Assembly: GCA_018241185.1 (NCBI GenBank)
Contig: JAFEEH010000202.1
Span: 1-41,874, forward strand
Reading direction: 5' to 3'
DNA: 41,874 nucleotides
From: Pseudomonadota bacterium
GTDB taxonomy: Bacteria > Pseudomonadota > Gammaproteobacteria > Burkholderiales > Burkholderiaceae_C
The notes under the pieces are model-generated. The model saw nothing but the letters and a program-made list of their open reading frames with translations. It did not search any database and was not told where the DNA came from. This document shows positions 1-41,874 of the stretch, piece after piece. Within the stretch, counting starts at the first letter, position 1, and the number at the start of each line of letters is the position of its first letter. Made by a program: the position numbers and the translations under genes.

Positions 1-46
1 CGTAGCGAAGCGGAGGGTCGCAGCCAGCAGGGTCGCCTTTTCTTTG

Positions 47-80
47 CCTACTTTCTTTTGGCGAAGCAAAAGAAAGTAGG
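47..80. repeat. Perfect 14-bp inverted repeat (dispersed hairpin element)
   Basis: Positions 47-60 (CCTACTTTCTTTTG) are the exact reverse complement of 67-80, with a 6-nt loop GCGAAG. The flanks (GCCTTTTCTTTG before, GTGCGCCGCCGGGCGC after) look like a repeat common between genes in Comamonadaceae genomes; that last point is from memory, not from this window, which holds one copy. It could act as a bidirectional transcription stop. No gene was recognised in 1-142. Confidence 0.7.
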
Positions 81-142
81 TGCGCCGCCGGGCGCACATC
101 CCGGCTCCTGCATCTCACCCCTGAGCAAGGCTCGAAAGAACC

Positions 143-421
143 CTACCTCTTCCACCCGCGCAACACCCCCCACTGCACCGTCCCACACACCACCACCAGC
201 GCCGCATAGGTCGCGATCCGCCCATCCCGCCCCGTGACCACCAGCCCCGCCAGCAGCACCACCACCCCTGCTACGAAATTGATAGCTACCTGCACCCACA
301 GCCCAGGCGCTCCAGCTCCTTTCTTCATCAGGAGCCGAGCCCCGAGCGCGAGCATCAGCGCCACCGCCAGCGCAGGCAGCACGAAGTTGAAGAGGTGGTT
401 CAGGAGTTGGAAGGCGGACAT
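143..421 (-). CDS. Small three-helix membrane protein, function unknown
   Basis: A 92-residue protein with three hydrophobic segments: about residues 8-32 (starting NFVLPALAVALML), 42-63 (VQVAINFVAGVVVLLAGLVV) and 68-85. It probably sits in the inner membrane, and I do not recognise the family. The ATG at 421 lies 98 bp from hemA, which is transcribed divergently, so the two share an upstream region. Codon use is GC-rich like its neighbours. Residues around VAINFVAG are encoded by the palindromic core of dispersed repeat R1 (269-288), so part of the second membrane helix seems to come from a repeat. It is probably a real gene because of its clean hydrophobic pattern and its start next to a promoter region. 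Confidence 0.6.
   Translation of the reverse strand: MSAFQLLNHLFNFVLPALAVALMLALGARLLMKKGAGAPGLWVQVAINFVAGVVVLLAGLVVTGRDGRIATYAALVVVCGTVQWGVLRGWKR
269..317 (-). repeat. Dispersed palindromic repeat R1, copy A (inside a coding region)
   Basis: The core GCTACGAAATTGATAGC is followed by a GGCGCTCCAG-like arm. It is the same element as the copies at 3057, 6286, 11354, 23949, 25873, 29343 and 36391: a CAGCGCCCG arm, then GCTAT-N7-ATAGC. This copy lies in the small membrane-protein gene and is read in frame. Confidence 0.6.
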
Positions 422-505
422 GGCGCAAAAGGGTCTGCGAACCGGGGGCGCAGCACCGGCCCGGGGTCATGCTGCGGCGCACAGGCCCATCGCGGCGCCG
501 AATTT

Positions 506-511
506 TATAAT
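506..511 (+). promoter_or_regulatory. Predicted -10 box of the hemA promoter
   Basis: A consensus TATAAT ends 8 nt before the hemA ATG at 520. With the usual distance of about 7 nt to the start site, transcription would begin at about 518, giving an almost leaderless mRNA. The -35 region near 483-488 is weak. Confidence 0.6.
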
Positions 512-519
512 CGTGGTCT

Positions 520-1791
520 ATGGCAGTCTGGGCCCTCGGCTTGAACCACACGACCGCGCCGCTCGATCTGCGCGGTCGTTTCGCGTTCGCCCTCGACCAG
601 ATCGCCCCCACGCTGCAGAGCCTGCGCCGCTCGGTCGGCGCGCCGCACCACCCCGAGGTGGAAGCGGCCATCCTCTCCACCTGCAACCGCACCGAGATCT
701 ACTGCGCCGCCGACCACGCCGCGCTGGACCACACCGTGGGCTGGCTGGCCGAGAGCGGTGGCGTGTCGCCCGCGCTGCTGCGCTCGCATGCCTACACGCT
801 CACCGGCGACCAGGCGGCGCGCCATGCCTTCCGCGTCGCCAGCGGGCTCGATTCGATGGTGCTCGGCGAGGCGCAGATCCTCGGCCAGATGAAGGACGCG
901 GTGCGCGCCGCCGAGACCGCCGGCGCGCTGGGCAGCACCCTCAACCAGCTGTTCCAGCGCTCCTTCGCGGTGGCCAAGGAAGTGCGCACCGCCACCGAGA
1001 TCGGCGCGCACTCCATCAGCATGGCCGCCGCCGCGGTGCGATTGGCCGGGCAGCTCTTCGAAGACCTGAAGACCACGCGCGTGCTCTTCGTCGGCGCCGG
1101 CGAGATGATCGACCTGGCCGCCACGCACTTCGCCGCACGGCAGCCGACGAAGATCGTCATCGCCAACCGCACGCTGGAGCGCGGCGAGAAGCTCGCCAGC
1201 CGCTTTGGCGGCGAGGCCATGCGCCTTGCGGATCTGCCCGCGCGCCTGGCCGAGTTCGACATCGTCGTCAGCTGCACCGCCAGCACGCTGCCGCTGATCG
1301 GCCTGGGTGCCGTCGAACGCGCGCTCAAGGCGCGCAAGCACCGGCCGATGTTCATGGTCGATCTGGCGGTGCCGCGCGACATCGAGCCCGAGGTCAAGGC
1401 GCTGGAGGACGTGTACCTCTACACCGTCGACGACCTGGCCCACGTGGTGCGCCAGGGCGAAGCCAGCCGCCAGGCGGCCGTGGCGCAGGCCGAGACCATC
1501 ATCGACGCCGGCGTGCAGAGCTTCATGCACTGGCTGGACCAGCGCGGCACCGTGCCGCTGATCCAGCAGCTCAACGCGCAGGCCGAGGACTGGCGCAATG
1601 CCGAACTGGCCCGCGCGCGCCGGCTGCTGGCCCGGGGCGAACCGGTCGATGCCGTGCTCGAGGCGCTGGCGCGCGGCCTCACGCAGAAGATGCTGCACGG
1701 CACCCTCGCCGAGCTGCATGCCGGCGACGCCGAAGCGCGCCAGCAGACGGCGCAGGCCGTGTCGCGGCTGTTCCTGCGCAAAGAGCGTTAG
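520..1791 (+). CDS. hemA: Glutamyl-tRNA reductase
   Basis: Catalyses the first committed step of the C5 tetrapyrrole pathway: NADPH-dependent reduction of glutamyl-tRNA(Glu) to glutamate-1-semialdehyde in the cytoplasm. The 423 residues match the usual length. The N-terminal catalytic domain carries GLNHTTAP and [10 protein letters not shown], where Cys55 would be the thioester-forming nucleophile. A Rossmann NADP-binding segment ([14 protein letters not shown]) follows near residue 190, then [13 protein letters not shown], and a helical dimerisation domain at the C-terminus. The ATG at 520 is preceded by TATAAT at 506-511 and no clear ribosome-binding site. It heads a run with prfA and prmC, an order often seen in Betaproteobacteria. 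Confidence 0.97.
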
Positions 1792-1819
1792 CGAAGCAGA
1801 TACGAACCCGGACTTCCGT

Positions 1820-1925
1820 ACGCGAAGAGCGCGAAGGTTTCGCGAAAGTCGCAAAAGGAAGACCTGAAATCCTTTTTCAAGGGTTTCTTTTCGCGTCCTT
1901 CGCGAAACCTTCGCGGCCTTCGCGT
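1820..1925. repeat. Long inverted repeat between hemA and prfA
   Basis: Positions 1831-1846 (GCGAAGGTTTCGCGAA) are the perfect reverse complement of 1899-1914. Outside that core, 1820-1830 pairs imperfectly (9 of 11) with 1915-1925, so each arm is about 27 bp. The 52-nt centre is AT-richer and partly self-complementary (CTTTTT, AAAAGG). It looks like a REP/BIME-type intergenic element. It fills nearly the whole hemA-prfA gap, and could weaken or process the joint transcript. Confidence 0.8.
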
Positions 1926-1947
1926 TCTGTTCCCGATCTCCATCCCG

Positions 1948-3033
1948 ATGAAACCCTTCCTCCGCCACCAGCTCGCCCGCCACGCCCAGCGCCTGGAGGA
2001 GCTCGACTTCCTGCTCTCGCGCGAGGACGTGATGGGCGACATGGCCAAGTACCGGCCGCTCGCCAAGGAGCACGCCGAAGTCACGGCCGTGGCCGGGCGC
2101 TGGGCCCGTTACCAGCAGCGCGAGGCCGACCTCGCCGGCGCGCGCGAGATGCTGGAAGACGCCGACATGGCCGAGATGGCCCGCGAGGAGATCGCCGCCG
2201 CCGAGGCCGAGCTGCTGCAGCTCGAAGACGAATTGCAGCGCCTGCTGCTGCCCAAGGACCCGGACGACGCCCGCAACGCTTTTCTCGAAATCCGCGCCGG
2301 CACGGGCGGCGACGAGTCTGCCCTGTTCGCGGGCGACCTCACCCGCATGTACACCCGCCACGCGGCCAACCAGGGCTGGAAGGTCGAGGTGATGAGCGAG
2401 TCGCCCAACGAGATCGGCGGCTACAAGGAGATCGTGCTGCGCGTCGAGGGCGACGACGTGTACGGCCAGCTGCGCTTTGAATCGGGCGGCCACCGCGTGC
2501 AGCGCGTGCCGGCCACCGAGACGCAAGGCCGCATCCACACCAGCGCCTGCACCGTCGCCGTGATGCCCGAGCCCGACGAGGCGCAGGCCATCACGCTGAA
2601 CCCGGCCGACCTGCGCATCGACACCTTCCGCGCCAGCGGCGCCGGCGGCCAGCACATCAACAAGACCGACTCGGCGGTGCGCGTGGTGCACCTGCCCACC
2701 GGCATCGTGGCCGAATGCCAGGACGGGCGCAGCCAGCACGCCAACAAGGCGCAGGCGCTGCGCGTGCTGCAGGCCCGGCTGCAGGACAAGGAGCGCAGCG
2801 AGCGCGCCGCCAAGGAAGCGGCCACGCGCAAGGGCCTGATCGGCAGCGGCGACCGCAGTGATCGCATCCGCACCTACAACTTCCCGCAGGGGCGGCTCAC
2901 CGACCACCGCATCAACCTCACGCTCTACAAACTGGCCACCATCATGGAAGGCGACCTGACGGAGGTGCTGGCCGCGCTGCGCGCCGCGCGCGAGGCCGAG
3001 CAACTGGCCGAACTGGAAGAGGCGACGGCCTGA
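1948..3033 (+). CDS. prfA: Peptide chain release factor 1
   Basis: Recognises UAA and UAG in the ribosomal A site and triggers release of the finished peptide. The 361 residues match the family. The stop-codon recognition motif PAT is seen in [10 protein letters not shown], and the catalytic GGQ is at residues 233-235 in [15 protein letters not shown]. The Gln is the residue methylated by PrmC, encoded by the next gene. The ATG at 1948 lies just after the inverted repeat and has no strong Shine-Dalgarno. The stop overlaps the prmC start (TGATG), indicating translational coupling of the factor with its modifying enzyme. Confidence 0.97.
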
Positions 3034-3965
3034 TGGCGGATTGGCCGGACTTTCGAGCCAAATCGGCCTCCAGCGCCCGTGGGACGGGCGCGATCAGCTA
3101 TGAAAACGATAGCAATTCGTCGAACCCGACGCTGGCGCAGGCCCTGCGCGACGCCGCGGCGCGCGGCCTGGACCGGCTCGACGCCCAGATCCTGCTGCTG
3201 CACGCGCTGGGCCGCCCGGCGCACGAACGCGCATGGCTGCTGGCGCACGACACGGATCCCCTGTCCGAGGGCGCCGCAGCGACGTTCGCCGCGCTGAGCC
3301 AACGCCGCGTGGCCGGCGAGCCAGTCGCCTACCTGCTCGGCGAGAAGGAATTCCACGGCCTCACGCTGGCGGTCGATCCGCGGGTGCTGGTCCCGCGGCC
3401 CGACACCGAAACCCTGGTCGACTGGGCGCTGGACTGCCTGAAGGATGTGGCGGCGCCCGCCGTGCTGGACCTGGGCACCGGCAGCGGTGCCATCGCGCTG
3501 GCGCTTCAGCAGGCGCGCCCCGACGCGCAGGTGCACGCCGTCGACGCCAGCCCTGACGCGCTGGCGGTGGCCCGCGGCAATGCCGAACGCCTGGGCCTGG
3601 CCGTGCGCTTCCGGCAGGCCGACTGGCTCGAGGGCACCGCGGCCGCGCAGCCGGGCGGCTACGCGCTCATCGTCAGCAACCCGCCCTACATCGCCGAGGG
3701 CGACGCCCACCTGCCGGCGCTGCGCCACGAGCCGACCGGCGCCCTGGTGAGCGGCGCTGACGGGCTGGACGACATCCGCCGCATCGTGGCGCAGGCGCCC
3801 GCGCACCTCGTCGAGGGCGGCTGGCTGCTGCTGGAGCACGGTCACGACCAGGCCCCGGCTGTGCGCGCGCTGCTGACCGCCCGCGGCTTGGCCGACGTGC
3901 AAAGCCGCGACGACCTGGCCGGCATCGCCCGCTGTTCCGGCGGGGTCTGGCGCGCAGTGAAATAA
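3033..3965 (+). CDS. prmC: Release factor glutamine methyltransferase, N-terminus carrying a repeat
   Basis: Transfers a methyl group from S-adenosylmethionine to the Gln of the GGQ motif in release factors. The SAM-binding loop VLDLGTGSGAIAL lies near residue 146 and the substrate-binding motif NPPY begins at Asn216. At 310 residues it is about 30 longer than a typical PrmC. Residues 9-27 are translated from repeat R1 (3057-3113), and no in-frame ATG, GTG or TTG follows before the conserved TLAQALRDA region. The ATG at 3033, overlapping the prfA stop, is therefore the only plausible start, and the repeat must be translated. Confidence 0.93.
   Translation: MADWPDFRAKSASSARGTGAISYENDSNSSNPTLAQALRDAAARGLDRLDAQILLLHALGRPAHERAWLLAHDTDPLSEGAAATFAALSQRRVAGEPVAYLLGEKEFHGLTLAVDPRVLVPRPDTETLVDWALDCLKDVAAPAVLDLGTGSGAIALALQQARPDAQVHAVDASPDALAVARGNAERLGLAVRFRQADWLEGTAAAQPGGYALIVSNPPYIAEGDAHLPALRHEPTGALVSGADGLDDIRRIVAQAPAHLVEGGWLLLEHGHDQAPAVRALLTARGLADVQSRDDLAGIARCSGGVWRAVK
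3057..3113 (+). repeat. Dispersed palindromic repeat R1, copy B (inside prmC)
   Basis: Contains a stem CGCCCGT (3074-3080), loop GGG, ACGGGCG (3084-3090), then the core GCTAT (3097-3101) ... ATAGC (3109-3113). It is closely similar to copy C at 6286-6342. It is in frame with prmC and encodes residues 9-27. Confidence 0.85.
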
Positions 3966-4025
3966 TCCGCCCCAGTCTTCCATCCGGCCATTCCAGCCCC
4001 AAATCCCACGACGAAGGAATCCACC

Positions 4026-4349
4026 ATGAGCGACGCCCAGCAACGCATCGACGAACTCGTCAAGACCAACGAAGTCCTGCTCTTCATGAAGGGCACGGCC
4101 AGCTTCCCGATGTGCGGCTTCTCCGGCCGCGCGATCCAGATCCTCAAGGCCTGCGGCGTCGACCCCAAGGCCGTGAAGACCGTGAATGTGCTCGAGGACC
4201 CGGAGATCCGCGCCGGCATCAAGGACTACAGCCAGTGGCCCACGATCCCGCAGCTGTACGTCAAGGGCGAGTTCATCGGTGGCTCGGACATCATGATGGA
4301 GATGTACGAGTCGGGCGAGCTGCAGCAGGTGCTCGCGCAACCCGCGTAA
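4026..4349 (+). CDS. grxD: Monothiol glutaredoxin, Grx4 type
   Basis: A 107-residue CGFS-type glutaredoxin. Such proteins bind a [2Fe-2S] cluster, often with BolA partners, and pass clusters to iron-sulfur targets. The single active cysteine is Cys30 in FPMCGFSGRA. The glutathione-binding elements WPTIPQLYVKGEFIGG and GGSDIMMEM are intact. A GAAGGAA ribosome-binding site lies about 7 nt before the ATG. It follows prmC by 60 bp, an arrangement (hemA-prfA-prmC-grxD) common in Betaproteobacteria. Confidence 0.96.
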   Translation: MSDAQQRIDELVKTNEVLLFMKGTASFPMCGFSGRAIQILKACGVDPKAVKTVNVLEDPEIRAGIKDYSQWPTIPQLYVKGEFIGGSDIMMEMYESGELQQVLAQPA

Positions 4350-4362
4350 GGCCGCCCCGGGC

Positions 4363-4863
4363 ATGGCGCACGATCACCCCCACGATCACGACGACCATGC
4401 CGAGCCGGCGTGGAAACACGACGGCGTTCGCGTCATCCCCGGCAACCGGCTCGACGCGAACACGGCCCAGACGCCCGGCATGAACCGGGCCGCGGCCATC
4501 AACTTCGCTCGCGTGGGCGCCCAGAAGCTCTGGGCCGGCACGGTCACCATCCATGCCAACGCCAAGACCGGCGCCCACCACCACGGGCACCTGGAGTCGG
4601 TCATCTACGTGGTGCGCGGCAAGGCCCGCATGCGCTGGGGCGAGCAGCTCGAGTTCACGGCCGAGGCCGGCCCGGGCGACTTCATCTACGTGCCGCCCTA
4701 CGTGCCGCATCAGGAGATCAACGCCAGCGCCACCGAGCCGCTCGAGTGCGTGCTGTGCCGCAGCGACGGCGAGGCGGTGGCGGTGAACATCGACATCGAA
4801 CCGGTCGAGAAGCCCGAGACGGTGCTGTGGGTCGATCCCACGCACCCGACCGGCGGGGTCTGA
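4363..4863 (+). CDS. Cupin-fold protein with a histidine-rich N-terminus
   Basis: A single-domain cupin of 166 residues. Cupin motif 1 is seen as GAHHHGHLESVIYVVRG near residues 67-83 (metal-ligand His and Glu candidates), and motif 2 as GDFIYVPPYVPHQEIN near 105-120. The first 14 residues, MAHDHPHDHDDHAE, hold five His and five Asp/Glu, which suggests a metal-binding tail. The product is probably a cytoplasmic metal-dependent cupin; the substrate cannot be told. It begins 13 bp after the grxD stop, so co-transcription with that iron-sulfur gene is likely. Cupins of this kind are often annotated only by fold. Confidence 0.8.
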   Translation: MAHDHPHDHDDHAEPAWKHDGVRVIPGNRLDANTAQTPGMNRAAAINFARVGAQKLWAGTVTIHANAKTGAHHHGHLESVIYVVRGKARMRWGEQLEFTAEAGPGDFIYVPPYVPHQEINASATEPLECVLCRSDGEAVAVNIDIEPVEKPETVLWVDPTHPTGGV

Positions 4864-4957
4864 GCGACGCCGGTCCCGTGTCGGGCCCGCCGGGCGGCGG
4901 CGCTATCCTCTCGGCCTGCTTCACAGCGGCCATGGCCGACGGCCGCCACCGACTCCG

Positions 4958-6271
4958 ATGCCCCTGACCCAAAGCCTGCTGATCATCGTCCTGCTGATCG
5001 CGACCAGCGCCTTCTTCTCGCTGGCCGAGATCTCGCTGGCCGCCTCGCGCCGCCTGCGCCTTCGGCAGATGGCGGACGAGGGCGAGGCGCGCGCCGAGAA
5101 GGTGCTGCGCTTCCAGGAACAGCCGGGGCGCTACTTCACCGTCGTGCAGATCGGGCTGAATGCGGTGGCGATCCTGGGCGGCGTGGTGGGCGAAGGCGCA
5201 CTCACGCCGTACTTCGCGCAGGCCTTCGAGCTGGCCTTCAGCGTCGACACGGCGCAGCGCCTGGCCTTCGCGGCCTCTTTCGTGAGCATCATCGCGATCT
5301 TTCTGGTGTTCGCCGATCTGTTCCCGAAGCGGCTGGGCATGAACGACCCCGAGCGCCTGGCGATCCGGCTGGCGCCGCCGATGCAGTTCTTCATCACGCT
5401 GCTGGGCCCGGTGGTGTGGCTGTTCATGCGCTGCACCGACCTGCTCTTCAAGCTGCTGGGCCTGCCCAATCAACGCGACGACAAGATCACCTCGGCCGAC
5501 ATCCTGGCCATGACCGAGGCCGGCGCGCAGGCCGGCGTGCTGGCGGTGCGCGAGCAGCAAGTCATCGCCAACGTGTTCGAACTCGATACGCGCCTGGTCA
5601 GCAGCGTGATGACCAGCCGCGACCGCATCGTCTGGCTGCACAAGGACGATTCGGAGGCGGTGCTGCGCGCGCGCATCGTGGCCGAGCCCTTCTCCGCCTA
5701 TCCCGTGTGCGAGGGCGACATCGACCATGTACTGGGTTACGTGGATGCCAAGGACATGTTCCACCGCGTGCTGTCGGGCCAGCCCCTGCATTTCGACAAA
5801 GGCCTCACGCTGCACAAGGCGCTGGTCATCCCGGACCGGCTCACGCTGACCGAGGTGCTCGAACAGTTCCGCCAGGCCGGCGAGGACTTCGCGATCGTCG
5901 TCAACGAGTACAGCCTGGTGGTGGGCGTGATCACGCTCAACGACGTGATGAGCACGGTGATGGGCGACCTGGTGCCGCCGTCGGACGACGAGCAGCAGAT
6001 CGTGCAGCGCGACGACGCGTCCTGGCTCATCGACGGCGTGACGCCGATCCAGGACGTGCAGCGCGCGCTGAACATCGACACGCTGCCGCACGCCGACGAG
6101 TACGAGACGCTGGCCGGCTTCCTGATGGTGATGCTGCGCCGCGTGCCGCGCCGCACCGACAGCGTGAGCTGGGGCGGTTTCACCTTCGAGGTGATGGATG
6201 TGGACCACCACCGCATCGACCAGGTGCTGGTAACGCGCGGCGGCCCCGCGGTCGCCAAGGTCGCGGCCTGA
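4958..6271 (+). CDS. DUF21/CBS/CorC_HlyC membrane protein (CNNM/HlyC family)
   Basis: A 437-residue inner-membrane protein. The N-terminal DUF21 region has about four membrane helices (residues 5-24, 56-80, 95-120, 128-155) with the conserved SLAEISLAASRRLRLR. A CBS pair follows at about residues 205-325 (MTSRDRIVWLHKDDSE, EDFAIVVNEYSLVVGVITLND). A CorC_HlyC domain is at about 350-430, ending GGFTFEVMDVDHHRIDQVLV. Family members have been linked to magnesium or cobalt efflux and polyamine export (YtfL/PaeA); the old hemolysin label is misleading. It ends convergently with the lytic transglycosylase gene, with repeat R1 copy C between. Confidence 0.9.
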   Translation: MPLTQSLLIIVLLIATSAFFSLAEISLAASRRLRLRQMADEGEARAEKVLRFQEQPGRYFTVVQIGLNAVAILGGVVGEGALTPYFAQAFELAFSVDTAQRLAFAASFVSIIAIFLVFADLFPKRLGMNDPERLAIRLAPPMQFFITLLGPVVWLFMRCTDLLFKLLGLPNQRDDKITSADILAMTEAGAQAGVLAVREQQVIANVFELDTRLVSSVMTSRDRIVWLHKDDSEAVLRARIVAEPFSAYPVCEGDIDHVLGYVDAKDMFHRVLSGQPLHFDKGLTLHKALVIPDRLTLTEVLEQFRQAGEDFAIVVNEYSLVVGVITLNDVMSTVMGDLVPPSDDEQQIVQRDDASWLIDGVTPIQDVQRALNIDTLPHADEYETLAGFLMVMLRRVPRRTDSVSWGGFTFEVMDVDHHRIDQVLVTRGGPAVAKVAA

Positions 6272-6285
6272 ACGTTCTTTCAAGC

Positions 6286-6342
6286 GTTTTGGGCCTGCAA
6301 CGCCCGTGGGACGGGCGCGACCAGCTATCTATTTGATAGCAA
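6286..6342 (+). repeat. Dispersed palindromic repeat R1, copy C (convergent gene junction)
   Basis: Stem CGCCCGT (6301-6307), loop GGG, ACGGGCG (6311-6317), then core GCTATC (6324-6329) ... GATAGC (6335-6340). It sits between two convergent genes, where it could mark or stabilise both transcript ends. Confidence 0.85.
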
Positions 6343-6354
6343 CCAGTGGGGACT

Positions 6355-7011
6355 TCAACCGGCGGCCGCGGTCGGCGCCCGGTCGTCGAAGACGTAGTTG
6401 CGCTGGTTGGCAAAGACCGCGTTCGGGTACGGCGCGCGGCCGCGGCTGCCGTTGTAGCGGCCCAGCGTCATGAACAGGTCGCCACGCTCGCGGTCGAGGT
6501 AGTGACGCAGGATCACGCAGCCGAAACGCAGGTTGGTCTGCATGTGGAACAGCTTGCCCGCGTCGCCGTCGCCGATCACACGCGTCCAGAACGGCATCAC
6601 CTGCATCAGGCCGCGCGCGCCGGCACTGGAGACGGCGAACTTGCGGAAGTTGCTCTCGACCTGGATCAGGCCGAGCACCATGCTCACCTCCAGGCCCGAG
6701 CGCCGCGCCTCGTACCAGATGGTCTGCAGCAGCTCGATGCGCTCCTGCCGGTCCGGCACCTTGCGGCGGATGCGGTCGCCCATGGCGCCCAGCCAGCGCA
6801 GGTAGCGCAGGCGCGATTCCGTGTCGCTGAACTCCGGCACGGGCGGCGCGGTGTTGTGGATCGCGGCCGAAAGCGCGGTGCGCGCCGAATCGATCAGCGG
6901 CTCTTCGATCTGCGCGCCGGCCCAGGCGGCGCGGGGCCAGGCGAGTGCGGCGGGCGCGCCGGCCGCGGCCAGCAGCAGGCCCCGGCGCGACAGGCCCGGC
7001 GTCAGGCTCAT
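6355..7011 (-). CDS. Secreted lytic transglycosylase (SLT domain) with twin-arginine-like signal
   Basis: Cleaves peptidoglycan glycan strands with formation of 1,6-anhydro-muropeptides. The 218 residues begin with SRRGLLLAAAGAPAALA and a likely cleavage site near AWAGA (residue 31), resembling a twin-arginine signal. The SLT domain shows QVESNFRKFAVSSAGARGLM, where Glu119 is the predicted catalytic acid. It continues with MQVMPFWTRVIG and LGRYNGSRGRAPYPNAVF. It is probably periplasmic and part of cell-wall turnover. It lies 58 bp downstream of proS on the same strand. Confidence 0.9.
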   Translation of the reverse strand: MSLTPGLSRRGLLLAAAGAPAALAWPRAAWAGAQIEEPLIDSARTALSAAIHNTAPPVPEFSDTESRLRYLRWLGAMGDRIRRKVPDRQERIELLQTIWYEARRSGLEVSMVLGLIQVESNFRKFAVSSAGARGLMQVMPFWTRVIGDGDAGKLFHMQTNLRFGCVILRHYLDRERGDLFMTLGRYNGSRGRAPYPNAVFANQRNYVFDDRAPTAAAG

Positions 7012-7069
7012 CGGAGTACCTTCGGCTTCGCCTGCGGTGCGAGCCCCTTCGGAGCGGCCGGGCGGGGGC

Positions 7070-8815
<1,746 letters not shown>

Positions 8816-8912
8816 CGGGCGCGTCGGGGAGCGGTCAGGCAGGCTGAAAAACAAAGGGCCGCATGCACGGCCCTGGCTGGTCGACGCGGGGTGCGCCCCC
8901 TCATGCATCTAT

Positions 8913-8952
8913 GCATAATCGAACCAGTTCAAAAATTGGGGTTTGATTATGC
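8913..8952. promoter_or_regulatory. 13-bp inverted repeat that encloses the rppH start codon
   Basis: GCATAATCGAACC (8913-8925) pairs with GGTTTGATTATGC (8940-8952) over all 13 positions, with one G-U pair in RNA, around a 14-nt loop. The rppH ATG (8949-8951) is inside the right arm. It could be an RNA hairpin hiding the start codon or a dyad operator between the divergent proS and rppH. Confidence 0.6.
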
Positions 8953-9632
8953 TTGACCGGGACGGCTTCAGGCCCAACGTCGGCATCGTCCTGCTCAACC
9001 AGAGAAACCAGGTTTTTTGGGGCAAGCGCATCCGCACCCATTCCTGGCAATTTCCGCAGGGCGGGATCGATCGGGGCGAGACACCCGAACAGGCCATGTT
9101 CAGGGAACTGCACGAGGAGGTCGGCCTCCTGCCCGAGCATGTCCGCATCGTCGCCCGCACGCGCGACTGGTTGCGCTACGAGGTGCCCGACCGCTTCATC
9201 CGCCGCGACGCCCGCGGCCACTACAAGGGCCAGAAGCAGATCTGGTACCTGCTCCAACTGGTGGGCCACGACTGGGACCTGAACCTGCGAGCCACCGACC
9301 ATCCCGAATTCGACGCCTGGCGCTGGCACGACTACTGGGTCCCGCTGGACGTGGTGGTCGAGTTCAAGCGTGGCGTCTACGAGATGGCCCTGACCGAGCT
9401 GGCGCGCTTCCTGCCGCGGCTGGACACGCGCAACCGCTTCCTGCGCAGTGGCATGCGCGGCCGCGAGGCCGATCGCCACACCGTACCCATCGCCGGCGCC
9501 GAGCCGGCCTTCGAACTTCCACCGGGGGCGACCTTCGACCCCGACCCCAACGCCCCGCCCTCTTCCCATGCCGCATCGCCTTCCCCTTCTTCCCCGCCTT
9601 CCGCACCCGACGGGGTGCATGCGCCTCGCTAG
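8949..9632 (+). CDS. rppH: RNA pyrophosphohydrolase (Nudix)
   Basis: Removes pyrophosphate from the 5' end of mRNA, which opens it to RNase E decay. The N-terminus [19 protein letters not shown] and the Nudix box at about residues 38-60 (GGIDRGETP ... RELHEEVGL) are intact, as is the WYLLQLVG segment. At 227 residues it is longer than the roughly 160 of enterobacterial RppH because of a proline/serine-rich tail after residue 180 ([16 protein letters not shown]). A TTG at 8943 is an alternative start, but the ATG at 8949 gives the usual [10 protein letters not shown]. It overlaps the next gene by 14 bp. Confidence 0.93.
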
Positions 9633-10158
9633 CCTGGCGCTCGCGTTGACGGCCGGCCTGATGGCCGGCCCGGCCCTTGCCGAAGACCCGGTGCGCATCA
9701 TCGAGCGAGGCGGCGACCTCAACCACCGTGGCTACGAGCCCGAGCAGTGGAAGGAAACCGAAGCGCCGCCGCCGCCGGCCTTCGACATGAAGCGGCTGGT
9801 GCCATTGGCCATGCCGCCGTACATGAGCCTGAAGTTCGGCGTCGATCCGCAGACGATGACCGTCACGCCGGATGGTGTGGTGCGCTACGTGGTCGTCGCA
9901 TACCGCGAGGCCGGCAATGCGACCAACGCCTTCTACGAGGCCGTGCGCTGCTCGACCGACGAGTACAAGACCTATGCGCGCTACGGCGGCGACGGCTGGT
10001 CGCCGGTGACGAACGCGGAGTGGAAGAAGATCGACGACCGCAACTCGATCTACACCTCCGAACTCGCCAAGCAGTCGCTGTGCCGCGGACGGGCGCCCCG
10101 CGCCTCGGTCTCGGACATGATCCGCGAGCTCAAACGGCCCGAAGACTACCTCCGCTAG
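9619..10158 (+). CDS. Secreted CNP1-like family protein
   Basis: A 179-residue exported protein. The signal peptide [21 protein letters not shown] ends at about residue 21, before EDPVRI. The mature part ([51 protein letters not shown]) resembles the CNP1-like family, which is known mainly from Betaproteobacteria and has no firm function. The ATG at 9619 lies inside the rppH tail. A longer version from 9568 ([17 protein letters not shown]...) is possible but less signal-like. It is probably co-transcribed with rppH and ends 10 bp from the convergent proB. Confidence 0.85.
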
Positions 10159-10168
10159 CTGGTGGCTC

Positions 10169-11317
10169 TCAGCCTGCGGTGCGCGTGAGCACCAGGTTGT
10201 CGCGGTGGACCATTTCGGGCTCCGCCGCATAACCCAGCAGGCGCTCGAACTCGGACGAGGGCTTGCGGCACAGCAGCCGCGCCTCGCCGCTCGAGTAGTT
10301 GGCCAGGCCGCGGGCCAGTTCGAAACCTTGCGGGTCTCGGATGGCGATCACGTCGCCGCGCGAGAAGTCGCCCTCCACCGCGGTCATGCCGATCGGCAAC
10401 AGGCTCTTGCCCTCGCCGCGCACCTTGGCGGCCGCGCCCGCATCGACCGTGACCGAGCCGCGCATCTGCAGGTGGTCGGCCATCCAGCGCTTGCGGGCCT
10501 GGTGCTTGGCGGTCTGCGCGACCAGCAGCGTGCCGATGGACTCACCCGCCGCCAGGCGCAGCAGCGCGTCCGGCTCGCGGCCCCAGGCGATGACCGTCGA
10601 AGCGCCCGACGCGGCGGCGCGCTTGGCGGCGAGGATCTTGGTGATCATGCCGCCGCGGCCGATGCTCGAGCCCGCACCGCCGGCCATCGCCTCGAGCGCC
10701 GGATCGCCGGCCTGGGCCTCGTGCACGAACGTGGCCGCCGGGTCCTTGCGCGGGTCGGCGGTGTACAGGCCCTTCTGATCCGTGAGGATCACCAGCGCAT
10801 CGGCCTCGACGAGGTTGGCCACCAGCGCGCCCAGCGTGTCGTTGTCGCCGAACTTGATCTCGTCGTTGACCACCGTGTCGTTCTCGTTGATCACCGGCAG
10901 CACGCCCAGGCCCAGCAGCGTGAGCAGGGTCGAGCGGCCGTTGAGGTAGCGCTCGCGGTCGGCCAGGTCGGCGTGGGTGAGCAGCACCTGGGCGCTGCCC
11001 AGGCCGTTCTCGCGCAGCTTGGTCTCGTAGATCTGCGCCAGGCCCATCTGGCCCACGGCGGCAGCGGCCTGGAGTTCGTTGACTTCCTTCGGGCGGCTCG
11101 TCCAGCCCAGGCGCTTCATGCCCTCGGCGATGGCGCCGCTGGACACCATCACCACCTCGCGGCCATCGCGCACCAGCGCCGCCAGTTGTCGGCACCATTC
11201 ACCGATGGCCTGCTCGTCGAGCCCACGGCCTTCGTTGGTGACCAGGCTGGAGCCCACCTTGACCACGATGCGACGCGCATCGCGCAGGACAGTGGAGGTG
11301 AAGGAGTTCGAAGTCAT
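10169..11317 (-). CDS. proB: Glutamate 5-kinase with PUA domain
   Basis: Phosphorylates glutamate to glutamyl-5-phosphate, the first step of proline synthesis, and is usually feedback-inhibited by proline. The 382 residues comprise an amino-acid kinase domain (about 1-270: [70 protein letters not shown]) and a C-terminal PUA domain (about 290-375: [21 protein letters not shown]). It lies downstream of rplU-rpmA-obgE on the same strand, a common proteobacterial order. Repeat R1 copy D fills the gap to obgE. Confidence 0.97.
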
Positions 11318-11353
11318 ACAAGCCGAAAACGGGCGGAGAAGGCGTGGATATTG

Positions 11354-11381
11354 CGCGGACAGCTATCGATTCGATAGCAAA
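11354..11381 (+). repeat. Dispersed palindromic repeat R1, copy D (core only)
   Basis: GCTATCGA (11362-11369), T, TCGATAGC (11371-11378) form a perfect 8-bp palindrome. A degenerate GCGCGGAC arm precedes it. It lies in the 72-bp gap between obgE and proB. Confidence 0.65.
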
Positions 11382-11389
11382 CAATTCGG

Positions 11390-12469
<1,080 letters not shown>

Positions 12470-12538
12470 TTACAAATGCGGCGTTGTGGGCGCGGCTCGG
12501 GCAAAGGAAGGTCACGCCATGCGGGACCCGGAAATGAC

Positions 12539-12562
12539 GAAGCCCCGACAGGGCGGGGCTTC
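12539..12562 (-). terminator. Hairpin after rpmA, probable terminator or attenuator
   Basis: GAAGCCCCG (12539-12547), 6-nt loop, CGGGGCTTC (12554-12562): a perfect 9-bp stem. Read on the minus strand it is followed by GTCATTTCC, a poor T-tract, so termination may be partial and let some transcription continue into obgE. Confidence 0.6.
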
Positions 12563-12589
12563 GGAGGTGGGCTGGACTTCCGAGGAAGT

Positions 12590-12847
12590 TCAGACCGGGG
12601 TCACGCTGACCGTATGCTTGTTCAGCGCACCCTTGGTGCCGAAGGAGATGCGGCCATCGACGAGCGCGAACAGCGTGTGGTCCTTGCCGACACCGACGTT
12701 CACGCCCGCGTGCATGCGGGTACCGCGCTGGCGCACGATGATCGAACCGGCGCTGACGACCTGGCCACCGAAGGCCTTCACGCCGAGCATCTTGGGCTTG
12801 GAATCGCGCCCGTTTCGCGTAGAGCCGCCGCCTTTTTTCTGTGCCAT
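12590..12847 (-). CDS. rpmA: 50S ribosomal protein L27
   Basis: An 85-residue ribosomal protein near the peptidyl-transferase centre. The N-terminus [16 protein letters not shown] is the standard form with no cleavable extension. [22 protein letters not shown] and [20 protein letters not shown] are family-typical. It lies 14 bp downstream of rplU in the conserved rplU-rpmA-obgE cluster. Confidence 0.98.
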
Positions 12848-12861
12848 GGTGTCTGCTCCAG

Positions 12862-13173
12862 TTAGCCGGCGATCGCGCCGATCTGCAGTTCGGTGAACTG
12901 CTGGCGATGGCCTTGACGTTTCTGATAGTGCTTGCGACGGCGCATCTTGAAGATGCGAACCTTGTCGTGCTTGCCGTGCGCCACGACCGTGGCCGTGACG
13001 GTTGCGCCGGACACCAGGGGGGTGCCGACCTTGATTTCAGCGCCGTTGCCGACGGCCAGAACCTGGTCGATCACGATTTCCTGGCCAACGTCCGCAGCAA
13101 TCTGTTCTACTTTAATTTTTTCGCCGGAAGCAACGCGATACTGCTTGCCACCGGTTTTTATGACCGCGTACAT
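12862..13173 (-). CDS. rplU: 50S ribosomal protein L21
   Basis: A 103-residue protein of the large ribosomal subunit. It begins [18 protein letters not shown] at the ATG at 13173, and ends with the basic [20 protein letters not shown] segment typical of L21. The open frame runs further upstream to 13248, but that part ([14 protein letters not shown]) is untranslated leader and includes the hairpin at 13191-13213. It is the first gene of the rplU-rpmA cluster, with the divergent ispB promoter upstream. Confidence 0.98.
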
Positions 13174-13190
13174 AGGGACCCTTCTTGGTA

Positions 13191-13213
13191 TTCCGGGAAC
13201 AGGGCTCCCGGAA
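13191..13213 (-). promoter_or_regulatory. Hairpin in the rplU leader
   Basis: TTCCGGGA (13191-13198) and TCCCGGAA (13206-13213) form a perfect 8-bp stem around a 7-nt loop, 18 nt before the rplU start. Ribosomal protein genes often carry autoregulatory leaders, so this is a candidate, but I recognise no known class. A possible minus-strand -10 (TATAGT) lies at 13247-13252. Confidence 0.4.
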
Positions 13214-13315
13214 GATGGCTCCGCAGCGAATTCTGCGAAGCCTTCCACTATACCATGCAGATGGCCGCTGTGCCGGCCAAGCGCCCGCGCCGACGGTCCG
13301 CTCCAGGGCGCTCCC

Positions 13316-13321
13316 TATAAT
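13316..13321 (+). promoter_or_regulatory. Predicted -10 box of the ispB promoter
   Basis: Consensus TATAAT with a weak -35 near 13293. Transcription would start near 13328, which excludes upstream ATG codons in the ispB frame and favours the TTG at 13365. Confidence 0.55.
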
Positions 13322-13364
13322 CCCCGCCTTTCCCCGAATCCCTCGCGCCCTGGCGCCACCGCCC

Positions 13365-14351
13365 TTGTCCGCCCCAACATCCTCCGCCAGTTCTGCCGCC
13401 CTGGACCTCATCGCCGGCGACATGGCCGAGGTGGACAAGGTCATTTCCGCACGGCTCGACACCGGCGTTCCGCTGGTCAGCCAAGTCTCCAGATACATCA
13501 TCGCCGCCGGCGGCAAGCGCCTGCGGCCCGCACTGTTGCTGCTGATGTGCGGCGCCCTGGGCTACACCGGCGAACAGCGCTTCAACCTTGCCGCGGTGGT
13601 CGAGTTCATCCACACCGCCACACTCCTGCACGACGACGTCGTCGACGAGTCCACCATGCGGCGCGGGCGACCCACGGCCAACGAGTCCTTCGGCAATGCC
13701 GCCAGCGTGCTGGTCGGCGATTTCCTGTACTCGCGCGCCTTCCAGATGATGCTGGACTCGCGCGACATGCGCGTGATGGAAATCCTGGCCGACGCGACCA
13801 ACGTGATCGCCGAGGGCGAAGTGCTTCAGTTGATGAACATGGGTGACGCGTCGCTGGACGAGACCGCCTACCTGCACGTCATTCGCTCCAAGACCGCAAA
13901 GCTGTTCGAGGCCAGCACCCAGCTCGCAGCCGTGCTGGCAGGCGCATCGCCGGAATTGGAGGCCGCCTGCGCCCGTTACGGGCAGGCGCTCGGAACGGCA
14001 TTTCAGGTGGTCGACGACGTGCTCGACTATGCGGGCGATGCCGCCGAAACGGGCAAGAACGTGGGCGATGACCTGCGGGAAGGCAAGACCACCCTTCCAC
14101 TCATCCTCGCGATGCAACGCGGTCGACCTGAGCAGGCCGAAATGGTTCGCAACGCGATCCAGCAGGGCGATGTCAGCCAACTGCCTCAGCTCATTGCGAT
14201 CGTGAAGGAAACCGGCGCACTCGACGCCACGCGCGCTTCCGCGGCCGCCGAAGCACAACGCGCGATCGACGCGTTGGCGATGCTTCCGGCAAATTCCTTT
14301 ACAGAAGGTTTGCTACAATTGGCGGCTCAGTTGCTTGAACGCCGAGCCTAA
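13365..14351 (+). CDS. ispB: Polyprenyl diphosphate synthase (octaprenyl type)
   Basis: A trans-prenyl synthase that builds the ubiquinone side chain from farnesyl diphosphate and isopentenyl diphosphate. The first aspartate-rich motif is LLHDDVVDEST and the second is QVVDDVLDYAGD. GGKRLRPALLLL and GEVLQLMNMGD are also seen. With the TTG start at 13365 (LSAPTSSASSAALDLIAGDM) it has 328 residues, close to the family. The frame is open back to 13185 but that part precedes the TATAAT box. The product chain length (C40 is usual in this group) cannot be proved from sequence alone. It is divergent from rplU and followed by tRNA-Pro. Confidence 0.93.
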   Translation: MSAPTSSASSAALDLIAGDMAEVDKVISARLDTGVPLVSQVSRYIIAAGGKRLRPALLLLMCGALGYTGEQRFNLAAVVEFIHTATLLHDDVVDESTMRRGRPTANESFGNAASVLVGDFLYSRAFQMMLDSRDMRVMEILADATNVIAEGEVLQLMNMGDASLDETAYLHVIRSKTAKLFEASTQLAAVLAGASPELEAACARYGQALGTAFQVVDDVLDYAGDAAETGKNVGDDLREGKTTLPLILAMQRGRPEQAEMVRNAIQQGDVSQLPQLIAIVKETGALDATRASAAAEAQRAIDALAMLPANSFTEGLLQLAAQLLERRA

Positions 14352-14387
14352 GTCACCAGCGAAGGTCGAGTTTCAAATCTGGCACAT

Positions 14388-14464
14388 CGGGGTGTAGCTT
14401 AGCCTGGTAGAGCGCTACGTTCGGGACGTAGAGGCCGGAGGTTCGAATCCTCTCACCCCGACCA
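14388..14464 (+). tRNA. tRNA-Pro, anticodon CGG
   Basis: A 77-nt cloverleaf: acceptor stem CGGGGTG paired with CACCCCG, then discriminator A and an encoded CCA (14462-14464). The anticodon arm is CTACG-TTCGGGA-CGTAG, giving anticodon CGG, which reads CCG proline codons. The T arm is CGGAGGTTCGAATCCTCT-like and intact. It lies 36 bp after ispB. Confidence 0.97.
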
Positions 14465-14580
14465 GTCTTGGTCATGTAATGCGAAATGCTGCGCAAAACT
14501 GTTGCGGGCTTGCGATTTACAGCACCAAGTCGATCAGCGATGATCGTGAATCAATTTTTCACGTCTTTTACATTCGCTGA

Positions 14581-16314
14581 ATGGCTGCCGCCGATCCCCT
14601 TGCCAAAGAAAGTGCTTCCGTCGCCCTGCCGGGGCTGGCCCGCGCACTGATTTCGGCTGGCAAGCTGCAGGCGAAGGCGGCAGAAGACATCTACCAGAAG
14701 TCGCGCACCTCGCGCAGTAGCTTCATTGCCGAACTGACTGGCAGCGGCGCAGTGTCGGCATCGGATCTCGCCCACACCCTGTCGAGCGCCTTCGGCGCCC
14801 CGCTGCTGGACCTCGACGCCATCGACGCTCAACGGCTGCCCAAGGATCTGCTGGACGCCAAGCTCTGCCAGTCCTACCGCATCGTCGTCCTCGGCAAGCG
14901 CAACAACCGCCTCATCGTCGCAACGGCCGATCCCTCCGATCAGCAGGCTGTGGAGAAGATCAAGTTTGCGTCGCAGATGGGCGTGGACTGGGTCATCGCC
15001 GAGTACGACAAGCTGTCGCGCATGGTCGAGGCGGCGGCCGTCAGCGCGGCCGAGACCATCGACAACATCATCGGCGGCGAGTTCGAGTTCGACGAAGCGT
15101 CGCCCGAAGCTTCGGATGCCCCCGACCAGGCCGCCGCCGAGGTCGAGGACGCGCCCGTGGTGCGCTTCCTGCACAAGATGCTGCTGGACGCGTTCAGCAT
15201 GCGCGCCTCGGACATCCATTTCGAGCCCTACGAGCACAACTACCGCGTGCGGTTTCGCGTCGACGGGGAACTGCGCGAGATCGCGAGCCCGCCGGTCGTG
15301 ATCAAGGACAAGCTGTCCTCCCGCATCAAGGTGATCTCGAAGCTGGACATCTCCGAGAAGCGCGTGCCGCAGGACGGCCGCATGAAGCTCAAGGTCGGGC
15401 CGGACCGGGTCATCGACTTCCGCGTCAGCACCTTGCCGACCCTGTTCGGCGAGAAGATCGTGATCCGTATCCTCGACCCCAGCAGCGCGCGCCTGGGCAT
15501 CGACGCGCTCGGCTACGACCCCGAGGAAAAGCAGCGCCTGATGGATGCCATCGGGCGACCGTACGGCATGATCCTGGTGACCGGTCCCACGGGCTCGGGA
15601 AAGACGGTGTCGCTGTACACCTGCCTCAACCTGCTGAACAAGCCTGGCGTCAACATCGCCACGGCCGAGGACCCGTCGGAAATCAACCTGCCCGGCGTCA
15701 ACCAGGTCAACGTGAACGAGCGTGCCGGCCTCACCTTCGCCGCGGCGCTCCGGGCCTTCTTGCGGCAGGACCCCGACATCATCATGGTCGGCGAAATCCG
15801 CGACCTCGAGACGGCCGACATTTCGATCAAGGCTGCGCAGACGGGGCACCTTGTGCTGTCGACGCTGCACACCAACGACGCACCGACCACGCTCACGCGC
15901 ATGCGCAACATGGGCATCGCGCCCTTCAACATCGCGTCCAGCGTGATCCTGATCACCGCGCAGCGCCTTGCGAGGCGCCTGTGCGTCAACTGCAAGGCGC
16001 CGGCCCCCGAGATCCCTCGCCAAGCGCTGCTGGACGCCGGCTTCAAGGAGGCCGAGCTCGACGGCTCCTGGAAACCCTACAAACCAGTGGGCTGTTCGGC
16101 GTGCAACGGCGGCTACAAGGGCCGTGTCGGCATCTACCAGGTGATGCCGATCAGCGAGGAGATCCAGAAGATCATCCTGCGCGACGGCAGCGCGATGGAC
16201 ATCGCCGCACAGGCGGAACGCGAAGGCGTGCGCTCCCTGCGCCGATCCGGCCTGCAGAAGGTCATGCAGGGGTTGACCTCGCTCGAGGAAGTGGTCGGCG
16301 TCACCAACGAGTGA
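14581..16314 (+). CDS. pilB: Type IV pilus assembly ATPase PilB
   Basis: The cytoplasmic hexameric ATPase that drives pilus extension. The 577 residues comprise a GSPII_E N-terminal domain (about 20-190) and the ATPase domain. Walker A is GPTGSGKT at residues 335-342, the Asp box is near IATAEDPSEINLPGV, and Walker B is IIMVGEIRD. The His box is GHLVLSTLHTNDA. Zinc-binding cysteines CVNC and CSAC are near residues 466-505. The upstream 107 bp are AT-richer than the region and hold the likely promoter; no strong Shine-Dalgarno precedes the ATG. First gene of pilB-pilC-pilD. Confidence 0.97.
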   Translation: MAAADPLAKESASVALPGLARALISAGKLQAKAAEDIYQKSRTSRSSFIAELTGSGAVSASDLAHTLSSAFGAPLLDLDAIDAQRLPKDLLDAKLCQSYRIVVLGKRNNRLIVATADPSDQQAVEKIKFASQMGVDWVIAEYDKLSRMVEAAAVSAAETIDNIIGGEFEFDEASPEASDAPDQAAAEVEDAPVVRFLHKMLLDAFSMRASDIHFEPYEHNYRVRFRVDGELREIASPPVVIKDKLSSRIKVISKLDISEKRVPQDGRMKLKVGPDRVIDFRVSTLPTLFGEKIVIRILDPSSARLGIDALGYDPEEKQRLMDAIGRPYGMILVTGPTGSGKTVSLYTCLNLLNKPGVNIATAEDPSEINLPGVNQVNVNERAGLTFAAALRAFLRQDPDIIMVGEIRDLETADISIKAAQTGHLVLSTLHTNDAPTTLTRMRNMGIAPFNIASSVILITAQRLARRLCVNCKAPAPEIPRQALLDAGFKEAELDGSWKPYKPVGCSACNGGYKGRVGIYQVMPISEEIQKIILRDGSAMDIAAQAEREGVRSLRRSGLQKVMQGLTSLEEVVGVTNE

Positions 16315-16333
16315 CGCGACATTGGAGATTCGC

Positions 16334-17557
16334 ATGGCAACCGCCGTCCAAACCAGCAGAAACGCCAAGGAAACCGTCTACGAGTGGGAAGGACGGGACC
16401 GCAACGGCAAGGTCGTGCGCGGGGAGATGCGCGCAGCGGGCGAGAACCAGGTACAGGCCAGCCTGCGCCGCCAGGGCGTGCTTGCCTCGAAGATCAAGAA
16501 GCGCCGCATGCGCTCGGGCAAGTCCATCAAGCCCAAGGACATCGCGATCTTCACCCGGCAACTCGCCACCATGATGAAGGCCGGCGTGCCACTGCTGCAG
16601 GCCTTCGACATCGTCGGGCGCGGCAATGCCAACGCCAACGTCACCCGGCTGCTGAACGACATCCGGACCGACGTGGAAACCGGCACCTCGCTATCGTCGG
16701 CATTCCGCAAGTTCCCCAAGTACTTCGACAACCTGTACTGCAACCTGGTCGAGGCCGGCGAAGCGGCCGGTATCCTGGAAGACCTGCTCGACCGTCTCGC
16801 CACCTACATGGAGAAGACGGAAGCCATCAAGTCGAAGATCAAGTCGGCCCTGATGTACCCCACCGCCGTGATCGTGGTGGCCTTCGTGGTGGTCGCGATC
16901 ATCATGATCTTCGTGATCCCGGCCTTCAAGCAGGTGTTCACGTCCTTCGGCGCCGACCTGCCCGCGCCGACGCTGTTCGTGATGGCGGTCAGCGAGTTCT
17001 TCGTCGCCTACTGGTGGCTGATCTTCGGCGTGATCGGCGGCGGCCTCTACTTCTTCATCCAGGCCTGGAAGCGCAACGAGCGCGTGCAGCGCTTCATGGA
17101 CCGGCTGCTGCTCAAGCTGCCCATCTTCGGTGCGCTGATTGACAAATCCTGCGTGGCGCGCTGGACGCGCACGCTCGCCACGATGTTCGCGGCCGGCGTG
17201 CCACTGGTCGAGGCCCTCGATTCCGTCGGTGGCGCGTCGGGCAACACGGTGTACGGCGATGCGACGGTCAAGATCCAGCAGGAGGTGTCGACCGGCACCA
17301 GCCTGACCACGGCCATGACCAACGCCAACCTCTTTCCCTCGATGGTGCTGCAGATGACGGCCATCGGCGAGGAATCCGGCTCCATCGACCACATGCTGGG
17401 CAAGGCCGCCGATTTCTACGAATCCGAAGTCGACGACATGGTGGCTGGCCTGTCGAGCCTGATGGAACCCATCATCATCGTCATCCTCGGCACCATCATC
17501 GGCGGCATCGTGGTGTCGATGTACCTGCCCATCTTCAAGCTCGGCCAAGTCGTCTGA
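16334..17557 (+). CDS. pilC: Type IV pilus inner-membrane platform protein PilC
   Basis: The polytopic platform protein that couples the PilB and PilT motors to pilin insertion. The 407 residues contain two GspF-type repeats (FTRQLATMMKAGVPLLQAF near 75; WTRTLATMFAAGVPLVEAL near 280) and three main membrane segments near residues 178-202, 217-242 and 380-402. The start is the ATG at 16334 with GGAGAT 4 nt upstream; a longer reading from TTG at 16322 is less likely. It begins 19 bp after pilB, and its stop overlaps the pilD start. Confidence 0.97.
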   Translation: MATAVQTSRNAKETVYEWEGRDRNGKVVRGEMRAAGENQVQASLRRQGVLASKIKKRRMRSGKSIKPKDIAIFTRQLATMMKAGVPLLQAFDIVGRGNANANVTRLLNDIRTDVETGTSLSSAFRKFPKYFDNLYCNLVEAGEAAGILEDLLDRLATYMEKTEAIKSKIKSALMYPTAVIVVAFVVVAIIMIFVIPAFKQVFTSFGADLPAPTLFVMAVSEFFVAYWWLIFGVIGGGLYFFIQAWKRNERVQRFMDRLLLKLPIFGALIDKSCVARWTRTLATMFAAGVPLVEALDSVGGASGNTVYGDATVKIQQEVSTGTSLTTAMTNANLFPSMVLQMTAIGEESGSIDHMLGKAADFYESEVDDMVAGLSSLMEPIIIVILGTIIGGIVVSMYLPIFKLGQVV

Positions 17558-18522
17558 TGCGGGACCTGGTGCTTGTCGACGCCGTCGTCGGCGGCGTCCT
17601 GGGCCTGCTCATCGGGAGCTTCCTCAACGTCGTCATCCACCGCCTGCCGAAGATGCTCTACCGGGGCTGGCTGACGGATGCGGTGGCCAACCTCTCGTCG
17701 AGCCAGCAGTCGCCCAGCCTGTGGCAGCTGGTATTCGGCACGGCGTCCGCGGCGCCAGCGCCTCTGGTGGCCCATGCCGACGAGGCGCTCAAGCAGGTCG
17801 ATGCATTGCCACCGCTGGGTCTGGCACGGCCGGCATCGCGCTGCGGGCACTGCGGCCATCGCATCCGCTGGTACGAGAACATCCCGGTCCTGAGCTTCCT
17901 GGTGCTGCGCGCCCGATGCTCGGCCTGCGGCACCGCGATCGGCTGGCGGTACCCGGCGGTCGAAATCGTGACGAGCGCCCTCTTCGCCCTCTGCGCCTGG
18001 CGCTTCGGCCTCACGCTCACCGGGGCAGCGTGGGCCGCGTTCTGTGCACTCCTCGTGTGCCAGTTCATGATCGACCTCGACACGCAGTTGCTGCCCGATT
18101 CGCTCAACTACCTGCTGCTCTGGCTCGGCCTCATCGCCTCGGCCACCGGGCTCACCGGCGTTCCGCTGGCGAGCGCGGTGTGGGGCGCCGTCGCGGGCTA
18201 CCTCAGCCTGTGGCTGATCTTTCACCTCTACCGCCTCGCCACCGGCAAGGAAGGCATGGGATTCGGGGACTTCAAGCTCCTGGCGGCACTGGGCACGTGG
18301 CTCGGTGCTGACTACCTGATCGCCATCGTGCTGGTCTCCTCGCTGGTGGGGGCTGTGTTGGGCGGCCTGCTGCTCGTGGCCGGCCGGCTGGCGCACAAGG
18401 ACATCCCGATCTCCTTCGGCCCCTTCCTGGCCGGTGCCGGCCTGGTCTGCCTGGCCATCGGCCCCGACACGGTCCGGGCCTGGGCACCCTTCGCCTTCCC
18501 GTTCAAGGCGCTGACCGGCTGA
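17557..18522 (+). CDS. pilD: Prepilin peptidase / N-methyltransferase PilD
   Basis: The inner-membrane aspartyl protease that cleaves prepilin leader peptides and methylates the new N-terminus. An N-terminal helix with GSFLNVVIHRLP is followed by the cytoplasmic zinc motif CGHCGHRIRW ... CSACGTAIGWRYP. The two catalytic aspartates fall in FMIDLDTQLLPD and GFGDFKLLAALG. At 321 residues it is longer than many PilD proteins: a stretch of about 55 residues (LYRGWLTDAV to ARPASRC) separates the first helix from the zinc motif. The start overlaps the pilC stop (TGATG). Confidence 0.96.
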   Translation: MRDLVLVDAVVGGVLGLLIGSFLNVVIHRLPKMLYRGWLTDAVANLSSSQQSPSLWQLVFGTASAAPAPLVAHADEALKQVDALPPLGLARPASRCGHCGHRIRWYENIPVLSFLVLRARCSACGTAIGWRYPAVEIVTSALFALCAWRFGLTLTGAAWAAFCALLVCQFMIDLDTQLLPDSLNYLLLWLGLIASATGLTGVPLASAVWGAVAGYLSLWLIFHLYRLATGKEGMGFGDFKLLAALGTWLGADYLIAIVLVSSLVGAVLGGLLLVAGRLAHKDIPISFGPFLAGAGLVCLAIGPDTVRAWAPFAFPFKALTG

Positions 18523-18533
18523 CGGGACGCACC

Positions 18534-19136
18534 ATGCGGCGCATCGGCCTCACAGGGGGCATCGGGAGCGGCAAGAGCACCGTCTCTGGCCTGTGGCAGG
18601 CCCTCGGTGCCGCCATCGTCGACACCGACGCCATTGCCCGCTCGCTGACTGTCGCCGGTGGCCCCGCGATGCCCGCGCTAGTGCGGGCCTTCGGCGCGGA
18701 CATCGCCGACGCGACCGGCGCCCTGGACCGCGCCCGCATGCGAGCGCGGGTCTTCGCCGACACGGGAGCCAAGCGGGTGCTCGAGGGCATCCTCCACCCG
18801 CTCATCGGGGCCGAGTGCGAGCGCCAGGCCGGGCTGGCCAAGGCCCCGGCCGTGATTTTCGACGTCCCGCTGCTGGTCGAATCGGGACGCTGGCGCGGCC
18901 TCGTCGACAAGGTGCTGGTCGTCGACACCAGCACGCAGACACAGCGCGAACGGGTGATGGCCCGATCCGGCTGGAGCGACGACACGGTCCGAGCCGTGAT
19001 TGCGCAGCAGGCGACGCGCGCCGCGCGCCGTGCCGCCGCCGACGCCGTGCTCTTCAACGACGGCGTCACGGTCCAGGAACTCGCTGGCCAGGTGCAGAGT
19101 CTGTGGAACCGGTGGCTGGGCGCCGCCTTGCGATAA
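18534..19136 (+). CDS. coaE: Dephospho-CoA kinase
   Basis: Catalyses the last step of coenzyme A synthesis, ATP-dependent phosphorylation of the 3'-hydroxyl of dephospho-CoA. The 200 residues begin MRRIGLTGGIGSGKSTVSG with the P-loop at residues 8-16. AAIVDTDAIAR and FDVPLLVESGRW, both family-typical, follow. It is 11 bp after pilD. The order pilD-coaE-zapD-yacG is widely kept in Proteobacteria, but here three acyltransferase-related genes separate coaE from zapD. Confidence 0.97.
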   Translation: MRRIGLTGGIGSGKSTVSGLWQALGAAIVDTDAIARSLTVAGGPAMPALVRAFGADIADATGALDRARMRARVFADTGAKRVLEGILHPLIGAECERQAGLAKAPAVIFDVPLLVESGRWRGLVDKVLVVDTSTQTQRERVMARSGWSDDTVRAVIAQQATRAARRAAADAVLFNDGVTVQELAGQVQSLWNRWLGAALR

Positions 19137-19232
19137 TCGCGCGTTCGCCGCACGCGCACCGCCACCTCCGGCGGCCCCCGCCAACAAGAAGACAGCGCAG
19201 GCACGCCGACCCCGCGACTCGCGCTTCCCAAG

Positions 19233-20723
19233 ATGCTGTTCAACTCCTACGCGTTCATCTTCGTCTACTTTCCGATCGTCGTGATCGGCTTCTTCCTGAT
19301 CGGATGGCGCAACACGCGGGCGGCGGCCGGCTTCCTCGCCCTCGCATCGCTCTTCTTCTACGGCTGGTGGAGCGTCAAGGCGCTCCCGCTGCTCGTGGGC
19401 TCGATCTGCATCAACTACTGGTTCGGCCTGCGCCTGACGCCGCAGAACGAGCGCTCCGACGCGGGCCGCAAGCGGATGCTGGTCGTCGCGCTGACGGTCA
19501 ACCTCGTCGTGCTGGGGATCTTCAAGTACGCCGACTTCTTCGTGGCGAACATCAACGACGGGCTGGTCGCAGCGGGCATCGCACCCCTTCCCTTGCTGCA
19601 CGTCGCCCTGCCCATCGGCATCTCGTTCTACACCTTCACACAGATCGCCTTCCTGGTCGACTGCTGGCAGGGCAAGGTGCGCGAGCGCAGCTTCGTGCAC
19701 TACGTGCTCTTCGTCACCTACTTCCCGCACCTGATCGCGGGACCCGTGCTGCACCACGCGCAGATGATGCCGCAGTTCGCCAATCCGGCGACCTACCGCA
19801 TCGACACCAACAAGTTCGCACTCGGGCTGGCCATCTTCACCTTCGGCCTGGCCAAGAAGCTGCTGATCGCCGACAAGATGGGCCAGTACGCCGACATGGT
19901 GTTCCACGGCGTACAGGGTGGCACCGTGCCCGGCCTCGGCAGCTCGTGGTTCGGCGTGCTCGCGTACACGCTGCAGATCTACTTCGACTTCTCGGGTTAT
20001 TCCGACATGGCCGTGGGCCTGTCGCTGTGCCTGGGCGTGCACCTGCCGCTCAACTTCAACTCCCCCTACAAGTCGACCAGCATCATCGACTTCTGGCGAC
20101 GCTGGCACATCTCGCTGTCGACCTTTCTGCGCGACTACCTTTACATCCCGCTGGGCGGCAACCGCCTGGGCGAGGCGCGCCGCTATTTCAACCTCTTCCT
20201 CACGATGCTGCTGGGCGGCCTGTGGCACGGCGCGGCCTGGACCTTCGTGATCTGGGGCGCGCTGCACGGTGCGTTCCTCGTCGTCAACCACCTGTGGAAC
20301 GCCAAGGTGCGCAAGGGCCGTCCGCCGAGCCGATGGAGCGTACCGCTGCGCTGGCTGCTCACCTTCCTGTGCGTGATGGTGGCCTGGGTCGTGTTCCGCG
20401 CCGACAGCATGACCACGGCCATGCACCTCTACAAGGGCATGCTGGGCCTCAACGGCACGGAGCTGACGGCGTTCACCGAATTCAACATCCCCTACCGCAA
20501 GCCCGAGTTCTTCCAGACGTTGCTGGTGGGCCTCTTCATCTGCCTGGCGCTTCCGCCCACGATCACGCTGCAGCGTTGGGTGCCCCAAGTCCAGCGCCTG
20601 GCGCAACGGCCACAGCTGTCCCGCGTCGCCACCGTCTTGATCGCCTTGTTCTGCGTGGTGCTCCTGGGCCTCTCCATTTCCAAGCTCGGGACGTACAGCC
20701 CCTTCCTGTACTTCCAGTTCTGA
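19233..20723 (+). CDS. MBOAT-family O-acyltransferase (AlgI-like)
   Basis: A 496-residue polytopic membrane protein of the AlgI/DltB branch. Such proteins carry acyl groups, usually acetyl, across the membrane for O-acylation of a polysaccharide or peptidoglycan. Seen: FNSYAFIFVYFPIVV start, PIGISFYTFTQIAFLVDCWQ, LIAGPVLHHAQMMPQF, YFDFSGYSDMAVGLS, FWRRWHISLSTFLRDYLYIP. The putative catalytic region is LGGLWHGAAWTFVIWGALHG with His332 and His345. Its stop overlaps the next gene (TGATG), and that gene and its paralogue encode SGNH-like proteins, the usual partners of MBOAT proteins in O-acetylation systems. The substrate is unknown; the pilus neighbourhood may be coincidental. Confidence 0.93.
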   Translation: MLFNSYAFIFVYFPIVVIGFFLIGWRNTRAAAGFLALASLFFYGWWSVKALPLLVGSICINYWFGLRLTPQNERSDAGRKRMLVVALTVNLVVLGIFKYADFFVANINDGLVAAGIAPLPLLHVALPIGISFYTFTQIAFLVDCWQGKVRERSFVHYVLFVTYFPHLIAGPVLHHAQMMPQFANPATYRIDTNKFALGLAIFTFGLAKKLLIADKMGQYADMVFHGVQGGTVPGLGSSWFGVLAYTLQIYFDFSGYSDMAVGLSLCLGVHLPLNFNSPYKSTSIIDFWRRWHISLSTFLRDYLYIPLGGNRLGEARRYFNLFLTMLLGGLWHGAAWTFVIWGALHGAFLVVNHLWNAKVRKGRPPSRWSVPLRWLLTFLCVMVAWVVFRADSMTTAMHLYKGMLGLNGTELTAFTEFNIPYRKPEFFQTLLVGLFICLALPPTITLQRWVPQVQRLAQRPQLSRVATVLIALFCVVLLGLSISKLGTYSPFLYFQF

Positions 20724-21754
20724 TGCGTCCGGCGAAGCTCTGGTTGAGCATCTTTGCGACGGGCTTCGCCGTGATCGTGGCGATGATGGTCGTCACGCTT
20801 TTCACGCGCATCCCCGCGGGCGCGCTGACGCGCATCGGCCAGGTGTCGGAGTACCGCTTCGAGCCGCTGCGCCTGCCGCCACCGATCGATTTCTCGCTGA
20901 TCCGGCAGGCGCCCATCGATCAGGCCGACGTGTTCGTCATCGGCGACAGCTTCAGCCACTACTTCGCCTGGCAGACGGTCCTGGTCGCCGCGGGCTACAA
21001 AGTCGCGACCGTCCATTGGGACAAGGTGCCGACACCCTGCGGCGACATCGGTGCGTGGCTCCAGAGCGCCGGCTTTCGCGGCCGGCTGGTCCTCCTCGAG
21101 AGCATCGAGTTCCTGCTGCCCGAGCGCCTGGAGGCCATGCGCAGTTGCAAACCCATGGGCCGACAGCCGTTCGCGCCCAGCCCGACGCCGACGACGAATC
21201 CTTCGCATCCCCCGGCGGGCTTCGCGCTCAACACCAGTGCCAAGCTGACCAGCGGACTGGTCACCTATCTGCACACCCGCGAGGTGCTGAAGTCCAAGGA
21301 TCTGGTGACTTTCGAAGCCGGACGCTGGGGCAGTACCGTCTTCGCCAGTCCGGTCCAGGACGGCTGCCGCCAGTTCAGCAGCCGCATCTGCGACAAGAGC
21401 CTGTTCCTGGAGATCGAGCGCACCACCCCCGAGCTGTCTGTCGCGGACGCGGATTTCATGGCGCGCTTTTCCGAGCAGGCCCAGCCGCTGAAGCTGCGGT
21501 GGATGGTGATCCCCAACAAGACCACGGTCTACCTCGACACCCAGCGCAATACGGCCTTCGTCGCGCGCCTGCGTGCACTGGGCCTCGGGCCCGACCTGTT
21601 CTCCCTGGCGCAATCTGCACGCCGGGACATCCAAGATCTCTACTGGCCCAACGACAACCACTGGTCGATGGCAGGCCAGCTCTACTTCGGTCACCGCATG
21701 CTGGACGATGTGCGCGCAGCGATCGGAGAGCCGCACACGGATGCGCCGAAATGA
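20723..21754 (+). CDS. Membrane-anchored SGNH-like acyltransferase partner, copy 1
   Basis: A 343-residue protein with one N-terminal membrane helix (about residues 6-27), the rest predicted periplasmic. The nucleophile motif VFVIGDSFSHYF places Ser76, and PNDNHWSMAGQ places Asp311 and His313. WMVIPNKTTVYLD lies between. These resemble the SGNH/AlgJ-AlgX superfamily, although GDS comes before the D-x-H motif here. The role is probably final acetyl transfer after the MBOAT protein, with which translation is coupled. It is a paralogue of the gene at 21842, with the same motif order and the same N-terminal pattern (TRIGxxSExxF). Family and substrate are inferred. Confidence 0.75.
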   Translation: MRPAKLWLSIFATGFAVIVAMMVVTLFTRIPAGALTRIGQVSEYRFEPLRLPPPIDFSLIRQAPIDQADVFVIGDSFSHYFAWQTVLVAAGYKVATVHWDKVPTPCGDIGAWLQSAGFRGRLVLLESIEFLLPERLEAMRSCKPMGRQPFAPSPTPTTNPSHPPAGFALNTSAKLTSGLVTYLHTREVLKSKDLVTFEAGRWGSTVFASPVQDGCRQFSSRICDKSLFLEIERTTPELSVADADFMARFSEQAQPLKLRWMVIPNKTTVYLDTQRNTAFVARLRALGLGPDLFSLAQSARRDIQDLYWPNDNHWSMAGQLYFGHRMLDDVRAAIGEPHTDAPK

Positions 21755-21767
21755 CACAACCCCCACG

Positions 21768-21838
21768 CTCCCCCGCTTCGCGCGGTCCGCTGCCCCCCGA
21801 GGGGGCGCGTCAGTCGCTTCGGGCGGCCGGGCGCGACT
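21768..21838 (+). repeat. Dispersed repeat R2, copy a (between the SGNH genes)
   Basis: Begins CCCCCACGCTCCCCCGCTTC and continues through CTGCCCCCCGAGGGGGCG to GGCCGGGC. The first 45 bp match the inverted copies at 26872-26955 and 28226-28296 closely. It fills the gap between the two paralogous genes. Confidence 0.85.
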
Positions 21839-21841
21839 GAT

Positions 21842-22861
21842 ATGAAGAAAGTCGCCTCGCTCTGGCTCGCCACCTTCGGGGTGGGCTTCGCCATCATCTC
21901 CGCGCTGCTGGTCTGGACGCTGTTCACGCCGGCGCCCTATGGCGACCTCACGCGCATCGGCAGGCTGTCGGAAACGCAGTTCGGCTGGCGGCACGATCCG
22001 CCGGTGCTCGATCCCGCCCACCTGCGCGCGGTGCCGCTCGATCAGGCCGACATCCTGGTGCTGGGCGACAGCTTCTCGATGACCTACCGCTGGCAGGCGG
22101 CCCTCGTGGAGGCAGGCTACAAGGTGAGCACCACCTACTGGGGCCAGATCGGCTACATGTGCGGCGATTTCACCGACTGGGTGCGCAAACAGGGCTTCAA
22201 GGGACGGATGGTGATCGTGGAAAGCGTGGAGCGTGCCTTCGACGAACGCATGCGGCGCAGCGAGCAATGCGCCCACATGGTCGATCGCCGGCTCGAGCTG
22301 AAGACCGAGCCGTTCCTCGGCCCCCTGACGCAGAAGCCGCCGCCGGGTCTGAACTGGGCCGCCAAGCTCACGACCGGCCCCATCACGTGGTTCAACACCC
22401 GCAAGGCGATGCGCGCGCGTGGCGACACCCAGCACGGGGACGAAACCCTGGTGCGCCTGGTTCCGGACGGCTGCAAGCAGTTCTCCCACCTCGCCTGCGA
22501 CCGCGTGCCCTTCTTCAAGGAAGACATCGACAATGGTCCGCTGACGGCGCAGACCTTCGAGCGCATGCAGCGCCTCACCGCGGCCAATCCATCGCTGGAC
22601 CTGCTGTGGATGATCATCCCGAACAAGACCACGGTGTACCTCGACCCGCAGCACTCTTCGCCGTTTGTCTCGCTCATGAAGGCGCACCCGGCCCTGGGCC
22701 CCGATCTCTTCACGTGGGCCCAGAAGGCCCGCTTCGCGACCCAGGACTTCTACTTCCCCAACGACACGCACCTGTCGATGCTGGGACAGGTTTCGCTGGG
22801 ACAAGCCATGGTGCAGGAGGTGAAGAAGCGCCTGGACCCCGGCAACCGGGCAGGCTCATGA
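21842..22861 (+). CDS. Membrane-anchored SGNH-like acyltransferase partner, copy 2
   Basis: A 339-residue paralogue of the preceding gene. An N-terminal helix spans about residues 8-29. ILVLGDSFSMTYRW places Ser77; FPNDTHLSMLGQ places Asp308 and His310; LWMIIPNKTTVYLDPQH is almost identical to the first copy. Conserved cysteines (MCGDF, GCKQFSHLACD) suggest periplasmic disulfides. The two copies could act on different positions or acceptors, or as acyl-transfer and esterase partners; nothing here decides. An R2 repeat separates the copies. The gene ends 46 bp before zapD. Confidence 0.75.
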   Translation: MKKVASLWLATFGVGFAIISALLVWTLFTPAPYGDLTRIGRLSETQFGWRHDPPVLDPAHLRAVPLDQADILVLGDSFSMTYRWQAALVEAGYKVSTTYWGQIGYMCGDFTDWVRKQGFKGRMVIVESVERAFDERMRRSEQCAHMVDRRLELKTEPFLGPLTQKPPPGLNWAAKLTTGPITWFNTRKAMRARGDTQHGDETLVRLVPDGCKQFSHLACDRVPFFKEDIDNGPLTAQTFERMQRLTAANPSLDLLWMIIPNKTTVYLDPQHSSPFVSLMKAHPALGPDLFTWAQKARFATQDFYFPNDTHLSMLGQVSLGQAMVQEVKKRLDPGNRAGS

Positions 22862-22907
22862 AGCTATCATGGGCCGTCGAAGCGGTTGTTCCAACCTCGC
22901 AAGCGAC

Positions 22908-23663
22908 GTGATCCTTTACGAATACCCCTTCAACGAGCGCATTCGCACGTACCTGCGCCTGGAGCACCTGTTCCGGCGCCTGGGCGAACTGGTGCCCGGA
23001 GAACCGGCGCTCTCGCACCACTACGCGGTGGTCACGATCTTCGAGATCATGGACGTCGCCGCGCGCGCCGACCTCAAGGCCGATGTGCTGCGCGACCTCG
23101 ACAAGCACAAGGCCGTGTTCAACGGCTACCGCGGCAATCCGGCCATCCAGGAGTCGGTGCTCGACCAGGTCATCGGGCAACTCGAGCGCAACTTCGCCAC
23201 CCTCAACGCGATGCCCGGCAAGGCCGGGCAGGCGCTCACCGAGAACGAATGGCTCATGGGCGTCCGCAGCCGCGTGGGCATTCCCGCCGGCACCTGCGAG
23301 TTCGACCTCCCCGCCTACTATGCCTGGCAGCACCGCAGCAGTGCCGATCGCCGCAAGGACCTGGAGCGCTGGGCCGCCACGCTCGCGCCGCTGGCCGAAT
23401 CGGTGTTCCTGCTGCTCAAGTTGCTGCGCGACGCCGACGTGCCCTACAAGGTGATGGCGGCCGGCGGCCAGTTCCAGCAGAGCCTGCCGCAGGGGCGCAG
23501 CTTCCAGTTGCTGCGTCTGCGCATCGACCCGGCCCTCGGCCTGGTGCCCGAAATCAGCGGCAACCGCCTCATGGTGTCGGTGCGCCTGATGCGCCAAGAG
23601 GCCGACGACAAACTGCATCCCAGCACGGAGGATGCACCGTTCGAGCTGACCCTGTGCGCATGA
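22908..23663 (+). CDS. zapD: Cell division protein ZapD
   Basis: A cytoplasmic protein that binds the FtsZ C-terminal tail and bundles FtsZ filaments in the division ring. With the GTG start at 22908 it has 251 residues and begins (M)[20 protein letters not shown], the conserved ZapD N-terminus. [37 protein letters not shown] and [17 protein letters not shown] are also typical. An ATG at 22869 would add 13 residues (MGRRSGCSNLASD) that look unrelated to the family, so the GTG is preferred, although no clear Shine-Dalgarno is seen. It is followed by yacG as in many Proteobacteria. Confidence 0.95.
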
Positions 23664-23724
23664 GCGCTGCTCGGCCGCTCCGGAGGCGCTCGCGCCCGCA
23701 GTGCGCAGCACGGAGGGTCATCCA

Positions 23725-23931
23725 ATGAGCCCGCAGTCCGGCACCGTGCGCACCGTCCCCTGCCCGGCCTGTGGCGAGGACGCCCGCTACGCCGCCGACA
23801 ACCCCTACCGCCCTTTCTGCAGCGCGCGCTGCAAGGGCATCGACCTGGGCGCGTGGGCCAGCGAACAGTTCCGCATGCCGACCGAAGCTCCGCCGGAAGA
23901 CAGCCCCTTCGGCGACCCCAAGGCGCAATAG
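23725..23931 (+). CDS. yacG: DNA gyrase inhibitor / zinc-binding protein YacG
   Basis: A 68-residue protein with four zinc cysteines in CPACGEDAR and [13 protein letters not shown]; in E. coli YacG binds GyrB and inhibits gyrase. [19 protein letters not shown] is the family signature. The ATG at 23725 has GGAGGG about 9 nt upstream; a GTG at 23701 would extend it but adds nothing conserved. Its stop is convergent with the PPC-domain gene, with repeat R1 copy E between. Confidence 0.95.
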
Positions 23932-23948
23932 CCCAGCCATCCAGGCTT

Positions 23949-24010
23949 CAGGCCGAATCGGCCGCCAGCGCCCGTCCAGCTTGCGCGAGGCGCTACGAAT
24001 TTCATAGCAA
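23949..24010 (+). repeat. Dispersed palindromic repeat R1, copy E (convergent gene junction)
   Basis: GGCCGAATCGGCC, then AGCGCCCGTCCAGC and the core GCTAC (23992-23996) ... ATAGC (24004-24008). It occupies most of the yacG / PPC-protein convergent gap. Confidence 0.8.
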
Positions 24011-24025
24011 TCGGCAGATGCGTGG

Positions 24026-24463
24026 TCAGGGCAGACACCGAACCTGCAGCTCGGCATAGCCCGTCGCCGCGTCGGGGCCGCGCCCCAGCACCCAGCCCAC
24101 GGGCCGGCACAGCAGCACCTCGGCCGTGGTGCGCACCCGGTTGCCGTGCACGAGGTGTCCCCCCACCACCTGCCCCTGCCCGCCCGACAGCGCGATGTGC
24201 AGGTGCGCACCGTCGCGGGTGAGCGTGCCGGCCAGGCCAAGGATCTCCCACGGCCCATCGAAGTGCGTGGCGGCGTCGCGGGCGGCCAGGCGCAATTGGG
24301 CGTCCTGCAGGCTGCCGATGCCGCTCACGACGAAGCAGCCGTCGGGCGCGAAACCGGCGGCCGCCTCCTCCAGCGCGCGACGCAGGTCTGCGCCCGGCGG
24401 CAGGCGCAGCGGCAGGAAGGCGGTGTCGGGCGTCATGGGCGATCCGGCGGGCGCTGGCTGCAT
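24026..24463 (-). CDS. PPC (DUF296) domain protein
   Basis: A 145-residue single-domain protein of the PPC/PCC family, which includes plant AT-hook regulators and many bacterial proteins of unclear role. Family features seen are FVVSGIGSLQDAQLR, LAGTLTRDGAHLHIALS and GQVVGGHLVHGNRV, ending with a conserved strand before LQVRCLP. The start at 24463 has CAGGAG 7 nt upstream, so the preceding MQPAPAGSP is probably translated. It lies 24 bp after the deaminase gene on the same strand and is likely co-transcribed. DNA binding is not certain. Confidence 0.85.
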   Translation of the reverse strand: MQPAPAGSPMTPDTAFLPLRLPPGADLRRALEEAAAGFAPDGCFVVSGIGSLQDAQLRLAARDAATHFDGPWEILGLAGTLTRDGAHLHIALSGGQGQVVGGHLVHGNRVRTTAEVLLCRPVGWVLGRGPDAATGYAELQVRCLP

Positions 24464-24487
24464 CGGCAGGCTCCTGTCCTGGCAGAT

Positions 24488-25825
24488 TCAGAACTGCATC
24501 GTCACCGCGTCGCACACGCGGTAGGCCTCGTCGACGATCGGCATCCAGTGCCACTTGTCGAAGGTGGTGCAGGGATGCGAGATGCCCAGGCCGATGCGCT
24601 CGCCGACCGCCGGTGCCTGCGCCGCGAGCGCCGCATCGCCGGCGTCCCAGCGCAGGTACGCATGCTGGTCGTTGAGCGCATCGATGCGCCAACCGGCCGG
24701 CACCGGCTGCGCCGTGCGCTGCCCGGCCGCCGCGCGTGCGATGGGCACCGGCATCCCCATGTCGAAGGACAGGTCGCGCTTGCCAGCGCCGACGATGGCC
24801 AGGCCAGGCTCGGGGCAGGACTGCACCAGTGCCCACACCTCGAGCGCGGGCCGCAGCGCATCGGCGCAGCCGCAGCCCAGGCGTGGCGCCATCGCCTCCA
24901 TCATTCGGGTGTAGGTGCCGTGGTCGTGCGTGACGTAGCAGCCCGAACGCAGCAATCCACGCACCGGACGGCCCAGTGCGGGGGTCAGTCGCGCCGCCAC
25001 CAGGTCGAACACGGCCGAGCCGCCGGCCGAGACGATGACCTCCTCGCCCTCGAACAGGCCCTCGCGCACGCACGCGGCCGCCACCGCGTCGACGCGGTCC
25101 ATCAGGGTGTCGACCCAGGCGCGGTCGGCACCGCTCTCCCCCTTGGCCCACAGCCCCTCGTAGCACTCGATGCCGGCCAGGTGCACCGCCGGGCTGGCGC
25201 GGAGCGCACGCGCCAGGGCCAGTGCCTCGTCTTCACTGCGCACCCCGGTACGGCCGCCGCCGAAGCCGATCTCCAACAGCACCTCGAAGGGCGGGACGGG
25301 ATCGGCCTGACGCGCGTGCCACGTCTCGATCAAAGCCAGCTGCGGCGCCGAATCGACCAGGAAGATCACGCGCAGGTCCGCATGCCGGCGGCGCAGTGCG
25401 GCCAGGTGCGCCAGGTCGGACGCGTCCATCATCTCGTTGGCGATCAGGGCTCGCCGCACGCCCGCCGCCACGCCCACGGCCACCTGCATCACGGTGGCGA
25501 AGGTGATGCCCCAGGCGCCCGCCTCGAGCTGGCGGCGAAAGAGCTGCGGCGACATCGTGGTCTTGCCGTGCGGCACCAGCTCCACGCCCCAAGCGCGCGT
25601 GCGCTCGGCCATCCAGGCGATGTTGTGGGCCAGCGCCTCGCGCTTGAGCACCGCGACAGGCAGCGGCAGGTCGCCGGCGAGCACGTTCCAGCCCTGCACG
25701 CCGACCTCGGACGCGGCGAGCGCCGGCCCGTCGTGCGGCCAGCCCTTGAGCGGGGGAACGAGCATCGGATCGTGGACAGGCGAAGCGGACGTCGCAGCGA
25801 GCGCAACGGAAGACATCGAAGACAT
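24488..25825 (-). CDS. Fold-type III PLP amino-acid deaminase (D-serine dehydratase/D-threonine aldolase-like)
   Basis: A PLP enzyme of the alanine-racemase fold. PLP-binding Lys88 lies in VELVPHGKTTMSP. The barrel shows LIANEMMDASDL, FEVLLEIGFGGGRTGVR and LAGIECYEGLW. The C-terminal domain ends with GISHPCTTFDKWHWMPIVDE, whose His and Cys resemble the zinc ligands of D-serine dehydratase-like proteins. The likely reaction is deamination or aldol cleavage of a D-hydroxy-amino acid; the substrate is not determined. The ATG at 25825 (MSSMSSVALAA, 446 residues) is preferred over the open frame to 25873; the ATG at 25816 is a close alternative. Confidence 0.85.
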   Translation of the reverse strand: MSSMSSVALAATSASPVHDPMLVPPLKGWPHDGPALAASEVGVQGWNVLAGDLPLPVAVLKREALAHNIAWMAERTRAWGVELVPHGKTTMSPQLFRRQLEAGAWGITFATVMQVAVGVAAGVRRALIANEMMDASDLAHLAALRRRHADLRVIFLVDSAPQLALIETWHARQADPVPPFEVLLEIGFGGGRTGVRSEDEALALARALRASPAVHLAGIECYEGLWAKGESGADRAWVDTLMDRVDAVAAACVREGLFEGEEVIVSAGGSAVFDLVAARLTPALGRPVRGLLRSGCYVTHDHGTYTRMMEAMAPRLGCGCADALRPALEVWALVQSCPEPGLAIVGAGKRDLSFDMGMPVPIARAAAGQRTAQPVPAGWRIDALNDQHAYLRWDAGDAALAAQAPAVGERIGLGISHPCTTFDKWHWMPIVDEAYRVCDAVTMQF

Positions 25826-25872
25826 CGGGTGATCGTAGTGCGCAGGCGCCCATCGGCACGCGCGCGCCCTCA

Positions 25873-25945
25873 AAAGCCAAAGTGCAATCGGCCGCCAGCG
25901 CCCGCCCCGCCTGCGTTGGCGCCGAATTCATCACATTCGTGACGA
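25873..25945 (+). repeat. Dispersed palindromic repeat R1, copy F (degenerate)
   Basis: AATCGGCCGCCAGCGCCCG matches copy E exactly for this stretch, but the core is decayed (GCCGAATTCATCACATTCGTGAC). It lies within 25826-26193, the longest gene-poor stretch of the window (368 bp), which otherwise holds only the remnant at 25953-26116. Confidence 0.65.
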
Positions 25946-25952
25946 GTTCGAT

Positions 25953-26116
25953 TCAGCGCCTGGCGACGACGAGGTGCGCCTGGATCTTCCCAGCCACCGG
26001 CGCATCGCGCGCCCCGATCTCGCCGCGCAACGGCGTGCCCTGGCAATACGCGGCGGCGGCAGCCTGCGCCGACACCGCCCGGTCGCGCCCGCGAACACCG
26101 TGTCGTTGTGTGCCAT
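25953..26116 (-). pseudogene. Probable remnant of a SAM methyltransferase gene (internal deletion and frame change)
   Basis: A perfect AGGAGG (26121-26126 on the minus strand) stands 4 nt before an ATG at 26116 that opens MAHNDTVFAGA. Many class I methyltransferases start in a similar way (xDxVFAGSxPxxY). After about 12 codons the frame loses sense. Another frame then reads DRAVSAQAAAAAYCQG and GARDAPVAGKIQAHLVVARR to a stop at 25953, like the C-terminus of that family. The middle of about 200 residues is missing. I read this as a gene reduced to its two ends; the family call is from memory and tentative. Confidence 0.4.
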
Positions 26117-26193
26117 GCGACCTCCTGCTGAGCGGCGGGAGCGCGATGGTGAACCTGCGCCCCGCGGCCGTCAACGCCGCTGGCGACGTGCGA

Positions 26194-26967
26194 TCAGCCG
26201 GCCAGGCGCCCCTCGACCAGCCGCAGCTGCCGGTCGCAGCGCGCCGCCAGCGCGTCGTCGTGCGTGACCATCACGAAAGCCGTGCCGCGCTCGCGCGCCA
26301 GCTGCAGCATCAGGGCGAAGACGCCATCGGCGGTGCCCCGGTCCAGGTTGCCCGTGGGCTCGTCGGCCAGCACGCAGGCCGGCTGCGTGACCAGCGCGCG
26401 TGCGATGGCCACGCGCTGGCGCTCGCCGCCCGACAGCTCGGCGGGCCGGTGCTGCACGCGCTGGCCCAGGCCGACGGCGGTCAGGATGCCGCGCGCCGCC
26501 TCGTGCGCCTCGTGCGTGGTCTGGCGGCGGATGCGCAGCGGCATGGCGACGTTGTCGAGCGCGCTGAATTCCGGCAGCAGGTGGTGGAACTGGTAGACAA
26601 AGCCCAGGTGCTGATTGCGCAGCCGGCCCTGCGCGGCCGGGTCGAGCCGCGCGAAAGCCTGGCCCATCAGCGTGAGCGTGCCGGCCGTGGGCGCGTCCAG
26701 CCCGCCCATGAGGTGCAGCAGCGTGCTCTTGCCCGAGCCCGAAGCACCGACGATGGCCAGCGTCTCGCCGGCGCGCACATCCAGGTCGATGCCGTGCAGC
26801 ACCGTGAGGTCGATGCGGCCTTCGTGGAAGCGCTTGGTGAGGCCGCGGGCTTCGAGGACGACCGGCGGGGAAGCGCCGCCGCCGGGCCGCCCCAAGGCGG
26901 CGCCCATCCCCTCGGGGGGCAGCGAACCTCGCGAAGCGGGGAGCGTGGGGGCGGACATCTCACTCAT
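26194..26967 (-). CDS. lolD: Lipoprotein-releasing ABC transporter ATPase LolD, with repeat-derived N-terminal tail
   Basis: The cytoplasmic ATPase of the LolCDE complex, which extracts outer-membrane lipoproteins from the inner membrane for LolA. Walker A is [12 protein letters not shown], the signature is [15 protein letters not shown] and Walker B is [32 protein letters not shown] is typical of LolD. The conserved domain starts at [15 protein letters not shown], about residue 36. Residues 5-32 ([16 protein letters not shown]...) are encoded by repeat R2 copy b. No in-frame ATG or GTG lies between the repeat and the domain, so the tail is probably translated. The start overlaps the lolC/E stop by 8 bp. 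Confidence 0.95.
26872..26955 (-). repeat. Dispersed repeat R2, copy b (inside lolD)
   Basis: Read on the minus strand it begins CCCCCACGCTCCCCGCTTC and includes GCTGCCCCCCGAGGGGA, matching copy a (21768) over about 45 bp. It continues with a GGCGCCGCCTTGGGGCGGC hairpin. It lies entirely within the first 32 codons of lolD, in frame. Confidence 0.85.
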
Positions 26968-28216
26968 AGCGCAAGGCCTCGGCGGGATTCACGCGGCTGG
27001 CGCGCCAGCTCGGGTACAGCGTGGCCGCGAAGGCGAGCACGAGCGAAATGACGGTGATGGGCATGATGTCGCCGCGCTGCGGGTCGCTGGGCATGCGGCT
27101 GATGAGGTAGATGTCCTGCGGCAGGAAGCTGGTGTGCAGCAGCCGCTCGATGAAGGGCACGATGACGTCGATGTTGTAGGCAATCAGCAGGCCCAGGCCA
27201 AGGCCGCACAGCGTGCCGATCACGCCCACCATCGCGCCCTGCACCACGAACACGCCCATGATGCTTTTCGGGCTCGCGCCCAGCGTGCGCAGGATGGCGA
27301 TGTCGGCGCGCTTGTCGGTCACGGTCATCACCAGCGTCGACACCAGGTTGAAGGCCGCCACGGCGACGATCAGCGTGAGGATGATGAACATCATCCGCTT
27401 CTCGACCTGCACGGCCGCGAACCAGGTCTTGTTCTGGCGCGTCCAGTCGCGGATGAGGAACTGGCCCGGCAGCGTGGTCGCCAGCTGGTCGGCCACCTCG
27501 CGGGCGATGTTCAGGTCCTTGAGCTTGAGGCGGATGCCGGTCGGCCCCTCGAGGCGGAAGACCTTGGCCGCGTCCTGCTCGTGGATCATCGCCAGCGCCG
27601 AGTCGTACTCGTAGTGGCCGGATTCGAAGGTGCCCACCACCGTGAACTGCTTCAGCCGCGGCACCACGCCGGCCGGCGTGACCTGGCCGCCCGGCGCGAT
27701 CAGCGTCACCTGGTCGCCCGGCCGCACGAAGAGCGAGCGCGCCAGCTCGCCGCCCAGCACGATGCCGAACTCCCCGGGCACCAGCTTGTCGAGCGCGCCG
27801 TTGGTGGCCGAGTTGCTGAACTCGGTGACTTCAGGCTCCAGCTTGGGCTCGATGCCGCGCACCAGCACGCCTTTCATGTCCTCGCCGCGCGCCACCAGGG
27901 CCTGCGAGGCGATGTAGGGCGCCGCGCCCACCACCTCGGGGTTCTTGCGCGCCGCGGCCATGATCGCGTCCAGGTCCTGCAGGGCCTGGCCGTCGCGCGA
28001 GAAGATCTCGATGTGCGACACCACGCCCAGCATGCGGTCGCGCACTTCCTTCTGGAAGCCGTTCATCACCGACAACACGATGATCAGCGCCGCCACGCCC
28101 AGCGCGATGCCCAGCATCGATACGCCCGAGATGAAGGAGATGAAGCCGTTGCGCCGCGTGGCCCGGCCGGCCCGGGTGTAGCGCCAGCCGAGCTGGAGTT
28201 CGTAGGGGAGTTGCAT
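26960..28216 (-). CDS. Lipoprotein-releasing system permease LolC/LolE
   Basis: The membrane subunit of the Lol exporter, 418 residues. It has an N-terminal helix in [26 protein letters not shown] (residues about 25-52), a large periplasmic domain (about 53-270) and three C-terminal helices near 275-300, 320-350 and 383-403. The end, [17 protein letters not shown], is the MacB/FtsX-type signature. Only one permease gene is present here, so it may form a LolF-like homodimer or pair with a gene elsewhere; I leave the symbol open between lolC and lolE. It is translationally coupled to lolD downstream. Confidence 0.93.
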
Positions 28217-28225
28217 GTCAGTGAT

Positions 28226-28296
28226 GCCCGGCCGCCAGCAGGCACTGACGCGCCCCCTCGGGGGGAAGCGATACGCGCAGCGATGAGCGTGGGGGC
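28226..28296 (-). repeat. Dispersed repeat R2, copy c (divergent intergenic region)
   Basis: On the minus strand it begins CCCCCACGCTCATCGC and includes CCCCCCGAGGGGGCGCGTCA and GGCGGCCGGGCA, matching copy a along most of its length. It occupies the region upstream of lolC/E and of the gene at 28414. Confidence 0.85.
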
Positions 28297-28413
28297 ATGT
28301 TCATGTCGTTGGCGCCCGGCCGGGCCGCAACGCCCGCCGGCCACCGCAGTGGAGGTGGCGGGGATTGTGGCATCGCCCCCGGGTGCCCCCACCCCGGGCG
28401 CGACAATAGGGGC

Positions 28414-29391
28414 ATGTCCCTTTCCCCCGGTGACGCGAGCCCGCCCCACGCCCTGATCCTTCCCTTCGCCGGCCGCCTGACGGTGGCCTGCCGCGCCGCG
28501 CTGCCCACGCTGCAGCTGCCGCAGCTCGAAGCCCTGCTGGCCCGCCTGGCCGTCCAGGACGAGGACGCGCAGGACGACGACACCCTGTCCCCCCCCCACG
28601 AGCGCGCCTTGGCCGGTGCACTGGGGCTGCACGCCGCCGACGGCATGCTGCCCTGGGCCGCGCTGGAGGCGCAGCAGGCCGACCTGCCCGGCGCGCGGGA
28701 CGCGGCCTGGGGCCAGGTCACGCTGTGCCACTGGCAGGTCGGCATGAGCGAGGTGGTGCTGGGCGATCCCGCCCGCATGGCGATCGAGCCGGCGGAAGCC
28801 GACGCCCTGCTGGCCGCCGCCCGCCCATTCTTCGAAGAAGACGGGATCGCGCTCTTCGCCACCGCGCGACCTGGCCACTGGCTGGCGCGCAGCGCGCTGT
28901 TCGACGGCCTGGCCACCGCCTCGGCCGACCGCGCCATCGGCCAGCCCCTGGCGCAGTGGTTGCCGATGTCCGACGCGGCGCGGCCGCTGCGGCGGCTGCA
29001 GAACGAGATGCAGATGCTGCTGTACACCACACGGGTGAACGACGAGCGGACCGCGCGGGGCCTGCTGCCGATCAATTCCTTCTGGCTCAGCGGCACCGGC
29101 CGGCTGCCGTCCACGCCGCCGGCTCCAGCGGTGGCGCCGACCGTCGAGGGATCGCTGCGCGATGCCGCCCTGCAGGACGACGGCGAAGCCTGGGCGCGCG
29201 CCTGGCAGGCGCTCGATGCCGGCCCCATCGCCGACCTGCTGGCGCGCAGCCGGCGCGGCGAGGCGGTCGTCCTCACGCTCTGCGGCGACCGCGTCGCACA
29301 GCGCTGGGCGCCCGTGCGGCGCGGGCTGGTGCAGAAATTTCTGAGCCGTTTCGGCCGCCAGCGCCCGTCCAGCGTGCTCGAGCAGCTATGA
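28414..29391 (+). CDS. Phosphoglycerate-mutase-like conserved protein upstream of recJ
   Basis: A 325-residue protein of a betaproteobacterial family often labelled phosphoglycerate mutase or regulatory protein; I see no classical catalytic motif and make no claim of activity. Conserved-looking parts are FEEDGIALFATARPGHWLA, RLQNEMQMLLYTTRVNDERT and GLLPINSFWLSGTG. The chosen start (MSLSPGDASPPHAL) has GACAAT about 8 nt upstream, which could be a -10 box of a nearly leaderless mRNA; the frame is open back to 28297. The last 15 residues (SRFGRQRPSSVLEQL) and the stop come from repeat R1 copy G, and the stop overlaps the recJ start (ATGA). Confidence 0.75.
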   Translation: MSLSPGDASPPHALILPFAGRLTVACRAALPTLQLPQLEALLARLAVQDEDAQDDDTLSPPHERALAGALGLHAADGMLPWAALEAQQADLPGARDAAWGQVTLCHWQVGMSEVVLGDPARMAIEPAEADALLAAARPFFEEDGIALFATARPGHWLARSALFDGLATASADRAIGQPLAQWLPMSDAARPLRRLQNEMQMLLYTTRVNDERTARGLLPINSFWLSGTGRLPSTPPAPAVAPTVEGSLRDAALQDDGEAWARAWQALDAGPIADLLARSRRGEAVVLTLCGDRVAQRWAPVRRGLVQKFLSRFGRQRPSSVLEQL

Positions 29392-29402
29392 AAATCGTAG
29401 CA
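29343..29402 (+). repeat. Dispersed palindromic repeat R1, copy G (across two genes)
   Basis: TTTCGGCCGCCAGCGCCCGT, then the core GCTAT (29385-29389) ... GTAGC (29397-29401). It encodes the end of the preceding protein, its TGA (29389-29391), and the ATG AAA ATC GTA GCA opening of recJ. Confidence 0.85.
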
Positions 29403-31223
29403 AGAGAAATCCCGCCCCGAAGCGCCTGGGCGCTGGAGCAGGCCGGCGTGCACCCGCTGCTGGCGCGCCTGTATGCCGCGCGCGGCGTGCTGTCGGCCGC
29501 CGACCTGGACGACGGCCTGGCGCGACTGCTGCCGCCCGACACGATGAAGGGCACGCGCGAGGCCGCCGTGCTGCTGGCCGACGCGATCCGCGACGGCCGG
29601 CGCCTGTGCGTCGTGGCCGACTACGACTGCGACGGCGCCACCGCCTGCGCGGTCGCGGTGCGGGGCCTGCGGCTGTTGGGCGCGCGCCAGGTCGGCTACC
29701 TCGTGCCCGACCGCGTGGTCGACGGCTATGGCCTCACGCCGCCGATCGCCGAACGCGTGGCCGCCACCGGCGCCGAAGTGCTCATCACCGTGGACAACGG
29801 CATCGCCAGCGTCGAGGGCGTGGCCAGGGCCAAGGCGCTCGGCCTGACGGTGCTCGTGACCGACCACCACCTGCCCGGACCCGTGCTTCCGGAAGCCGAC
29901 GTGCTGGTGAACCCGAACCAGCCCGGCTGCGAATTCGAGAGCAAGAGCATCGCCGGGGTGGGCGTGATGTTCTATGTGCTGCTCGCGCTGCGGGCGGAGT
30001 TGCGGGCGCGCGGAGCATTCGCGCCGCCACGTCCACCATCCGTTCACGCTGAGCCTGTCGAAGCGCCGCGCGAGGCTTTGACCCTTCGACAAGCTCAGGA
30101 CAGGCCAGGCTCAGCCCGAACGGCTGGGGATGCTTGCGCCCCCACGCCGGCACAACCCAAGCTCGACACCCTGCTCCCCCTCGTCGCCCTCGGCACCGTC
30201 GCCGACGTGGTGAAGCTCGACCCCAACAACCGCCGCCTCGTCGCCCAGGGCCTCAAGCGCATCCGCGCCGGTGCGCTGCCGCACGGCGTGGCGGCCCTCT
30301 TCCACGCGGCGGGCCGCAAGGCCGAGGCGGCGACCACCTTCGACTTCGGTTTCGCCCTCGGGCCGCGCATCAACGCCGCCGGCCGCCTGGCCGACATGAC
30401 GCTGGGCATCGAATGCCTGCTCAGCGACGACGCCGGGCGCTGCGCCGAGCTGGCGCGCACGCTCGACGGCATCAACCGCGAGCGGCGCGACATCGAGGGC
30501 GGCATGCGCGAGCAGGCGCTGCTGCTGGCCGAATCGCTGTTCGATGACAACGAGACGCCGCCTTCTGCGATCAGCGTGTTCGACGTGGACTTCCACGAAG
30601 GCGTGGTCGGCATCGTCGCCTCGCGCATCAAGGACCTGCACCACCGTCCCACCTTCGTCTTCGCGGCCAGCGCTGCCGACGGCAAGTCGCACGAGCTCAA
30701 GGGCTCGGGCCGCTCGATCCCCGGCTTCCACCTGCGCGACGCGCTCGACCTCGTGGCCAAGCGCCATCCCGGCGTGCTGCTGCGCTTCGGCGGCCATGCG
30801 ATGGCGGCCGGCTGCACCGTGGCGCGCGACCAGTTCGAGGCCTTCGAGCGCGCCTTCGCCCAGGTCGCGCACGAATGGCTCGACGCCGCCACGCTCACGC
30901 GCCGGCTCGACACCGACGGCCCGCTGGCCCGCGAGTACCTGCGCATCGACCTGGTCGACACGCTGCACCGCGAGGTCTGGGGCCAGGGCTTCGCGCCGCC
31001 GACTTTCAGCGACGAGGTCGAGGTCGTCTCGCAGCGCCTGGTCGGCGAGAAGCACCTGGCACTCAAGCTGCGCCTGCAGGGCCAGCCCATCGACGGCATC
31101 TGGTTCGGCCACACCGATCCGCTGCCCGCGCGCGTGAAGCTGGCCTTCCGCCTGGATGCCGACGAGTGGCAAGGCACGCGGCGATTGCGCCTGATGGTCG
31201 AAGGTGCGGAGCTCATGACATGA
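29388..31223 (+). CDS. recJ: Single-stranded-DNA exonuclease RecJ with an internal repeat-encoded insert
   Basis: A 5'-to-3' single-strand exonuclease used in RecF-pathway recombination and mismatch repair. The 611 residues show the DHH phosphoesterase motifs VVADYDCDGATACA, LITVDNGIA and VLVTDHHLPG, then GPRINAAGRLADM. The DHHA1 part has FHEGVVGIVASRIKD and RFGGHAMAAGC, and an OB-fold follows at the C-terminus. Residues 218-246 (VHAEPVEAP ... LRQAQDRPG ...) are encoded by a REP-like palindrome and sit between FYVLLALRAELRARG and LDTLLPLVALGTVADVV, which normally are close together. The frame is kept and motifs on both sides are intact. The start is supplied by repeat R1. Confidence 0.95.
   Translation: MKIVAREIPPRSAWALEQAGVHPLLARLYAARGVLSAADLDDGLARLLPPDTMKGTREAAVLLADAIRDGRRLCVVADYDCDGATACAVAVRGLRLLGARQVGYLVPDRVVDGYGLTPPIAERVAATGAEVLITVDNGIASVEGVARAKALGLTVLVTDHHLPGPVLPEADVLVNPNQPGCEFESKSIAGVGVMFYVLLALRAELRARGAFAPPRPPSVHAEPVEAPREALTLRQAQDRPGSARTAGDACAPTPAQPKLDTLLPLVALGTVADVVKLDPNNRRLVAQGLKRIRAGALPHGVAALFHAAGRKAEAATTFDFGFALGPRINAAGRLADMTLGIECLLSDDAGRCAELARTLDGINRERRDIEGGMREQALLLAESLFDDNETPPSAISVFDVDFHEGVVGIVASRIKDLHHRPTFVFAASAADGKSHELKGSGRSIPGFHLRDALDLVAKRHPGVLLRFGGHAMAAGCTVARDQFEAFERAFAQVAHEWLDAATLTRRLDTDGPLAREYLRIDLVDTLHREVWGQGFAPPTFSDEVEVVSQRLVGEKHLALKLRLQGQPIDGIWFGHTDPLPARVKLAFRLDADEWQGTRRLRLMVEGAELMT
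30040..30123. repeat. REP-like palindromic element inside recJ
   Basis: CCGTTCACGCTGAGCCTG (30040-30057) pairs with 30106-30123 at 16 of 18 positions; inner arms TGTCGAAG (30056-30063) and CTTCGACA (30084-30091) are perfect. The GCTGAGCCTGTCGAAG/CTTCGACAAGCTCAGG words are those of a repeat found in many proteobacterial intergenic regions (from memory). Here it is translated in frame. Confidence 0.85.
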
Positions 31224-31936
31224 CCGCACCCGCCAGTGCCATGTGGCGCTGCCTGGTGATCGAGGACGACGAGGCCAATGCCCGCTACATCGCCGACGGC
31301 TTCCGGGCCATGGGGCATGTGGCGGTCGTGTGCCGCGAGGGCGCGGACGGCCTGGCACGCGCCACCGGCGAGGCCTGGGACCTGGTCATCCTCGACCGCA
31401 TGCTGCCCAATGGCGTGGACGGCCTGTCGATCCTCTCGACGCTGCGCAACCTGGGCCTCCGCACCCCCGTGCTGGTGCTCAGCGCCCTGAGCGCGCTCGA
31501 CGAGCGCGTGCGCGGGCTGAAGGCCGGCGGCGACGACTACCTGGCCAAGCCCTTCGCCTTCTCCGAACTGGCCGCCCGCGCCGAGGCACTGGTGCGCCGC
31601 TCGCGCACCGGCCCCGAAGTGCGCGTGCTGCAGCTGGCCGACCTGCGGCTGGACCTGGGCAGCCGCAAGGTCGAACGCGCCGGCCGCGCCATCGCGCTGC
31701 AGCCGCGGGAGTTCCGCCTGCTGGCCTGCCTGATGCTCAACGCCGGTCAGGTGATGACGCGCACCATGCTGCTCGAGGCCGTGTGGGACTACCAGTTCGA
31801 CCCGCAGACCAACGTGATCGACGTGCAGATCAGCCGCCTGCGCACCAAGCTCGATGCGGCCGGCGGCCCCTCGCTCATCCACACCGAGCGGGGCGTGGGC
31901 TACCGCCTCGCCGCACCCGACGCCCCGCCAGCCTGA
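31220..31936 (+). CDS. OmpR-family response regulator
   Basis: A 238-residue DNA-binding response regulator. The receiver domain (about 10-125) has the acidic pair in VIEDDEAN, phospho-acceptor Asp59 in LVILDRMLPNG, and Lys110 in YLAKPF. The C-terminal winged helix (about 135-232) has LQPREFRLLACLMLNAGQ and NVIDVQISRLRTKLD with HTERGVGYRL. The start overlaps the recJ stop (ATGA), and its stop overlaps the kinase start (TGATG), so recJ, regulator and kinase are translationally coupled. The likely target is the tctBA transporter downstream, by analogy with TctD of TctDE systems; that is inference. Confidence 0.93.
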   Translation: MTAPASAMWRCLVIEDDEANARYIADGFRAMGHVAVVCREGADGLARATGEAWDLVILDRMLPNGVDGLSILSTLRNLGLRTPVLVLSALSALDERVRGLKAGGDDYLAKPFAFSELAARAEALVRRSRTGPEVRVLQLADLRLDLGSRKVERAGRAIALQPREFRLLACLMLNAGQVMTRTMLLEAVWDYQFDPQTNVIDVQISRLRTKLDAAGGPSLIHTERGVGYRLAAPDAPPA

Positions 31937-33297
31937 TGGGCACGCTGCGCCGCCTGTGGGCCTCGGCGGGCTTCCGGCTCGCCTTCCAGTATGCGGTGCT
32001 GGTGGCCATCACCATGATGGCGGCGCTGGCCATCGTCTACCTGCAGACGGTGGGCGTGCTGCACCAGCGCATCGCGCGCCAGGTGGGCGCCACCGTGCAG
32101 CAACTCGTCGCGCGCTTCGACGGCGAAGGCGCCGCCGGCGTCGTGCAGGCGATCGACGCGGCGCTGGCCGACGGCCGCCAGTCCGACGAGGAGATGTACC
32201 TGCTGGCCGCGCCCGACGGCCGGCGCCTCGCCGGCAACCTCGATGCGCTGCCCGAGGGCATCGGCGACAGCGACGGCCAGCGTCGTGCGCTGCGCCGCGG
32301 CGAGCCCGTCACCGGCTACCTCGCGCAGCGGCGGCTGGCCGACGGCCATGTGCTGGTGGTGGGCCACGACCTGCGCGACCAGGAGGCGCTCGAGTCGCTG
32401 GTCGTCAGCGCCAGTGCCGCGGCCGGCGTGGTGGCGCTGCTGCTGCTGGTGGGTGGCGTCTTCGTGTTCCGCCAGGAGCTGGACCGTGCCGTGGGCGCCG
32501 TGCGCCGCACTGCCACGCGCATCGCCGACGGCGACCTGCGCGAGCGCGTGGCGGTGGAGGCGCAGGACGACGAGTTCGCCCGCCTCGGGCAGGACATCAA
32601 CGCGATGCTCGACCGCATCGAGTCGCTGATGGCCGGCGTGCGGCACGTGTCCGACACCATCGCCCACAACCTGCGCACCCCCCTCACGCGCGTGCTGCTG
32701 GGTTTGCGCGCCGCCCAGGCCGAGGGCGTGCCGCCCGGCGAGCGCGAACGCGCCGTCGCCACCGCCATCCGCGACCTCGAGGCGCTCGGCACCGTGTTCG
32801 AGAAGCTGCTGCAGATCGCCGAAGCCGAGACCGGTGCGCGCCGCCGCGACTTCGCCCCCGTGGCGCTGCACACCATCGTGGACGACGTGCTGGAGCTGTA
32901 CGACGCCGTGGCCGAGGCGCAGGGCGCCACGCTGCAGCGGGAAGCGGCCGACGAGGAGGTCGTGGTGCCTGGCGACCGCGACCTGCTCGCCGGCGTGGTG
33001 GCCAACCTGGTGGACAACGCGCTCAAGTACGGCGGCACGGGCTGCACCGTGACGGCCGGCGCGTACTGGGACGACGGACGTGCGGTGCTCACCGTGCGCG
33101 ACGACGGCCCCGGCGTGCCGCCGGCCGAGCGCGAGCGCATCGGCACGCGCTTCGTGCGCCTCAAACCCGAGCTGCCCGGCCAGGGCCTGGGCCTGGCCAG
33201 CGTGCAGGCGGTGGTCGCGCTGCACGGCGGGCGGGTGCGCTACGCCGACGCCGATCCGGGCCTGCAGGTGCGCATCGAGCTGCCGCGCCACGGCTGA
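31936..33297 (+). CDS. Sensor histidine kinase
   Basis: A 453-residue inner-membrane kinase. The first membrane helix is about residues 17-38, a periplasmic region of about 115 residues follows, and the second helix is about 156-178. A HAMP-like linker (RTATRIADGDLRERV) leads to the HisKA domain, with phospho-acceptor His244 in DTIAHNLRTPLTRV. The ATPase domain has N box NLVDNALKYGG, G1 DDGPGVPPAER and G2 GQGLGLASVQAVVALHGG. It partners the preceding OmpR-type regulator. The next gene, tctB, begins 157 bp downstream, with a dyad between them. The signal could be a carboxylate, as with TctE, but no binding motif proves it. Confidence 0.93.
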   Translation: MGTLRRLWASAGFRLAFQYAVLVAITMMAALAIVYLQTVGVLHQRIARQVGATVQQLVARFDGEGAAGVVQAIDAALADGRQSDEEMYLLAAPDGRRLAGNLDALPEGIGDSDGQRRALRRGEPVTGYLAQRRLADGHVLVVGHDLRDQEALESLVVSASAAAGVVALLLLVGGVFVFRQELDRAVGAVRRTATRIADGDLRERVAVEAQDDEFARLGQDINAMLDRIESLMAGVRHVSDTIAHNLRTPLTRVLLGLRAAQAEGVPPGERERAVATAIRDLEALGTVFEKLLQIAEAETGARRRDFAPVALHTIVDDVLELYDAVAEAQGATLQREAADEEVVVPGDRDLLAGVVANLVDNALKYGGTGCTVTAGAYWDDGRAVLTVRDDGPGVPPAERERIGTRFVRLKPELPGQGLGLASVQAVVALHGGRVRYADADPGLQVRIELPRHG

Positions 33298-33319
33298 CCG
33301 CCCCCTCACTGCTCCACCC

Positions 33320-33339
33320 ACATTGCCGAATGGCAATGT
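33320..33339. promoter_or_regulatory. 8-bp dyad upstream of tctB, candidate operator
   Basis: ACATTGCC (33320-33327), GAAT, GGCAATGT (33332-33339): perfect inverted repeat in the 157-bp gap between the kinase gene and tctB. There is no T-tract, so a protein-binding site is more likely than a terminator. Confidence 0.5.
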
Positions 33340-33454
33340 TCCCGTCATCCACGGCGGCGCCCGCTCTTCCTACGATCGCCCACGCACTTCCCGTGCCCTT
33401 CACGGTGCGCGCCCGCGCCCGTGCGATCCGCAACGATACGAGGAGACTTCCAGG

Positions 33455-33940
33455 GTGAAGATCAAGAGTCAGAGAGACTTCTTTTCCGGCGCGCTGTTCT
33501 GCGCCTTCGGCGTGGCCTTCGCCTGGGGCGCCACCACCTACAACGTCGGCACCGGCGCCCGCATGGGGCCCGGCTACTTTCCGCTGATCGTCGGCGTGCT
33601 GATCGCCATCATGGGCGCGCTCATCACGGCCAAGTCGATGATCGTCGAGACCGAGGACGGCGAGCCCGTGGGCCGCATCGCCTGGAAGCCCCTGGTCTTC
33701 ATCATCAGCGCCAACGTGTTGTTCGGCGTGCTGCTGGGCGGCCTGCCGAGCATCGGCCTGCCGCCGATGGGGCTGATCGTCGCCATCTACGCCCTGACCT
33801 TCATCGCCGGCCTGGCCGGCGACAAGTTCAGCGTCAAGGCCTCGGCCGTGCTGGCGACCATCCTCGCCATCGGAAGCTACCTGGCCTTCGTCGTCGCGCT
33901 CAAGCTGCAGTTCCCCGTGTGGCCCACCTTCGTCGCCTGA
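33455..33940 (+). CDS. tctB: Tripartite tricarboxylate transporter small subunit TctB
   Basis: The small membrane subunit (four predicted helices) of a TctCBA-type carboxylate importer. The 161 residues begin with a GTG start at 33455 (KIKSQRDFFSGALFCAFG) preceded by AGGAGA at about 9 nt. WGATTYNVGTGARMGPGYFP is the family signature. The helices fall at about residues 10-28, 40-60, 78-100 and 132-152. tctA follows by 34 bp. No tctC gene for the periplasmic binding protein is in the window. Confidence 0.92.
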   Translation: MKIKSQRDFFSGALFCAFGVAFAWGATTYNVGTGARMGPGYFPLIVGVLIAIMGALITAKSMIVETEDGEPVGRIAWKPLVFIISANVLFGVLLGGLPSIGLPPMGLIVAIYALTFIAGLAGDKFSVKASAVLATILAIGSYLAFVVALKLQFPVWPTFVA

Positions 33941-33974
33941 TCCCCCACTACAACGAGACATCCGCTCCGGCCCC

Positions 33975-35486
33975 ATGGAACTCTTCGACAACCTGGCGAT
34001 TGGCTTCGGCGTCGCCTTCACTTTCCAGAACCTCGTCTACGCCTTCGTCGGCTGCCTGCTGGGCACGCTGATCGGCGTGCTGCCGGGCATCGGTCCCGTC
34101 GCGACCATCGCGATGCTGCTGCCGGCCACCTACGCGCTGCCGCCGGTGTCGGCGCTCATCATGCTGGCGGGCATCTACTACGGGGCCCAGTACGGGGGAT
34201 CGACCACTGCCATCCTGGTCAACCTGCCGGGCGAGTCCTCGTCCGTGGTCACGGTGATCGACGGCTACCAGATGGCGCGCAAGGGCCGCGCCGGGCCCGC
34301 ACTCGCCGCGGCGGGGCTGGGCTCCTTCTTCGCCGGCTGCGTGGGCACGATCATCCTGGCCGCCTTCGCGCCGCCGCTGACCGAACTGGCCTTCAAGTTC
34401 GGCCCGGCCGAGTACTTCTCGCTCATGATCCTCGGCCTGATCGGTGCCGTGGTGCTGGCCTCGGGCTCGCTGCTCAAGGCGATCACCATGATCCTGCTGG
34501 GCCTCGCGCTGGGCCTGGTCGGCACCGACGTGAACTCCGGCGTGGCGCGCTATTCCTTCGACATCCCCGAGCTGACCGACGGCATCGGCTTCATCGCCAT
34601 CGCCATGGGCGTGTTCGGCTACGGCGAGATCATCGGCAACCTGTCGCAGCCCGAGGAGAGCCGCGAGGTCTTCACCTCGAAGGTCAAGGGCCTGATGCCG
34701 ACCAAGGAAGACTTCAAGCGCATGGCGCCCGCGGTGCTGCGCGGCACGGCCCTGGGCTCGGCGCTGGGCATCCTGCCCGGCGGCGGCGCGCTGCTGTCGT
34801 CCTTCGCGTCGTACACCATCGAGAAGAAGATCAAACGCAAGCCCGGCGAAGAGGCCTTCGGCAAGGGCAACATCCGCGGCGTGGCGGGCCCCGAGTCGGC
34901 CAACAACGCCGGCGCACAGACCTCCTTCATCCCGCTGCTGACACTGGGCATCCCGCCCAACCCGGTGATGGCGCTGATGGTGGGCGCGATGACCATCCAC
35001 AACATCCAGCCCGGCCCGCAGGTCATGACCAGCAACCCCGAACTGTTCTGGGGCCTGATCGCCTCGATGTGGATCGGCAACCTGATGCTGATCATCCTGA
35101 ACCTGCCGATGATCGGCATCTGGATCAAACTGCTGACCATCCCGTACAAATGGCTCTTCCCCGCCATCGTGCTGTTCTGCGCCGTGGGCGTCTATTCGGA
35201 GAACAACAACACCTTCGACGTGTGGATGGTGGCGATCTTCGGCATCGTCGGCTACGCCTTCCTCAAGCTCAAGTGCGAGCCCGCACCGCTGCTGCTGGGC
35301 TTCATCCTGGGGCCGATGATGGAGGAGAACCTGCGCCGGGCGCTGCTGCTCTCGCGCGGCGACTGGTCGGTGCTGGTCACGCGGCCGATCTCGGCCGGCC
35401 TGCTGGTTGCGGCGGCGGCGCTGCTGGTGATCGTGCTGCTGCCGGCCGTGAAGGCCAAGCGCGAGGAAGCCTTCGTCGAGGAGTGA
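33975..35486 (+). CDS. tctA: Tripartite tricarboxylate transporter large subunit TctA
   Basis: The large permease subunit, 503 residues with about 11-12 membrane segments. Family signatures are GVLPGIGPVATIAMLLP, YYGAQYGGSTTAILVNLPGE and its repeat GILPGGGALLSSFASY ... PLLTLGIPPNPVMALM, then PLLLGFILGPMMEENLRRAL. It imports citrate or another dicarboxylate/tricarboxylate, but the substrate is set largely by the missing TctC protein. It is followed 25 bp later by a strong terminator that closes the tctBA unit. Confidence 0.96.
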   Translation: MELFDNLAIGFGVAFTFQNLVYAFVGCLLGTLIGVLPGIGPVATIAMLLPATYALPPVSALIMLAGIYYGAQYGGSTTAILVNLPGESSSVVTVIDGYQMARKGRAGPALAAAGLGSFFAGCVGTIILAAFAPPLTELAFKFGPAEYFSLMILGLIGAVVLASGSLLKAITMILLGLALGLVGTDVNSGVARYSFDIPELTDGIGFIAIAMGVFGYGEIIGNLSQPEESREVFTSKVKGLMPTKEDFKRMAPAVLRGTALGSALGILPGGGALLSSFASYTIEKKIKRKPGEEAFGKGNIRGVAGPESANNAGAQTSFIPLLTLGIPPNPVMALMVGAMTIHNIQPGPQVMTSNPELFWGLIASMWIGNLMLIILNLPMIGIWIKLLTIPYKWLFPAIVLFCAVGVYSENNNTFDVWMVAIFGIVGYAFLKLKCEPAPLLLGFILGPMMEENLRRALLLSRGDWSVLVTRPISAGLLVAAAALLVIVLLPAVKAKREEAFVEE

Positions 35487-35510
35487 CGGGCCCGCGCGGC
35501 CGAATCTGCG

Positions 35511-35539
35511 ACGGCGCCTTCGGGCGCCGTTCTTTTTTG
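35511..35539 (+). terminator. Rho-independent terminator after tctA
   Basis: ACGGCGCC (35511-35518), TTCG loop, GGCGCCGT (35523-35530), then TCTTTTTTGT. A perfect 8-bp stem with a stable tetraloop and a T-tract. Confidence 0.93.
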
Positions 35540-35623
35540 TCCCGCGAGCGACCCCGGTGGCGGAACTCGCGCATGCGGGTCCTATCCTTGCTCCATCGCA
35601 CCCAGGCTTCCTGACGCCCACCC

Positions 35624-36409
35624 ATGCCGACGCCCAAGCTCCTCTTCCCCGCCGTGGACGGCCCGCTGACGCGCGAGCGCCTGCACGACGGCAGCCTGCT
35701 GGCCGCGCTGCGCGCCAGCGCGCCCCCCGGCATGGTGCTGCGCAGCGACGAGGAACTGGCGGCCTCGCTGGACGAGACGCTCGCGACGCACCCCGCCGAC
35801 GAAGCGCTCTGGCTCTTCGGCTACGGCTCGCTGATGTGGAACCCGGCGATCCACTACCTCGACGCCCTGCCCGCCACCGTGCGCGGCTGGTCGCGCCGCT
35901 TCTGCCTGTGGCTCTACACCGCCCGAGGCACGCCCGAAGTGCCGGGGCTCATGCTGGCGCTGGACCGGGGCGGCGGCTGCCGCGGCATCGGTTTTCGCAT
36001 CGCGGCCGAGCAGGTGCGCACCGAGCTGACGCTCCTGTGGCGCCGCGAGATGCTGGGCGGCACCTACGACGCGCGCTGGGTGCAGGCCGACATCGGCGGC
36101 CAGCGCTGCCGCGCCCTCACTTTCGTGGCCAACCGGCGCCATGCGCGCTACGCCGGGCTGCTGCAGCCTGAAGAAGCGGTGCGCCACATCGCCGCCGCCG
36201 CCGGCAGCCTCGGCTCCTGCCGCGCGTACTTCGACCAGACAGTGGAAACGCTGGAGCGCCTGGGCATCCGCGATGCGGCGATGGAGCGGCTGCGCGCGGC
36301 GCTGGCGGCGCTGCCGCCGGCGCCACCGGCCGCCATCGCCACGCGGGATGTCCTGCAACCCGTGGCGGTCCCGGTGGCCGCAGCGCCCCCTTTGCTATCG
36401 AATTCATAG
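35624..36409 (+). CDS. Gamma-glutamylcyclotransferase, ChaC family
   Basis: A ChaC-like enzyme that cleaves glutathione to 5-oxoproline and Cys-Gly in the cytosol. The 261 residues include the substrate loop LWLFGYGSLMWNPAI near residue 63, VRGWSRRFCLWLYTARGTPEVPG-type segments, and CRGIGFRIAAEQV. The candidate catalytic Glu is in the WRREMLGGTY region. About 60 N-terminal residues precede the domain. The C-terminus ends AAAPPLLSNS; the last codons and the TAG stop (36407-36409) come from repeat R1 copy H, so the natural end has been replaced. It is convergent with the gene at 36474. Confidence 0.9.
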   Translation: MPTPKLLFPAVDGPLTRERLHDGSLLAALRASAPPGMVLRSDEELAASLDETLATHPADEALWLFGYGSLMWNPAIHYLDALPATVRGWSRRFCLWLYTARGTPEVPGLMLALDRGGGCRGIGFRIAAEQVRTELTLLWRREMLGGTYDARWVQADIGGQRCRALTFVANRRHARYAGLLQPEEAVRHIAAAAGSLGSCRAYFDQTVETLERLGIRDAAMERLRAALAALPPAPPAAIATRDVLQPVAVPVAAAPPLLSNS

Positions 36410-36453
36410 CTGTTCGCGCAGGCGGGACGCGCGCTGGAGCCCGATTTGGCTTG
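36391..36453 (-). repeat. Dispersed palindromic repeat R1, copy H (chaC stop, convergent junction)
   Basis: The core GCTAT (36394-36398) CGAATTC ATAGC (36406-36410) is followed by GGGACGCGCGCTGGAGCCCG and ATTTGGC. Reverse orientation to copies B-G. It supplies the TAG stop of chaC and fills the gap to the convergent gene. Confidence 0.85.
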
Positions 36454-36473
36454 GAAACTAGGCGGGGCCGGCC

Positions 36474-37151
36474 TCAGCGCCCGAACTCGTGGCTCAGCCC
36501 CACGGTGTACACGGCGCCGCCCGGTCGCACCTTGGCGGCGCTCAGGTCCAGCGTCAGCATCGGCGTGAGGCCGAAGCGCAGCCCGCCGCGCGTGGTCCAG
36601 GCGCCCTGCGCGCGGTTGCGCTCGAGGATGAACGAGACTTTTTCGTCCACCGCCCATTCGGCGGCCGCGCCCACGCGGCGCGTGCGCACCCCGGTGCCGG
36701 CAGCCCAGTCGGCACCAAGATTGGCATGCAGTTGCAGGCTCGGCAGCGGCTGCCAGGTCACCGGCAGCAGCCACTGGCGGCTGGGCTTGCCATGGTTGCG
36801 CAGGTCCCACGAAGCGGCGAACTCGACGGCGGCGCGCAGCGGATCGTCGGGTTGGCCGTACCAGGTCCACTTGAGGGCCGGGCCCGCGGTGCGGCTGCGC
36901 GCGTCCGGAGAGGACGAGCGGTCGAGGTTCAGGCCCAGTTCGACCGGGCCGACGCGGCAGGCGGGGCCGACATGCTGGAAGCCGGTCGACGTCGTCTCCG
37001 CGCGCCCGGCCCAGGACTCGACCTGGCAGCGACCGGGCGCCAGCGTATCGGCGTCGTCGACCTCGAAGTGGCCGCCCGCGCCCGCGCTGCCCGCCGCCAG
37101 TGCCAGGACGGCTTGCGGGAGAAGGTGCGGAATGCGGAGGCGAAGCGGCAT
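36474..37151 (-). CDS. Exported barrel-like protein, function unknown
   Basis: A 225-residue protein with an N-terminal signal (PLRLRIPHLLPQAVLALAAGSAGAGG). The mature part alternates polar and hydrophobic residues (VELGLNLDRSS, LKWTWYGQPDD, LQLHANLGADWAAG, GLRFGLTPMLTLDLSAA). It ends VYTVGLSHEFGR, which suggests an outer-membrane beta-barrel, though the last residue is Arg rather than the usual Phe. I do not recognise a named family. It lies 36 bp downstream of the LuxR-type regulator gene on the same strand, so it may be part of that operon and might be a periplasmic or outer-membrane accessory of the sensor. Confidence 0.7.
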   Translation of the reverse strand: MPLRLRIPHLLPQAVLALAAGSAGAGGHFEVDDADTLAPGRCQVESWAGRAETTSTGFQHVGPACRVGPVELGLNLDRSSSPDARSRTAGPALKWTWYGQPDDPLRAAVEFAASWDLRNHGKPSRQWLLPVTWQPLPSLQLHANLGADWAAGTGVRTRRVGAAAEWAVDEKVSFILERNRAQGAWTTRGGLRFGLTPMLTLDLSAAKVRPGGAVYTVGLSHEFGR

Positions 37152-37187
37152 GGGCGCGCAGCATAGCCGCAGCGCATGGCGCCTTCG

Positions 37188-38219
37188 CTACACCTCGAAG
37201 TGCGGCTGGATCATGCGGATGCGCTTGATGGCCACGCCTGCCGCCGCGGTGCGCGTCTCCACGCCGAGCTTGACGAACACGCGCTCGAGGTGCTTCTTCG
37301 CGGTGGCCGGGCTGCTGCCCAGGATGTCGCCGATGTCTTTGTTGGTCTTGCCCTTGACCACCCAGTACAGCACCTCGGCCTCGCGCGCGGTGAGCTTGAG
37401 CGCCAGGCTCATGGCCTCGATCACGCTGGCGTCGGACACCTCGCGGATGATGAGCAGCCAGTCGCCGGCCCAGCCTGGCAGGTTCTGTCCGGGCTCGTCG
37501 CGGTCGCCGGTCTGCTGGTGCACCCGCAGCTGCAGGTGGCGCGCGCCCTGCTCGATGGTCAGCGGTGGCGGCTCCACGCCGCCCGCCGTGGCCGGCAGGT
37601 GCTGGTGCAGCCAGTCGAGCACGGCCGCGGGCGTCTGCGGCGCGGCGGTGCCGCAATAGCGCAGCAGCAGGTCGCGCGCCAGCGAGGTCTGCCAGATGAG
37701 GCGCCCCTCGGGCATGCGCACCGTGATGCTGGCATAGCCGAAGGCATCGAGCGCATTGCGGGCCTGGCCGGCCTGCTGCGCCTGCTGGCGCGCCGCGCGG
37801 GCGCCCTGCAGGTGCACATTCATGCGCGCCAGCACCTCCTTGGGCTTGATCGGCTTGGTCACGTAGTCCACGCCGCCGGCGTCCAGCGCGGCCACCAGGT
37901 GCTCGGTCTCGGTCAGCCCCGTCATGAACACGATGGGGATGTGGGCGGTGGCCGCGTCGGCCTTGAGCCGGCGCGCGACCTCGAAGCCGTCCATGCCCGG
38001 CATCATGGCGTCGAGCAGCACGATGTCGGGCTGCGCCTGCGCGGCGCGGGCCAGCGCCGCCTCGCCGCTGGTGGCGACCAGGACCGTGTAGCCCGATTCG
38101 TCGAGCGCATCGTGCAGCATGGCGAGGTTGTCGGGCACGTCGTCGACGACGAGCACCAGGTCGCCGCGCGCCGTTTCCTCGCGCAGGCTGGCGGCCAGGG
38201 GAGAGGCCGGCGCGCTCAT
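37188..38219 (-). CDS. LuxR-family response regulator with a central PAS-like domain
   Basis: A 343-residue regulator. The receiver domain (about 20-140) has LVVDDVPDN, phospho-acceptor Asp70 in IVLLDAMMPGMDGFE, and Lys122 in YVTKPIKPKE. A Gln/Ala-rich helix (RAARQQAQQAGQARN) leads to a PAS-like middle part (about 155-265, ITVRMPEGRLIWQTSLARDL). The C-terminal LuxR helix-turn-helix (276-343) contains LTAREAEVLYWVVKGKTNKD and HLERVFVKLGVETR. The ATG at 38219 overlaps the stop of the transporter-kinase gene (ATGA), so the two are translationally coupled and almost certainly form a pair. Confidence 0.93.
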   Translation of the reverse strand: MSAPASPLAASLREETARGDLVLVVDDVPDNLAMLHDALDESGYTVLVATSGEAALARAAQAQPDIVLLDAMMPGMDGFEVARRLKADAATAHIPIVFMTGLTETEHLVAALDAGGVDYVTKPIKPKEVLARMNVHLQGARAARQQAQQAGQARNALDAFGYASITVRMPEGRLIWQTSLARDLLLRYCGTAAPQTPAAVLDWLHQHLPATAGGVEPPPLTIEQGARHLQLRVHQQTGDRDEPGQNLPGWAGDWLLIIREVSDASVIEAMSLALKLTAREAEVLYWVVKGKTNKDIGDILGSSPATAKKHLERVFVKLGVETRTAAAGVAIKRIRMIQPHFEV

Positions 38220-41200
38220 GCCACCGACTCCGGCGACGTACCCGCGCGGCGGATGGCCTCGGCCACCGCCTCGAACTGGAACTGGCGCGCACGCGTGCGC
38301 TGCAGCGCGGTCCAGGCGGCGCAGGCCGGCTGGGCGGCGTCGATCTCGTCGAGCTGGGTCATGATGCCGCGAAGGTAACCGAGCTGCACCGCCTCCTCCA
38401 GCGCGCGAAGCCGTTCGGGCGCCGGCGGCACGGACGCGTCGGCCAAATGCGGCGCCACGGCAGCGGCCGTCGCGGTGTCGGTCCACCGCAGCTGCAGGCG
38501 GCGCTCCAGCCAGTCCAGCAGTTCGCTGTGGCGCACCGGCTTGACGAAGAAGTCATCGGGCGTGATGCCGACGTCGTTCTCCAGCCGCTTGTCGAAGGCA
38601 TTGGCCGAGACGATGGCGGTCGCAGGCGCCTCGTCGCCCACCCAGAAGGCGCGCGCCCGGCGCAGCGTCTCCCAGCCGTCGATGCCGGGCATCGCCAGGT
38701 CGACGAACATGGCGTGCGGCCGGAAGCCGGCAGCCAGCAGGTCGAGCGCATCGTGGCCGCTGGCGGCGGTACGCAGCTCGAAGCCCAGCGGCGCCAGCAG
38801 GTGCACGAGCAGGTCGCGGTCGGTTTCTTCGTTGTCGACCACCAGCAGCCGGCGGCGCTCGCCTTCGTAGCCACGCCGGGGCCGTGCCGACACGACGGGC
38901 GGCGGGGCCGCGTTCGACGCACGCACCGGCGCCTCGTGCACCCGCGGCAGGAACAGGCGCACCCGGAACACCGAGCCCTGCCCGGGCGTGCTCCGCACCT
39001 TCATCTCGCCGCCCATCAGGTCGGTGAGCATCTTGGCCATCGTCAGGCCCAGGCCGGCGCCGGGCGTTGCGGCGGCGCCGGGCGAGTCCACGCGCACGAA
39101 GGGCTCGAAGATGCGCGCCTGCGCCTGCGCGTCCATGCCGGGGCCGGTGTCCTCGATCTCGAGCGTGGCGAACTCGCGCGCATAGGCCACTCGCAGGCCC
39201 ACTTCGCCGCGCGCGGTGAACTTGATGGCATTGCCCAGCAGGTTGATGAGGATCTGGCGCACGCGCTTTTCGTCGGCACGTACCACCTCGGGCAGCGTGT
39301 CGCTGGGCTCGAAGCGAAAGCGCAGGCCCTTCTCGGCGGCCTGTAGCTCGAACATCTCGGCCAGCTCGCGCAGCATGTCGACGAAGCGCAGCGGCTTCGC
39401 CTGCAGGGTGAGCTTGCCCGACTCGATGTGGGCCAGGTCCAGCGTGCCCTCGATCAGCGACAGCAGATGCTCGCCGCCGCGCTTGATGACGGCCACGGCC
39501 TGCTGCCGGTGCGGCGGCACGGAGGCGTCCTCGCCCATGAGCTGGGCGTAGCCGAGGATCGAATTGAGCGGTGTGCGCAGCTCGTGGCTGATGGCGCTGA
39601 TGTAGCGGCTCTTGGCCTGGTTGGCGGCATCGGCCGTCTGCTTCGCTTCCTGCAGGGCGCGGTCGGTCTCGCGGTGCAGCTCGATCTCGCGCATGAGCAG
39701 GCGGGTCTGGCGGTTCGACTCCTCCTGCGCCACCTTGCGGCTCTGGTGCGCCAGCACCAGCCACCAGGCGACGATGCCGGCGATGAGCAGCAATGCCATG
39801 TAGGCCTTGAAGAAGCCGCCGCGCAGCGCGCCGCTCACTTCCGCGCTCATCGCCTTGCCCATGCTCGGCGCGGCGCTGGCGCCGGCCTTCACCCATTCGC
39901 CAACACCGCGCAGCTCTTGCTGGTAGAGCACGCCGAACACCGCCGCCAGCAGCGGCACGACGATCAGCATGAGCATGATGAAGTGGCCCAGGCCGGTGTC
40001 CAGGTAGGGCCACACGCGACGCGGCAGCAGCCAGCGCAGGGTCGCCGACCACTGCGCCGAGAGCGACGCGTGCGGCTTGCAAAGGTCGCCGCAGCGGGCA
40101 TCGAGGGTGCAGCACAGCGAGCAGATGGCGCCCTGGTACGCGGGGCAATGCGCCATGTCGGGGCCTTCGTACTCGCGTTCACAGATGACGCAGCGCTGCG
40201 TGGCCAGGCGGGCATAGGCGCCCTCCTGCGTTTCGGCGCGGGCACGCCCTGCGTCCGGCCTGAAGACGAGCGGCCGCGAGCCTGCGTCACGCGCGAGGTA
40301 GTAGCGCCCCCTCGTCGCCCACGCGATCAGCGGCGCCGTCACGAAGGCCGTGCCCAGCGCGATCACGGCCGAGAAGGACTGCGCCAGCGGCCCGAACACG
40401 CCCAGGTGCGCCGTGATCGACAGCGCCGAGGCGAGCACCATCGCACCCACGCCCACCGGGTTGATGTCCCACAGGTGGGCGCGCTTGAACTCGATGCCCG
40501 GCGGCGACAGGCCCAGCGGCTTGTTCACGACCAGGTCGGCCACCACCGCCATCATCCAGGCGATGGCGATGTTGGCGTACAGGCCCAGCACGTCGCCCAG
40601 GGCCTCGAACACGTTCATCTCCATCAGCATGAAGGCGATGAGCGCGTTGAAAACCACCCACACCACGCGCCCCGGGTGGCTGTGCGTGACGCGCGAGAAG
40701 AAGTTGCTCCACGCCAGCGAGCCCGCGTACGCGTTGGTGACGTTGATCTTGAGCTGCGAGATCACCACGAACAGCGCCGTGGCCGCCACCGCCCACCCGT
40801 AGTGCGGGAACACGTACTCGTAGGCCGCGAGGTACATCTGGTTCGGGTCGACCGCGCGCTCGGTCGGCACCATGTGGGTGATCGCCAGGTAGGCCAACAA
40901 TGCCCCGCCCAGCATCTTGACCACGCCGAGCAGCACCCAGCCCGGCCCACCGGCCATGACGCCCAGCCACCAGCGGGCGCGGTTGGCGGTCGTGCGCGCC
41001 GGCATGAAGCGCAGGTAGTCGGCCTGCTCGCCCATCTGGGTGATGAGCGCGATGCCCACCGTGAGCGCCGCACCGAAGAGGTGCAGATTGAAGCCCGCCG
41101 AGCCCTTGCGATCCCCGGCGTAGTGCGTGATGCCTGTGAATGCACCGGGATCGCGCATGAGCACGAAGCCGAAGGGCACCACCAGCATCAGGAGCCAGAT

Positions 41201-41854
41201 GGGCTGCGTCCACAGCTGCAGGCGGCTGATGGCCGAAACCCCGTGCGTCACCAGCGGGATGACGACCAGCGCACACACCAGGTAACCCCAGGCCGGTGGG
41301 ATGCCCAGGGCGAGTTCGAGCGCGTAGGCCATCACGGCCGCCTCGAGCGCGAAGAAGATGAACGTGAAGCTGGCGTAGATCAGCGAGGTGATGGTCGAGC
41401 CGATGTAGCCGAAGCCCGCCCCACGCGTGAGCAGGTCCATGTCGACGCCGTAGCGCGCGGCGTACACGCTGATCGGCCAGCCGGCCAGGAAGATGATGAG
41501 CCCCGTCGCCAGGATGGCCCACAAGGCGTTGGCGAAGCCATACTGCACCAGCAGCGTGGCGCCCACGGCCTCCAGGATCAGGAAGGACGCGGCGCCGAAG
41601 GCCGTGTTGGCCACGCGCCATTCGGACCATTTGCGAAAGCGCTGCGGCGTGAAGCGCAGCGCGTAGTCTTCCAACGTCTCGCTGCCGACCCAGCTGTTGT
41701 AATCGCGCCGCACCTTGACGATGCGCTGGGGCGCGCCGTCGCGGGCGACGTCGGGGGGCGAGGTGGCGGACTCGGGGGGCACACCAATGCGGTGCACATT
41801 CCATGCCGAAGTCCGCCCGCGGCACGACTGTTGCAAGGACGCGTCGTTGCCCAT
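38216..41854 (-). CDS. NCS1 nucleobase transporter fused to a cysteine-rich module and hybrid histidine kinase
   Basis: A 1212-residue fusion. Residues about 50-530 are a complete-looking NCS1 (purine/cytosine permease-type) transporter: RRDYNSWVGSETLEDYALR, about 12 membrane helices, NVTNAYAGSLAWSNFFSR. A cysteine-rich module follows (C555, C558, H569, C570, C578, C581, C582, C588, C592, H595), a likely zinc fold. Two more helices (about 625-645 and 688-708) precede the kinase, with His757 in AISHELRTPLNSILG and ATPase boxes EDTGPGMDA and GAGLGLTMAKML. A receiver domain has Asp1052 in FVDLAMPGIDGWE, and a helical tail ends the protein. The ATG at 41854 has GGGAGG 4 nt upstream. The role is inferred as sensing, perhaps also importing, a nucleobase-like compound and signalling to the overlapping LuxR-type regulator. 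Confidence 0.93.
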   Translation of the reverse strand: MGNDASLQQSCRGRTSAWNVHRIGVPPESATSPPDVARDGAPQRIVKVRRDYNSWVGSETLEDYALRFTPQRFRKWSEWRVANTAFGAASFLILEAVGATLLVQYGFANALWAILATGLIIFLAGWPISVYAARYGVDMDLLTRGAGFGYIGSTITSLIYASFTFIFFALEAAVMAYALELALGIPPAWGYLVCALVVIPLVTHGVSAISRLQLWTQPIWLLMLVVPFGFVLMRDPGAFTGITHYAGDRKGSAGFNLHLFGAALTVGIALITQMGEQADYLRFMPARTTANRARWWLGVMAGGPGWVLLGVVKMLGGALLAYLAITHMVPTERAVDPNQMYLAAYEYVFPHYGWAVAATALFVVISQLKINVTNAYAGSLAWSNFFSRVTHSHPGRVVWVVFNALIAFMLMEMNVFEALGDVLGLYANIAIAWMMAVVADLVVNKPLGLSPPGIEFKRAHLWDINPVGVGAMVLASALSITAHLGVFGPLAQSFSAVIALGTAFVTAPLIAWATRGRYYLARDAGSRPLVFRPDAGRARAETQEGAYARLATQRCVICEREYEGPDMAHCPAYQGAICSLCCTLDARCGDLCKPHASLSAQWSATLRWLLPRRVWPYLDTGLGHFIMLMLIVVPLLAAVFGVLYQQELRGVGEWVKAGASAAPSMGKAMSAEVSGALRGGFFKAYMALLLIAGIVAWWLVLAHQSRKVAQEESNRQTRLLMREIELHRETDRALQEAKQTADAANQAKSRYISAISHELRTPLNSILGYAQLMGEDASVPPHRQQAVAVIKRGGEHLLSLIEGTLDLAHIESGKLTLQAKPLRFVDMLRELAEMFELQAAEKGLRFRFEPSDTLPEVVRADEKRVRQILINLLGNAIKFTARGEVGLRVAYAREFATLEIEDTGPGMDAQAQARIFEPFVRVDSPGAAATPGAGLGLTMAKMLTDLMGGEMKVRSTPGQGSVFRVRLFLPRVHEAPVRASNAAPPPVVSARPRRGYEGERRRLLVVDNEETDRDLLVHLLAPLGFELRTAASGHDALDLLAAGFRPHAMFVDLAMPGIDGWETLRRARAFWVGDEAPATAIVSANAFDKRLENDVGITPDDFFVKPVRHSELLDWLERRLQLRWTDTATAAAVAPHLADASVPPAPERLRALEEAVQLGYLRGIMTQLDEIDAAQPACAAWTALQRTRARQFQFEAVAEAIRRAGTSPESVA

Positions 41855-41874
41855 AATGCCTCCCGACCCCAGCG

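Follow-up and report, generated by a model that had tools for sequence, protein, structure and literature searches.

Proteins in which a cysteine-rich linker connects a permease-like membrane domain to a hybrid histidine kinase within one chain are common and apparently undescribed, and their genes are consistently linked to those for the use of urea and amides, many of which share an operator. We analyzed one such protein, encoded in a 41,874-nucleotide stretch of DNA (the window); by the author's count, a strong match to it is present in 38 of the 299 genomes sampled from the phylum. Together with an adjacent response regulator, the protein is likely to form a two-component system for the use of urea and short-chain amides, in which the NCS1-like domain would serve as the receptor and for which we infer the ligand and the role of the cysteines. 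The features of the window on which the argument draws are the following.

37188..38219, minus strand: partner response regulator, receiver plus LuxR-type HTH (Pfam); its start overlaps the kinase stop (ATGA)
38216..41854, minus strand: permease-kinase open frame, 1212 codons from ATG
38216..41782, minus strand: likelier coding sequence, from an in-frame GTG (codon 25), 1188 aa
38510..38845, minus strand: receiver (residues 1004-1115) with Asp1052 (Pfam E 1.7e-11)
38948..39274, minus strand: HATPase_c (861-969; Pfam E 5.2e-25)
39416..39616, minus strand: HisKA (747-813) with phospho-accepting His757 (Pfam E 1.5e-16)
39749..39805, minus strand: second extra hydrophobic segment (684-702)
39926..39982, minus strand: first extra hydrophobic segment (625-643)
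40079..40192, minus strand: Cys module C-x2-C-x11-C-x7-C-x2-CC-x5-C-x3-C (555-592)
40256..41725, minus strand: NCS1-like permease domain (residues 44-533 as compared)
40748..40750, minus strand: codon of the invariant Lys369, aligned with Mhp1 Ser312 (Na+ site)
41794..41807, minus strand: sigma-54-like -24/-12 element (GG-N10-GC) towards the kinase
41821..41834, plus strand: sigma-54-like -24/-12 element facing the divergent gene, which in relatives encodes urease gamma
41855..41874, no strand: end of the contig (C114), with the divergent neighbor lying off it

The original prediction of one uninterrupted chain is borne out. The frame is open throughout and has a coding-type composition (third-position GC, 0.93), and frames of more than 1000 aa occur at all 124 extracted loci, 2 of which are the window itself; shorter frames were seen in G091 (894 aa) and G197 (899 aa). 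In the best 80 of 552 genome loci encoding a relative, matches begin at residues 1 to 64 and end at residues 1196 to 1212, with best-segment identities of 69 to 88%. The same genome carries two sensors of this type, and the paralogue matches the window protein over residues 41 to 1199. These end-to-end matches rule out a frameshift or assembly join between permease and kinase.

The start of the chain is a different matter. A ribosome-binding site, GGGAGG, does precede the ATG at 41854 as predicted, but a start there is unconfirmed, with both conserved sigma-54-like elements falling within its supposed codons 7 to 21. The element pointing towards the kinase recurs in 66 of 70 urease-facing relatives and the opposite one in 32 of 70, against 0.44 expected by shuffling in each case. 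Because these elements sit inside the first codons, the ATG is probably not the true start, and the in-frame GTG at 41782 appears likelier. In the Comamonadaceae branch, nitrogen shortage would also act on the sensor and urease through such promoters.

Pfam confirms the predicted HisKA, ATPase, and receiver domains. His757, Asp1052, and the receiver Lys1105 are each present in 65 of 65 representatives, and with both phosphorylation sites, the ATPase, and this lysine in place, the protein qualifies as a hybrid histidine kinase. Among the same 65 representatives, no conserved His able to serve as an HPt was found after the receiver, and a separate regulator gene lies directly downstream in 129 of 132 relatives.

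Assignment of the permease domain to NCS1 stands in part. The Pfam NCS1 model, PF02133, has no match to the window protein at E ≤ 1 and is absent from the 25 families listed, out of 29, for 42 members scanned (E ≤ 10), so that at most one of these members could carry a match; sequence searches of Pfam, NCBIfam, and the PDB likewise gave no match for the permease part among the matches listed. Profile-profile comparison by hhalign, on the other hand, gave 99.3% against nine NCS1 sequences (E 6.4e-20, 437 columns), covering the whole transmembrane core, versus 0.3% against eleven SLC5 sequences, so that the domain does not qualify as an SLC5 permease. With a structure model of medium confidence (pLDDT 63.8), Foldseek ranked CodB and Mhp1 first to fifth (TMt 0.61 to 0.65) and SLC5-type proteins close behind, from rank 6. 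An intermediate standalone protein (L135), 31% identical to the window permease and itself above the PF02133 cut-off, bridges the domain to NCS1. Both profile and model point to a distant NCS1 branch, and the profile favors it over SLC5.

The domain has the fold and the TM3/TM8 motifs in common with Mhp1 and CodB, yet key pocket and Na+-site residues, whose roles we take to be those assigned in Mhp1, are replaced. Mhp1 Trp117 corresponds to Phe167, Gln121 to Glu171, and Ser312/Thr313 to Lys369-Ile370, while Trp220 aligns with Leu270, or with Thr265 if a gap is placed, and is non-aromatic either way. The loss of NCS1 substrate residues that was named as evidence against the original prediction has thus partly occurred, and Na+ coupling may have been lost with them. 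Around the expected pocket, all 65 representatives share Glu95, Glu171, Gln273, Glu276, Lys369, and Asn371; Asn374, which like Asn371 belongs to the TM8 motif, is invariant too. These conserved residues would suit a sensor role, while falling short of proof. Residues of the pocket region are largely invariant across urea-linked and amide-linked lineages, as expected for one ligand class. Of the seven permease positions that passed a loose filter for separating the two lineages, only two look worth testing: 336 and 435, the latter being Gly in 31 of 32 amide-linked sequences. TM6 has five extra residues relative to seven standalone proteins in one alignment, with the profile alignment being ungapped there. 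The nearest standalone relative found is encoded beside a carbon-nitrogen hydrolase, an UrtA-like binding protein, and an AmiR_N-ANTAR protein, the hydrolase and binding protein scoring under NCBIfam cut-offs. This amide-operon relative is a single case among 244 genomes of its order, and wider searches for standalone relatives did not find a second.

Between permease and kinase, the predicted Cys/His cluster proved to be a cluster of cysteines: eight, at positions 555, 558, 570, 578, 581, 582, 588, and 592, keep identical spacing in 122 of 122 sequences and in 40 of 40 of an overlapping second set, with no invariant His within the module in the alignment. As a lone query against 299 genomes, the module gave 43 of 45 matches inside sensor frames, the other 2 being marginal (E 6e-4 and 1e-3). 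No significant Pfam match lies between permease and kinase, in a library that may or may not contain a STAC model, and a likeness to RING or zinc fingers was at chance level only (E 1.5 and 2.8). A metal or redox role for the module is possible. The two extra helices that had been predicted appear, by a simple hydropathy scan, as two hydrophobic segments between the module and the kinase.

Gene neighborhood points to urea and short-chain amides. Among 117 relatives for which 5 kb or more of upstream sequence was available, 115 have urease, an Urt-type or Fmd-type ABC transporter (urea/amide), or formamidase within 12 kb, and in an evenly drawn sample of the phylum the count of sensors with such genes nearby is 39 of 39, the paralogue from our genome included. 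The two exceptions, L042 and L134, have about 10 kb upstream and none of these genes nearby. The genome has one match each to urease gamma and formamidase. Formamidase adjoins the paralogous sensor, and the urease gamma gene (ureA) ends another contig (C133), as expected if ureA faces the window sensor.

A conserved operator would further tie the partner regulators to urea and amide genes. Of 40 divergent Urt/Fmd regions, 34 contain TACG-N8-CGTA, against 0.145 expected from shuffling that ignores kinship among relatives; 16 of these 40 had also served for the discovery of the operator. The fuller pattern ATACGY-N6-RCGTA is likewise present in 34 of 40. With the half-sites set at other spacings between 0 and 20, no more than 1 of the 40 regions matches, and the reversed order CGTA-N-TACG is found in 3. 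ATACGY-N6-RCGTA has three matches in the 5.34-Mb genome, versus two for the pattern read backwards; one site adjoins the paralogous sensor, and the other two precede urtA and an aliphatic amidase. In urease-context loci, a site precedes urtA in 20 of 25 (0.0 expected), one of which (L206) was already among the 40 regions. The genome-wide and urtA sites may be regarded as partly independent tests of the operator. Among 20 amidase genes of relatives, just 2 carry their own site. The strict operator is absent from the window and from 70 of 70 ureA-facing divergent regions, although a half-site occurs in 22 of those 70 versus 2.2 expected. The link between the window regulator and urtA therefore depends solely on relatives and on a single genome site, and that site might be used by the paralogous regulator instead.

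We propose a pathway in which we infer the phosphate route, the operator-binding protein, and the direction of regulation. The divergent NCS1-like membrane domain would bind a small amide, urea or, in the paralogous branch, formamide or acetamide, and its movement would be relayed through the eight-Cys module and the two further helices to the kinase. The kinase would autophosphorylate at His757 and pass the phosphate, directly or via the internal receiver, to the adjacent LuxR-type regulator. Regulators of the family would then bind ATACGY-N6-RCGTA ahead of urea and amide uptake and breakdown genes, with urtABCDE, the fmd genes, and, in this genome, the aliphatic amidase as predicted targets. 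A more specific version, which we hold tentatively as just short of an even call, is that the protein evolved from NCS1 into a transceptor for urea and short-chain amides, with a lysine in the Na+ site, a polar pocket that reads urea, and a Cys module that couples like STAC in CbrA and possibly acts as a metal or redox gate.

Other signals have to be weighed. The kinase may regulate the urea and amide genes in response to a signal other than urea. The permease would then survive as a structural relic, and the input would come from nitrogen status inside the cell or, through the Cys module, from a metal, Fe-S, or redox state. The strict conservation of the eight cysteines and the near confinement of the module to sensor frames would fit this, as would the sigma-54-like promoters, which suggest nitrogen control in one branch, and the nickel requirement of urease. 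A relic, however, need not keep pocket residues that are equally invariant, and the formamidase branch offers no obvious reason for nickel sensing; we judge this reading unlikely. Less probable still is indirect sensing, in which a neighboring ABC transporter or UrtA/Fmd binding protein would detect the signal and dock on the NCS1 domain of the kinase. Urt/Fmd ABC genes do adjoin the sensor in many relatives, but in 49 of the 117, urease was found and urtA was not, over 12 kb or as much sequence as was fetched, and the invariant polar core is not readily explained by docking.

The original prediction, that the protein directly senses a purine, pyrimidine, allantoin, or hydantoin, has in its favor the NCS1-like domain, the invariant Asn371 and Asn374, and a xanthine-dehydrogenase-family cluster beside one of the two exceptions, L134, the one nucleobase-type case among eleven annotated plasmid tables. 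Set against the urea/amide context of 115 of 117 relatives, the operator at urea and amide genes, and the replacement of Mhp1 Trp220 and the Na+-site residues, it was rejected as the best reading, and we regard it as very improbable.

Comparison with known sensors helps to place the protein. CbrA of Pseudomonas, an SLC5-STAC histidine kinase, is also a permease fused to a histidine kinase with a response regulator partner, and we take its permease and the NCS1-like domain to share the broad LeuT-type fold. CbrA differs in its SLC5 permease, in having STAC and PAS where the window protein has the eight-Cys module and two extra helices, and in its link to histidine, whereas the neighbors of our family indicate urea or amides; the window protein, in turn, carries a receiver and has a LuxR-type partner. 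CbrA lacks the Na+-site Ser/Thr, has a lysine (K196) in the Na2 site, and is probably proton driven (PMC7096432, PMC13022988), which is paralleled by Lys369 and the replaced Ser/Thr here. CrbS and RpuS, which serve acetate and pyruvate uptake, are likewise transporter-headed kinases in systems controlling utilization or uptake genes, but have SLC5 and STAC, and the available portion of the source mentions no Cys module for them (PMC9100948). Ks-Amt5 similarly derives from a transporter, of ammonium, and now senses a nitrogen compound, with binding triggering the fused kinase; it differs in being a trimer of the Amt/Rh family that has lost transport, with a permease unrelated to the NCS1-like domain (PMC5764959). 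In Dechloromonas aromatica, UrtA is listed next to a CheY-like protein and a histidine kinase of 1131 aa, and the accessible text makes no remark on a fusion (PMC2907700). No description of an NCS1-headed kinase or its regulator was found among the titles and abstract openings listed from a literature mostly without subscription papers, or in the accessible parts of PMC2907700 and PMC4161386. Relative to the TorS/ArcB hybrid kinases, the kinase-receiver part best matches the TorS model among the NCBIfam matches listed (E 1.2e-81), but at 275.2 bits versus a cut-off of 676.5, and a conserved HPt-like His is lacking.

Urea is a major nitrogen fertilizer and excretion product, and to our knowledge little is known of dedicated membrane urea sensors in soil Proteobacteria. 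If our reading is correct, one protein family would connect external urea or amides with the genes for urease, Urt, and formamidase, and its targets could be predicted from the ATACGY-N6-RCGTA site. The transporter families that we know to head a kinase are SLC5 and Amt; NCS1 would be the third, and the transceptor reading, if true, would mean independent and widespread use of the transporter-kinase principle. With the same change to lysine at the Na+ site as in CbrA, the origin of receptors by loss of Na+ coupling would become a testable question.

The original prediction placed an NCS1-type permease and a hybrid histidine kinase in one chain. The sensor frame and its partner are as follows.

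38216-41854, minus strand: sensor frame, a single open chain in which Pfam identifies HisKA, HATPase_c and receiver domains
37188-38219, minus strand: regulator gene (receiver plus LuxR-type HTH), starting within the kinase stop codon

The fusion is genuine. From 591 candidate stretches examined, 552 encode a relative, and the best 80 of these 552 genome loci match the chain over near-full length at 69-88% identity. At least 501 plasmid records have a place covering at least 80% of it, and its permease-Cys part is matched at E 1e-150 or better in 38 of 299 genomes of an even phylum draw (46 have any match, the other eight being weak), giving 43 strong places, two of them in shorter frames of 894 and 899 aa. 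The window's own genome carries a second sensor, 52% identical to the first. Among 132 relatives, 129 have a separate regulator gene directly after the sensor; in two of the three exceptions the locus ends within 1.8 kb. In the window, a gene at 36474-37151, downstream of the regulator, shows a weak Phenol_MetA_deg match (E 0.00081, below cut-off) and possibly encodes an outer-membrane protein. Domain matches at 30875-35486 reveal a consecutive OmpR-type regulator, HAMP histidine kinase and TctA permease, which we take to resemble a TctD/TctE-controlled tripartite tricarboxylate system.

Evidence of a link to urea and amide metabolism is apparent from the neighborhoods of the 132 relatives, scored for urease, Urt-type ABC, Fmd-type ABC and formamidase genes within 12 kb or to the stretch end. 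At least one is present in 115 of 117 relatives with at least 5 kb upstream, although the 80 near relatives are not independent of one another; loci L042 and L134 have none within that range despite at least 5 kb upstream. Scored genes are absent near eight of the 132, six of which have at most 1.1 kb upstream. In the even phylum draw, all 39 loci with at least 5 kb upstream have a urea/amide gene, 40 of the 43 strong places having been taken (the window, G197 and G224 were left out) and L189 having too little upstream DNA. A tree of 61 rows places urease- or urt-linked sensors in several separate places, among them a Comamonadaceae group (support 85/77), Rhizobium/Shinella with two further genomes (100/100) and the L200-L204 pair (100/100), with fmd-linked sensors elsewhere. 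The own genome's sole urease gamma match (L211, contig C133, 5923 bases) runs to within two bases of its contig's edge, 20 bases separate the sensor frame from the end of the window's contig, and in the nearest relative, 88% identical, ureA faces the sensor; an assembly break between urease and window fits this arrangement. Plasmid pBVIE02 (L124), typed conjugative, carries sensor, regulator, amide-type ABC, formamidase and nitrilase genes among transposase genes.

Divergent regions under 900 bases were available at 110 of the 132 loci (22 dropped), 40 facing Urt/Fmd genes and 70 facing ureA. TACG-N8-CGTA occurs in 34 of the 40 versus 0.145 expected by shuffling, although this count is partly circular because the motif was first recognized in 16 of these regions. 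The stricter ATACGY-N6-RCGTA is likewise present in 34. With the half-sites set at other distances between 0 and 20, at most one of the 40 regions has a match, and at most three have the reversed order, CGTA-N-TACG. Among the 70 ureA-facing regions the looser motif is absent and a half-site is present in 22, versus 2.2 expected. Genome-wide and urtA counts are hardly circular, if at all. The strict operator has three sites in the 5.34-Mb own genome (two for the pattern read backwards): one next to the second sensor, one ahead of an aliphatic amidase and one ahead of urtA, the latter two genes scoring over cut-off for NF009802 and TIGR03407, respectively. The first two sites belong to one region (L169, C140:12000-31000, and L223), where the second sensor lies beside Fmd-type ABC genes, formamidase, FmdB and an operator; the formamidase is the genome's sole match, and the amidase with its own operator lies farther along. 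An operator precedes urtA in 20 of 25 urease-context loci versus 0.0 expected, mostly as ATACGCC-N3-GGCGTA; 25 of 26 such urtA genes had sufficient upstream DNA, and L206 is counted in both this set and the 40. Amidase genes of relatives have their own site in 2 of 20 cases. The window holds no exact site, and one-mismatch hits are at chance level (3 versus 3.34 expected).

In the permease part, PF02133 does not recognize the window protein, at most one of the 42 family members scanned could carry it, and over the whole own genome it matches elsewhere and not at the window sensor. However, a profile of 42 sensor-family members matches nine NCS1 proteins with 99.3% probability (E 6.4e-20, 437 columns) versus 0.3% for eleven SLC5 proteins. 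By sequence, a standalone protein at L135, which matches the sensor profile (E 9.9e-48) and scores over cut-off for PF02133, bridges the two. An AlphaFold2 model of residues 44-745 has medium confidence (pLDDT 63.8, pTM 0.57); its five best PDB matches are CodB and Mhp1 chains (E 4e-6 to 1e-5), and since sodium/iodide and sialic acid symporters follow directly (E from 1.4e-4), the predicted fold by itself would discriminate NCS1 from SLC5 only modestly.

The predicted start, ATG 41854, is preceded by a purine-rich stretch but is probably not the true one. A sigma-54-like -24/-12 element points towards the kinase in 66 of 70 ureA-facing relatives versus 0.44 expected by shuffling, and towards ureA in 32; the Urt/Fmd-facing set has 3 of 40 towards the kinase and 1 of 40 towards the divergent gene. 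Because both elements of the window fall within supposed codons 7-21, the in-frame GTG 41782 appears the likelier start, with a product of 1188 aa. Residue numbers here are counted from ATG 41854.

The sensor pocket is altered relative to Mhp1 when the two are aligned. At pocket and Na+-site positions of Mhp1, Trp117 becomes Phe167, Gln121 becomes Glu171, Trp220 becomes Leu270 (or Thr265 in an alternative alignment with a five-residue gap) and Ser312-Thr313 becomes Lys369-Ile370. Lys369, Glu95, Glu171, Gln273, Glu276, Asn371 and Asn374 are identical in 65 of 65 representatives. As 6 of 7 aligned standalone relatives have a basic residue at 369 and 5 of 7 have Glu at 171, these two residues mark a sub-branch rather than receptor function alone. 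Residue 435 (codon at 40550-40552) may be a specificity position: 31 of the 32 amide-linked sensors have Gly there, and four of the five urea-linked lineages have Met, Cys or Ser. The nearest standalone NCS1 relative found (L135:7949-12984), possibly an amide transporter, lies beside an AmiR_N-ANTAR protein, a carbon-nitrogen hydrolase and an UrtA-like binding protein, the latter two below NCBIfam cut-offs; this single case supports amides as the ligand class. The eight fixed-spacing cysteines are shared by all 122 sequences of one set and by all 40 of a second, overlapping one. Searched alone in the 299 genomes, the module gave 45 matches, 43 inside known sensor frames and two marginal; it matched no known domain significantly and could accommodate two Zn sites or a cluster.

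Transporter-headed kinases are known: CbrA (PMC7096432), CrbS and RpuS (PMC9100948) have SLC5 heads and Ks-Amt5 (PMC5764959) an Amt head. The sensor resembles CbrA in trend, Na+-site Ser/Thr being lost and Lys occupying the Na+ site; in CbrA these Ser/Thr are not conserved, Lys lies in the Na2 site and transport is probably proton-driven (PMC7096432, PMC13022988). In the literature covered by our search, no description of an NCS1-headed kinase was found. We propose that urea or a short-chain amide would reach the NCS1-like domain, whose state would be relayed to the kinase by way of the Cys module and two helices. The internal receiver has Asp and Lys in 65 of 65 representatives, yet no conserved histidine usable as HPt comes after it, so phosphate may reach the regulator either directly or through this receiver. 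The LuxR-type regulator would then work at ATACGY-N6-RCGTA sites, and in the Comamonadaceae branch nitrogen shortage would act on both sensor and urease via sigma-54.
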